Of a stretch of DNA of 48,364 bases, positions 1 through 48,364 are shown piece by piece. The position numbers and the translations under genes are program-made. Position 1 is the stretch's first letter. Each line of letters begins with the position of its first letter. The DNA lies in the NCBI GenBank assembly GCA_024225395.1, contig JAAEMR010000249.1, positions 1 to 48,364 on the forward strand, in the 5' to 3' direction. A model generated the notes under the pieces. It made no database searches and was not told where the DNA came from. It saw nothing but the letters and a program-made list of their open reading frames with translations. This DNA is from Gammaproteobacteria bacterium (GTDB lineage Bacteria > Pseudomonadota > Gammaproteobacteria > GCA-001735895).

Positions 1-414
1 ACCACCCGAAACAGAACAAATTTCTTCTATTGATAACTCTCTCATAATTTTTCTCCATCATCTCCAGATTAGAGACGTTTAAACGTTAAAGTTTAATAAT
101 CCAGTCAAAAACACCTGAATTACGCATTTCCATTGCTTTTAGTAGAAGCTACTAAATGGATCTCAATAATAACCATAATTAATCATTACTGTCGAAGGAG
201 ATTTACGATACGTTTTGTAGGACAGATAAGTATAATTTTGTAGGAATTGTCCTATTAATCTGAACACCTATAATCTTAACTCTTAGAGTCCTGGCAGGAA
301 ATAGTCTAAATTCCGCTGCAAACAGAAATATTGGCCAGGTTGAGACTTACGTAATACACCGATAAACCTGTTATCATGTGCCGCATTAACCAGACACCTG
401 CAAATTAAAATCCC
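1..414. other. Intergenic region upstream of dbpA
   Basis: No convincing open reading frame is present. A perfect small hairpin (TAGGA, loop ATTG, TCCTA) lies at 241-254. The stretch TTTTGTAGGA occurs twice around 213-245, the second copy running into the hairpin. An AAGGAG-like stretch near 196 is not followed by a start codon. No tRNA or other RNA gene was recognised. The segment may hold the dbpA promoter and the end of a gene outside the window. Confidence 0.5.
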
Positions 415-1800
415 GTGACCACTTCTGCTTTTTCATCACTGCCTTTATCCCCTGAGTTTATTCAAAATTTAAACTCGCTTGAATACAAAACCATGACCCC
501 TATCCAGGCAAAGAGTCTTCCTGAAATTTTGAAGGGTAAAGACATTCAGGCACAGGCTAAAACAGGCAGCGGTAAAACAGCCGCCTTTGCAATAGGTTTA
601 CTGCATAAGCTGGTGATAAAAAATCATCGGACCCAGGCTTTAGTGCTTTGCCCGACAAGAGAACTGGCCGATCAGGTGAGCAAGGAAATCCGCCGCCTCG
701 CCAGAGCCATCCCGAATACCAAGGTTGTAACCCTGTGCGGAGGCACCGCCATCGGGCCACAATTTGCATCGCTTGAACAGCATCATCCGCATATTGTCGT
801 GGGCACGCCCGGTAGAGTTTTAAAACACTGCCAGAAAGGTTTTCTGAAGCTGAATAACGTCAACACGCTGGTGCTGGATGAAGGCGATAGAATGCTCGAT
901 ATGGGTTTTCATGAAGATATCATGCTCATCATCGATTACACCGAAACTCGAAGACAAACCCTGTTATTTTCCGCCACTCTTCCGGAAGAAATTAAACACA
1001 TCAGTCAACTTGTGCAGAAAAATCCTGTCGATATTCAGGTAGAAAGTCTGCATGACAACAAAAAGATCAAACAACTGTTCTACGAAACCCAGAAAGGCGA
1101 AAGATTACAGTCACTGCTCAGCCTGCTACAGCATTACAAACCCGAGTCCAGCGTGGTTTTCTGCAATCGGAAACAGCAATGTCAGGAACTGGCAGACCAG
1201 TTATGGGAACAGGGATTTCACGCACTGGCGCTACACGGCGATCTCGATCAAAAAGAACGTGACCAGGTGCTGCTTCAATTTTCAAACAAAAGTAGCTCCA
1301 TATTAATTGCCACCGATGTTGCAGCTCGCGGGCTGGATATCAAAGATTTAAGTGCCGTCATTAATTTTGAATTATCACCCGATCCGGAAGTTCACATCCA
1401 TAGAATAGGTCGTACCGGCAGAGCCGGAAAAGAAGGTCTGGCGCTTAGCCTGTTTGCTCCTTCTGAGGTTAGAAAGATCAATGCGATTGAAGACTATATT
1501 AAAAGTCCGGTCCAAATTGAAAATAGTTCCAGTCTTAAACCTGTTGAGAACTTCAAGCTAAGTCCCCCAATGGTGACACTGGTCATTAATGGTGGACGAA
1601 AAAGCAAAGTACGTGCCGGAGATATTTTAGGAGCACTTACTAAAAACACCAGCCTGCCCGGCAAACAAATAGGTAAGATTGATATTTTTGATTACAGCGC
1701 TTATGTTGCTATCGAATGGCCAATCGCAAAACAGGCGCTTAAGATATTAACTGAAGGGACAATTAAAGGTCGGAAGTTTAAAGTACGAAAATTACGCTAG
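415..1800 (+). CDS. dbpA: ATP-dependent RNA helicase DbpA (DEAD-box family)
   Basis: Cytoplasmic RNA helicase of 461 residues that in characterised relatives is stimulated by 23S rRNA hairpin 92 and acts in assembly of the large ribosomal subunit. Visible motifs in order: Q motif (TMTPIQAKSLP, about residue 26), Walker A AKTGSGKT, PTRELA, TPGR, motif II, SAT (LLFSATLP), ATDVAARGLD, and motif VI HRIGRTGRAG. The last ~75 residues match the DbpA RNA-binding domain (NGGRKSKVRAGDILGALT). That tail separates it from RhlE, SrmB and RhlB and supports the name. Motif II reads DEGD at residues 155-158 instead of DEAD, an Ala-to-Gly change. The start is GTG with no strong Shine-Dalgarno sequence. The gene converges on the DUF5610 gene with only 24 bp between them. 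Confidence 0.95.
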   Translation: MTTSAFSSLPLSPEFIQNLNSLEYKTMTPIQAKSLPEILKGKDIQAQAKTGSGKTAAFAIGLLHKLVIKNHRTQALVLCPTRELADQVSKEIRRLARAIPNTKVVTLCGGTAIGPQFASLEQHHPHIVVGTPGRVLKHCQKGFLKLNNVNTLVLDEGDRMLDMGFHEDIMLIIDYTETRRQTLLFSATLPEEIKHISQLVQKNPVDIQVESLHDNKKIKQLFYETQKGERLQSLLSLLQHYKPESSVVFCNRKQQCQELADQLWEQGFHALALHGDLDQKERDQVLLQFSNKSSSILIATDVAARGLDIKDLSAVINFELSPDPEVHIHRIGRTGRAGKEGLALSLFAPSEVRKINAIEDYIKSPVQIENSSSLKPVENFKLSPPMVTLVINGGRKSKVRAGDILGALTKNTSLPGKQIGKIDIFDYSAYVAIEWPIAKQALKILTEGTIKGRKFKVRKLR

Positions 1801-1808
1801 GATCAGCC

Positions 1809-1826
1809 GTGCGCACTGCGCACTTT
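1809..1826. terminator. Short GC-rich hairpin between convergent genes
   Basis: GTGCGC, loop ACT, GCGCAC forms a perfect 6-bp stem followed by TTT on the plus strand. It fills the gap between dbpA and the convergent DUF5610 gene, where a terminator is expected. The T-tract is short, so its strength is doubtful. Confidence 0.45.
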
Positions 1827-2427
1827 AAGAATCTAATAAAATTTCTTCGGTTTCAGACAATTCATTCAGATCCAGAATCATTGCTTCGAAGGCGGCCAGT
1901 TTTTCCTGAACAAGATCATAAGTCTGATCTATATCACTGGCAATACCACCTTCCAGCACATCCAGACCTTCCAGAATATCCCGGGCTTCACCAAACCCTT
2001 TCTCAATACCAGAGGAAATGGTTTCAATAAAATTAGCCAAAGCTGTTGCTTCATCTTGCTCGGGATACTGCTCCCTAAAAACATTATAGAATGACGTGGA
2101 CAGGCTCGCGATACGTTCAGCCGTGGCTTCGGGACTCACATCAAGCTCTGAATCTGCTACTTTTTGAATAGCATTTTCACCCAGTTCAGGTGCCACAAGC
2201 TCATTAATTTGTTCAATCGCAGAATTCAAAACCAATGATAACGGGTCATCTTTCACACCGATAATGACTGCTGCTGATTCTAAAATAGACACATTCATGG
2301 ATGCCCTTTGTTGCTGCGCAGAAGTCAATTCGGCAACCCGCTGCTGTGAATTCTCTGAGCCCGGCCTTGAAGCTACTGGATCAGCTTGAGTAGAGTTAGC
2401 AGACAAAGAAGCGAGAAAATCAGACAT
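1825..2427 (-). CDS. DUF5610 domain-containing protein
   Basis: A 200-residue soluble protein of unknown function. From about residue 100 to the end it fits the DUF5610 pattern seen in gammaproteobacteria: SPEATAERIASL, then a helix rich in acidic residues, then EKGFGEARDILEGL and a stretch around IDQTYDLVQ. The first ~45 residues are Ser/Gln-rich and probably disordered. There is no signal peptide, membrane segment or catalytic motif. The start is ATG preceded by GGAT at suitable spacing. It is transcribed alone, convergent with dbpA and divergent from the flavoprotein gene. Confidence 0.75.
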   Translation of the reverse strand: MSDFLASLSANSTQADPVASRPGSENSQQRVAELTSAQQQRASMNVSILESAAVIIGVKDDPLSLVLNSAIEQINELVAPELGENAIQKVADSELDVSPEATAERIASLSTSFYNVFREQYPEQDEATALANFIETISSGIEKGFGEARDILEGLDVLEGGIASDIDQTYDLVQEKLAAFEAMILDLNELSETEEILLDS

Positions 2428-2484
2428 AAATAATCCATCAATTAATTCGTAATCACATAAGTGTAGTTGCTACATTTTTCTTTA

Positions 2485-2500
2485 TTGAGACTTAAGTCAA
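2485..2500. promoter_or_regulatory. Palindrome in the divergent DUF5610/flavoprotein promoter region
   Basis: TTGAGACTTAAGTCAA contains a perfect 10-bp palindrome, GACTTAAGTC, at 2489-2498. It lies in the 196-bp gap between two divergent genes, where an operator would be expected. No known regulator is matched with confidence. Confidence 0.3.
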
Positions 2501-2623
2501 CTTTTAAGCACCGTCCGTCTTTTTTATACTGATGGCAAATAAAAGCAGCCAAATTAAACCAAAGAGCACTTTAGCAATATCGTTTATAATGCTTCAAACC
2601 CCGGTAAAGCCTGCTTAAATTTC

Positions 2624-3817
2624 ATGCCAAAAAACACAATAATCACAGATGTATTAATAATCGGTGCAAGCGCATCAGGCCTGATGTGCGCTATTGAAGC
2701 CGGGAAACGAGGACGCAAAGTTATCGTTTTAGACCATGCCAACAAGCCTGGTAAGAAAATACTCATGTCTGGAGGCGGACGATGTAATTTCACCAACTAC
2801 GAAGTCAACGCCGATAATTTTATTAGCCACAACCCGCATTTTTGCAAATCGGCATTGAGTCGCTTCACTCAATGGGATTTCATCGCCATGGTCAATGAAT
2901 ACCAGATCCCCTTCCAGCAGCGAGATCTGGGGAAATTATTCTGTGAAAACAGCGCAAAAGATATTCTCAACATGCTGTTATCCGAATGCGAAAAAGCAGG
3001 TGTCGATATTCAGCTAAGAAGTGAAGTGGGTAGCATTGAAAAAATAGATGATAACAATTTCACCATCAATACCTCATCAAACGTATTCAGTTGCACATCA
3101 CTGGTTATCGCAAGCGGAGGTTTATCAATTCCGAAAATGTGTGCCAGCCCTTTAGGTTATAAAGTCGCCGAACAGTTCGGCCATCATATCTGGCCAACAT
3201 CACCAGGACTGGTTCCCTTTACCCTGCACGATCATGATAAAAAAAAGCTGGCTGACCTTTCCGGAATATCCATCAATTGCCTGGTCAGCAATGATAGAAA
3301 CCAGTTTAAGGAAAATATTTTATTCACTCACCGGGGCTTAAGTGGACCAGCCATCTTACAGATTTCCTCCTACTGGAAATCGGGTGAACCCATAAACATT
3401 GACCTGTTACCTGATCTGGATGTCGAAGGTTTTTTGATAACCAGTCAGTCCCAGCACCTCAGGAAAAAAATCAAAACAATACTGTCTGAACTGCTGCCAA
3501 AAAGATTAATAACTTCATTACTGCAACAAAGCTTACTGGATACACCATTGCTGGAACTCTCTAGAAAACAGATTAGCGATATTTCGCAACAACTTAAACA
3601 CTGGCAGATAAAACCGAATGCCACCGAGGGATACCGCACGGCAGAAGTTACGCTGGGTGGTGTTGACTGTAATGAATTATCATCAAAGACCATGCAATCC
3701 AGCAAAGTTCAGGGATTATACTTTATTGGCGAGGTCGTTGACATTAGCGGCTGGCTTGGCGGTTACAACTTCCAGTGGGCCTGGTCATCGGGTTGGTGCG
3801 CAGGACAAGTTGTTTAA
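2624..3817 (+). CDS. NAD(P)/FAD-dependent oxidoreductase, BaiN/HI0933 (YhiN) family
   Basis: A 397-residue soluble flavoprotein. The N-terminal Rossmann dinucleotide fold is visible as VLIIGASASGLMCAIEAGKRG (residues about 11-31), followed by the family signature GKKILMSGGGRCNFTN (about 43-58). A second FAD-contacting segment occurs late in the protein as YFIGEVVDISGWLGGYNFQ. Length and motif order are those of HI0933/YhiN proteins. Relatives include BaiN, assigned a role in bile-acid dehydroxylation in gut clostridia, but the reaction in proteobacteria is not established and the name does not imply that substrate here. The gene is monocistronic and converges on the glgC remnant, with stop codons 8 bp apart. 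Confidence 0.9.
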   Translation: MPKNTIITDVLIIGASASGLMCAIEAGKRGRKVIVLDHANKPGKKILMSGGGRCNFTNYEVNADNFISHNPHFCKSALSRFTQWDFIAMVNEYQIPFQQRDLGKLFCENSAKDILNMLLSECEKAGVDIQLRSEVGSIEKIDDNNFTINTSSNVFSCTSLVIASGGLSIPKMCASPLGYKVAEQFGHHIWPTSPGLVPFTLHDHDKKKLADLSGISINCLVSNDRNQFKENILFTHRGLSGPAILQISSYWKSGEPINIDLLPDLDVEGFLITSQSQHLRKKIKTILSELLPKRLITSLLQQSLLDTPLLELSRKQISDISQQLKHWQIKPNATEGYRTAEVTLGGVDCNELSSKTMQSSKVQGLYFIGEVVDISGWLGGYNFQWAWSSGWCAGQVV

Positions 3818-3825
3818 AGCAGACG

Positions 3826-4119
3826 CTAAAGATTCTCAATCATGGCCGCTGTGACCAGCACGATACCTTTCTCGTTACGGTGAAAGCGCTGGCTATCCAG
3901 CTCAGCAGCTTCACCAATAATGGTTCCTTCAGGAACATGACAGTTAGTATCCAGAACGACCTTTGTCAGGTGGCAGTTTCTACCAATATCACAATTAGGA
4001 AGAACCACGCATTCATTTGATACCGAAAATGAATTTACCCGCACACTATTAAATGATATTGATTGCTCAACCGTGGAGCCGGACACGATACAGCCCGCCA
4101 ATACCACAGCATTGATCAC
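3826..4119 (-). pseudogene. glgC: 3' remnant of glucose-1-phosphate adenylyltransferase (glgC)
   Basis: These 97 codons match only the C-terminal left-handed beta-helix of bacterial ADP-glucose pyrophosphorylase: GCIVSGSTV, then VRVNSFS, VLPNCDIGRNC, and the terminal EGTIIGE...FHRNEKGIVLVT...M. The intact enzyme is about 420 residues and carries its nucleotidyltransferase domain at the N-terminus, which is absent. Two codons before the GTG counted as start there is an in-frame TAA, and no upstream sequence resembles the catalytic domain. It therefore cannot make ADP-glucose. It is best read as a deletion relic of a glycogen locus. No other glg gene is in the window. Confidence 0.85.
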
Positions 4120-4292
4120 CGTGTATTAGATAGAGCGGCATTTAGATCGAATTTATCCGGCTAATCATGATGATCTTTCGGCATGACTTTCTCTTTGCTA
4201 AACACAAATAGTTGAGTTAAAAATAGATATTTTGAATAACAACTGGGGATCTGGCTGTTCAATAATCAGCAGAAAATTAACGGAAGGTTGAC

Positions 4293-4484
4293 TTAATGAC
4301 TGCCAAACTCTGTAGCCAGGGCATCGACAATACCCCTGATAATATTGATAAACTGATCAATTCCCTGCTGGTCATTATTTCGACGACAGGCATTTAGCCC
4401 TGACAAAGCAATATTATAAGCCGCATGATAATTTCCTTTATCAACAAAGCTCTGGATATTCTCAGCCTCTGATTCAATATTCAT
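4293..4484 (-). CDS. Small uncharacterised protein (63 aa)
   Basis: A 63-residue soluble, mostly helical protein beginning MNIESEAENIQSF and ending ALATEFGSH. Its composition suggests a single helical hairpin or TPR-like unit (DKGNYHAAYNIALSGLNACRR). I do not recognise the family. The start is chosen at 4484 because TTGAGG lies 9 nt upstream as a good Shine-Dalgarno sequence. A longer reading from TTG at 4499 would consume that site. It stands alone between the glgC remnant and the TPR protein gene. Confidence 0.55.
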   Translation of the reverse strand: MNIESEAENIQSFVDKGNYHAAYNIALSGLNACRRNNDQQGIDQFINIIRGIVDALATEFGSH

Positions 4485-4521
4485 AATTATTAGCCTCAAT
4501 AACTATGCTTAGTCTACTCCA

Positions 4522-4662
4522 TATTTGTTGCAGCGCCTTGACCTAAGTTTGATGATTTACGATAAAACTACTCTAGAAGAAGCTGACGCTAACGACTAAT
4601 TTTATGCTTTTCTACCAGTGGATAGTGAATACGCTGAAGACTTTAAGGTAGTTGAAATATGA
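4522..4662 (+). pseudogene. Possible degenerate coding remnant
   Basis: One plus-strand frame reads as protein-like sequence on both sides of a TAA at 4597-4599: LMIYDKTTLEEADAND, stop, then FYAFLPVDSEYAEDFKVVEI and a TGA at 4660-4662. No start codon with a ribosome site precedes it and I do not recognise the family. It may be the tail of a decayed gene or chance. Confidence 0.2.
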
Positions 4663-4669
4663 TTAACCC

Positions 4670-4710
4670 CTTTTCAAGGTTCTACAACCAGGTAACTTGA
4701 CCTTGAAAAG
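4670..4710. repeat. Perfect 11-bp inverted repeat with 19-nt loop
   Basis: CTTTTCAAGGT at 4670-4680 and ACCTTGAAAAG at 4700-4710 are perfect reverse complements. The element lies 24 bp past the stop codon of the TPR protein gene, so it could form a hairpin at the 3' end of that transcript. No T-tract follows on either strand, so it is not a classical terminator. Confidence 0.55.
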
Positions 4711-4734
4711 AGTTAGATGCCTGATTTTATAGCG

Positions 4735-6003
4735 TTAAAAAATTTTAGTAAGCCCCAGGTTGATAATGTAATTTTCATAATTATATCTTTCCAACGAAGA
4801 TACATTATTTATAAGTTGCAGCTTTGAAACCCATTTAAATGTTTTATTAATACGGTAATCTGTTGATAGCGCTATTTTCCAACGATCATCCTGTCGATCC
4901 GCCGTACTCGAAACAGGAAAAAAACTAAATCGATAAGATACGTCTCCAGTCAAACTCAATTTTCTATTCATAAAATGAATATATTTTCCACGTAGTGTAT
5001 GACGGGTTGCTGAATAATCGTAAGCATCATCTATTCCAATCAGATCCCCCCTGTCATTCAATTCCAGTTCATAATAAATCTGTTTCATATTTCCATCGCT
5101 ATAATTACTGTATCCCACTCTGGCACGTTGGCGCCAGCCATCAAGATAATCATAAGCAATATCTTCACTTCCAATATCTGCATACCGATACCAAAAATAT
5201 AAGCTTTCATTTTTTTCCAGAGACTTTCGAGCTTTAATCTCCAGCTTCAGAGTAGACAGGTAATCTTCACCTGCCAGGCTATCTTTAGACAAAAAGATTG
5301 CTATAGCGGTATCCCAGTCAGATAGCTTGTGTTCTTTTTTGATGCCAATTAAAAATTGACTCTCATCATATAAATTCGTGTCAAGGTAATCCAGACTAAA
5401 CAAAAAGGCTTCGGCCAGCCAGCCATCTTTTCGTTGACCGGAAATGACTGTTTCTAACGAAATGAATAGATCATAGAAACTATCTGAAATACCTGGTGCT
5501 ATACCATCAGCTGTAGAGTCTATATTATCACTATAACCAAAATTCGAAGCTAGATAGACCCGTAAGGAATCCGCCTTCTTCTCTACAGTGGATAATTGGT
5601 TCCTTGATAACTTGACCAGTTTCTGGTCTTTGCCCGATTGAACAATTGAATTAAAATATTGACGAGCTCTATCCTGGTTATTTTGCTTAAGCGCAATAAG
5701 ACCCAGATTGTAACTGGCCAGATCCTGCATATTTTCAAACAGCAAAACCTGATTAAAATGTTTTTTTGAGGCTTGAAAGTTTCCCAGCTTGTAATAACTA
5801 CTAGCCAAATTATAGTGTAGAGATACGTTGTTAATACCTTGCTCTGCAGCTGCTTTAAATTTTAAAACAGCTGAAGCGTAATCACCAGCCCTGAAAAACG
5901 CAACACCCTGATTAAAGTCTGTTTCAGCAGATGCCACAGCACTTGAAGTAAACAGTAAAAGTATTGTGACAAAGGAATATATTTTTATGTATTTTATATT
6001 CAT
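4735..6003 (-). CDS. TPR-containing outer-membrane beta-barrel protein
   Basis: A 422-residue exported protein. A Sec signal peptide (IYSFVTILLLFTSSAVASA, cleaved near residue 25) is followed by three or four TPR-like helical pairs (about 30-140), for example VAFFRAGDYASAVLKFKAAAEQG and LHYNLASSYYKLGNF. The rest is a series of alternating polar/aromatic beta-strands ending in Phe, as outer-membrane barrels do. This layout resembles the Slam/DUF560 class (periplasmic TPR plus barrel) but is shorter and I cannot confirm that family. The ATG at 6003 is preferred to the GTG one codon earlier because AGG lies closer to proper spacing. It is last in the minus-strand series with the sigma factor and exporter and could be the outer-membrane partner of that system, which is inference. 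Confidence 0.75.
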   Translation of the reverse strand: MNIKYIKIYSFVTILLLFTSSAVASAETDFNQGVAFFRAGDYASAVLKFKAAAEQGINNVSLHYNLASSYYKLGNFQASKKHFNQVLLFENMQDLASYNLGLIALKQNNQDRARQYFNSIVQSGKDQKLVKLSRNQLSTVEKKADSLRVYLASNFGYSDNIDSTADGIAPGISDSFYDLFISLETVISGQRKDGWLAEAFLFSLDYLDTNLYDESQFLIGIKKEHKLSDWDTAIAIFLSKDSLAGEDYLSTLKLEIKARKSLEKNESLYFWYRYADIGSEDIAYDYLDGWRQRARVGYSNYSDGNMKQIYYELELNDRGDLIGIDDAYDYSATRHTLRGKYIHFMNRKLSLTGDVSYRFSFFPVSSTADRQDDRWKIALSTDYRINKTFKWVSKLQLINNVSSLERYNYENYIINLGLTKIF

Positions 6004-6098
6004 CACCTATTAATCCATTTTCACCATAACACGCAAACACAACCCCCAATTACCGAGGGTTGTGTTCATTATGACGACATTTTATAGAATTTCACTAC

Positions 6099-6557
6099 CT
6101 ATCCTTTTCCGGGACCTTTTCCACCATCGCCATCATTGCCTGGCTCATGCTCACGTTCGTTTTCAAACCCATTACGTTGCTCTTCCATTTCATGCTCCAT
6201 CTCAAATTCCATTTCATGTTCGTGCTCTCTATCCTGTTGCGGCTCCATAGCATGAGTTTGATCCTGATCTCTTAATCGATCACGGTCCATATCACCAACA
6301 CCTTCACCATCTCCGGCACCAGGTTCTTCATCAAGGTTTTTACGAACTCTATACCTGTTTTGATTAACATTTCTAACCTGCTGTCGAGCTTCTTCATTGG
6401 CAATATCAGGTAATTCTATCATATTCATTACGGCCTGGGATGAGTGCTCATTCATCTCCATAACCCGAATGGTAACCTCTTCATCAGATGCTCCCATCGC
6501 AGCGAAGGGTAATAATAACCCTAATGAGATGGCTATTGCTGTATTTAACTTTTTCAT
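6099..6557 (-). CDS. Secreted acidic His/Glu/Met-rich protein
   Basis: A 152-residue protein with a clear Sec signal peptide (MKKLNTAIAISLGLLLPFAAMGA). A short globular part (about 24-75) is followed by a low-complexity half dominated by Asp, Glu, His, Met and Arg, including EHEHEMEFEMEHEMEEQ (about 111-127). It ends in a Gly/Asp/Lys-rich tail. The spacing of His, Glu and Met suggests metal or cation binding, but no defined site can be named. A strong Shine-Dalgarno (GGAG, 8 nt before ATG) supports the start. It sits 16 bp after the anti-sigma gene and is probably co-transcribed, so it may be a target or a periplasmic sensor component of the sigma system. Confidence 0.7.
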   Translation of the reverse strand: MKKLNTAIAISLGLLLPFAAMGASDEEVTIRVMEMNEHSSQAVMNMIELPDIANEEARQQVRNVNQNRYRVRKNLDEEPGAGDGEGVGDMDRDRLRDQDQTHAMEPQQDREHEHEMEFEMEHEMEEQRNGFENEREHEPGNDGDGGKGPGKG

Positions 6558-6573
6558 GACTTCTTCTCCATAA

Positions 6574-7248
6574 TTAACTAATCGTTATGACTTCATCCAG
6601 CTGATATTGCCGTGCGCCATTCATACTGGTTTTTAAAACAAGGCGAAATACTTTCTCCTGTTCGCCATAACTCAAGCGGGCTAACAATTCACCCTGACCA
6701 TGCGCTAAAGCCACAACAGGTAAAGCCAGAACATTCTGACCTTTATGCAAACTGGTTTGCCACGCCAATGTATTACGACCAGGGTAACCATCCAGTTGCA
6801 TATTTTCTGGTAAAACAATACTCAACTTGACTTGTTGAATATCCTTATGCGAATCAAACATCAACCTGACGGTTTGAGCCTGATTTAACAAAACAGAAAC
6901 AACGGGTAGTTGCTCCACCTGCCGGACTGGTTCATAAATTGTCGATACAAACCATATCGCCAGACTCGCTATCACTGCAGTTGAAAAACCACTGGCAAAA
7001 GAAAGACGATAACCATGCCGGGGACTTTTTTTATGCTGCCTACGCACTTCAGTCAACACTCGATACTCAAAGCCTTTCGAAGGTTCTGGAACTGTCAGGC
7101 TCTTCAAACCCATTAACAATGATTCTGCATTTTCCAATTTAGTGGCACAGTCTCTACAGCTTTCAAAATGCTGTTGGTGATCCTGTTGCTCAGAAAACTG
7201 TAATTCTCTGTCCAGGTAGCTATCAATATTTATGTCTTTGCATTTCAT
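6574..7248 (-). CDS. Zinc-finger anti-sigma factor (single-pass membrane protein)
   Basis: A 224-residue protein with the N-terminal ZAS-type anti-sigma fold: Cys3, His27, Cys31 and Cys34 (HFESCRDC) match the H-x3-C-x2-C zinc site. A cytoplasmic linker is followed by one membrane span (about 84-106, STAVIASLAIWFVSTIY) and a ~115-residue periplasmic domain predicted to be beta-rich. By analogy it holds the adjacent ECF sigma factor inactive until an envelope signal arrives. The gene lies 19 bp downstream of the sigma gene in the usual sigma-then-anti-sigma order, with AAGGTG at good spacing before the ATG. Confidence 0.88.
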   Translation of the reverse strand: MKCKDINIDSYLDRELQFSEQQDHQQHFESCRDCATKLENAESLLMGLKSLTVPEPSKGFEYRVLTEVRRQHKKSPRHGYRLSFASGFSTAVIASLAIWFVSTIYEPVRQVEQLPVVSVLLNQAQTVRLMFDSHKDIQQVKLSIVLPENMQLDGYPGRNTLAWQTSLHKGQNVLALPVVALAHGQGELLARLSYGEQEKVFRLVLKTSMNGARQYQLDEVITIS

Positions 7249-7267
7249 TTATTTCACCTTGTAACCA

Positions 7268-7834
7268 TTACACGCTGTAAGTAGAGTTTGGTTGCAAATT
7301 TCGTACAAATTTTCGTAACTTAATACGCGCCCGACTGAGCCCTGATTTGATAGTGCCTTCTGGCACATCAATAATTCCACTAATTTCCGCTATGCTGTAT
7401 CCCTCAACATCATGCAATAAAATTAACATTCGGTAATTCTCGCTTAACTTATTAAGGGCAACATTAATAAGTTCACGAGTTAATTCGGTATTAACCACCT
7501 CTTCTGGTTCCATCGCATTACTGGCATGGGTTTCATAAAAAGTTTGTTCCTCATCCATAAAATAGACAGGGGACCTTTGCTGATGACGATACTGATCGAT
7601 GAACTGTCGATACAATACTTTTGACAACCAGGGAGACAGTTTGTCAATTTTCTGCATTTCCTTAAGCCTTGGAAAAACTTTCAATACCAGATCCTGAACC
7701 AGGTCTTCGGCATCTTCTTTATTTCCCGTATATCGAAAGGCCTGATTATATAATGGCCGCAGGTACGGGCGGATAAGCTGCTCAAATTGAGCATGTGAGT
7801 CTTGTTTGAATGGCCAGTAGTTAGAAAGTCCCAT
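7268..7834 (-). CDS. ECF-family RNA polymerase sigma factor
   Basis: A 188-residue sigma-70-family protein of ECF length. Region 2 (about residues 20-90) shows AFRYTGNKEDAEDLVQDLVLKVF, the core-binding and -10 recognition segment. Region 4 (about 125-180) shows the helix-turn-helix EGYSIAEISGIIDVPEGTIKSGLSRARIKLR. Regions 1 and 3 are absent, as expected for group IV. The neighbouring anti-sigma gene gives the likely control. The signal and regulon cannot be read from sequence. The closest candidate targets are the genes it sits with: exporter, adaptor, acidic secreted protein and outer-membrane protein. Confidence 0.92.
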   Translation of the reverse strand: MGLSNYWPFKQDSHAQFEQLIRPYLRPLYNQAFRYTGNKEDAEDLVQDLVLKVFPRLKEMQKIDKLSPWLSKVLYRQFIDQYRHQQRSPVYFMDEEQTFYETHASNAMEPEEVVNTELTRELINVALNKLSENYRMLILLHDVEGYSIAEISGIIDVPEGTIKSGLSRARIKLRKFVRNLQPNSTYSV

Positions 7835-7840
7835 ATCGTT

Positions 7841-7867
7841 TACACGCTACAGTTTTTAAATGGTTGC
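7841..7867 (-). promoter_or_regulatory. Possible ECF-type promoter of the sigma gene
   Basis: Reading the minus strand toward the sigma gene, GCAACC (7862-7867) is followed after 15 nt by CGTGTA (7841-7846). This resembles the AAC...CGT pattern of many ECF promoters. Only 6 nt separate the CGTGTA from the ATG, so transcription would begin at or next to the start codon. The match is suggestive only. Confidence 0.3.
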
Positions 7868-7947
7868 ATTTATTGTCACTGCTTTTTTACTTAACCGCTA
7901 TGCTCTTCGTCATATAGCATCGATGTTATCAACTGGAGGTGAGAAAT

Positions 7948-10008
7948 TTAAAGGTGAAACACTCTGTCAGCAGTATTAATGGTTTCCTGTCGATGAGCGA
8001 TGATGATTCTTGTTGCTCTTAAATGATGAATATTGCTATTGATTCTTTTTTCAGTCTCTACGTCAAGATGACTGGTCGCTTCATCCATGAACAGAATCCG
8101 GGGATTGCTATACAAAGCACGAGCCAGCAGGGTGCGTTGTTTTTGTCCACCGGAAAGTGTGGTACCAAGGTCACCCACCAGGGTATTGTAATTCATCGGC
8201 ATATTCACAATATCATCATGCAAACAGGCTATTTTAGAACAGGCATGAACCCGACTATCTTCCGTATTATTATCAAAAAAAGTAATATTATCCTGAATTG
8301 ATCCACTTAGCAGAGAGTCTTCCTGCATCACTGCAGCAACCTGCCTGCGATAATTATCCATCCCGAACTCAGCCAGACAGACACCATCAATAATTATTTT
8401 ACCCTCCGTTAAAGGCAACAATCCGAGCATCGTTTTAAGCAGTGTCGTTTTACCACAACCTGAAGCACCTACAAGCGCAATTGAGTCGCCGGCTTCAATA
8501 CACAAATTAATATCTCTAAATATCCAGGGGTCATTTTCTGAATAACGAAACCCCGCGTTTTCCAGCTCTATTTTTCCTTTGACAGTCATATCACCCACTA
8601 TTGGGTGATCACTGTTTTCTGTTTTAGTTAATGCAATGTCAGATACCCGTTCAGAGTGCAACGACAGCATTTTAAGCGCAAAATAGATATTAATAAGCCC
8701 CGATGCTTTACCGGAAAACTGATCTTTGTAAGCCAGGAAAGCGAATAACATACCGATCGAAAAACCTCCGTCTATGATATGAATTGCGGCCATCCAGTAA
8801 ATAATGATATTGCCCGCCCCCATTAACAAACTATTAATCGCATCCAGCCCAAAAGTAAACTTGGCATCCTTGATGTCGGCATTGATATTATCAGTCACCA
8901 GGTTGTGCCATAAACTGTGGCGTAAATCTTCCTTGGCAAACAGTTTTATACCCTGCATCGAACGAATAGTTTCTAGGAAGTGTGACTGTAGCTTAGCCGA
9001 ACGAATAATTCTTTCTTCGTTAATATTTCTAATTCTGCGAAACGTCACGAACTTGATGAAAAAATAAATAAACAGTAGCGCAATCACCACCAGGGTTAAC
9101 TCAGCGTTATAGATAATCATCATGGCAAGCGTCGCTATAACCATGAAACCATCTAAAATTCCGGTGATCAGTGAACCTGTTAATGTTTCCTGGATTGTAC
9201 TGATGGATCCGAAGCGGGAAACAATATCGCCAACATGTCGCTTTTCAAACCAGCTCATGGGTAAACGAACCAGGTGTCGAAACAAACTATTTCGAACCTG
9301 TAAATTTAGATGCGTCGATAAATATAAGCTAACCCATGAACGTACGATATCAATAAACACCTGAATAACCAGTAACAGTAGAAAGCCCACGCCAAGCACG
9401 GTCATTAAATTCAAATCTCTGGACACCAGCACTTCATCTACAATTAACTGCGATAACATCGGAGAAATAATAGCTAACACTTCCAGTGCAAATGAGAAGG
9501 CCAGTATCTGTGCCAGGGTTGTCACCATGCCAGTGTGCTTGCCCCAGAACTGACTTATTTTAAATTTTTCTTTTTCTTCTTTTCGTTCGAACTTATCTGA
9601 AGGGGTTAGCTCCAGAGCCACACCAGTGAAATGTTGAGATATCTGGTTTAATGAAAATTTTTGCTCACCCCTGGCAGGGTCATGAATAGTAAAGCGGTTA
9701 CCCTTACATTTACTAAGAACCACAAAATGGTTTAAATCCCAGTGTAGTATGCACGGTAGTTTTAAATGATGAAGTTCATCAGGCTCAAGTCTCACGGCTC
9801 GATGAGTAAATCCCATGCCGGAAGCGGCCGCCATTACCTGCAACAGGTTGGCACCTTTAGCAGAGAATGAATAACGATATCGAAGATTACTTAAACTGGT
9901 TTTATAGCCATGATAATTAGCCACCATAGCCAGGCAGGTCAACCCACATTCGGCAGCTTCTGTTTGCAGAATAACAGGTACTTTAGTCCTTAATGAAAAA
10001 TCCAGCAT
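7948..10008 (-). CDS. Peptidase C39-type ABC exporter (bacteriocin/peptide processing and export)
   Basis: A 686-residue inner-membrane protein. The N-terminal C39 cysteine protease carries the full set: Gln15 in the oxyanion position, catalytic Cys21 (EAAECGLTC), His94 (LNHFVVL) and Asp110 (HDPARG). A six-helix ABC exporter domain follows (about 160-440). The nucleotide-binding domain has Walker A GASGCGKTT, signature LSGGQKQR, Walker B ILFMDEA and an H-loop IIIAHR. Relatives such as CvaB and LanT-type transporters cleave a leader after Gly-Gly and export the peptide. The HlyD-type adaptor is 54 bp upstream. No precursor with a double-Gly leader was found close by. The protease looks active, so a cargo is expected elsewhere or is unusual. 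Confidence 0.92.
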   Translation of the reverse strand: MLDFSLRTKVPVILQTEAAECGLTCLAMVANYHGYKTSLSNLRYRYSFSAKGANLLQVMAAASGMGFTHRAVRLEPDELHHLKLPCILHWDLNHFVVLSKCKGNRFTIHDPARGEQKFSLNQISQHFTGVALELTPSDKFERKEEKEKFKISQFWGKHTGMVTTLAQILAFSFALEVLAIISPMLSQLIVDEVLVSRDLNLMTVLGVGFLLLLVIQVFIDIVRSWVSLYLSTHLNLQVRNSLFRHLVRLPMSWFEKRHVGDIVSRFGSISTIQETLTGSLITGILDGFMVIATLAMMIIYNAELTLVVIALLFIYFFIKFVTFRRIRNINEERIIRSAKLQSHFLETIRSMQGIKLFAKEDLRHSLWHNLVTDNINADIKDAKFTFGLDAINSLLMGAGNIIIYWMAAIHIIDGGFSIGMLFAFLAYKDQFSGKASGLINIYFALKMLSLHSERVSDIALTKTENSDHPIVGDMTVKGKIELENAGFRYSENDPWIFRDINLCIEAGDSIALVGASGCGKTTLLKTMLGLLPLTEGKIIIDGVCLAEFGMDNYRRQVAAVMQEDSLLSGSIQDNITFFDNNTEDSRVHACSKIACLHDDIVNMPMNYNTLVGDLGTTLSGGQKQRTLLARALYSNPRILFMDEATSHLDVETEKRINSNIHHLRATRIIIAHRQETINTADRVFHL

Positions 10009-10062
10009 AAATCCCTTTTTTATTTTCAGTTGCTTGCTGTTATATATTAAAAAGTAAACTTT

Positions 10063-11313
10063 CTAGAACAGCTTTCCTGTTGTGCGATAGATAGGTTCCA
10101 GCAACAGTCTGTACAAAGGCACTGTATCAAGCTGAATATCCGCGGTCAGTGTCATTTCGGGAGTCAGTTTAATCTGCTGACCATAGGCAGAGACAAATTG
10201 TTGATCCAGTTTTACAGTTGCCTGATAGACAGGTTCATTATAAGTTAAAGAATTTCTGAGCTGGTTCGGGGCAACTACGGATTGACTGATGTTTTGCAAC
10301 TCTCCTTTAAAAGTGCCATAGCGCTCATAAGGAAAAGCATCATATCGAAGCATGACAGATTGACCCGTTCTGATTAGCCCAATCGAATGAGATGGAATAT
10401 ACAGTTCGGCATTTAAATCACTGCGTTCCGGTCTTAGTGTTAATAGGGGCTGACCCGCATTAATAAATTGCCCCTGCTTAACCAGAACATGTGTAACAAT
10501 TGAGTTTACTTCTGTTCTAACAATATAGTTTTGTTCAGCCAGCAGGTTTATTTCATTTTTTTCAATATTATTAATCTCTCGATTAAAGTCATACAGCTGT
10601 TGCTCACGTTGCAGTTCTAAAATACTGATATCGGTGGGCAGTTGAATTAACTGGTTAGCAAGCTGTTCTATGGAATTATTTAAATCAATGATCTTAGCTT
10701 TTTGTTTTAATACAGCCTGACGTTTTACATCGAATGAAGACCTGCTTATCAGGTTTTTCTGCACTAACAATTCAGTACGCTTCATTTCACTATTAATGCT
10801 ATCCAGAATTTCATTTTCCAGCACTAACTGCCTGGAACTTTTCACCCGCTGTCGATTAAACATTTCAATTTTATGTTGAATGCTTGAAATTTGTTGTTTT
10901 GATAGATCGACTGTTTTTTTATAGCTTGACCTTAACAGGTTTTTCTCAAGCGCTATTTTTTGCAGTAATTGATCCTGCAAATCTCCGCTAGATGAAAAAT
11001 TATTATGGGTAGAAATTAATAATAGATCAGTTGCATGGGTAACCAGTTGTTCCTGCTTAACATGACATTTACTCACAGTGCCCGATCTGGCAGCGTACAA
11101 AGTAATCAATCCTGAATCAGGAGAAAGCAAACCTGAAACAGCCTGCTTACGCGTATATTCCCCCCAGACCACGAATGACAATAGAGTGAGAACAATCAAA
11201 CTCGATAATAATGCGAGGACTTTAAACGACAGTGGATTAATAATCATCACAGAGCCAAACTGACTGCTTTTCTGCTTATCAATTACCTGTTGCCTGAATA
11301 GATCATTTTCCAT
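10063..11313 (-). CDS. HlyD-family periplasmic adaptor (membrane fusion protein)
   Basis: A 416-residue adaptor for the adjacent ABC exporter. It has a short cytoplasmic N-terminus, one membrane span (about 29-50, ALLSSLIVLTLLSFVVW), a lipoyl-like half (RSGTVSKCHVKQEQLV), a long coiled-coil hairpin (about 110-270), the second lipoyl half (SIVTHVLVKQGQFINAGQPL) and a beta-barrel domain ending LTADIQLDTVPLYRLLLEPI. This is the usual order for CvaA-like adaptors. The start at 11313 is supported by AGGG 9 nt upstream. An in-frame extension to 11454 lacks such a site. No TolC-type gene is in the window. Confidence 0.88.
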   Translation of the reverse strand: MENDLFRQQVIDKQKSSQFGSVMIINPLSFKVLALLSSLIVLTLLSFVVWGEYTRKQAVSGLLSPDSGLITLYAARSGTVSKCHVKQEQLVTHATDLLLISTHNNFSSSGDLQDQLLQKIALEKNLLRSSYKKTVDLSKQQISSIQHKIEMFNRQRVKSSRQLVLENEILDSINSEMKRTELLVQKNLISRSSFDVKRQAVLKQKAKIIDLNNSIEQLANQLIQLPTDISILELQREQQLYDFNREINNIEKNEINLLAEQNYIVRTEVNSIVTHVLVKQGQFINAGQPLLTLRPERSDLNAELYIPSHSIGLIRTGQSVMLRYDAFPYERYGTFKGELQNISQSVVAPNQLRNSLTYNEPVYQATVKLDQQFVSAYGQQIKLTPEMTLTADIQLDTVPLYRLLLEPIYRTTGKLF

Positions 11314-11329
11314 ATGAATTTTCCCTGGC

Positions 11330-11346
11330 CAAAGTTTCAAACTTTG
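11330..11346. promoter_or_regulatory. 17-bp palindrome just upstream of the adaptor start
   Basis: CAAAGTTTCAAACTTTG is a perfect 8-bp inverted repeat around a single C, ending 17 bp before the adaptor start codon. It could be an operator or a leader hairpin that affects translation of the export operon. No regulator is identified. Confidence 0.45.
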
Positions 11347-11643
11347 ATGAAACGGATAATATGTGCTGGAATATATTTTGGAAAACAGGATAGTTTTAAA
11401 GAGAGAGTATATAATCAGTATCCCTGAATCCATTTGCCTTCCATTTGGTAACACTCTCGACAGGAGCTAAACCAGGCACTCAATGAATATAAGCCATCAA
11501 ATAACTAAACACAATAAAAACATTTTTCACCACATAAAGAATGGAGTAAGCACAAACTACTGGCTATTCAGTTACCACGAGGGTGAAGAAAAGTTCGTTA
11601 ATGCTTTATAATGGACTAATAATTATCTAACCAGAATACTAAA

Positions 11644-11955
11644 ATGTCAGACCCAGAAATCACTAGTGAAGAGTTAATTCGTGGAAAACTCAATAGCGAA
11701 ACAGCCCGTATTCCATGGAAAGAATTGCAACGTTATTTTGCGGGAGGTTACACATTGATCGTCGACCTGCAACTGGATCTGATTGACGTTGCCTACCAGT
11801 TCCAGCAGGACAATGCGAAACAAATAGAAACCTGGCTCAATGAGCAGTTAATACAACAGGTCAGTAATGAACAGGCCAGGCAGTGGTTTAATGATGATGC
11901 TGAACTGTGGGCCTGCGTGACCCAACCCTGGGTATTAATCCAACAGGTGGATTAA
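11644..11955 (+). CDS. DUF2288 family protein
   Basis: A 103-residue soluble protein that fits DUF2288 along its whole length: KLNSETARIPWKELQRYFA near the start, a central DLIDVAYQF segment, and a C-terminal ELWACVTQPWVLIQQ. The function is unknown. There is no signal peptide, membrane span or metal motif. It is a single gene whose stop lies 16 bp from the convergent hydrolase gene. The Shine-Dalgarno sequence is weak. Confidence 0.82.
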   Translation: MSDPEITSEELIRGKLNSETARIPWKELQRYFAGGYTLIVDLQLDLIDVAYQFQQDNAKQIETWLNEQLIQQVSNEQARQWFNDDAELWACVTQPWVLIQQVD

Positions 11956-11971
11956 CCCGTACGCACAATTA

Positions 11972-12799
11972 CTATAGCTGCTCCAGGATATTCACCAGTG
12001 CATAACCATCCAGCACAGTCAATCCATGAACAAAACCCTGAATCGTTCGGGTTGATCTTTTTCCAATAGCTTGCACATTACCCATATCCTGACTAAATCC
12101 GGGGACAATACGATCTCCAAGCCCTCCGTTAATCGATGATCTGACAATGGAGTAGTATTTAATCGGAGGGTGCTCACGGGTATTTAACCAATGCAGTAAT
12201 TTACCCGGAACGGCTGGCACGATGTCATGCAATAAACCCCGTGAACGCAACAGCATGTCATAGTCATTACCGGCAAAAAACTCCTTAATCTTATTGATCG
12301 GGAAAGGATCATCAATTTCATCCAGCCCCCGATATGCCAGCACCGTGCCTAAATGAGGACTGGCAATGGTAATTAAGGCTTTAACATTGGGAGCACCACT
12401 ACGAACCATCGATAATCTGGCAACAACGCCGCCCAGAGAGTGCCCGGCAATAATGATTTTTTCTGATGGATACCGGTCATTGACCCAGCGTAGTGCAGTG
12501 GTAAATACATTGGCCTGGCCGCTTAACGGAGCTTCTGAATTTAACTGAAGGTTGATAACTTTGTTGTCTGCATCCTGCCACCGGGTGGGAACCGGGATCA
12601 ACCCCTGAGGTGCTCCTACCAGAATACCTGCTCGTTTCCAGCCAAAATGCTGTAAAACAGGGGATACACCGGAATTCTCCCAGGAAAAAACGCTACCCTG
12701 GTAACCATGTACTAATACCAGTACATCGGCTTTAACACCGCCGGATATCGATAACAAAACTAAAAGTAGAATACTGCCGAGTTTCTTAAAAACCATCAT
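11972..12799 (-). CDS. Secreted alpha/beta-hydrolase, lipase-like
   Basis: A 275-residue protein with a signal peptide (about 1-24, ending GGVKA) and an alpha/beta-hydrolase fold. LVLVHGYQG near residue 28 is the oxyanion-hole strand. GHSLGG around 120 holds the nucleophile Ser, and TIASPHLGT follows as in PGAP1-like and triacylglycerol lipases. Asp in the GGLGDRIVP segment and His in GFVHGLTVL are good candidates to complete the triad. The substrate is not readable. The ATG at 12799 has AGGAG 8 nt upstream. Location is probably periplasmic or extracellular. Confidence 0.82.
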   Translation of the reverse strand: MMVFKKLGSILLLVLLSISGGVKADVLVLVHGYQGSVFSWENSGVSPVLQHFGWKRAGILVGAPQGLIPVPTRWQDADNKVINLQLNSEAPLSGQANVFTTALRWVNDRYPSEKIIIAGHSLGGVVARLSMVRSGAPNVKALITIASPHLGTVLAYRGLDEIDDPFPINKIKEFFAGNDYDMLLRSRGLLHDIVPAVPGKLLHWLNTREHPPIKYYSIVRSSINGGLGDRIVPGFSQDMGNVQAIGKRSTRTIQGFVHGLTVLDGYALVNILEQL

Positions 12800-12888
12800 G
12801 ATATATACTCCTGCCCGCTAGTAATTTGCTTTGACCTGTTACATTATGCATTTTTTTGAAACCAATATTAGCTTTTTCTTATAGATAA

Positions 12889-13236
12889 ATGACCAAAATC
12901 AACCCTTTCATCTTTAATATCGATCTTGAAGACTTCGATCAACAAGTTTTACAGGCTTCATATAGAACCCCGGTACTGGTCGATTTCTGGGCAGACTGGT
13001 GTAGTCCCTGCATCGCTATTGCACCTGTGCTTGGCAGGGTTATTGAGTCATTCGAAGGCCAGGTTTTACTGGCCAAACTGGAAGTCGATGAAGGTCATAA
13101 TATGAAACTTGCCGGAAAATACCTGGTCAGGGGTTTCCCTACAATCATCCTGTTTAAAGACGGTGAAGAACAGGATCGCTTCAGCAGTGCACGCCCGGCT
13201 CAATTCATTGAACACTTTATACAGCAACAACTCTAG
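12889..13236 (+). CDS. Thioredoxin-family protein with CSPC active site
   Basis: A 115-residue cytoplasmic thioredoxin. The active site reads WADWCSPC (standard Trx: WCGPC), the buried Asp region is VLVDFWADW, and the cis-Pro loop is VRGFPTIILF. The protein has no signal peptide. Replacement of Gly by Ser between the cysteines may shift redox potential or partner choice. It could be a CnoX/YbbN-like short form, but the C-terminal TPR extension of that family is missing. It lies 44 bp upstream of the kinase gene on the same strand, so co-transcription is likely. Confidence 0.85.
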   Translation: MTKINPFIFNIDLEDFDQQVLQASYRTPVLVDFWADWCSPCIAIAPVLGRVIESFEGQVLLAKLEVDEGHNMKLAGKYLVRGFPTIILFKDGEEQDRFSSARPAQFIEHFIQQQL

Positions 13237-13280
13237 AACTATCAACTATACTCCCAGAAAACACCAAAAAAATCATAGCA

Positions 13281-15653
13281 GTGACTGAATTTGACTTACC
13301 TGAAAAAATAGATCGCTTCATCATCAAAGACATCCTTGGAAAAGGTGCCCAGGGAGTCGTTTACCTGGCTAGCGACCCTAGCCTGAACCGACAGGTTGCG
13401 ATAAAAGCAGTCACTTTACGTAATCGCCTGTCTCAGCAGGACAACATCGAAAATTTACTACAGGAAGCACGCACGGTCAGCCAGTTACAGCACCCTAATA
13501 TTGTTTCTATTTACGATGTTGGCAATGATCCGTTAGAACCCTACCTGGTGCTTGAGTATGTAGAAGGCGAAACCCTTTACAGTCAACTGAAAAATCAAAT
13601 CCCGCAACAGCAGATTTTCAATATTATGCGAGATGTATTATCCGGTGTTACCGCAGCACATAACGAGGGCATTATTCACTGCGATCTGAAACCCGCCAAT
13701 ATCATGATCACCAGACAGGGCCAGGCTAAAGTAGCTGACTTCGGTCTGGCATTACTGGCCAATAACCAGAACAAGGGGAATGAACAGCTGGCAGGAACAC
13801 CGCAATACATGGCACCTGAGTATATCGAAACTCGCAAGCATCAAACCGTATCCGATGTGTTTTCACTGGGTTTAATCTTCTACGAATTACTCACCAGAAA
13901 AAAAGCTGTTGACGCAGACGATGTCTATCAATTACTCAATGCCATCGCCAACAACCCTGTTCCACCGCCATCCACACAAAACAGTAATGTTGATGAAAAA
14001 ATGGATGCATTCATCATGAAAGCACTGGAAAAAGACCCGCAGAACAGATACCCGACAGCTGCCGAAATGCTTAAGGCTTTTAATGAAAACCTTGCACTGA
14101 ACGATGCCATAAGCCACAGCGACACCTCGGATGCTACGGTTCAATTCCTGTTACGGCGCATGAACCATAAAAAAGACTTTCCCGCATTTTCGAGAACCAT
14201 CAGTATTTTAAACAAAGCGTCCGACAGTGAGACCGAAAGTCTGTCTACGGTTTCAAATGCCATTCTTAAAGATATTTCTCTCACCAATAAAGTACTGCGC
14301 ATTGTAAATTCAGCTTATTACAGCCGGGGTGGTGGCAAAATTAGCACCATTTCACGTGCCGTCGTCATGCTCGGCATAAACCCGGTGAAAAGTCTGGCTG
14401 TCTCGCTGATGCTGTTCGAACACCTGCAAAACAAGTTGCAGGCTAACCAGTTGATGGAACATGCCATCACCTCTTTATTCAGCGCCATCATGGCCAATGA
14501 GCTGGCGCATTCACACCAGGTTAAAGAGCATGAAGAAGCTTTTTTGTGCGCACTGCTGCAGCAACTGGGAAAACTTTTAGTGCATTTTTACCTGCACGAA
14601 GAAAGCCTGGCCATCGATAAACAGGTGGAGCAAAATAATCAGCAGGAAAATACCGCGGCACTCAAAGTGCTGGGCACCAGTTATCACGCACTGGGTATGG
14701 CCATTGCCAGAGAATGGGGGTTTCCAGACCAGATTATAAACAGCATGAAACCTGTTGAAGAGAAACTACTGAACCAGAAACCTGAAAAGACAGCTAATAA
14801 ATTACGTGTCATTGCCAATTTCAGCAATAATTTAACTCAGGTATTAAAAAAGCCAAAAGAGCAACAGCCAGCAGCTATTGAAGCAGTTACTCAGCACTAC
14901 GAGAATGTACTATCGATTGATGATAAAAAAATAACTCAACTAATCGAAAGCTCACAAAAAGAATTTGCCGGTTTTGCCAAACTGATTAACTTCAATCTAA
15001 AAAAGAGCAAATTCTATCAGCAACTCACATCAGCCAATAGTGGCGAAATGGCTAAGGACAACAGGCAGAAAGCTGGTGATAAGGATGAACATGACAGTAT
15101 ACTGGTGCTTCAGGAAGACACTTCACAACAGGACAGCAAAAGTTCTGAAAAGGCACTGACTGATGGTATTCAGGATATTACAAACACCTTAACCGGCGAC
15201 GATGTCAGCATTAACCAGATCATGCAAATGATTCTGGAAACGATTTATCGAGCACTTTCCGGATCCAGGGTTTTACTGGGTCTTCGCGACAAAACAGGTA
15301 ATAGCATCAAGGGGAAATTTGGTTATGGTGAAGGTATTGAAGAACTGGTAAAAAGTTTTCATATTCCCCTGGCCTATGAGCCGGATGTATTCCATATAGC
15401 CTTCAAAAATAATGTCGATATTAAAATTGAAGATACTCATGATGCTAAAATTGAGGGTAAAATACCCACCTGGTATCATCGAAATATTGGTTCAAAATCA
15501 TTCGTGTTATTTCCAATCGTGATAAAACACAGTCCTATCGCCATCATCTATATCGACAGCACTCAATCACAAAGCATCACCATATCTGACAGCCAGATCA
15601 GCCTGTTAAAAACCTTACGTAACCAGGCCATTCTGGCAATTAAGAGTATATAA
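13281..15653 (+). CDS. Ser/Thr protein kinase fused to HDOD and GAF domains
   Basis: A 790-residue multidomain signalling protein. Residues ~10-275 form a Hanks-type kinase with P-loop GKGAQGVV (20-27), Lys42, Glu62, HCDLKPAN (133-140, catalytic Asp135), DFG (153-155) and APE (178-180), all intact. Residues ~290-490 form an HDOD domain (LSTVSNAILKDISLTNKVLRIVNSAYY). Its expected HD pair is replaced by QQ (ALLQQLGK), so phosphodiesterase chemistry is unlikely. A charged linker leads to a GAF domain (~645-790) that may sense a small ligand. No transmembrane span is seen. The start is GTG without a clear ribosome site. Substrates are unknown. Confidence 0.88.
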   Translation: MTEFDLPEKIDRFIIKDILGKGAQGVVYLASDPSLNRQVAIKAVTLRNRLSQQDNIENLLQEARTVSQLQHPNIVSIYDVGNDPLEPYLVLEYVEGETLYSQLKNQIPQQQIFNIMRDVLSGVTAAHNEGIIHCDLKPANIMITRQGQAKVADFGLALLANNQNKGNEQLAGTPQYMAPEYIETRKHQTVSDVFSLGLIFYELLTRKKAVDADDVYQLLNAIANNPVPPPSTQNSNVDEKMDAFIMKALEKDPQNRYPTAAEMLKAFNENLALNDAISHSDTSDATVQFLLRRMNHKKDFPAFSRTISILNKASDSETESLSTVSNAILKDISLTNKVLRIVNSAYYSRGGGKISTISRAVVMLGINPVKSLAVSLMLFEHLQNKLQANQLMEHAITSLFSAIMANELAHSHQVKEHEEAFLCALLQQLGKLLVHFYLHEESLAIDKQVEQNNQQENTAALKVLGTSYHALGMAIAREWGFPDQIINSMKPVEEKLLNQKPEKTANKLRVIANFSNNLTQVLKKPKEQQPAAIEAVTQHYENVLSIDDKKITQLIESSQKEFAGFAKLINFNLKKSKFYQQLTSANSGEMAKDNRQKAGDKDEHDSILVLQEDTSQQDSKSSEKALTDGIQDITNTLTGDDVSINQIMQMILETIYRALSGSRVLLGLRDKTGNSIKGKFGYGEGIEELVKSFHIPLAYEPDVFHIAFKNNVDIKIEDTHDAKIEGKIPTWYHRNIGSKSFVLFPIVIKHSPIAIIYIDSTQSQSITISDSQISLLKTLRNQAILAIKSI

Positions 15654-15723
15654 AAAACTCAGGATTTATATCACCTGCGACAATTAACCTCTATGGCCGG
15701 TCACATTGAAAACACTGTATTTA

Positions 15724-16374
15724 TCAACCCTGCTGCATCATCGGTTTGAAAAAGCCGGTAGCAAATTTAACCGCATCGGGCAAAGTGAAAATTTCACGAT
15801 TTTCAGCATCATCATTTAACCAGGCGGTCGCAGTTTTCTGATCCTTCAAAAATAACATTTCTGTACACAAACTATCCGCACAACTGCAACAGGAGCTTGC
15901 AGCCATCCAGTTCATTCCAAAATGAACGTCACCAACTTCATCCAAATTTACAATGTTCTGGTTATTTAACTCAATTCGAATCGGCTCTGCAGTTACTTCA
16001 CATTCCGACAAAATCACACTGGAACACTCAAACATTGAACTGGGCGCCAGCGCGTCCATCGCGCACATGGCATGAACTTCAAACCCATTTAGCTGTATCC
16101 GGTGCACCCGCTTTTCCATGGTAAACGGGTAACAGCCCTTCACTTCCCCGGAGTCATCCAGCGTTAACATATCCTGCTTTCCCAGCTTTGCAACAATGTC
16201 ACGTGCATCGCTATGAATAGCTTCCAGCTCACTCAGTGTTGCTGCCCGTCCCCTGTCATAAAAGCTATTCACAACAGCCAGATAAATAGTGGCCGAATCA
16301 ATATCCATATTATCCAGTGTGTTTTTAATCGGTAATATATTTTTAAGCCGTACGATTGCGTTCTCAACTTTCAT
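15724..16374 (-). CDS. Alkylmercury lyase (MerB)-like protein
   Basis: A 216-residue protein resembling organomercurial lyase. MerB uses two cysteines and an aspartate. Here HAMCAMDAL supplies the C-x-x-D pair (Cys104/Asp107 in this numbering) and AASSCCSCADSLC supplies the second cysteine region, aligned with the CC of MerB and carrying extra cysteines. The N-terminal half is the usual small helical domain. The start at 16374 is preferred because AGGA is well spaced. An ATG three codons earlier abuts that site. No merA, merR or merT is nearby, so a role in mercury resistance is not assured. Several MerB-fold proteins have other or unknown roles. Divergent from gshA. Confidence 0.7.
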   Translation of the reverse strand: MKVENAIVRLKNILPIKNTLDNMDIDSATIYLAVVNSFYDRGRAATLSELEAIHSDARDIVAKLGKQDMLTLDDSGEVKGCYPFTMEKRVHRIQLNGFEVHAMCAMDALAPSSMFECSSVILSECEVTAEPIRIELNNQNIVNLDEVGDVHFGMNWMAASSCCSCADSLCTEMLFLKDQKTATAWLNDDAENREIFTLPDAVKFATGFFKPMMQQG

Positions 16375-16438
16375 CTCTATCATCCTGTTTAATTAAAATC
16401 CACTAAGACTACAAGCCCCGTGAGAAATTTAAATGACG

Positions 16439-16465
16439 AGGATTAACTATTGCCCAGTTAATCCT
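16439..16465. promoter_or_regulatory. 9-bp inverted repeat between merB-like gene and gshA
   Basis: AGGATTAAC (16439-16447) and GTTAATCCT (16457-16465) are perfect reverse complements separated by 9 nt. The position, in the 196-bp divergent intergenic region, and the spacing of about two helical turns suit an operator for a dimeric regulator. The identity of the regulator is unknown. Confidence 0.45.
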
Positions 16466-16570
16466 GCAAAAACCATATAAATTAGAAAACAAACTGGGGG
16501 GATAGTAGCTATGTAAAGAACTGGCTATTATTGATCTACCCCTTGTTTTTTATTAAATTACTACCAAATA

Positions 16571-18175
16571 TTGTCAACTCTTTCATTTATCACCAAAGTC
16601 TTGTATACATTATTAAAAAATAGACTGTCACTACTCAACGATTCTAATTTAGATGATGCTATATCAGCTTCTAAAATAGGTCTTGAAAAGGAAAGTCTGC
16701 GCGTGTCTCCAGAAGGTGGGATTTCACAATTTCCACACCCTACAGCCTGGGGCTCAGCTCTTACTCATCCACAGATCACCACTGATTTTTCTGAAGCCCT
16801 GGCCGAGCTGATTACTCCTCCCTGTAATTCGGTCACAGAAGTCATTCAATATCTCGATAATATTCAGAACTTTGTGTATAGAAATTTAGACAATGAGATT
16901 TTATGGGCAACCAGTATGCCCTGCGTGGTTGAAGGTGAAACCAGCATTCCGCTGGCGAAATACGGTACTTCAAATGCAGCTCAGATGAAAACCGCTTATC
17001 GTCGTGGACTGGGTTTACGTTATGGTCGTTCCATGCAGATTATTGCCGGTGTACATTTTAACTATTCATTTTCAGATGAATTCTGGAAACAATATCAACA
17101 ACTCAACAATAATTCAGACCAGCTACAGGATTTTATTTCACAACAGTACATGGGCGTCATACGTAATTTGCTGAGATATGGATGGATTGTCCCGTATTTT
17201 TTTGGCGCATCTCCAGCGGTATGCAAATCTTTCCTGAAAGGCAAAAAAACCCTGTTGCAGGAGTTTAACGAGAATACATTTTACGAGCCTTACGCCACTT
17301 CATTAAGGCAGGGCGATATTGGTTATCAAAATAATAAGGAAGAGTTAACCGGTATCAAAGCCAATTATGACTCGCTGGAAACCTACATTAAAAGCATGCA
17401 GTGTGCAATTAACACGCCCTATTCAGGCTATGAAGAGCTTGGCGTAAAAATTGATGGCGTACATCAACAACTCAATGCAAATATTCTTCAGATTGAAAAT
17501 GAATACTATAGCTCGGTAAGGCCCAAACAAATATTACAGGGCGAAGAAATGCCATCCATCGCCTTAAAGAAAAGAGGTATCGCTTATGTCGAGTTACGGT
17601 CTCTGGATGTGAATGCTTTTGATCCCCATGGCATCAATTCCGATCAGCTCTATTTCCTCGAAGTTTTCATGCTTTTTTGTTTGCTGCAGGAAAGCCCCGC
17701 TCTAACACCAGAAGAAGTCATTGGTATTGATGAAAACCTGTTACTTGTGGCTCATAAAGGCAGGCAGCCAGGATTAGATCTAAGCCGTGACGGTAAAAAA
17801 ATCAGCCTACAGGACTGGGCCAGTGAGCTATGTCAAAACATGAAACCGGTGGCCGACCTGTTAGATAGATCCAATTACTGCGAAAATTACTTTTCCAGTG
17901 TAAAGTCTCAAATTGCTTCAGTATACGACCCTGATTTAACACCTTCAGCCAGAATGCTGGCAGACATGAGAGAACACGAGGAAGGTTTTTATCATCATGC
18001 CAAACGCATGTCTGAGCATCATTACCAGTATTATAAAAATCATAGCCTGCCTGACGAAAAAATTGAATCTTTCAAAAAATCGGCAACTGAATCAATAGCG
18101 ATGCAACATCAGATAGAAGCTGAAGATAACATTAGTTTTGATCAATACTTAAAGAGCTATTTCGAACAAAACTAA
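16571..18175 (+). CDS. gshA: Glutamate-cysteine ligase (GshA, proteobacterial type)
   Basis: A 534-residue cytoplasmic ligase for the first step of glutathione synthesis: L-Glu + L-Cys + ATP to gamma-glutamylcysteine. Recognisable segments are IGLEKESLRVSPEGG, GSALTHPQITTDFSEALAELITPP, LRYGRSMQIIAGVHFNYS, RGIAYVELRSLDVNAFDPHG and the C-terminal ARMLADMREHEEGFYHHA. Length matches the ~520-residue E. coli/Pseudomonas class. The start is TTG with no evident Shine-Dalgarno. An in-frame TGA at 16532 and the lack of any ATG rule out an upstream start. gshB is not in the window. It stands alone, divergent from the MerB-like gene, which fits a shared thiol theme. Confidence 0.95.
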   Translation: MSTLSFITKVLYTLLKNRLSLLNDSNLDDAISASKIGLEKESLRVSPEGGISQFPHPTAWGSALTHPQITTDFSEALAELITPPCNSVTEVIQYLDNIQNFVYRNLDNEILWATSMPCVVEGETSIPLAKYGTSNAAQMKTAYRRGLGLRYGRSMQIIAGVHFNYSFSDEFWKQYQQLNNNSDQLQDFISQQYMGVIRNLLRYGWIVPYFFGASPAVCKSFLKGKKTLLQEFNENTFYEPYATSLRQGDIGYQNNKEELTGIKANYDSLETYIKSMQCAINTPYSGYEELGVKIDGVHQQLNANILQIENEYYSSVRPKQILQGEEMPSIALKKRGIAYVELRSLDVNAFDPHGINSDQLYFLEVFMLFCLLQESPALTPEEVIGIDENLLLVAHKGRQPGLDLSRDGKKISLQDWASELCQNMKPVADLLDRSNYCENYFSSVKSQIASVYDPDLTPSARMLADMREHEEGFYHHAKRMSEHHYQYYKNHSLPDEKIESFKKSATESIAMQHQIEAEDNISFDQYLKSYFEQN

Positions 18176-18501
18176 TGCATTCAGGTTTGTAATAGCTTTG
18201 TTTCATTAGCTTAAACCCCGTCAGAGATATCACCTGAAACGCAACAATCTCAATAGGCAAAAGGGGTGATTACAATTTAATCCTTAAACAGGCAGGAGTC
18301 GATACAAAGCAGGCACACAATTTCGGTATTATAAATAGATTATTGACGCTACAGTTTTATACCTGGGTTTATAGCTAAAATTGTGATTATTTTAAACGGC
18401 TCAAGATTCTCCGTCTGCAATGCTCATTCGAGTAACTCAGCTGCGAGCGAGGTTGACCATTCCTTATCAGGGGTGGTTAAAAACCTGCGGGAGTCAACGC
18501 C
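18176..18501. other. Intergenic region after gshA
   Basis: No gene or RNA is recognised. A weak inverted repeat (ATCACC near 18228, GGTGAT near 18266) is the only structure seen. No clear T-tract terminator for gshA is present. Confidence 0.4.
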
Positions 18502-18636
18502 ATGGATATTAACTATATCTACTTTCTTACCGGGTTCAGCGTAGTCTTTATGATGCTGAAGATATTCTATTTTTTCAATATGAAAGCGTATAACATCTTT
18601 AATAGTGCTTTAGCATTTTTTATAACAAATTATTAG
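18502..18636 (+). CDS. Small hydrophobic membrane peptide (44 aa)
   Basis: A short open frame encodes MDINYIYFLTGFSVVFMMLK and continues through an aromatic-rich stretch to FITNY. It is almost entirely hydrophobic, enough for one membrane span. A GGGAG sequence 8 nt before the ATG is a strong ribosome-binding site, which is the main reason to believe it. I do not recognise a family. It lies 260 bp upstream of the copper-chaperone-type operon and may or may not be connected. Confidence 0.4.
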   Translation: MDINYIYFLTGFSVVFMMLKIFYFFNMKAYNIFNSALAFFITNY

Positions 18637-18838
18637 TAACACTCTTTAACAAATCAGCAATTTTCGTATTTCTGGAATATTACCCATGGTTTTAACCTGA
18701 TATATTCTTCTATTACCCAGGATACATTTAATTTTGTTCATTGAACTGTCTTTTTTTGAGTCATATGGCACACTTATAAGCGTAAAAACACATTCAAAAA
18801 TAAAAACCACTCCCAACGGAAACTTACCCGCTATATTC

Positions 18839-18878
18839 TTGAGTTAAATCAATGAATAACCCCTGAAAAGTTTATTAT
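18839..18878 (+). promoter_or_regulatory. FNR/Anr-like box and -10 element upstream of the NosL/ABC operon
   Basis: TTGAGTTAAATCAA at 18839-18852 matches the FNR consensus TTGAT-N4-ATCAA at all but one of ten defined positions. TATTAT at 18873-18878 is a good -10 hexamer. A start site 7-9 nt after it puts the box centre near -41, the spacing of class II activated promoters. The first operon gene begins at 18899. This suggests induction at low oxygen but no binding has been shown. Confidence 0.5.
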
Positions 18879-18898
18879 CATAAAACTCTAATATACTA

Positions 18899-19219
18899 AT
18901 GCATTCACAATCAATGTTTCCTGTCATACGCAAGTCTGCGTTCGTTTTAATATTTTTTTTAACCGGTACACTGTTGATGATGCTAACAGTTATTGATGCT
19001 ATGACTAAGCAGAGTTCAACCAGAGATTCATTAAATCAACGAGCCATGCTGGTTAAAGAATTCGGGCTTTCAGACCTGGCACTTTCAACCGAGGCTCGCT
19101 ATACCCGCCACCTGACGCTGGCTGATCGGCATTCGGCTTTTCAGGATCACCCTACTTCCTTTGACCACTTCCCATCGGGTTCTATTTTTCTTCCACCTTC
19201 GCAACTGACACATGATTGA
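18899..19219 (+). CDS. Membrane-anchored hypothetical protein, first gene of the NosL/ABC operon
   Basis: A 106-residue protein with an N-terminal hydrophobic segment (about 12-34, SAFVLIFFLTGTLLMMLTVID) acting as an anchor or uncleaved signal. The remaining ~70 residues are polar and probably periplasmic, with several His (RYTRHLTLADRHSAFQDH, then FDHF) but no Cys. I do not recognise a domain. Its stop overlaps the permease start by 8 bp, so it belongs to the same transcript and is probably translationally coupled. His-rich character would be compatible with metal contact, which is inference. The Shine-Dalgarno is weak. Confidence 0.6.
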   Translation: MHSQSMFPVIRKSAFVLIFFLTGTLLMMLTVIDAMTKQSSTRDSLNQRAMLVKEFGLSDLALSTEARYTRHLTLADRHSAFQDHPTSFDHFPSGSIFLPPSQLTHD

Positions 19220-20342
19220 ATTTTTCCGCAAACAGGCGTACCTGATTGATTTCACCATGTCTTCTTTGCTCAGACGCAAGGGAAAGAATTTCGGGCTGCT
19301 GCTGGTTTACACCCTAATCGTATTCATGCTGGCCTCGGTGATGCTGTTTTCCCATTCATTGAGAAAAGAGGCAGGAATCATTCTGCAGCAATCTCCCGAA
19401 ATCATTGTGCAGCGCCTGGTTGCAGGCCGACACGCACTGATCCCTGCTGAATATATTCAAAAAATGGGAAGACTACGCGGGGTTACCAGCAAAAAAGGAC
19501 GACTCTGGGGGTATTTCTACAACCCTGTTGTCAAAGCGAACTATACCGTCATGGCTCCCGACCATCTCGACCTGTCAACCACGGAAGTGATTATTGGTGC
19601 AGGCATCGCACGTACTATCGGCCTGGGCATCGGTGATTATTTCACCATGAGATCAAATAACGACACCTTCTCCTTTCAGGTCAAGGACATCATTGAGCGG
19701 AATTCTGAACTGGTCACGACCGACCTGGTATTGATATCCCCGAAAGCTTACCGGGTGATCACAGGAATCCCGGAAGGACAGTTTACCGATATTGTGCTGT
19801 CCGTCAGGAACCCGCGTGAAGTTCGCAAAGTTGCTGAAAAACTGGTTCAAAAGCTACCGGATATCAGGCCTGTTTTGCGTGAAGAAATATTACGCACCTA
19901 CGACAGTATCTTTGCCTGGCGTCAGGGAATTGTATTTGTGCTACTCATTGGAGCTCTGCTGGCATTTGTTATTTTTGCCTGGGATAAGGCATCCGGCCTA
20001 AGTGCTGAAGAAAAACGTGAAATCGGCATTCTTAAAGCCGTGGGCTGGGAGTCCGCTGACATACTGCACATGAAATTCTGGGAGGGCATCATCATTTCCC
20101 TGAGTGCTTTCATGCTGGGTTATCTGGCGGCTTACCTGCACGTATTTTACAGTTCGGCCGTGCTGTTCGAATCCGTATTGAAAGGCTGGGCGACCCTCTA
20201 CCCACAATTTAAACTGGTTCCTTTTATCGATGGTTTGCAGATAGCCACACTATTCTTCTTCACCATTTTTCCCTATGTGGTGGCGACTATCATTCCCATC
20301 TGGAAAGCATCGGTAACAGACCCCGATGCCATCATGCGTTAA
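19212..20342 (+). CDS. ABC transporter permease, FtsX/MacB type
   Basis: A 376-residue inner-membrane protein with the four-helix FtsX/MacB layout. TM1 is at about 28-47 (LLLVYTLIVFMLASVMLFS). A ~190-residue periplasmic domain is followed by TM2 (about 236-256, VFVLLIGALLAFVIFAW), TM3 (about 285-308) and TM4 (about 345-368). The cytoplasmic segment EEKREIGILKAVGWESADIL is the coupling motif of this family. Such proteins are mechanotransducers that drive periplasmic events or lipoprotein movement rather than moving solutes across the inner membrane. Partner ATPase begins 5 bp after the stop. The context of thiol and NosL proteins suggests work on an envelope metal or lipoprotein client. Confidence 0.88.
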   Translation: MIEFFRKQAYLIDFTMSSLLRRKGKNFGLLLVYTLIVFMLASVMLFSHSLRKEAGIILQQSPEIIVQRLVAGRHALIPAEYIQKMGRLRGVTSKKGRLWGYFYNPVVKANYTVMAPDHLDLSTTEVIIGAGIARTIGLGIGDYFTMRSNNDTFSFQVKDIIERNSELVTTDLVLISPKAYRVITGIPEGQFTDIVLSVRNPREVRKVAEKLVQKLPDIRPVLREEILRTYDSIFAWRQGIVFVLLIGALLAFVIFAWDKASGLSAEEKREIGILKAVGWESADILHMKFWEGIIISLSAFMLGYLAAYLHVFYSSAVLFESVLKGWATLYPQFKLVPFIDGLQIATLFFFTIFPYVVATIIPIWKASVTDPDAIMR

Positions 20343-20347
20343 TCATC

Positions 20348-21025
20348 ATGCTCATCTCATTAAGCGACATCAACAAAGTTTTTAACCAGGGAAAACACAA
20401 TGAGTTTCATGCAATTCGTGATATATCCCTGCACATAGAAGCCGGGAAAGTGACTTGCCTGAAAGGTTCCAGTGGATCAGGAAAAACCACATTGTTATCG
20501 ATGATCGGTTGCCTTTCACGTCCAACATCTGGACGCATTACACTCGAAAATAAAATACTCTCCGGCTTACCAGAACGTTTTCTAACCGATATCCGACGTC
20601 ATACGTTTGGTTTTATTTTTCAGAAATTTAATTTACTTCAGGGCTTAAGTGTACTGGAAAACGTCATGTTGCCCGCCTACCCTCTTGGCCTGAATCATAA
20701 AGACCTGAAAGCATCCGCGCAGAAATTAATCTCACACTTTGGCCTCGACCGCGTCATGAATAACCCGGTCGAATGGCTATCGGGTGGAGAATCTCAACGG
20801 GTCGCCATTTGTAGAGCGCTTATCAACGATCCTCAAATACTGATAGCTGATGAACCCACTGCCAACCTGGATACCCGGTTATCACAGGAGTTCATGGGCT
20901 TGCTCGATGAATTGCGTAAGACAGGAAAAACCATCCTGATCACCAGTCATGATCCCATCGTCTTCAACTCACCTGTGGTAGACAGGATAGTCGAGATGCA
21001 AGACGGTCAAATCATGGAAAGCTGA
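20348..21025 (+). CDS. ABC transporter ATP-binding protein, LolD/MacB type
   Basis: A 225-residue ATPase. Walker A is GSSGSGKTTLL (about 39-49), Q-loop FIFQKFNLLQGLSVLENV, signature WLSGGESQR, Walker B ILIADEPTANLD and H-loop ILITSHD. The combination FQxFNLL...ENV and DEPTANLD is typical of the LolD/MacB/FtsE class that pairs with FtsX-like permeases, in keeping with the preceding gene. It sits between permease and polytopic membrane protein with 5-bp and 2-bp gaps. It is cytoplasmic, attached to the permease. Confidence 0.92.
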   Translation: MLISLSDINKVFNQGKHNEFHAIRDISLHIEAGKVTCLKGSSGSGKTTLLSMIGCLSRPTSGRITLENKILSGLPERFLTDIRRHTFGFIFQKFNLLQGLSVLENVMLPAYPLGLNHKDLKASAQKLISHFGLDRVMNNPVEWLSGGESQRVAICRALINDPQILIADEPTANLDTRLSQEFMGLLDELRKTGKTILITSHDPIVFNSPVVDRIVEMQDGQIMES

Positions 21026-21027
21026 TC

Positions 21028-22035
21028 ATGTTTCTAAGCCCCGCCATTCTTGCATTAATCCTGGTCTCAGCTGTGATCAGCCTGATGCTGATACTGGCCA
21101 GTGGTTTTGCCATCCAGGTATTACAGAAGTGGAACATTAACAGTGGCAGCGAGCTGCAGTTAAACCTTGAGAGGCGTACTTATTTGATCTCTACCCTGCT
21201 GATCTGGGCTTTTGCATCCGAACTGATTTCGTTGATGCTGTTTATTTACAATGCAGAATCCATGTCCGGACAGTTTGTCGGTGCTATGTGCGCAACCGGT
21301 GTGTTGAATGTCAATGAATGGGGCTGGCCGACTCTATTTCTTAAAATAGCCATATTCTTTAGCGGCACAATCTGGCTGGCGCTCAACTACCTGGACAACA
21401 AAGGCTTCGACTATCCGCTGGTAAGAGTTAAGTATCTTTTGTTACTGCTTATCGTGCCCATGGTGATCACAGAATTCTATATGCAAACCCGCTATTTCAT
21501 GGAAATGAATCCCGACGTCATCACTTCCTGCTGTGGCTCCCTTTTTTCTGTTGATGCAAAAGGTGTGGCCTCTGAAGTATCCAGCCTGACACCCCGACAG
21601 GCCATTATTGCAATGTATGGCTCCGGCCTGTTATTGATGCTCAGTGGAACCTGGTACCTGTTACGTAACAAAGGCGGTTTGCTATTTTCGCTTTTCGGCT
21701 TAACTGCATTCATCACGGCAATAATGTCAATCATCTCTTATATATCTCTCTATATTTACGAGCACCCGCATCATCATTGCCCTTTTTGCATTTTAAAATC
21801 CGGACATGATTATGCTGGATACACTTTATATATTCCGCTATTTCTGGCGACTTCTCTGGCATTGGCAGCCGGTACAATTTCATACTGGAAAAAGATTCCC
21901 AGCCTGAATTCATCAGTAGCAGTTTATGCGCCCAAACTGGTTTACCTGGCTTTGATTTTTTTCAATATTTTTTATATTCTGGCAACCTGGTGGGTATGGC
22001 AGTCAAACCTGACCATGGAATCGATATGGCAGTAA
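21028..22035 (+). CDS. Polytopic membrane protein with Cys/His metal-like motifs
   Basis: A 335-residue protein with about eight hydrophobic helices. I do not recognise a named family. Conspicuous residues sit in loops or helix ends: Cys88 (GAMCATGVLN), a CC pair at 168-169 (ITSCCGSLF), and His246, His248-250, Cys251 and Cys254 (HPHHHCPFC). Such clustered thiols and imidazoles are typical of copper, zinc or heme ligands or of a disulfide relay. The ATG lies 2 bp after the ATPase stop and the last codons overlap the thioredoxin gene by 10 bp, so it is part of the operon core. It could take electrons or metal to the lipoprotein thioredoxin and NosL proteins, as inference. No DsbD-type motif pattern was identified. 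Confidence 0.75.
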   Translation: MFLSPAILALILVSAVISLMLILASGFAIQVLQKWNINSGSELQLNLERRTYLISTLLIWAFASELISLMLFIYNAESMSGQFVGAMCATGVLNVNEWGWPTLFLKIAIFFSGTIWLALNYLDNKGFDYPLVRVKYLLLLLIVPMVITEFYMQTRYFMEMNPDVITSCCGSLFSVDAKGVASEVSSLTPRQAIIAMYGSGLLLMLSGTWYLLRNKGGLLFSLFGLTAFITAIMSIISYISLYIYEHPHHHCPFCILKSGHDYAGYTLYIPLFLATSLALAAGTISYWKKIPSLNSSVAVYAPKLVYLALIFFNIFYILATWWVWQSNLTMESIWQ

Positions 22036-22544
22036 ATACTCCACAGCGGATAAAACTGTTTCTGGCTATTGCAATGCTGGCCATACTGATTCAGATATCA
22101 GCTTGTAGTGATGACACCGCTGCACTGGTTAAAGGCAAACCCACACCGGAATTCAGCTTACAAAGCTTAAAAGGAGACACGGTTAACTTTCCAGATCAAT
22201 TTATCAATCAGGTCACCATCATCAGTTTCTGGGCTGACTGGTGCCCAAGTTGCTACAAAGAAATGCAGGATTTTGAAACGCTGTTTCAACAGTATAAAAA
22301 CCAGGAACTGAGCATTATTGCTATCAATATCGAACAGGATAAAGAGACAGCTCAAGCCTTCATAAAAAACCTTAATCTTTCATATGATATTTTATTAGAC
22401 AGTAATGGGGATATAGCTAAAAGCTATAGAGTTTCATCGTTACCGGCTGCATTCATCCTCAACAGAGGTGGAAAGCTGAATACCCGTGTACTGGGGGAAA
22501 CTCCTGCCGAAGTTTTTGAAAAAACATTGAGACCATTACTATGA
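22026..22544 (+). CDS. Lipoprotein thioredoxin-like (TlpA/ResA-type) thiol oxidoreductase
   Basis: A 172-residue periplasmic protein. The hydrophobic leader ends in ISAC, a good lipobox with the lipidated Cys at 27. A TlpA/ResA fold follows with active site WADWCPSC (Cys73, Cys76), strand IISFWADW and cis-Pro loop SSLPAAFIL. Relatives reduce cysteines of apocytochromes or copper-site proteins such as Sco and CuA oxidase. The start at 22026 (ATGGCAGTAA overlaps the previous stop) is preferred over an upstream ATG at 21990 because it gives a normal signal peptide. In this operon it would suit keeping the CxxC thiols of NosL-family proteins reduced, which is inference. Confidence 0.85.
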   Translation: MAVNTPQRIKLFLAIAMLAILIQISACSDDTAALVKGKPTPEFSLQSLKGDTVNFPDQFINQVTIISFWADWCPSCYKEMQDFETLFQQYKNQELSIIAINIEQDKETAQAFIKNLNLSYDILLDSNGDIAKSYRVSSLPAAFILNRGGKLNTRVLGETPAEVFEKTLRPLL

Positions 22545-22589
22545 ACCAATATTTAGAACTTCAGCACTGTATTATTACTAAAATTCACT

Positions 22590-22616
22590 GGAGATAAATT
22601 TTCATATTTTATCTCC
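22590..22616 (+). repeat. Perfect 9-bp hairpin between thioredoxin and NosL-like genes
   Basis: GGAGATAAA and TTTATCTCC are separated by a 9-nt A/T-rich loop. No T-tract follows, so it is more likely an RNA processing or stabilising element than a terminator. The next gene has its own strong Shine-Dalgarno (AAGGAG). Confidence 0.5.
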
Positions 22617-22654
22617 ATTCAATTCGACCAACCTTAATCAAGGAGAAATCTCAA

Positions 22655-23338
22655 ATGAGTAATCAACATAACGAAAACCGAAGGAAAGTGATGAAAATCT
22701 TTTCAGCCATAGGATTAGGCAGCATCAGCGGGAGCGCTTTGGCCGGCTCAAATATCGGTGCAATGCTCCCGGGCAAAGGATGGGTAAAAGCAAACGGTCA
22801 GGAATGTCAGGGCGATGGTACACCTTTACAGTTTATTCCGAAGAAGGCACCAGACGACAACCCGCTTGAAAATGAACTGGAGAAATACCCAAGATGTCCA
22901 TATTGCGGCATGAGCCGTAAAAAATGGCACCACAGTCGTCACCTGGTTCAATACGATGACAATCTGGTTGATGCCACCTGTTCTATCCATTGCCTGTCCA
23001 TCAGCCTGTCATTGAATATAGATCGTGGTCCTAAGGCTATTTATGCTGCTGACTTTGGATCAGACGCCAGCATCAAGCCATTGGTTAAAGTCGACAAAGC
23101 CAGCTATCTGATTGGATCAAAACTCAAAGGCACCATGAGCAAGCAAAGCAGAATGGCTTTCTCATCTTTCGACTCGGCTAAAGCTCAACAATCAAAAAGT
23201 GGTGGTGAAATGGGTGACTTCGACGACGCTCTGAGAGAAGCCTATCTCGGCATGGCCAGTAACACCACGATGATTAGAAAACGTCGTGCAGAACGCCGTA
23301 AAAAGATGATGAAAATGAAGATGAAAATGAAAGGCTAA
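22655..23338 (+). CDS. NosL-family protein with Tat-like signal and Lys/Met-rich tail
   Basis: A 227-residue exported protein. The leader NRRKVMKIFSAIGLG...SALA (about 8-30) carries twin arginines and resembles a Tat signal. The core shows the NosL metal motif CPYCGM (Cys81, Cys84, Met86) and a second cluster TCSIHC (Cys109, His112, Cys113). NosL binds Cu(I) and supports copper-centre assembly in nitrous oxide reductase. The C-terminus is unusual: RKRRAERRKKMMKMKMKMKG, a basic run with alternating Met that could contact copper or acidic partners. It lies 110 bp after the lipoprotein thioredoxin gene, separated by a hairpin, and upstream of a second NosL gene. Confidence 0.78.
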   Translation: MSNQHNENRRKVMKIFSAIGLGSISGSALAGSNIGAMLPGKGWVKANGQECQGDGTPLQFIPKKAPDDNPLENELEKYPRCPYCGMSRKKWHHSRHLVQYDDNLVDATCSIHCLSISLSLNIDRGPKAIYAADFGSDASIKPLVKVDKASYLIGSKLKGTMSKQSRMAFSSFDSAKAQQSKSGGEMGDFDDALREAYLGMASNTTMIRKRRAERRKKMMKMKMKMKG

Positions 23339-23353
23339 TAGCTAGCAGTTCAC

Positions 23354-23399
23354 AGTTGGCACAGGAAGGTTTAATGATTTTGCTTCTTCTGTGTCAACT
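23354..23399 (+). repeat. 11-bp hairpin between the two NosL-family genes
   Basis: AGTTGGCACAG (23354-23364) pairs with CTGTGTCAACT (23389-23399), with one G-U pair in the middle. It is the second intergenic stem bracketing the NosL-like gene. No T-tract follows. Confidence 0.5.
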
Positions 23400-23425
23400 A
23401 CATATATTTAAAATAGGTAAAAAAT

Positions 23426-23926
23426 ATGTTAACGCATTTCAAAATATTCAAGCTGATAATTGCTTTCAGCTTTATCATTTCTCAACCGGCAATATCTGAA
23501 GTCATAGATCTGCAAAAACCGGGCGTTAATGATACCTGTCCAGTATGCGGCATGTTTGTGGCCAAGTACCCTGAGTGGGTAGCAACGGTTGTTTATAAAA
23601 CTCAACACGCACATCATTTTGACGGTGCAAAAGATCTTTTCAAATACCTGCAGGATTTACCCAAATGGGCCCCCGGGCATGAATTAAAAAATATCGTTTC
23701 AATTGGGGTTACCGAATACTATAGCCTGAGTTTAATCGATGCGCGCAAGGCTTATTATGTCATTGGTTCTGATGTGCTCGGTCCAATGGGGCACGAGTTG
23801 ATTCCATTAGAAACACTCGATGATGCTAAAGAATTCCTGGCCGATCATAAAGGCACAAAGATTCTGACATTTGATCAGGTAGATACTAAACTTCCTGCAA
23901 AACTTGATGATGGGAATTTTGAGTAA
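23426..23926 (+). CDS. nosL: NosL family copper-binding protein
   Basis: A 166-residue periplasmic protein with a Sec signal peptide (about 1-24). The mature N-terminus carries CPVCGMFV (Cys38, Cys41, Met43), the classical NosL site, then an alpha/beta core with HAHHFDGAKDLFKYL, an ALA-type segment YYVIGSDVLGPMGHELIP and a C-terminal acidic tail. Known NosL proteins are usually lipoproteins. This one has no Cys at the cleavage site and would be soluble. The gene is last in the operon, with AGG 8 nt before the ATG, and converges on the HDOD gene. No nosZ, nosD, nosF or nosY is in the window, so the client may be a different copper enzyme. Confidence 0.85.
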   Translation: MLTHFKIFKLIIAFSFIISQPAISEVIDLQKPGVNDTCPVCGMFVAKYPEWVATVVYKTQHAHHFDGAKDLFKYLQDLPKWAPGHELKNIVSIGVTEYYSLSLIDARKAYYVIGSDVLGPMGHELIPLETLDDAKEFLADHKGTKILTFDQVDTKLPAKLDDGNFE

Positions 23927-23977
23927 TTTTATTCAGCGTGAGCTGACAACATGTAAATAAAAACACATCTCATCAGT

Positions 23978-24856
23978 TTACTTATCGATCATATTGAGCG
24001 ATTCCATAACCTCGTGACATTGCTCATCGGCTAATCGACAGGCAATACTGATTTGCTCCAGACTACACTCTGTCTGCTGCCAGTTTGGTATAGTTTTTAG
24101 AATCCCATACATTTCCTTTTTACACTCACCCTCATTTTCATCTTTTGCTTCAATTAAGGTAAGTTTGCTCAATTTATTAGCTAAATAAACCATACTGGTT
24201 TCAATAGCAAAAGGGCCTTCATGATTGATTTCATGGTGTTTGATAACACACTGGCTAATCATGCTGGGCATGCCCCATTTTTTCATTATCACAGCCCCGA
24301 TGTCAGCATGAGTCACACCCAGTATATCGGCTTCAGCCTGAATCATATCAACACCATTCGCTTCCACAATTGCATCAATTTCAGCGATGGAATCAGGTGC
24401 TGATTTTGCTATAACCAGACGCCCGATATCATGTAACAAACCCGCTGTAAAAAAAGCTTCATGGTCTATGATATTTACATTTTGCATGGCCAGGTGCCTG
24501 GCAATTATTGCTGTTTTAATGCTGTGTTCCCAGAAGTCCCGCATAGAAAAACCAGCTAAATCTATGTCTTTAAAAATTCCAGTGAGCACACTGCCCATTA
24601 AAATTTGTTTAATTTGTTGCCGACCCAGCAATGTAACAGCCTGGGCTATTGAAAAAATCTCATTGGGCAAACCAAAATATGCGCTATTGGTCATCTTCAA
24701 CACCCTTCCAGTCAAAGAAGGATCGCTCTGAACAGCTTCACCTATTTGCCCGGCATCGGAATCATCTGATTCGAGAAGCCCGGATAACCGGGTATATATC
24801 TCAGGCAGAGACGGTAACTCATTGGAATTTTCCAGCAGGGTTTCAAGTTTAAGCAT
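23978..24856 (-). CDS. HDOD domain-containing signalling protein
   Basis: A 292-residue cytoplasmic protein with an HDOD domain over about residues 10-210: LPSLPEIYTRLSGLLES at the start, LTGRVLKMTNSAYFGLP, SIAQAVTLLGRQQIKQILMG, and GLLHDIGRLVIAK containing an intact His-Asp pair. HDOD proteins act in regulatory networks of gammaproteobacteria, often near cyclic-di-GMP or kinase circuits, usually without proven catalysis. The last ~80 residues have no named domain. This gene is single. The window holds a second HDOD protein fused to a kinase. Confidence 0.88.
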   Translation of the reverse strand: MLKLETLLENSNELPSLPEIYTRLSGLLESDDSDAGQIGEAVQSDPSLTGRVLKMTNSAYFGLPNEIFSIAQAVTLLGRQQIKQILMGSVLTGIFKDIDLAGFSMRDFWEHSIKTAIIARHLAMQNVNIIDHEAFFTAGLLHDIGRLVIAKSAPDSIAEIDAIVEANGVDMIQAEADILGVTHADIGAVIMKKWGMPSMISQCVIKHHEINHEGPFAIETSMVYLANKLSKLTLIEAKDENEGECKKEMYGILKTIPNWQQTECSLEQISIACRLADEQCHEVMESLNMIDK

Positions 24857-25198
24857 CTGATAAGCAATCTGGTAAGTTAATTTTAATTATAGCAGTGGAT
24901 TGTTCCATGTTTACTTTCCTGTAAATATTATAGACTTTTTCCAGGTTAGATTAGTACTGAACTCTATTAAAGATAAAATTAAAGATTTTAGCCTTGTTAC
25001 ATAAAATGATTTTAGCCTTGTTACATAAAATGTATTACGATAATCAGAATAATTATAAACCTCGATGAATCGATGTGTTCGTTAGATCTGCTAGCATCTA
25101 TTCAACAGGTTTTTTTCAAATATAAGAAACCATTGTTTCTGTTTGCCAACAACGACAAAACAACTGGTTACCACTTAATATAACAGTAGGAAAAAGCA
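24857..25198. other. Intergenic region with a perfect tandem repeat
   Basis: The region separates the divergent HDOD and LolA-like genes. It holds a 24-bp tandem duplication at 24984-25031 and otherwise no gene. It must contain both promoters. I see no other convincing element. Confidence 0.5.
24984..25031. repeat. 24-bp perfect direct tandem repeat, two copies
   Basis: Two identical 24-bp units beginning GATTTTAGCC and ending CATAAAAT lie head to tail at 24984-25007 and 25008-25031. They could be recent slippage or a doubled regulator site upstream of the LolA-like/RND genes. Confidence 0.85.
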
Positions 25199-26008
25199 AT
25201 GGGCTTTAAAAAGGTATTTCTTGGTTTTTATATACTCGGACTGGCTGCCACGAGCCCATTAGCCCAGGCTAAAGACATTACCAGCAGGAGCATCGATGAC
25301 ATCCGTGCCTGCATGAAAGTAAATGTATATGACAGAGGTTCTTTGCGTAACTTCCAGATTAAGGCAGTGGACACTGAAGGTAAATCTAATACTGTTAAGG
25401 TCAAAGTATTCTGGAAACCAGGAAAAAACAACAATGAAACGCGCATCACCCTTCAGGTGATTCAACCTGAGACTCTGGCCGGTACTGCATATCTTCTCAC
25501 CAAAAGTACTGACATGGAAGAACAGCTCTACCTTTATCTTTCGGCTATCAGACGCGTGAAGTCTGTGGTGGGTAGTCAAATGACGCAGAAGCTATTCGGC
25601 AGTGATTTCACCTTTGCCGATATCAAACAGGTACAGGGAATCATACTGGATGGTCATGTTAGACGCCTGGCTGATCAGCAAATTTCCGGGCGCCCTGTTT
25701 ATGTTCTCGAAACAGAAACCAATAAAAAACAGACCGGGTATCGCAAGGTACGAAGTTATGTGGATCATCAAAGCTGTGTGCTATTCAAAACAGAATTATT
25801 TTCAGAAGGAGATACGCCTCATAAGGTTATGGAAGCAGACGTATCCACCTTGCTGGAAATAGACCCCTGGTGGCTCATACTTTCTTACAAAATGACCGAT
25901 CATCTGGCAGGGACATATACCGACCTTGCACTGAGTGAATACTATATTCATGAACGCTTGCCGGAGTCACTGTTTACCCCGGAAGGTTTCTACGTTAATC
26001 GAAAATAG
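25199..26008 (+). CDS. Outer-membrane lipoprotein-sorting (LolA-like) protein
   Basis: A 269-residue periplasmic protein with a signal peptide (about 1-24, ending PLAQA). It fits the LolA-like family commonly encoded next to MMPL/RND transporters: an N-terminal RSIDDIRACMKVN segment, a central LYLYLSAIRRVKSVVGSQMTQKLFGSDFTFADI and DPWWLILSYKMTDHLAGTYT near the end. Proteins of this family have the open half-barrel that binds lipids. TAGGA sits 7 nt before the ATG. The transporter starts 21 bp downstream, so the pair probably moves a hydrophobic substrate through the periplasm. Confidence 0.82.
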   Translation: MGFKKVFLGFYILGLAATSPLAQAKDITSRSIDDIRACMKVNVYDRGSLRNFQIKAVDTEGKSNTVKVKVFWKPGKNNNETRITLQVIQPETLAGTAYLLTKSTDMEEQLYLYLSAIRRVKSVVGSQMTQKLFGSDFTFADIKQVQGIILDGHVRRLADQQISGRPVYVLETETNKKQTGYRKVRSYVDHQSCVLFKTELFSEGDTPHKVMEADVSTLLEIDPWWLILSYKMTDHLAGTYTDLALSEYYIHERLPESLFTPEGFYVNRK

Positions 26009-26029
26009 CAGGGTAAACGGTCTGTAAAC

Positions 26030-27298
26030 ATGCCCAACCGTTTTCATCACTGGATTGCGGCACACTCGGCCTGGCTACTGGCAGTAACAGCAGCAATTAC
26101 GCTGCTAGCCCTGTTTCAACTCATTGATTTTCAGCAGGGCACTATTCGCCTCTCTATCGATCCGTCACTGAATGCGGTATCGACACAATCTCAGCAAGAC
26201 CGGGACTATGATGATGTAGTCAGAAAAAGATTTGGCAACCGTGAACCCATCATGGTTGTTCTGCAATCCAGTAACATTTATACACTTGAAAATCTGACCC
26301 GGCTAGACCGGCTCTCTCAATCACTGGCATCTCTCAACGGCGTCGAATCAGTCGACTCATTAACAGCCACAACCATTCCCCGACTTGAAGATGGTAATTT
26401 ATATTATTCCCGAATAAGCCAGGAATCTCTACAGAACCCCGAGTTGCCTGAGCGGCTACGCAAGTCCACTGAAAACAACCCCCTCATTGCCGGGAAACTG
26501 GTATCAACCGATGGCAAAAGTACGGTAGTGCTGGTGCACCCGGAGCCGATGAGCGAACTTCAGTTATTGCAAAGCCGGCTGGCAGAAAGAATTATACAGA
26601 CAGCAGATCGTGAGAGTGTAAATGGGGTCAAAATACTGGTAACAGGTTCTCCCATTATCCGCTATGAAATCAGCGACTCGGTTGCACGACAGTTAAGAAC
26701 GGTAGTGCCCGCCATCATACTGGTGATCACCGTATTACTGACACTCGCTTTTCACACCATCAGAGGTGTACTGCTTCCTCTTGCAACCATCACTATTGCG
26801 CTGACCTGGATACTTGCAACACTTAGCTTTCTAGAACTCCCTATAAACCTGATTACAGCCCTCGTTCCTCCATTTATAATCACCATGGGTCTTGCTTACT
26901 GTGCGCACGTGCTTAACGAATATGAACATTTAATCCGCAAAAAATCTCAAACTGACCCGATAGAACGCATTGTCGCTCTGCTTCAGGAAGTATCAATTCC
27001 AGCCATGGTAACGGGGTTGACAACTATAGCCGGGCTGCTCGCTCTATTGCTTAACGAACAGCAATCCATGACCGAGTTTGCCTGGGTTTCAGCGCTTGGC
27101 ACAGCCTACCTGGCCATCCTAATACAGACATTTGTACCCGCTGTTTTACGCTTTATAAAACCCAAAAAAAAGAAAAGCCTCTTCCAGCAAGCTCCCTGTT
27201 TAAATCAACGGGTGAAAAGCTCAGTCGCTATGATCACAAAAAACGTTCATTTATCCTGTGGATCGCAGCAGGCTCCTTTGTTGTATCAATACTGCTGA
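26030..27298 (+). CDS. MMPL/RND-family transporter, 5' part before a frameshift
   Basis: The first 381 codons are the N-terminal half of a large RND/MMPL exporter: TM1 at about 12-33, a periplasmic domain (RFGNREPIMVVLQSS), then a helix bundle at about 222-375 including LPINLITALVPPFIITMGLAYC. After residue ~383 the frame departs into a Lys-rich, non-homologous tail and stops at 27298. The matching second half continues in the -1 frame, open from 27172, and carries on the sequence. A full product would be about 911 residues. The shift lies at an A8 run containing A-AAA-AAG in the correct frame. Read as is, the gene gives only a truncated protein. It could be a sequencing error, a real mutation or programmed frameshifting. 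Confidence 0.8.
   Translation: MPNRFHHWIAAHSAWLLAVTAAITLLALFQLIDFQQGTIRLSIDPSLNAVSTQSQQDRDYDDVVRKRFGNREPIMVVLQSSNIYTLENLTRLDRLSQSLASLNGVESVDSLTATTIPRLEDGNLYYSRISQESLQNPELPERLRKSTENNPLIAGKLVSTDGKSTVVLVHPEPMSELQLLQSRLAERIIQTADRESVNGVKILVTGSPIIRYEISDSVARQLRTVVPAIILVITVLLTLAFHTIRGVLLPLATITIALTWILATLSFLELPINLITALVPPFIITMGLAYCAHVLNEYEHLIRKKSQTDPIERIVALLQEVSIPAMVTGLTTIAGLLALLLNEQQSMTEFAWVSALGTAYLAILIQTFVPAVLRFIKPKKKKSLFQQAPCLNQRVKSSVAMITKNVHLSCGSQQAPLLYQYC
27164..27212 (+). other. A-AAA-AAG slippery heptamer at the RND frameshift, with downstream stem
   Basis: Eight adenines (27164-27171) followed by G create A-AAA-AAG at 27166-27172 exactly in the zero frame, the same heptamer used in E. coli dnaX. 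A shift to -1 enters the long downstream frame at GAA (27172). A small imperfect stem, CCC-T-GTT (27194-27200) with AACGGG (27207-27212), flanked by pairable AGCT sequences, lies about 20 nt later. That is farther than the usual 5-9 nt. No upstream Shine-Dalgarno-like stimulator is seen. Confidence 0.4.
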
Positions 27299-27387
27299 TA
27301 TCGACCATTGAAATTGGCGATGTATTTGTCGGTCTTTTCCCACCCGATACGCGTGTACGAGCCGATTACGAGGCTGCCAGTCTTGCT

Positions 27388-28764
27388 ATGGGTGGAGTCA
27401 ATCCTGTGGATATTTCCATCGAGGGCAGCTCGGCCGATGTATTCACTTCACCAGATATTCTACTAAAGCTGAACAATCTGCAGCAATGGCTGTTAGCACA
27501 ACCCGAAGTTGGAGCCGTTAGTGGTCTTGCCGATCACATCAAAATGCTAAACCGGTACCTTGCGGATGCCCCGGAAGGAGAAATACCTGAATCACGTGAT
27601 GCCATCAGGCAAATGCTATTCGTGGGAGAAGGCAAGTTACTCAGAGGAGTGGTCAACATCGACAGATCGGCCACGCTGATTCACATTCGCCTGATCGTTG
27701 ATGACACCACCCAGATTGGAAAATTTCTTAACCGCCTGGACATTCAACTCAGAAAATTACCCAGAGGACTTAACACACGCCTGATCGGGGGAGCAGTAGT
27801 CATGACAGAGTCTGTTCGACAGGCGACGACAGGACAACTTATGAGCGTCGGACTGGCTCTGATTATAATCTTTCTGTTTCTTTCACTGCAGTTCATGTCT
27901 CTCAAGGTCGGACTGCTGGCTACACTGCCTACCACTTTACAGACCGCAATTTATTTTGGCATGGTGGGGCTACTGGGAGTACGACTCAATCCTACCTCTG
28001 TACTGGTTGAATGCCTGGTTCTGGGTCTGGCTATTGACGATACGATACATTACCTGGCCAGATTCGCCAGCGCTACAAAACGTTCGGGATCGGAAGTCAT
28101 TGCCGCAAAAAAAGCCCTGCATGCCGTGTTACGCCCGATAACTCTCACCAAAACAATACTGGCACTTGGCTTCCTGACCCTGGTAAGCGGTGACCTGAAC
28201 AACCAGGCCCTGTTTGGGTGGCTTGCTGCTTTGACCCTCTTTTGTACCTGGATTGTCGATATATTTGTAACGCCGGCATTCATGAGTGGAATACGCATCG
28301 TCAGCCTGTGGGATACGCTGCGGCTGAACCTGGGCGAGCGAATACAGGAAACCATACCCCTTTTTAAAGGACTCTCTCAGAGTCAGTCACGCATATTCGC
28401 ACTCATGTCTAACCTGCATACCCTGCCAGCAAATACCCGGCTCATAACCGAAGGTGATGGAGCTGGAAGTGTTTACGTTGTTATTGACGGGGAGCTCTCT
28501 GTTTATATTGGCAATGATGACGACAAAATTGAACTCACCAGAATGAAACGTGGTAACGTCGTCGGGGAAGTAGGATATTTCGGTCAACGCCGCTCGGCAA
28601 ATGTCGACACTCTCACCGCCTGCCGCCTGTTGCGATTCGACAGTGAAGATCAGGAAAGATTATGTGTATCCTACCCGGCCATAGCATCCAGAGTATTTCT
28701 CAGCCTCAATCAACTTCAGGCAAAACGCATTGCAGAAAGTAGGTCAAAAGATAAAAAATCGTAG
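27388..28764 (+). CDS. MMPL/RND transporter, 3' part, with C-terminal cyclic-nucleotide-binding domain
   Basis: The frame is open and homologous from 27172. 27388 is merely the first internal ATG. It encodes the second periplasmic domain (NPVDISIEGSSADVF), the second helix bundle (about 28 kDa, with IFLFLSLQFMSLKVGLLATLP and LVLGLAIDDTIHYLARF) and then a ~120-residue cyclic-nucleotide-binding beta-roll: LITEGDGAGSVYVVIDGELS and RGNVVGEVGYFG. A cNMP domain on an RND exporter suggests allosteric control of efflux by cAMP or a related ligand, though the PBC Arg/Ser ligand residues are not clearly conserved. No ribosome-binding site precedes the ATG, so it is unlikely to be an independent gene. 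Confidence 0.8.
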   Translation: MGGVNPVDISIEGSSADVFTSPDILLKLNNLQQWLLAQPEVGAVSGLADHIKMLNRYLADAPEGEIPESRDAIRQMLFVGEGKLLRGVVNIDRSATLIHIRLIVDDTTQIGKFLNRLDIQLRKLPRGLNTRLIGGAVVMTESVRQATTGQLMSVGLALIIIFLFLSLQFMSLKVGLLATLPTTLQTAIYFGMVGLLGVRLNPTSVLVECLVLGLAIDDTIHYLARFASATKRSGSEVIAAKKALHAVLRPITLTKTILALGFLTLVSGDLNNQALFGWLAALTLFCTWIVDIFVTPAFMSGIRIVSLWDTLRLNLGERIQETIPLFKGLSQSQSRIFALMSNLHTLPANTRLITEGDGAGSVYVVIDGELSVYIGNDDDKIELTRMKRGNVVGEVGYFGQRRSANVDTLTACRLLRFDSEDQERLCVSYPAIASRVFLSLNQLQAKRIAESRSKDKKS

Positions 28765-28912
28765 CGATAGAAGGCTGGGAGATATTAAAAACATTGATAA
28801 CTCAATCTCTTGATACTAAAAAGCGTTAGATGATTACTGCCTGTTTAACTTCTAAGGCGACTTCTGCTTCCTATTTAAAACCCAATCATATTTACTTACC
28901 TTGATATGACTG

Positions 28913-28930
28913 ATTTAGCACTTGCTAAAT
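28913..28930. repeat. 7-bp hairpin upstream of the SLT lipoprotein gene
   Basis: ATTTAGC, loop ACTT, GCTAAAT forms a perfect stem 26 bp before the start codon. It could be a leader hairpin or an operator. No T-tract follows. Confidence 0.35.
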
Positions 28931-28956
28931 GCCAGGCAATGCATTAAAACTTTTCC

Positions 28957-29568
28957 ATGTCGAAAATAAATTTTACATACCTTCTGTTAGCACTTCTGGT
29001 CACAACCACGTCGGGTTGCGCAGTTTATCAACCCAGTGACACGAATAATATTTGCAATATTTTCCAGGGTGAAACCGACTGGTATGAATCAGCGGTCGAT
29101 GCACAAAAAAAATGGAAAACTTCGATTCCGGCCATGATGGCATTCATGTACCAGGAATCTCGATTTGTGGCTCATGCACAGCCCGACAGAGACTGGTTTT
29201 TGTGGATTATTCCCTTACCCAGAAAATCTTCAGCTTATGGGTATGCGCAAGCACAGGATCCGGTCTGGAGTGAATACACTAAAGACGGGCATGCCTTTGA
29301 TGTACGAGATGACTTTGACGATGCTATAAATTTTATCGGCTGGTACATGCATGGCTCAACACGAACACTAGGCATCAAAAAATCAGATGTTTATTCACAG
29401 TATTTAGCCTATCACGAAGGTCGCGGAGGGTTTAAACGCAAAACCTATAATAAAAAGCCCTGGCTTAAAAAAGTAGCCGGCAAAGTAACAAGGCAGTCAC
29501 AACGTTATCAACGTCAGTTTAAATCCTGTAAAACCAGTTTAGATGATGCAATAAGCGGCTGGTTTTAA
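28957..29568 (+). CDS. Transglycosylase SLT-domain lipoprotein
   Basis: A 203-residue envelope protein. The leader ends TTTSGC (Cys21), a plausible though not ideal lipobox. The lysozyme-like SLT core contains MAFMYQESRF with catalytic Glu67 and SAYGYAQAQDP, the Gly-Tyr-x-Gln segment of family 1 lytic transglycosylases. Further on, YMHGSTRTLGI and YLAYHEGRGGF complete the fold. Short transglycosylases of this kind clip peptidoglycan for insertion of envelope machines, but which machine is served is not clear here. It is a single gene downstream of the RND exporter. Confidence 0.85.
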   Translation: MSKINFTYLLLALLVTTTSGCAVYQPSDTNNICNIFQGETDWYESAVDAQKKWKTSIPAMMAFMYQESRFVAHAQPDRDWFLWIIPLPRKSSAYGYAQAQDPVWSEYTKDGHAFDVRDDFDDAINFIGWYMHGSTRTLGIKKSDVYSQYLAYHEGRGGFKRKTYNKKPWLKKVAGKVTRQSQRYQRQFKSCKTSLDDAISGWF

Positions 29569-29711
29569 AGTTTTTAAACCATTTCTAATGGCCTGTTTTT
29601 TAAACTCTAAAATTTAGCCATAAAACCAAAACTGAGAGCAGAGAATAAATGCAAGGTTAAGACAGCTTTTCATGAAAAAAAAACAGAGGTAAAACCACCT
29701 TTATTAAATAA

Positions 29712-29882
29712 TTAACTACCTTCATAAGACCTGAATAATGACACCATGTCATCATCAGTGTCTCCTTCAAAACTTGTAATCTCATCGAAATCTTCTATTC
29801 TTTGCGCACCGTCAGATATCTGAAAGTTATCTTTATTAAACTCATTAATTTCCAACATAGTAGGATCTTCAAACTTATTCAT
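29712..29882 (-). CDS. Small acidic protein (56 aa)
   Basis: A 56-residue protein from MNKFEDPTMLEINEF to FRSYEGS, with many Asp/Glu (DFDEITSFEGDTDDD) and no signal, span or Gly-Gly leader. The ATG at 29882 is chosen over an upstream in-frame GTG because AAGG is placed 9 nt before it. The family is not recognised. It is isolated between convergent and divergent neighbours. Confidence 0.5.
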   Translation of the reverse strand: MNKFEDPTMLEINEFNKDNFQISDGAQRIEDFDEITSFEGDTDDDMVSLFRSYEGS

Positions 29883-30096
29883 AACAAATAACCTTTTTAC
29901 TAAAGTCAAATTACTGTAATAAGTTAACTTATATTTAAGTGTGATGACTTTCACACTTAAATTTTATGGATCGGAATTCAGCCAAATTTTGAGAAGTAAA
30001 TCACATGATTTATTGAGTAGCACTAAATAAAAACAAACAACTGTCTGATTTATGTACATTATTGCTATAGTGACAGCAATTAATCCGGGATAATCA

Positions 30097-30378
30097 TTGA
30101 ATAAATTAATAACTGCTGGTTCAGTGCTGTTATTAATGAGTAGCTCATCAATAAGACCATCTGGCCAAAACCCGTCGAAAATAGCGGTGATGCTGCACAT
30201 TGGCCGACATATCGAGCAAAAGATGATGCAGTCACTGCCTCTTCGTTTTACCGAATGCAACCGTTCTGGAGGCACCCAACCCATTGCCATAGGCAGCAAG
30301 GAATACACCGATTTAGAAGTGTATTTAACAGGCTTATCTAATGGCCAACCTGTACGTCAATCCTCTGTAAGAAACTAA
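30097..30378 (+). CDS. Hypothetical exported protein (93 aa)
   Basis: A 93-residue frame starting at TTG with GGGA 6 nt upstream. The first ~20 residues (NKLITAGSVLLLMSSSS) look like a signal peptide. The mature part has no recognised domain. The rare start codon and the presence of an overlapping frame on the other strand make this uncertain. The opposite frame has no comparable signal. Confidence 0.4.
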   Translation: MNKLITAGSVLLLMSSSSIRPSGQNPSKIAVMLHIGRHIEQKMMQSLPLRFTECNRSGGTQPIAIGSKEYTDLEVYLTGLSNGQPVRQSSVRN

Positions 30379-30381
30379 CCA

Positions 30382-30804
30382 CTATATTATTTTAATTTTT
30401 GACAAAAATAGTGTCCCCGTAACACCCCATATTGCAGCAAAAAATAAAGTCCATACAGGTGTTCCGGGGCCAAAGCCTAAACCAAACCACCCCATCTCCA
30501 TTCTAAATGGAAAAACAATAAGAGCACTCGATAGCCAGGGTAAGGTACTAAGTATGACCCCTTTTTTAACAGGCGAACTATTATAGAGAGGAATCAAAAA
30601 TATGACTCCCCACAAACCACTGGCGAAAATGCGTCTTGCCAACCATTCCACGGTTAAATCCGGGGCCATACTAAACCCGAGTGATGGCGTGATGCCTGAT
30701 ACACCCAGACCCCAGACAACAAAACTATTAGTAAGACCTCCTAAGGCACCCGCCAGGAAAAGAGTGAAAAGCAGATATAACAGGCCAGCCTTAGTTTTTC
30801 TCAT
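30382..30804 (-). CDS. Four-helix membrane protein of unknown function
   Basis: A 140-residue protein with about four hydrophobic spans: LLYLLFTLFLAGALGGL, a middle segment around LWGVIFLIPLY, LPWLSSALIVFPF and VWTLFFAAIWGVTGTLFL. Polar residues between spans are few. No family is named with confidence. It is followed by its own short 49-bp gap from the FmdE-like gene, transcribed in the same direction, so the two may share a transcript. Confidence 0.6.
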   Translation of the reverse strand: MRKTKAGLLYLLFTLFLAGALGGLTNSFVVWGLGVSGITPSLGFSMAPDLTVEWLARRIFASGLWGVIFLIPLYNSSPVKKGVILSTLPWLSSALIVFPFRMEMGWFGLGFGPGTPVWTLFFAAIWGVTGTLFLSKIKII

Positions 30805-30853
30805 GCCGCCAATTTACTCATGCAGGAAATGATTTAAAAATGCAGGTAATAAA

Positions 30854-31456
30854 CTAAAGCTCTTTAACGGTGATGACGCTAGCGCTGTTATCGATCAGGA
30901 TTCTTTTCACTCTATCCTGCCAAAGTACTCCAAATTTTTCGACCTCATCATCATTAGCCGTACTGCTCATAACTTTTTGCATATAGCTTTGCATCAGTGG
31001 ATCCGGTGGGACAAAAGACGGGTTATAGATCACATCAACACTTCGATTGGTATCTAACCTGGTGAAGCGTGCAGAAGCCTGAATATCTGCATTAAAAAAC
31101 ATTAACGAGTGACGAGCAAAGTTCCCGTTGAGACCTTTAAAGCCACTTTTATCCGTTGCGCCAGTAATGCTTGTAATAACATTACTGATGACACCTGTCG
31201 TGCCATCCTCTAAAGACTCGGCAAACTCGACTTTAATCTGGCCACGAACAGCCACAGAGTCGGGGTAGAGAGTTTTTAAAGCCCGTGATGTCATCAAGTA
31301 AGCTCCGGCTACTGTCGGGCAACTATGACCCGCAGCTTTTACGGAGTCAAAATAGTTAAACTCACATAAACCATTTTCCAGGCTTCCCAAAATTTTAGAA
31401 AGCGGGTCAAAGAGTGAAATAGTTTCCACGTCATTAAAAAATTCTGGATAATTCAT
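30854..31456 (-). CDS. FmdE-like domain protein
   Basis: A 200-residue soluble protein. KAAGHSCPTVAGAYLM (about residues 41-56) resembles the H-x-C-P metal motif of FmdE-family proteins, with RGQIKVEFAESLEDGTTGVISNVITSITGA following as in that fold. It ends in FGVLWQDRVKRILID. FmdE proteins are metal-binding proteins first seen next to formylmethanofuran dehydrogenase but widespread in bacteria without that pathway, so no reaction can be assigned. AGAGG precedes the ATG. No C1-carrier genes are nearby. Confidence 0.55.
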   Translation of the reverse strand: MNYPEFFNDVETISLFDPLSKILGSLENGLCEFNYFDSVKAAGHSCPTVAGAYLMTSRALKTLYPDSVAVRGQIKVEFAESLEDGTTGVISNVITSITGATDKSGFKGLNGNFARHSLMFFNADIQASARFTRLDTNRSVDVIYNPSFVPPDPLMQSYMQKVMSSTANDDEVEKFGVLWQDRVKRILIDNSASVITVKEL

Positions 31457-31547
31457 CTCGCCTCTTATACTTTCATTAATATTTTAAGTTTCTGTAAAAT
31501 AAAGATGGATTATGGCTACAAAACTACCGTAATGACAAGGTCTGGAA

Positions 31548-31931
31548 CTAGTAACATTTATATTGCTCTTCCACAATCATCTGCACAACTTTAGTAACAG
31601 GCATGTTCATTATGTCTTCCCCATACCTTCGTCTTAGCGTCATTATTTTCAATTCAAATACCGCCCCAAGCTCATTTATATTCAGGTCACTATTACCAGT
31701 ACATAAAATATTAATGCGAGTTAAATCTCTAAGCATTTTGGAATAGAGTAAATGAGTTTCTACCGCGCCAAGAATATACGACCTTATATTTCCAATGCTT
31801 TGAATATCGTTTGCACGTACTGCTTCAGAATAATCACTGAGCTTATACATTCCTGAACCACTTGCCTCAGTCATAACAATCAACAGGGATAAAACTGATA
31901 AAAAACAGGTGATGATTTTAAACTTTTTCAT
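31548..31931 (-). CDS. Secreted hypothetical protein (127 aa)
   Basis: A 127-residue protein with a Sec signal peptide (FKIITCFLSVLSLLIVMTEA). The mature part is helical, with Cys in the middle (NILCTG) and at the end (EEQYKCY) that could form one disulfide. No domain is recognised. The Shine-Dalgarno is weak. The gene is flanked on both sides by unrelated short genes on the same strand. Confidence 0.55.
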   Translation of the reverse strand: MKKFKIITCFLSVLSLLIVMTEASGSGMYKLSDYSEAVRANDIQSIGNIRSYILGAVETHLLYSKMLRDLTRINILCTGNSDLNINELGAVFELKIMTLRRRYGEDIMNMPVTKVVQMIVEEQYKCY

Positions 31932-32060
31932 GAACTTGAAAATTGAAAGTGTCCAGCAGATCCTTGGCGAATCAAATTCAGTGAGATTCGTGATAACAGC
32001 CCGGAGACATATAGTTGAATTATTAAGCCTGTTTATACCATCTATTTCAGATAAAACATA

Positions 32061-32612
32061 TCATTGACCGTAATTAAACATATTCTGAAAGTAGCCCTGG
32101 GGTGAAGAAAATGCTTCACTGCCACGACGGATATCAGAGGACATATGCAACAGACTTTCGCGCATATAGCGCACATCGTAAGCCATGCTATCCACACCCA
32201 GACGCATGGAATTCAGGTCAGCCGACATGGTGTTCTGGATACTGCTCATATCAGCGTTCATTCTGGAAATATTCTTATCAATTTTAGCTGTCTCAGTGTG
32301 CATTCCGTGGATCTGTATCGACATGCTATTGGTATCTTCCGACACCATTGAGATATGCTTATCAATATCTGAAATACCCCCATGCATGCCTTCGATCTGT
32401 TGCGACATGCTTTTTATATCGGCCGACATACTGTCTATCGTTCGTGACATTTTAAACGTATGGCCGCTCATGGTACTCATGTGCCCGGCTATTTCCCGTG
32501 TCATCCAGGCCATGTAAAGCCCTACGGTAATACAGATTAAAATTAATAAAGTTTGTGAGAATGTTTTCAAAGTACAGGAAGCATAAACGCAACGTCGAAC
32601 CCTCGCAAGCAT
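32061..32612 (-). CDS. Single-pass membrane protein with Met-rich heptad coiled coil
   Basis: A 183-residue protein with a transmembrane span (about 19-36, QTLLILICITVGLYMAWM) followed by a ~120-residue coiled coil in which Met occupies core positions every seven residues (for example SMSADIKSMSQQIEGMH). A 28-residue unit, four heptads, is repeated: SMSQQIEGMHGGISDIDK and SMSIQIHGMHTETAKIDK begin exactly 28 residues apart. The C-terminus is short and polar. No family is recognised. It may be a trimeric or dimeric periplasmic stalk. The start lacks a good ribosome-binding site. Confidence 0.6.
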   Translation of the reverse strand: MLARVRRCVYASCTLKTFSQTLLILICITVGLYMAWMTREIAGHMSTMSGHTFKMSRTIDSMSADIKSMSQQIEGMHGGISDIDKHISMVSEDTNSMSIQIHGMHTETAKIDKNISRMNADMSSIQNTMSADLNSMRLGVDSMAYDVRYMRESLLHMSSDIRRGSEAFSSPQGYFQNMFNYGQ

Positions 32613-32788
32613 TCAAACAGGGCTGATGCTTTCCGGTTACCAAAAATCACTGCCAATCCAGCACCTGATTGACGCGGTTCAGTGTTATTACAAGCCGACA
32701 AAACTGTTAATCACGCCAGCAGATCTTTAAAATTAGCTAAAGGTCTCACAAGCACAGTAACCAGTCTTCTTTCCTTCAGCTAAGACAA

Positions 32789-35700
32789 TCAGCCTTTTTT
32801 TCGAGCTGCTTTTCTGGCTGGCGTTGAAGCTGTTGATACGGGTGTTTCTGCACTATCAATTCGACTCATGCTTCGTATCTCGCGCATGGCTACGGGTAGC
32901 ATGGCAAAATCTGTCTGACCAGCAGTTTTCAGGTCGTTCAGTATCTGACGACAACGCTCTATATTGACAATATTTTGCGTCATCCATTCCTCCACCCTCT
33001 GCTCAGCTTTGGCAGTTGTAGATGTGAGTAACAAAACATCTCGTGTGAGCAAACGATGCTGGCTAAAGAGATCATCTCGTAGCGTGGCTCTCGACATGGC
33101 TTGCCAGCGATTATTGCGAGGTAGATTGAGAATCTGCTCGTGTAACCAGGGCAGTTCCAGTTGTTCGCCAAGGCGGTAGTAAACTGAAGCCACCTGTTGC
33201 ACTGACAGGTCGAGCATATTCGTGACTTCTACTATATCCAGAGTTGCCAGTAGTTGGCCATACAGCGCAACCTGTCGAGCTATCTGTTCAGGCACCTTTT
33301 CGGAAATCAGGCGATCAATTTTGTGTTGTACCAATTGATGGCTAGATTCATCCAGTAACCCCGGAAGTATCTGGATGAGCTGTTTAATGCCAGCAGTAAA
33401 GTAATTGATATTACTGGTAATATCGATAGGGCGAGCACGATTACGCAAAAACCATCGTGAAGCTCGTTCGACCAGCTTACGTCCTTCAAGCTGCATGAAG
33501 GTCTGGGTTTTGGCTGACACCTTATTGTCGAGGTTTTCTATCTCCTGCCATGCAGTCGGCATATGAAAAATATCCCGCGCCACACTGAAGGCCCGCGTGA
33601 TGCTATCAGCATCTGCTCCGGTTTCTTCCTTAAGACGGAAAGCAAATGAAATACCGGCACGATTGACCATTTCATTGGCTACCACGGTACTGATAATTTC
33701 ACGGCATAAGCGGTGTTGCGGCATTAGTTGGCTGAATTTTTTCTGTAGTGGTTTTGGGAAATATTCAATGAGTAACCTGGCATAAAATTCATCATTGGGT
33801 AATTCTGAAACCAGTAAATGCTGGAATAAATGGATTTTTACATAAGCCAGCAGCACAGAAAGTTCAGGTACTGTTAAGCCCTTGTTTTGCGTCAAACGTT
33901 CATCAATTTCTTCTTTACCAGGAAGAAACTCAATGGTTCTATCAAGTTCACCATCCAGTTCCATCTGCCGGATTAGTCGGGCATGTACATCCAGCAACTG
34001 GGGTGCCTGCGATAGCCCGACACTGAGCGCCTGAGTTTGCAGATAGTTGTCACGTAATACCATCTCACCTACCTCATCAGTCATAACCTCCAGTTGACGG
34101 TTACGCTGTTTCTCGGTCATGTCCTGGTTCTGCACTACCTCATTGAGTAAAATTTTGATATTTACTTCGTGATCCGAACAATCTACACCGGCAGAATTGT
34201 CGATCGCATCGGTATTGATGCGCCCCCCTTTGGCTGCAAATTCGATTCGGGCAAGTTGAGTGATACCCAGATTGCCTCCTTCCCCGACAACACGGCAGCC
34301 TAAATCCCTGGCATCAACCCGTACAGAATCATTGTTGCGGTCTCCTACGTCATTGTGATGTTCTTCAGAGGATTTTGCATAGGTCCCGATGCCACCATTC
34401 CAGAGTAAATCAACAGGCGCTTTGAGCAACGCCTGGATTAAATCATTGGGTGTCATTTTTTGTGCGTTGGTATTGAGTAGAGAGCGAGCCTGTTTGGACA
34501 GGGCAATGGATTTGGAAGCGCGTGAATATATCCCGCCCCCTCTGGAAATCAGTTTTGCGTCATAGTCCTGCCACGAAGAACGTGGCAGTTGAAACAGTCT
34601 TTGACGTTCGATATAACTGCTTTCAGTGTCAGGATCAGGGTCTATAAAAATGTGCATATGATTAAAAGCGGCGACCAGTTTGATCTGACGTGATAACAGC
34701 ATGCCATTACCAAAAACATCACCGGCCATATCACCAATCCCAATGACGCTAAAGGGCTCAGTCTGGGTGTTTAATCCAATCTCGCGGAAATGGCGCTTAA
34801 CCGATTCCCAGCCACCTTTTGCGGTAATGCCCATCACTTTGTGGTCATAACCCTGTGATCCTCCTGAAGCAAAGGCATCGCCCAGCCAATACCCGTATTC
34901 TTCGGAAATGGAGTTTGCTATATCTGAAAAAGTGGCGGTACCTTTGTCTGCCGCAACAACCAGATAGGGATCATCGCCGTCGTAGCGCACGACCCGTTGT
35001 GGTGGCTGTATTTCACCTCCAACCAGATTATCGGTGATATCGAGCAAGCCGCGAATGAAAGTTTTGTAACACGCGATACCTTCAGCCTGAACGGCTTGTC
35101 GACTGGAGGTCATGGGTAAATGCTTGGGGAAGAATCCGCCCTTTGACCCTACCGGTACGATAACAGCATTTTTAACCATCTGAGCCTTGACCAGACCAAG
35201 TACTTCGGTACGGAAATCCTCACGCCGGTCAGACCAGCGTAAGCCACCACGAGCAACCGGTCCGCCGCGCAGGTGGACACCTTCAACGCGAGGCGAGTAG
35301 ACAAAAATTTCATACATGGGCCGGGGTTCTGGAAGGTCAGGCACCATCGATGGATCAAATTTAAAGGACAGGTAAGGTTTGGGTGTGCCATCTTCCTGTA
35401 ATTGATAGTGGCTGGTACGTAGTGTGGCCTGAATAAGACACAGAAAATTTCGCAAAATTCGATCTTCATCGAGACTGACAACATCTTCCAGTGCAATCTC
35501 TATAGCGCTTATCAGTTCGCTGCTGCGTACTGCAGAATTGTCACGTTGCTCAGGATTGAATCGAACATGAAACAGTTTTACCAGCAATGCGGTGATGCCG
35601 TGATTGAAAGACAGTGCGCGTTCGATATATTCGCTACTAAAAGGAGTGCCCGCCTGATGCAGGTAACGATTATAGCCACGCAGCATGACAATTTCACGCC

Positions 35701-37681
35701 AGTCGAGTTTGGCACGTAAAACCAGTCGATTGAAACCATCGTTTTCAATTTCACCCGTCCATACACGTGCAAAGGTTTGCTGGTATTTCTCGCGAATTTC
35801 ATCGAGATCAATCTGCCAGTCACCCTGATAGCTCATCTTGAAATCATGCTGCCAGACAAATGATGCATCGGCGCGCAGGATTTTACAGGGGTGTTCCTCT
35901 TCGACTTTCAGTCCCATGTTTTCCAGCATGGGCAAAACAACCGACAGAGACACCGGATTATTCAGATGAAATAGTTTGAAACGCAGCAAACCATCAGGAG
36001 TTTCGAGTGGACGATACAAACTCATTGCCAGCTTTTCACCTCCTTCACTGAGGGTTTCCATGTGTTTAATATCGTGGATTGCGGAACGCACCTGATAACG
36101 TTCGCTATAATCTGCTCTAAAGGCATCACCATAACGCCGGAACAGTTTCATGCCCTGTTCTTCACCAAAACTTTCGAGTAGAGCATCGTGCAGATCGTCC
36201 GACCAGTTGCGCGTAGCTTCCCTGAGCTGATCCTCAATATCACTAATGTCAAAATCGATGTTCGAACCGGGTGGTACATGTAAAACAAAGTAGAGTCGAG
36301 CCAATACCGAATCAGAGAGTAGAACGTTAAATTCACTACCCTCACCCTGCAAATTTTCCTGCAGTACGGTATGGATTGTTTTACGTACCGAGGTATCGAA
36401 GAGTTCTCTAGGGACGTAAACCATGCAGGAATAAAAGCGGCCATATCTATCCCGATGGATAAACAGGCGAATACGCTGGCGCTCCTGTAAATGTAAAATC
36501 CCCATAGTGCTCTGGTAGAGTTCATCATCGGGTATCTGGAATAACAGGTCACGCGGGAAGGTTTCAAGGATATTCAGTAAGGCCTTGGCAGCATGACTGC
36601 CGCGGTGATAATCCGCACGCTGCATGACTGTAGCCATTTTTTGTCTTAACAGAGGTATTTCAGCGGCACGATTATTGTACGCGGCAGCTGTGTATAGCCC
36701 CATGAAGCGACGTTCACCGATGACATTGCCTTTTTTATCAAACCGCTTGATACCAATATGATCGAGATATCCTGCTCGGTGTATAGTACTGCGTCTACTG
36801 GCTTTGGTGATGACCAGTAAATGCTTTTCGCTTGCCAGCTTACGTATTTCTAACGGTAGGCTGGAAAAACTTTTGGAAGACTTGTCAGGCAGTTCGCTAC
36901 GTAACAGGCCAAGGCCGGATCCTGCTACAGCCACCAGTTCATCAGTTTTTACCAGCTTGTATTCGCGATAACCCAGAAAGGTGAAATTGTTATTACTGAT
37001 CCATTCCAGAAAAGCCTGTGATTGCGTAAACTCTTCGCTATCCAACAGTGGAGGATTTGTTGTTAACTCCTTTAAAATCTCCTGCATTTGCCGGCACATG
37101 GGTTGCCAGTCACCTACCGCTACGGATACCTCCTGTAAAACTGATTCGATATCATTTTTAATCGCCTCCAGAATTTCCTTTTCAGTCTGGCGATCGACTT
37201 CAACGTGGATAAGTGCTTCATCGCCAACGCTTTCCGCCTGATTGTCATAATTACGTATTTCTGTGATATGGCCGCTGGAGTCACGTCCTATATTGATGAC
37301 CGGATGTATAACCAGGTGGGTAGTAAGATTACGGGCATTCAAGGCCATACGCACTGAATCAACCAGAAATGGCATATCTTCGGCCACAATCTCAACTATA
37401 GTGTGGGTCGATTGCCAACCATGGTCTTCAAATTGAGGGTTGTATATACGCACCTTGCTGGTGTTGGTTTTGCGCAGGTTTGCAAAATTCCAGTGCGCCA
37501 ACGCTGCACCATAGAGGTTGACGGCCTTGCTATCACTTAAGTCCTCTTCTGCCGTATTGTCGTAGTATTTATGGACAAATGTTTCGAGTATGCCTTGCCG
37601 GGCAGGGTCTACCTGTTTTTTCATCAGGGCGATGATTTCTTCAATTATTGTATGTGACTGTTTTTTATTCTTATGAGACAT
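32789..37681 (-). CDS. NAD-dependent glutamate dehydrogenase, large (GDH-180) type
   Basis: A 1,630-residue cytoplasmic enzyme for oxidative deamination of glutamate to 2-oxoglutarate and ammonia with NAD. The size and domain order are those of the very large bacterial NAD-GDHs: an N-terminal half with ACT-like regulatory segments (LVDSVRMALNARNLTTHLVIHP at about 90-110), and a catalytic core near residues 750-1250 including GGLRWSDRREDFRTEVLGL and VKNAVIVPVGSKGGF, then dinucleotide-binding segments (GDMAGDVFGNGML and GEGGNLGITQLARIEFA). A long helical tail ends with a Lys/Ala-rich region. GGAGAGAG before the ATG gives a strong ribosome site. Monocistronic, consistent with catabolic regulation. 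In Pseudomonas and Streptomyces relatives the enzyme is allosteric (Asp, Arg). Confidence 0.96.
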   Translation of the reverse strand: MSHKNKKQSHTIIEEIIALMKKQVDPARQGILETFVHKYYDNTAEEDLSDSKAVNLYGAALAHWNFANLRKTNTSKVRIYNPQFEDHGWQSTHTIVEIVAEDMPFLVDSVRMALNARNLTTHLVIHPVINIGRDSSGHITEIRNYDNQAESVGDEALIHVEVDRQTEKEILEAIKNDIESVLQEVSVAVGDWQPMCRQMQEILKELTTNPPLLDSEEFTQSQAFLEWISNNNFTFLGYREYKLVKTDELVAVAGSGLGLLRSELPDKSSKSFSSLPLEIRKLASEKHLLVITKASRRSTIHRAGYLDHIGIKRFDKKGNVIGERRFMGLYTAAAYNNRAAEIPLLRQKMATVMQRADYHRGSHAAKALLNILETFPRDLLFQIPDDELYQSTMGILHLQERQRIRLFIHRDRYGRFYSCMVYVPRELFDTSVRKTIHTVLQENLQGEGSEFNVLLSDSVLARLYFVLHVPPGSNIDFDISDIEDQLREATRNWSDDLHDALLESFGEEQGMKLFRRYGDAFRADYSERYQVRSAIHDIKHMETLSEGGEKLAMSLYRPLETPDGLLRFKLFHLNNPVSLSVVLPMLENMGLKVEEEHPCKILRADASFVWQHDFKMSYQGDWQIDLDEIREKYQQTFARVWTGEIENDGFNRLVLRAKLDWREIVMLRGYNRYLHQAGTPFSSEYIERALSFNHGITALLVKLFHVRFNPEQRDNSAVRSSELISAIEIALEDVVSLDEDRILRNFLCLIQATLRTSHYQLQEDGTPKPYLSFKFDPSMVPDLPEPRPMYEIFVYSPRVEGVHLRGGPVARGGLRWSDRREDFRTEVLGLVKAQMVKNAVIVPVGSKGGFFPKHLPMTSSRQAVQAEGIACYKTFIRGLLDITDNLVGGEIQPPQRVVRYDGDDPYLVVAADKGTATFSDIANSISEEYGYWLGDAFASGGSQGYDHKVMGITAKGGWESVKRHFREIGLNTQTEPFSVIGIGDMAGDVFGNGMLLSRQIKLVAAFNHMHIFIDPDPDTESSYIERQRLFQLPRSSWQDYDAKLISRGGGIYSRASKSIALSKQARSLLNTNAQKMTPNDLIQALLKAPVDLLWNGGIGTYAKSSEEHHNDVGDRNNDSVRVDARDLGCRVVGEGGNLGITQLARIEFAAKGGRINTDAIDNSAGVDCSDHEVNIKILLNEVVQNQDMTEKQRNRQLEVMTDEVGEMVLRDNYLQTQALSVGLSQAPQLLDVHARLIRQMELDGELDRTIEFLPGKEEIDERLTQNKGLTVPELSVLLAYVKIHLFQHLLVSELPNDEFYARLLIEYFPKPLQKKFSQLMPQHRLCREIISTVVANEMVNRAGISFAFRLKEETGADADSITRAFSVARDIFHMPTAWQEIENLDNKVSAKTQTFMQLEGRKLVERASRWFLRNRARPIDITSNINYFTAGIKQLIQILPGLLDESSHQLVQHKIDRLISEKVPEQIARQVALYGQLLATLDIVEVTNMLDLSVQQVASVYYRLGEQLELPWLHEQILNLPRNNRWQAMSRATLRDDLFSQHRLLTRDVLLLTSTTAKAEQRVEEWMTQNIVNIERCRQILNDLKTAGQTDFAMLPVAMREIRSMSRIDSAETPVSTASTPARKAARKKG

Positions 37682-38147
37682 TACTCTCTCCGTATCGGCA
37701 CATTCAGTTCGGTAGAATCCTCAGACGGATACCTTTGGCTTTACTGGAATTATAGCTCTGCATTATTTTTATAGATACCCCTATATATACTTCTAATAGG
37801 GATGAGTAAGTTGTTGAATATGCGGGGCTAGCGACTTATTTTTCCAGCCTGCCTTTAGGTTTTCCAGCTGCTCTGAACACCTGCAGGCTACATAAACAGG
37901 AAAAAATCAGTATTGCCTGATTCCTGTAGGAAACAGAAAATCAGAGCTTGAGGCCTGTTCAGCTTATTATTTATGTAGCTATTATTGTTTTTATATCTAT
38001 CATGCCTTTTCTCGAAACTGGTCAAGTATAAAAGTCAAAATTTCATGTTCCCGGTGGCAATGCCCGGCCCAACAATTTCATCAGCCCGAATACCTCAATC
38101 AAACACAAACCAGCACAACCTTTTCTTGATCGCGCCTGTTAGGCGGA
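37682..38147. other. 466-bp intergenic region with inverted repeats
   Basis: This lies between the NAD-GDH start and the rsgA stop. It contains CCCTAT/ATAGGG (37779-37801), a large structured palindrome (37887-37979), and near the rsgA end a CGCCT-AAC-AGGCG hairpin (about 38134-38146) that could help end rsgA transcripts though no T-tract follows. No gene is seen. Confidence 0.5.
37887..37979. repeat. Nested palindromic element (~93 bp)
   Basis: The ends are a perfect 10-bp inverted repeat, GCTACATAAA and TTTATGTAGC. Just inside, AACAGG near 37895 and CCTGTT near 37954 also pair. Within that, CAGGA...ATCAG with CTGAT...TCCTG forms an inner arm. This multi-arm structure suggests a small non-autonomous mobile element or a structured RNA. 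No target-site duplication could be confirmed. Confidence 0.5.
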
Positions 38148-39215
38148 TTATCTTTTCTTATTCTTAATTGTCATTTTTATTAACTTACCGAAGCTCTTAT
38201 CCTTCTTTCTTTTTTCCAAATAGGTCATTTGATTAAATTCTGATTCCTTTTTCAACTTCAGATAATTCTGATAACGTTTTTCGGTTAGATCACCGGCCTT
38301 TATAGCGGTCAGAATTGCACAACCTTTTTCATTGGTATGAGAGCAGTTGTTGAATTTGCAGCTCTGGGAAAGCTCCAGTATTTCTGAGAAAGTATCGTCC
38401 AGGCCATTATCAACAGACATGCTACCCAGCTCTCTCATTCCCGGGGTGTCTATTATCATAGCCCCACTTTCTAACCGAACTAACTGGCGACTTGTTGTCG
38501 TATGCCGCCCTTTGCTTTGTATTTTACTAACTGACCGGGTTTCAAATTCATCATTACCTATTATGCTGTTAAGTAAGGTAGTTTTACCGACACCCGATGA
38601 ACCCAGCAAGCAATAGGAAAAACCGCTTTTTAAAGAGCTAGCAACTGAGTCAATATTCTTTCGGCTCAAATTGCTAAATTCCATTACCGTCGTTTGAGGA
38701 GCGATACCCAAAACTTTCTGTTTAATTTCATCAATCTTTTCTTTAGGTAAAAGGTCGCACTTACTCAGCAGAATCACTGGTTCAATACCACTTTCATTGA
38801 CCATAACCAAATAGCGTTCCAACCTTCGTAAATTGAAATTATCATTCAATGATTGAATAATGAAAGCGACATCTATATTTGCAGCTATCAACTGGAAATC
38901 AACTGATTTTCCAGCCGTCTTTCTCTTCAGAAGTGTTTTCCTGGGAAAAATAGCGTATATGACTGCATGACTATCATCGTCAAAAAAATCTGCATATACC
39001 CAGTCTCCCGTAGTAGGAAGATCTCTGGCAGACTCAGTACAGTAAAGAAGGTTGCCTGACAATTCGGCAAATATCTCCTCCTCTCCTTTTGTCACTGTAT
39101 AGCTATCTTTATGCACAGAAACTATCCGGGCAATGCCGTGTGCAGCACTTTTTTCGTCATCCATCCGGTTCTTAAACCAGTCGCTATACCCTATACTTTC
39201 CAGATCACTCATCAT
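38148..39215 (-). CDS. rsgA: Small ribosomal subunit biogenesis GTPase RsgA
   Basis: A 355-residue circularly permuted GTPase that helps mature the 30S subunit and hydrolyses GTP when bound to it. Order is OB-fold (~20-90), G4 as LLSKCDLL, G5, then G1 GSSGVGKTTLL, switch segment KGRHTT and G3 IDTPGMREL, followed by the zinc knuckle CKFNNCSHTNEKGC (C-x4-C-x-H-x5-C). The G4 motif has Ser for the usual Asn (SKCD rather than NKxD). Two in-frame ATGs begin the gene. The stop of a broken lipoprotein gene lies only 12 bp upstream. Confidence 0.94.
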   Translation of the reverse strand: MMSDLESIGYSDWFKNRMDDEKSAAHGIARIVSVHKDSYTVTKGEEEIFAELSGNLLYCTESARDLPTTGDWVYADFFDDDSHAVIYAIFPRKTLLKRKTAGKSVDFQLIAANIDVAFIIQSLNDNFNLRRLERYLVMVNESGIEPVILLSKCDLLPKEKIDEIKQKVLGIAPQTTVMEFSNLSRKNIDSVASSLKSGFSYCLLGSSGVGKTTLLNSIIGNDEFETRSVSKIQSKGRHTTTSRQLVRLESGAMIIDTPGMRELGSMSVDNGLDDTFSEILELSQSCKFNNCSHTNEKGCAILTAIKAGDLTEKRYQNYLKLKKESEFNQMTYLEKRKKDKSFGKLIKMTIKNKKR

Positions 39216-39227
39216 TCAGTTTGTATC

Positions 39228-39521
39228 TCAATCAACAGGTTTACTCATACAGACATTCCTTGAAGAAATTGTATTGCCCGGTACTGTCTTAGTTGTATCC
39301 GCATGCGTTATTAACACAGGACATGCAGCATCAGTATAAGAAACTCCTCCCTTAGTCAGGCATTGATTAGCTGCCCTGGCAACATTGCTAACTGTATCCG
39401 CGCTACATCCACTCGCTATTTAGCAGCAAACTGACCCGGGTTCTAAACCCGGTGTAGTGGCACAACCTGCCAAAAGAGAAATGGAAAAAAGAAAACCTGA
39501 AAGACCTTGATGAATACGCAC
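39228..39521 (-). pseudogene. Cys-rich lipoprotein gene interrupted by an in-frame TAA
   Basis: One minus-strand frame runs for 97 codons from GTG at 39521, preceded by AGAGG. It gives MRIHQGLSGFLFSISLLAGC, a textbook lipobox (LLAGC), then ATTPGLEPGSVCC, then a TAA at 39420-39422, then in the same frame IASGCSADTVSNVARAANQC and on to NVCMSKPVD and TGA. Both halves share composition, so the TAA appears to be a single nonsense change in a small surface lipoprotein with six or more Cys. Whether any product is made is unknown. It lies directly upstream of rsgA. Confidence 0.6.
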
Positions 39522-39641
39522 ATTACCTCTTAAAATTGTGGATATAGGAAGGATAAATACATTTTTGTTGAAGTCCATACCCAATCTTGGCACCAACCAT
39601 TAATTCCTGTATCCCGTCAGCTTAAGTTGGACAGCCTGAAT

Positions 39642-40469
39642 TCATCGTTTCCTGCTTATCCGTAATCCCATCCAGCAAAGAAGCGCTATCCAAAAGAACT
39701 TGATATGTGTGACCAAATAGACGAAGGGTGTTGCCAATCCGCGGAAGAGTATTAGCAGGCTTTGTTGTGACTTAACCAGTCTGACAGCAGTTGGTGAGAA
39801 CCGGTAATACCAACGGACAATCCAACGACCCAGTGCATTTTTAACCAGGTAACTATCACGAACTCCCCTTATACCATTCAGTTGCGATTGTAGATAAGAT
39901 CCACTGGCAATTGTAGCGAGAAAACAAGTTTGTTCATCATCGTTCTGTTGGATCTGTGGAACGCTGGGACGCCACGAAGTTATTACGCTGTAGCCGATGC
40001 CCGTCGTGTCAGAGAAACTGATCCAGCCAATATTTTCTCCCCAGGCATAGCCCTCGAAACGACCTGTGCCAGTATTGATGGTAACGCCCCATCGTGTTGT
40101 ATCACAGGCTTGTGTGCTCTCACAGGAAAAGCTGATCCACCCGGTATTCTCATTCCATGCAAAGCCGGATAATACACCTTCGCCATTATTCAACACGCCG
40201 AAATCAACCTCGGTACAAATATCATTGTTCAAACAGTTAAGACTGATCCACCCAATATTCTCGCCCCAGATATAGCCTTCAAGATACTCATCGTGAACCT
40301 GAACGCCAGGTCCACCATCGCCCTGAGGCTCAAAATTAAGCCAGCCGACGTTTTCTCCCCAGGCATAGTGCTGGCCGCTATCCAGAGGATCAATATTCTC
40401 TGCACGGCCTGCACCAACACTCAACAATACCAGTATGGAGAGAATCGTTCTAAAGAGAGCTCGCAACAT
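39642..40469 (-). CDS. Exported protein with WGENxGW repeats and CFI-box C-terminal domain
   Basis: A 275-residue protein with a signal peptide (1-23). Four copies of a Y/F-x-W-x-E-N-x-G-W motif begin near residues 35, 66, 103 and 141 (HYAWGENVGWLNF, GYIWGENIGWISL, GFAWNENTGWISF, GYAWGENIGWISF), spaced 31-38 residues. At residue 182 CFLATIASGSYL begins a CFI-box-CTERM-type tail with RDSYLVKNALGRWIVRWYYR and hydrophobic helices to the end, believed to anchor or sort proteins in the envelope. CFI is CFL here. The Lcl-domain gene ends 12 bp upstream, so they probably form an operon of surface proteins. Confidence 0.75.
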   Translation of the reverse strand: MLRALFRTILSILVLLSVGAGRAENIDPLDSGQHYAWGENVGWLNFEPQGDGGPGVQVHDEYLEGYIWGENIGWISLNCLNNDICTEVDFGVLNNGEGVLSGFAWNENTGWISFSCESTQACDTTRWGVTINTGTGRFEGYAWGENIGWISFSDTTGIGYSVITSWRPSVPQIQQNDDEQTCFLATIASGSYLQSQLNGIRGVRDSYLVKNALGRWIVRWYYRFSPTAVRLVKSQQSLLILFRGLATPFVYLVTHIKFFWIALLCWMGLRISRKR

Positions 40470-40481
40470 GGTAGACGCTCG

Positions 40482-41066
40482 CTATTGCCCAATAGGCCCG
40501 CTTCCACCGCGCACACACCAAACCCGATGGGTGCTGGACTTTATTTCGGGATATGCAGCATCCCAGTTATCACTGGAGACCTCAATACGCACGCTATAGG
40601 CCTCATTATCATCATATAGTGTGGTAGTGCTTGACCAGAACTGGCAGAAAAGGCCAAAACATTCGTTAAGGTCAGGCACATTAAAAGGATGGTTACTGCC
40701 TAGCGGTAAACCGGCTCCCCAATAGAAAAGACTGGCCATTTCCGGTACAGATGGTAAACGCCAACCTGCCCGACCTCCAGTGCCTCCCTTGTAACAGCTT
40801 TCCACTGCGGTATTCCAGGCGCTGGGTGTTGCTCTCGGGGTTCGCTCCCATACCAGCCCGGTCTCTTTATCTAGCACGGCATCTTCACTCAGGACCAGTT
40901 CAAAACGTTGACCATCAGCGAGTTTTTGACTCCATGTTGGTGGAACCTCATTAAGTGATTTCATCGTGGAACCCGGGGGAGCGGTCGGCTCTAACGGTCC
41001 TGCAGATACGAATGTACTTGTTATTATAAAAAGAATACTGGCAAGAACTTTAATCTCTATGCTCAT
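40482..41066 (-). CDS. Exported Lcl C-terminal domain (DUF1566) protein
   Basis: A 194-residue protein with a signal peptide (about 1-22, FIITSTFVSA). The C-terminal ~140 residues are a DUF1566/Lcl fold: VLDKETGLVWERTP, WRLPSVPEMASLFYWG, FWSSTT, and RVWCVRGG. In Legionella a similar domain in a collagen-like adhesin binds glycans, but here there is no collagen region and the domain often occurs in extracellular proteins of unknown role. AAGGTGG precedes the ATG. It is co-directional with the CFI-box protein, 12 bp apart. Confidence 0.85.
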   Translation of the reverse strand: MSIEIKVLASILFIITSTFVSAGPLEPTAPPGSTMKSLNEVPPTWSQKLADGQRFELVLSEDAVLDKETGLVWERTPRATPSAWNTAVESCYKGGTGGRAGWRLPSVPEMASLFYWGAGLPLGSNHPFNVPDLNECFGLFCQFWSSTTTLYDDNEAYSVRIEVSSDNWDAAYPEIKSSTHRVWCVRGGSGPIGQ

Positions 41067-41507
41067 GATATTTCCACCTTAATGTGTAAAAATCTTTGCT
41101 GTAAGATTAGGCTGGTGTTGCTGGCGATAACCTGTTTGTAAATAAATGCACAAAATAAAAAGATAGCCATACTGCTCTTCCATTTATGCAATATATATCC
41201 ATATGCTATTCCATTTTCAGAGAAGTAAAAGGAACAATAAGTTCTATGAGATAGGTCTTCTAATACTGTACGTAGTCAAGCTGGTTCTTAACGAGTGTCT
41301 GGGAAAACGTGTGGCAGCTACCACTGAACGACGCCTCAGGAAATTCCACCCCGGCAATGGCATAGAGTCGGACAGTCTCCGAACCCATAAGGCGAAACCC
41401 GGCGTAAGCAATTGATTTTTATGCTATTTAATAATCAATATTATTCAATTAGTCCATTACCTGTCCACTTCAGAGTAAAATCACTACTTTTACCAGCATA
41501 TCCAGCA
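41067..41507. other. Intergenic region before the PEP-CTERM remnant
   Basis: Short open frames of 40-70 codons exist on both strands (for example plus 41203-41415), but none has a ribosome-binding site or a recognisable domain. The segment 41290-41410 is more GC-rich than its surroundings and contains small inverted repeats (TCGGA/TCCGA near 41367-41381), which may mark a foreign or decayed element. I see nothing I can name. Confidence 0.35.
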
Positions 41508-41510
41508 TAA

Positions 41511-41768
41511 AAGCGGTCAGTTCAGGATGAGACCTTTTGTAATAACGGAATGAATATAAATGCGTGGGACAATAATAATGCTAATGACCTGGGTATAGGT
41601 AATTACTCAGGTAGTACCCCTGACTGGACATTCGCTTTTAACGCTTCTCTGCATGAGATAAAGAACTTGGAAGTTTGGGTTCGAACGGTGCCTGAACCTT
41701 CAGTTATTGCCTTGTTTGCAATAGGTGTTTTAGGGTTAGGAATGATCCGTCGTCGCAGAATTCGTTAA
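41511..41768 (+). pseudogene. 3' remnant of a PEP-CTERM sorted protein
   Basis: The last ~25 residues, VPEPSVIALFAIGVLGLGMI then RRRR, are a complete PEP-CTERM tail: Pro-Glu-Pro, a hydrophobic helix and a basic cluster recognised by exosortase. Only ~60 residues precede it (NINAWDNNNANDLGIGN...), no signal peptide is present and the frame is closed by TAA at 41508-41510. PEP-CTERM proteins need an N-terminal signal, so this is probably the end of a broken gene. No exosortase gene is in the window. A terminator follows at 41827. Confidence 0.6.
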
Positions 41769-41826
41769 ACTTACTTAATACGGGAGCACATCAACGCTGC
41801 CAACATTTTACAGGCAGCTCCAAGGA

Positions 41827-41857
41827 AAGGGCCATCTCGAATGAGGTGGCCTTTTTA
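41827..41857 (+). terminator. Rho-independent terminator after the PEP-CTERM remnant
   Basis: GCCATCTC, loop GAAT, GAGGTGGC forms an 8-bp stem with one G-U pair, extended by AAAGG before and CTTTTT after. The T-tract is good for transcription from the left (plus strand). Confidence 0.75.
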
Positions 41858-41956
41858 TTTCCCGAATGGCAGTAATGGGTTGCTGACTTTCATGGGGTGG
41901 AGCTCCTAACTTCCGCTGAATGGACAAGGACTTCCAATCGTCGTCCTAGTAAGGCT

Positions 41957-42736
41957 CTAGACGAAAGAGCCATACACACCCTTAGGGTTCAGCACATAAT
42001 CAACAATTTGAGTAATGGAGGGATAAAGCAAAAAATCACCTGCTATTAGTTTTTCATCACCTTCCTGATACTTTCCAGTTTTGACCAGACAGGCCTGCAG
42101 GCCATTTTTCAGCGCTCCCTGCACATCCCCGTAAACATCATCACCAACCATCAACACTTCAGGCGCACTGCATTCAACAGAATTGACAACCTGCTCAAAG
42201 AAAGCCCTTGAAGGTTTGCCCATAATGATGGCTTCAGTTGACGCTGCGTACTCAATCGCGCTAATAAAGGGGCCAGCATCAAGAAGTAATTCATTGTTTA
42301 GCTTGAAATAACGATTACGGCCAATACCGATAAGTGGCATACCCTGCTTACAGAGTTGAAATGCCCTGTTCAGGTTATGGTAGTTAAAACCATCGGCTGC
42401 ATCACCAATAATAACCGCATTAGGGTTAGTTTGATCAATATCGGAAAACTCATGCTTTATGTTTTTATGGATTAGGCAGTAGGGTCTTTTATGATGTTGA
42501 ATAATCCAGGATTTGGCGGCAGAGGGTGCTGTAAATAACTGATCCGAATGAATATCAAAACCCAGAGTATTTAATCCCTGCAACAAAGTCTTGCGGGTTA
42601 AACGCGATGTATTGGTGACAAAACGAAGCTGTAAAGAACTGGCCTGAATGCGCTCAATAGCCTGCACAGCGCCATCAATCGCTGATTGACCGCTATATAA
42701 AACACCACTTAAATCGAAAAAAATTGCTTTGATCAT
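41957..42736 (-). CDS. HAD-superfamily hydrolase, LHPP/TIGR01458-like
   Basis: A 259-residue phosphatase. Motif I is FFDLSGVLY with nucleophile Asp8 and a Ser in place of the usual second Asp. This D-x-S-G-V-L-Y form is characteristic of the LHPP-like branch (phospholysine/phosphohistidine phosphatase-like). Motif II TNTSR, motif III Lys in IIMGKPSRAFF and motif IV MVGDDVYGDVQGA follow, with a C2 cap between. The substrate is unknown. The gene lies 27 bp after the ACP/acyl-AMP ligase gene and is probably in its operon. Confidence 0.85.
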   Translation of the reverse strand: MIKAIFFDLSGVLYSGQSAIDGAVQAIERIQASSLQLRFVTNTSRLTRKTLLQGLNTLGFDIHSDQLFTAPSAAKSWIIQHHKRPYCLIHKNIKHEFSDIDQTNPNAVIIGDAADGFNYHNLNRAFQLCKQGMPLIGIGRNRYFKLNNELLLDAGPFISAIEYAASTEAIIMGKPSRAFFEQVVNSVECSAPEVLMVGDDVYGDVQGALKNGLQACLVKTGKYQEGDEKLIAGDFLLYPSITQIVDYVLNPKGVYGSFV

Positions 42737-42763
42737 AAAAAATCTGGCAATAATATAAATTAA

Positions 42764-45598
42764 TTAAGAAATATCAGGCTCACCACAGTGTCGTAAGATA
42801 TATTCCCGGCATCGATCACGCAGATTGATGGCCATATTCCAGCTATCTTCATTCATCTCCTGATTGATTTTTTTCGGATCAACGGGCTCTCCAATCTCAA
42901 GGTGTATTGATCCGTGATGAGGAAACCAGGATCCGGAACGAAGCATTGAGCGGGTGCCACGAATAGCCACTGGTATGATGGGAACACCACTTTCTGCAGC
43001 CAGCATAAACGCACCTAAATGAAAAGGCATAAGACCGGGTATTCTGGAAAAAGTACCTTCCGCGAAAAAAAACAGCGACTCTCCCGATTTGAGAACATCT
43101 GCCAGATGTTCGGTTTCTGTTACGCTTTTAGTAATATCATAGCGTTCAACAAACTCTGTATTTATATTTTGCAACGGTTTGCGCGTCACAAAATTTTCTG
43201 CTAATTCTGATTTTGCGATAAATCGGAAATAGCCAGGCAATCTGGCTACCAGGGCATAAACATCAAGATAGCTGGAATGATTTGCAACAAAAATGAATGA
43301 CCTTTTATCAGCTTTTAATTTATCCGCCCCATTTATGGTAACGGCTGTCCCGGTTAATTTTGCAAATGCTCTTGCGCTGGCACACATAATTGACCAGCGA
43401 TACTCAAATTTGGGGAGAAATAAGGCGCTTAACCATACCACTGGCGCTAAAACAGCAAACATGCTCCAGCCATAGCCCGCAAATGCAAGGTCTTTGAAAT
43501 ATTGTATTGAGCGACGCATTTGTGGCGCAAAACCGGATATCGATAAGCGTATAATTTGCCAGGGAACACTGCTTACGGTTTTACCGATTTGTCCCGATTC
43601 ATACAGTTCCCGGCTTGCGGCACGGCGTATTTTCCCACTGGAGGTTTTCAATATGCTACCTGGCGGAGCCAATACCACATCATCGGGTGGTGACCCAGCT
43701 AAATCAGTTGCTAGCGTATTTATTTTAACACGAAGACTCTCTCGTTCCTGATGTTCCTCAGCACGAGTTTCTGCCAGGATTATTAATCGCTCTGTCCTGG
43801 ACTCCTGGTCTTCACTACCAAATATGGCTACACGTCCAGTCCGAATACCCTCGACATTACCTATAGCCTCTTCCAGCTCCTCTGGATAAATATTTCTTCC
43901 TGCCCGGATAATGATATCTTTGATACGGCCGGTGATGTAAATTTCACCCTCTGCAATATATCCAAGATCTCCGCTATCCAGCCAGTCCTCAACAAATAAC
44001 TGCCGGGTCTTTTCAGCATTGCGGAAATAACCACTGGTTGAAGAGGGACCGTGAAATTGAACCTTTCCTTCTTTGCGTTCAGGCAATTCATGGCCGGCCT
44101 GATCCACAATTCTAACCTGATGACCTGGAATAGGGGACCCGCTGGAAGGAAATTTAAAGGCAAGATCATCTTCTTCACTAACTGTTTTAGCGAGCCCGTT
44201 GCGGGTAAATATGCTTCGGTCGATGCAATCAATTTTTACACCACGATTTATGGGTGGGAAGGCCAGACCAACTGATGATTCAGCCAAACCATAAACAGGC
44301 ATCATTGCCTTTGCCTGAAATCCATAGCTTGCAAAACGCGCGCTAAAATTTGCAAGGGTTTCAGTGCTAACGGCTTCGGCACCATTAAATGCAGCTCGCC
44401 ATGAACTCAGGTCGAGACCCTGCAACTGCTCATCATTTAAACGGCGTAAACAAAATTCATATCCGAAGTTAGGTGATGCAGACAGAGTACCCCGATAACG
44501 GTGGATAGCTCGCAGCCAGTATTCGGGATGGGCTAAAAAACTTAATGGTGACATAACAACGAACAGAGATGCGAAATATAAACTGCCTAGCCAGGCGCCT
44601 ATTAAACCCATGTCGTGATAGAGTGGCAGCCAGCTCACGAAAACATCATCAGGTCCAGCTTGCACGACCTCTCCCATAGCGCGTATGTTGGCCAGCAAAT
44701 TGGCATGACTTAAAACAACACCTTTAGGTTGTCCGGTACTGCCAGATGTATATTGAATAAAAGCCGTATCGCTTTCTTTGATCAATGGTGTTACAGGATC
44801 TTTGCCAGCAATATTTAACTCATCCACAGTGAGAATTCGCTTTAAATTTGGCGCCTGTGACTTTAATAATTTAGCGACCCGTTTAGCCTCTTCAACCGTT
44901 ATTAATAAACTGGCCCCGCAGTTAATCAATATTTTCGAATGCCGGCGCATATGGTCTTCCAGTTGACTGGGGCGTGCAGGTGGGTAAATAGGAACAGGAA
45001 TACCACCGGCCATTAATATTCCATAATAGCAGTAAAAATAGTCTAATCCGGTGGGTAACATGATAGCCACTGCCTCGGCATTAAGTAGTCCCTGCGCTTG
45101 AAGCCCGGCAGCAACATTTCTCGCCGCCTGTTTCAAGTTTAAATAAGTTATGCTCTGGTCATTACCCTGTTGCTGGAGAAACTGAATATGTTTACGATTG
45201 GCGTGATGCTCTACATGCCAGTCCAATACGTCTATTAAGGTTTTTGCCTGTGTCGGTATACTGACTGCGTGGCCCAATTCAGTGGGTTGAAAATCGTTGA
45301 TTTGATGGGAAATTGACGATATGTTTAGCGAGGATTTGGCTTTTAAAATGGCGTGCATTAAATCACGTGTTGTTTCAGCTTCAGCAAATGAGCTTTCAGG
45401 CAATGCTAGATTATATCTGGTTTCTACTCTGGCGATGAGTTCAACGCGTGCAAGACTGTCCAGACCTAGATCTTTATCAAATGTGTTATCAAGTGTAACG
45501 ATTAGTGAAGCAGGTAAGTTTGGGCGAACCTCTTTAACCAGCGACTGTACAAGTTGTAAAAGCTCATTGGTAGTAATTGAAGAACTGTGTTCAGCCAT
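42764..45598 (-). CDS. ACP / fatty acyl-AMP ligase / PlsC acyltransferase fusion
   Basis: A 944-residue protein with three domains. Residues 1-95 form an acyl carrier domain with phosphopantetheine site LGLDSLARVE (Ser48). Residues ~115-690 are an AMP-forming acyl ligase of the FAAL type: FIQYTSGSTGQPKGVVLSHANLL, YGLAESSVGLAFP, LDSGDLGYIAEGEIYITGR. Residues ~740-940 are a PlsC acyltransferase with NHSSYLD (H-x4-D) and FFAEGTFSR. It could activate a free fatty acid, load it on its own carrier and transfer it to a glycerophospholipid or other acceptor. E. coli Aas has the reverse order and no ACP. The ATG at 45598 is preferred to a TTG three codons earlier. Confidence 0.88.
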   Translation of the reverse strand: MAEHSSSITTNELLQLVQSLVKEVRPNLPASLIVTLDNTFDKDLGLDSLARVELIARVETRYNLALPESSFAEAETTRDLMHAILKAKSSLNISSISHQINDFQPTELGHAVSIPTQAKTLIDVLDWHVEHHANRKHIQFLQQQGNDQSITYLNLKQAARNVAAGLQAQGLLNAEAVAIMLPTGLDYFYCYYGILMAGGIPVPIYPPARPSQLEDHMRRHSKILINCGASLLITVEEAKRVAKLLKSQAPNLKRILTVDELNIAGKDPVTPLIKESDTAFIQYTSGSTGQPKGVVLSHANLLANIRAMGEVVQAGPDDVFVSWLPLYHDMGLIGAWLGSLYFASLFVVMSPLSFLAHPEYWLRAIHRYRGTLSASPNFGYEFCLRRLNDEQLQGLDLSSWRAAFNGAEAVSTETLANFSARFASYGFQAKAMMPVYGLAESSVGLAFPPINRGVKIDCIDRSIFTRNGLAKTVSEEDDLAFKFPSSGSPIPGHQVRIVDQAGHELPERKEGKVQFHGPSSTSGYFRNAEKTRQLFVEDWLDSGDLGYIAEGEIYITGRIKDIIIRAGRNIYPEELEEAIGNVEGIRTGRVAIFGSEDQESRTERLIILAETRAEEHQERESLRVKINTLATDLAGSPPDDVVLAPPGSILKTSSGKIRRAASRELYESGQIGKTVSSVPWQIIRLSISGFAPQMRRSIQYFKDLAFAGYGWSMFAVLAPVVWLSALFLPKFEYRWSIMCASARAFAKLTGTAVTINGADKLKADKRSFIFVANHSSYLDVYALVARLPGYFRFIAKSELAENFVTRKPLQNINTEFVERYDITKSVTETEHLADVLKSGESLFFFAEGTFSRIPGLMPFHLGAFMLAAESGVPIIPVAIRGTRSMLRSGSWFPHHGSIHLEIGEPVDPKKINQEMNEDSWNMAINLRDRCREYILRHCGEPDIS

Positions 45599-45928
45599 GC
45601 TGCTCAAAACCTTATCCAGAATAATTTCAGGATATAAAACATGAAGTTATTTACCTGTAACGACAGGCTGTTTGAATGGCCAGGGATAAGTGGTAACTGA
45701 GTAATTTTGTCCGAACCGGCTTTACCGCACATAATAAATTCCTGCTAACCTTTATATGACATTTTGATTCTATCATAGTTGCTAAGCTGAACGCATTTGC
45801 GACTGCATGCTTGATCCGCATGACCGTCAACGCCACAGACTTGCAGTTCCCTACGGCTTGTAGGGACTGGCCGGTTTTGGGGAAAAAAAGTTTATTTGAT
45901 ATTTAGCTGAACAACCAGGGATGCGTCT
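45599..45928. other. Intergenic region between DUF115 and acyl-ligase genes
   Basis: No gene is supported. A perfect 6-bp hairpin (CCCTAC, loop GGCTT, GTAGGG) occurs at 45849-45865, about 20 bp before an A-rich run, and could end transcription of the DUF115 gene weakly on the minus strand, although no T-tract is placed correctly. A plausible promoter for the acyl-ligase gene should lie in the left half. Confidence 0.4.
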
Positions 45929-48364
45929 TCAATATTTTTTTACTGTAGCCTGCAACTCCTCATCCAGCTCTGCAATATCAACGGAATGAATGAATGGCAC
46001 CACCATATCACCAAAGTCACCCGTTAAACGTGAAGGCCCGACTACCGACAATCCTCCATTCATTTTATCAAGGGTTTTCGCCAACAGGGCCGCGTTTTTT
46101 CTGACTCGTGGATAAATGCCTTTATCGTGCGGTCTGGAATCATCATTTTCAAAACGACCCTGCGCATAATCAAATTCACAACCGTGTAAAAAAATGTCTT
46201 TACTGCCCAGCCACAGGGCCAGCTGGCAGGCAAATAAAGCCACTGAACAATTATGATAAAAACCATCCCTGAGACTGGTTGAAATACCATCTCCACCACA
46301 AATCCTGACATAATTAATGGTCGGATCCTCAAAAAACCCGGCACAATATCCGGCGAAGACAAACATTGAACCTCTCGCTTTTTGTAAATACCCGGTTGAT
46401 GAATCATGCTGCAAAAAGCGACGATCACTGACGCAATAATAATCCGCGGGTCTTCCAAGCTCCGCGTGTAGCGATGCAGAAGAATTAACCGAAATGACAC
46501 AACGTGATTGCAATAAGGACAGATCGAGCTCAGTCACTGAGGGACCATTGCCCAAGATGTGGCAGGATAAGCCATTTAAGCTACCCCTGGACTGCTGTAA
46601 TGCCCCAGAAAGTCGAATGGTTTGTGTAAACTGTTCCGACCGCAGGGGATTTTTATTACCGGGAGTTTTATAATGAATAGCGGGGATATTTATAGTCTTT
46701 TTACTCATGTTTATCACCTTTTCCGCTAACTCTCCCGTTTTTTTGCTTTTTTTAACTACCGGCTTTTTGTTAGTTAAAACCTTTTCTTGTATAGCAATCT
46801 GGTAAGAGCGGATATATTGGTCAACAATATCTTCAGGTCGCCAGTAACGTTCCATCCAGGCGCGGGACTGTTGCTTTATTTTTTTTAACCTTGCTCTATT
46901 GCCTGCCAGTTCTGTTAACTCTTTTTCGAGCCTGGAAACCTGACAGTTAATCCAGGGTAAATCTTCCTTTTTACTGCCGCTGATCGAAACCAGCAGAGAA
47001 TGTGTTATTTCATCCAGCATGGCCAGGGTGACGCAGCCCTGCGCCAGTGATTCCAGTGAACTCAGGTGATAGCCACCGGTGACACATTCATCAATCACAA
47101 CATCACAGGTTCGTCTTAACTCAGCCAGTACCTGCCAGTTCATATCACTGACAATACAGGCTTCAATAATACCTTCAGCATCCAGTTTTTTTAAAATACT
47201 TCGTGTTTCCTGGTAGCCTTTACCACGGCAGCTATCCCTGTAATTTTGATAACTTTTTTTATCTGTGGGCGCATACAACACCCGTAGTCTTCGGTTATCG
47301 TTATGTTTTTTAGACTGACGAAAAATAGCCTGATTTATATCGAGAGCATTCGGCACCGGTATCGCCAGAGGGTAAAAACGTGCCTGTTTTTGAGCCACAA
47401 CCAGGGTTAGAAGGTCTTTCCTGCTAGCCAGGTCACGCCCTGGAAAGGCCTGTTGTAAAACGGAGGGTTCGGAATGAAATTGCAATACAGCCGTTTTTTG
47501 CTGTAAGAGTTCGCGGTAGGGTTTCATCAGAGTTGATTCTTTATCCAGCCAGTTGTGGAAGTGAATCACATCCGCCTGTTCAATCAATTCATACACCTGT
47601 TGTTTTTCATGCAGCAGTACATCCTTCGGGTAACGACGCCCGTTGGTCACTCGTGAACGCGTTATGACACGGCTTCGATGAGGCGTATATTGTGTAATCA
47701 ACTGATGTAGATTCCACAACGCTCCAGCACAATTCGTTTTTGCGATATGCACTATGTTTAAATTTTCCGGTTTACGTTGATTAAGTGGTGAGACGTTTGC
47801 TTTAACAGACCTTATTGAAATTATCTTCTCCGGTTTTTTTATAAACTCCGAGTATGATTTTTTTTCTAAAGATTGCAGACGGCTGTTAGAACTCAAATTG
47901 ACCAGCTCCACCCCCTGCTCTTTCAGCGCCAGGTTTAAAGCCCGGTATTCAGCATCGATGCGCCGTAATTTTCTTTCCAGCGGATGAGTACCAGTTTTTG
48001 AAAAGAAGTGATCAGGGGTAAAATCCACACCGATTAAGCCAATTTTTTTTGCTCCCATCAATACCGCGAGACCAATCGCCACGTATGGCGAGTTTTGTGT
48101 AATTGGCAGGCTATCTGTTCGACTAAAATCCGTACCCCCTTTTGCACCCAGATTAAACTGCACTTTACAGGGGTGGTAGAAATCCAGCACAAGCTGCGAA
48201 AAAATCGCTTTCGCTTTTGAATTTTTAATATACCGGTAACGATCCAGTTTAAATTGATGCGAGTGGTTTAATACCACCAGGTAGGTTGGATCAAACAACC
48301 TTCCAACATCATTAACACCGATAGTTATTTGTTCGTTTTTAATCGGCAATGAATTTAACGATTC
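45929..48364 (-). CDS. DUF115 / glycosyltransferase-like multidomain protein (5' end outside window)
   Basis: At least 811 residues. The frame stays open to the window edge, and no true start is seen, so the N-terminus is missing. Two DUF115 (MptE-like) domains bracket a central part. The first, near the visible start, has TIGVNDVGRLFD and IGLAVLMGAKKIGLIGVDFT. The last ~250 residues repeat it: HILGNGPSVTELDL, VISVNSS, ALWLGSKDIFLHGCEFDYAQGRF. The middle ~350 residues have a GT4-like layout (LNIVHIAKTNCAGALWNL, VIHFHNW, LRVLYAPTDK, SLESLAQGCVTLAM). DUF115 proteins add or modify sugars such as pseudaminic acid on flagellin or cell-surface glycans. A role in surface glycosylation is inferred. 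Confidence 0.7.
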   Translation of the reverse strand, partial: ESLNSLPIKNEQITIGVNDVGRLFDPTYLVVLNHSHQFKLDRYRYIKNSKAKAIFSQLVLDFYHPCKVQFNLGAKGGTDFSRTDSLPITQNSPYVAIGLAVLMGAKKIGLIGVDFTPDHFFSKTGTHPLERKLRRIDAEYRALNLALKEQGVELVNLSSNSRLQSLEKKSYSEFIKKPEKIISIRSVKANVSPLNQRKPENLNIVHIAKTNCAGALWNLHQLITQYTPHRSRVITRSRVTNGRRYPKDVLLHEKQQVYELIEQADVIHFHNWLDKESTLMKPYRELLQQKTAVLQFHSEPSVLQQAFPGRDLASRKDLLTLVVAQKQARFYPLAIPVPNALDINQAIFRQSKKHNDNRRLRVLYAPTDKKSYQNYRDSCRGKGYQETRSILKKLDAEGIIEACIVSDMNWQVLAELRRTCDVVIDECVTGGYHLSSLESLAQGCVTLAMLDEITHSLLVSISGSKKEDLPWINCQVSRLEKELTELAGNRARLKKIKQQSRAWMERYWRPEDIVDQYIRSYQIAIQEKVLTNKKPVVKKSKKTGELAEKVINMSKKTINIPAIHYKTPGNKNPLRSEQFTQTIRLSGALQQSRGSLNGLSCHILGNGPSVTELDLSLLQSRCVISVNSSASLHAELGRPADYYCVSDRRFLQHDSSTGYLQKARGSMFVFAGYCAGFFEDPTINYVRICGGDGISTSLRDGFYHNCSVALFACQLALWLGSKDIFLHGCEFDYAQGRFENDDSRPHDKGIYPRVRKNAALLAKTLDKMNGGLSVVGPSRLTGDFGDMVVPFIHSVDIAELDEELQATVKKY

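Follow-up and report, generated by a model that had tools for sequence, protein, structure and literature searches.

The closest working analogue of the unit described here is FetABCDEF of Campylobacter jejuni, which acts on iron together with FetMP and to whose working that of the present unit is likened. Its single operon encodes an eight-helix protein, FetA, with periplasmic cysteine motifs, two ABC permeases, an ATPase and two thioredoxins, and fetA-D are required in low iron (PMC10783030). The permeases of Fet-related clusters are of the FtsX type. In Pseudomonas, the Zur-regulated PA4063-PA4066 cluster for zinc/cobalt contains a MacB-type ATPase and a permease as separate genes, together with periplasmic metal-binding proteins (PMC11481552). 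A further point of comparison is NosDFY-NosL, in which an ABC pair is combined with NosL, a Cu(I) chaperone that acts in the periplasm. NosL has been presented as a chaperone dedicated to N2O reductase.

The window analysed here, the whole 48,364-nucleotide stretch of a gammaproteobacterial contig (JAAEMR010000249.1), carries the operon of this unit. Its genes lie on one strand in the following order, preceded by a candidate regulatory site:

18839-18852, + strand: FNR-like palindrome TTGAGTTAAATCAA, 46 nt upstream of P106, one mismatch to TTGATNNNNATCAA; a weak, optional candidate
18899-19219, + strand: P106, a small protein that appears to have a single membrane helix at its N-terminus; conserved tail TEARYTRH...QDHP...HFPSGS
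19212-20342, + strand: FtsX/LolC/MacB-type permease (PF02687, E 3.5e-6)
20348-21025, + strand: LolD/MacB-type ABC ATPase (PF00005, E 1e-31)
21028-22035, + strand: eight-helix membrane protein of a family without a name, ATG start, 335 aa
22026-22544, + strand: TlpA/ResA-like thioredoxin lipoprotein with WADWCPSC (PF00578, E 3e-24)
22655-23338, + strand: NosLa, a NosL-domain protein with a Tat-like signal (PF05573, E 3e-11)
23426-23926, + strand: NosLb, a NosL with the Cu(I)-type motif CPVCGM (PF05573, E 9e-29)

The first five genes, from P106 to TlpA, overlap or are at most 5 nt apart. The thioredoxin and two NosL genes assigned to the operon by the initial annotation do follow 21028-22035 in the same direction; what that annotation missed was the upstream half, namely P106, the permease and the ATPase.

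The upstream genes identify the transporter. The permease model has helices up to residue 58, a mixed alpha/beta domain at 64-222 and helices thereafter, and it gave 65 matches in the PDB at E <= 1e-3, with LolE (E 1e-14) and MacB (4.5e-13) foremost and HrtB, from the heme exporter HrtBA, at 2e-11. The nearest solved relatives of the ATPase are those of MacB and LolD, and the two proteins are therefore a type VII ABC pair. Permease fold and ATPase family are thus shared with LolCDE and MacB, but the present unit differs from these in having a single permease gene, a constant eight-helix partner and a small histidine-containing protein. The latter, P106, has no match in Pfam; its alignment retains H71 (99%), H84 (95%) and H90 (95%). 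In the TlpA-like proteins the lipobox cysteine (97%) and both active-site cysteines (100%) are kept. NosLa conserves CPYCGM and TCSxHC, and NosLb matches a solved NosL (7og7, E 3e-8). Both contain a NosL domain and the CXXCXM copper motif characteristic of NosL (PMC6530538).

What, then, is the eight-helix protein? Searches of Pfam, NCBIfam, PHROGs and PDB sequences returned only sub-threshold chance matches, and neither it nor 41 homologues matched the VKOR/DsbB families of Pfam. PF10080 was likewise not found in the protein, in the homologues tested or in the genome of the window, and a search for plasmid-borne copies of the gene found none. An AlphaFold2 model (mean pLDDT 88.6, pTM 0.88) has eight long helices (5-34, 42-82, 99-123, 132-158, 189-213, 217-244, 263-289 and 291-325), in agreement with the approximate number first proposed. 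Foldseek found no PDB match to this model at E <= 1e-3. With VIA-align the rows listed were generic helical bundles at Z 9-15 (four-helix bundles and chains of GPCR fusions), which are treated here as a common helical arrangement.

The residues singled out by the initial annotation (C88, C168-C169, H246, H248-250, C251 and C254) are present at the positions claimed, and they occupy three loops:

21286-21291, + strand: codons for M87 and C88, both invariant, in the TM2-3 loop (predicted to be periplasmic)
21529-21534, + strand: codons for C168 and C169, both invariant, in the TM4-5 loop (predicted to be periplasmic)
21763-21789, + strand: codons for residues 246-254, HPHHHCPFC, in the TM6-7 loop (predicted to be periplasmic); the core is PxHHCPF[C/D]

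Among 90 homologues the five cysteines and H249/H250 are conserved in 100%, H246 in 96% and H248 in 97%. As the contig scan behind this set had YEHPHHHC among its baits, the count was repeated for 22 homologues that whole-sequence or profile searches of genomes had recovered without a motif bait. C88, C168, C169, H249, H250 and C251 are present in 22/22 and C254 in 21/22, but H246 is kept in only 10/22 and H248 in 9/22. The true motif is therefore PxHHCPF[C/D] and not HxHHHCPFC. Free variation of the Cys/His residues had been named as the outcome that would refute the initial reading; the five cysteines and H249/H250 are instead invariant or nearly so, H246 and H248 do vary beyond the nearest groups, and M87, which had been overlooked, is invariant as well. 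On these alignments, chance is excluded as the source of the conservation.

M87, C88, C168, C169, H249, H250, C251 and C254 all fall in loops 2-3, 4-5 and 6-7 and so on one face of the model. Lys/Arg residues average 12.1 on the opposite face vs 2.8 on the motif face, the difference being at least 4 in 41/41 sequences; under the positive-inside rule this predicts a periplasmic location for the motif face. The Met/Cys/His residues may form a single composite site. Two of the three motifs, however, fall within residues 161-190 and 241-260, where the model is less certain (pLDDT 51-72).

The position of the histidines bears on the suggestion of a heme- or cytochrome b-like electron-transfer protein. 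Conserved histidines in a polytopic membrane protein would be in keeping with such a role, but they are all confined to a single loop and none is found in a helix, which makes a heme-linked function unlikely. Neither a sequence match nor a clear fold match to heme proteins was found, and we regard this explanation as very improbable.

Conservation of the neighborhood was assessed at 53 loci whose flanks extend for at least 5.5 kb to both sides of the gene. FtsX and the ATPase are beside it in 53/53, and P106 is found in 52/53, almost always directly before FtsX. P106, the FtsX permease, the LolD/MacB-like ATPase and the eight-helix protein are thus the fixed core of the unit. NosL is nearby in 45/53 loci (in the other eight it is absent within 8 kb), TlpA in 44/53 and DsbD_2 in 38/53. 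The optional neighbors that recur are copper proteins: small TRASH-type proteins at 22/53 loci, a Cu P-type ATPase, above the NCBIfam cut-off, at 17/53 and SCO1/SenC at 14/53. TlpA is not near 9/53 loci, among them most of those from a second phylum, where P106, FtsX, ATPase and membrane protein are retained, usually with NosL.

Since invariant Met/Cys/His residues on the predicted periplasmic face are combined with a MacB/Lol-type ABC transporter that is always adjacent and a NosL that usually is, the protein most likely serves as the component that handles metal or thiols in a copper-delivery system not yet described. Our preferred reading, to which we assign a probability of about 0.5, is that a type VII (FtsX/LolD) ABC complex handles periplasmic copper and that this protein is its partner within the membrane. 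The metal or redox role first suggested fits the soft ligands on one face and the copper-handling proteins of the operon, but a metal transporter working alone is unlikely because the protein is always encoded with the type VII transporter.

The main competing explanation, and one that we consider rather unlikely, is a thiol-disulfide or quinone-linked redox protein working like DsbB/VKOR or CcdA/DsbD. C251-P-F-C254 and C168-C169 would swap disulfides and so shuttle reducing or oxidizing equivalents between membrane and partner (TlpA, NosL or a client), with the ABC pair driving or gating the exchange. A CxxC and a vicinal CC, all predicted to be periplasmic, are what such a relay would need, the frequent TlpA-like and DsbD_2 genes would suit it, and the Fet authors proposed a similar relay for FetA-FetBCD-FetEF (PMC10783030). 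However, residue 254 is Asp in the most divergent homologue, whose locus still retains FtsX, ATPase and NosL, and the loci lacking a nearby TlpA include most of those from the second phylum, which keep NosL. The Asp and these nine loci therefore lower the likelihood of the redox explanation without removing it; in addition, the two invariant histidines and the invariant methionine suit a metal site better than a thiol relay.

A copper site also raises the question of direction. Were the unit to clear excess periplasmic copper, the Cu P-type ATPase genes near some loci would be natural companions, and MacB and HrtBA are exporters among the type VII ABC transporters. Against this, the loci showed no recurring outer-membrane factor or MacA-like adaptor, and both NosL and Sco1 act in delivery. 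The FNR-like sites of some gammaproteobacterial loci fit respiration rather than copper stress, though weakly. When 0-1 mismatch is allowed, such sites precede the first gene in 5/84 relatives vs 0.5 expected, all of them gammaproteobacterial; several gammaproteobacterial relatives, but not the betaproteobacteria, have a palindrome of this kind before the operon (an exact one in L034). At two mismatches they are abundant by chance, and this evidence is only weakly informative; sigma-70-type promoters are fewer than in shuffled sequences and thus uninformative. Detoxification or export is accordingly given a low probability.

Homologues were found in 10/274 genomes of the class, in 8/398 of the phylum (one being a marginal partial match, E 9e-4) and in 7/199 of the second phylum, which was reached via a Candidatus Solibacter record. 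They are widespread among sulfur-oxidizing and denitrifying gamma- and betaproteobacteria, namely Thiodiazotropha, Sedimenticola, Chromatiaceae, Rhodocyclaceae and Gallionellaceae and symbionts of Lamellibrachia, Escarpia and lucinid clams. Sulfurisoma sediminicola and Lamprocystis purpurea are represented among the loci, as are relatives from Azonexus and Dechloromonas. This distribution bears on whether the unit could be a dedicated accessory of N2O reductase, giving NosZ a second copper route beside NosDFY-NosL. The genome of the window has a complete clade II nos cluster elsewhere, and in the class sample NosZ is present in 5/10 carriers vs 39/264 non-carriers (one-sided Fisher p 0.012, uncorrected for phylogeny). 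However, NosZ is found in 0/7 carriers of the second phylum and is absent from 16/40 of the carriers checked overall (24/40 have it), some of these genomes being incomplete. Conversely, many genomes, including one of the same genus (G154), have NosZ but not the gene, and NosL, NosF, NosY and NosD are all encoded within the nos cluster itself. An accessory role confined to NosZ is therefore, in our estimation, about as improbable as export.

NosZ was rejected as the sole or general client on these counts. A heme-copper oxidase was rejected as a universal client, as the most divergent carrier (G274, 98% complete) has neither NosZ nor a COX1 match, an observation from one genome. From the uneven distribution of NosZ and the lack of a COX1 match in G274 it follows that no single known client fits the distribution. 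As a separate observation, the nos cluster of the window's genome (L100, G000:C20:48000-65797) encodes, at the position of NosB, a 395-aa membrane protein without a Pfam or NCBIfam match.

How could the copper-handling complex of the preferred reading work? Gene order leads us to infer that the eight-helix protein is in complex with FtsX. Its invariant residues would form one soft-ligand Cu(I) site, probably with a redox-sensitive cysteine pair, and NosL would exchange Cu(I) with this site. Cytoplasmic ATP hydrolysis may be relayed through FtsX by mechanotransmission, as in MacB and LolCDE, so that the site is opened or its Cu(I) released. TlpA, or DsbD_2 and TlpA where both occur, would hold the cysteines reduced; TlpA is known to reduce cysteines ahead of copper insertion into CuA (PMC7558416). 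Where present, the Cu P-type ATPase could be the source of Cu(I) from the cytoplasm, and the final acceptor of copper probably differs by lineage.

Comparison with the described systems places the unit probably as a type VII ABC metal-handling module for copper with a new membrane partner. Like Fet, it combines in an operon an eight-helix, cysteine-bearing membrane protein with a permease, an ABC ATPase and a thioredoxin, but FetA has DUF2318 and YHS domains, and Fet has two permeases and, instead of NosL, Ftr1-type FetM and FetP. An hhalign comparison with two FetA proteins gave a probability of 1%, the FetA profile being shallow. PA4063-PA4066, to whose working that of the unit is likened as well, is a metal-handling module with the same separate ATPase and permease genes, but it has two soluble periplasmic proteins, and a polytopic Cys/His partner is not described there. 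Unlike in NosDFY-NosL, NosD is absent from the operon, NosFY are of another ABC type and are encoded separately in the genome, and carriers are often without NosZ. Families of the TlpA, Sco1 and CopA-type copper assembly proteins recur around the unit, yet its core is the ABC pair, P106 and the eight-helix protein. A literature search of partial coverage did not find a NosL-FtsX/LolD-TlpA cluster described. We tentatively propose, at somewhat less than even odds, that the four-gene core and NosL are a separate, undescribed ATP-driven copper-delivery machine of at least two phyla, in which the polytopic protein would hold periplasmic Cu(I) and the type VII motor would transfer it either to NosL or from NosL, serving enzymes other than NosZ.

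Elsewhere in the window, a protein with a MerB-type (alkylmercury lyase) domain is encoded at 15727-16383, which places it about 2.5 kb ahead of the operon; a structural relationship between NosL and MerB has been described (reference list of PMC7558416). A protein kinase-HDOD-GAF fusion protein lies at 13281-15653, and a C39-peptidase ABC exporter with an HlyD partner, a pair of the bacteriocin/peptide-export type, at 7948-11454. At 6099-6557, adjoining a sigma-factor-like gene, is a 152-aa protein that looks secreted; it contains a very acidic stretch rich in His, Met and Glu, EHEHEMEFEMEHEMEEQ, and has no match in Pfam.

In this unit NosL is paired with an ABC motor of another type, often in genomes without NosZ. 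If the proposal is true, bacteria would run a copper counterpart of the type VII modules for iron (Fet) and zinc/cobalt (PA4063-4066), NosL would serve more than NosZ, and a family without a curated name would gain a function. The invariant residues would then be exact targets for point mutants with which to study a type VII ABC motor acting on a metal site.
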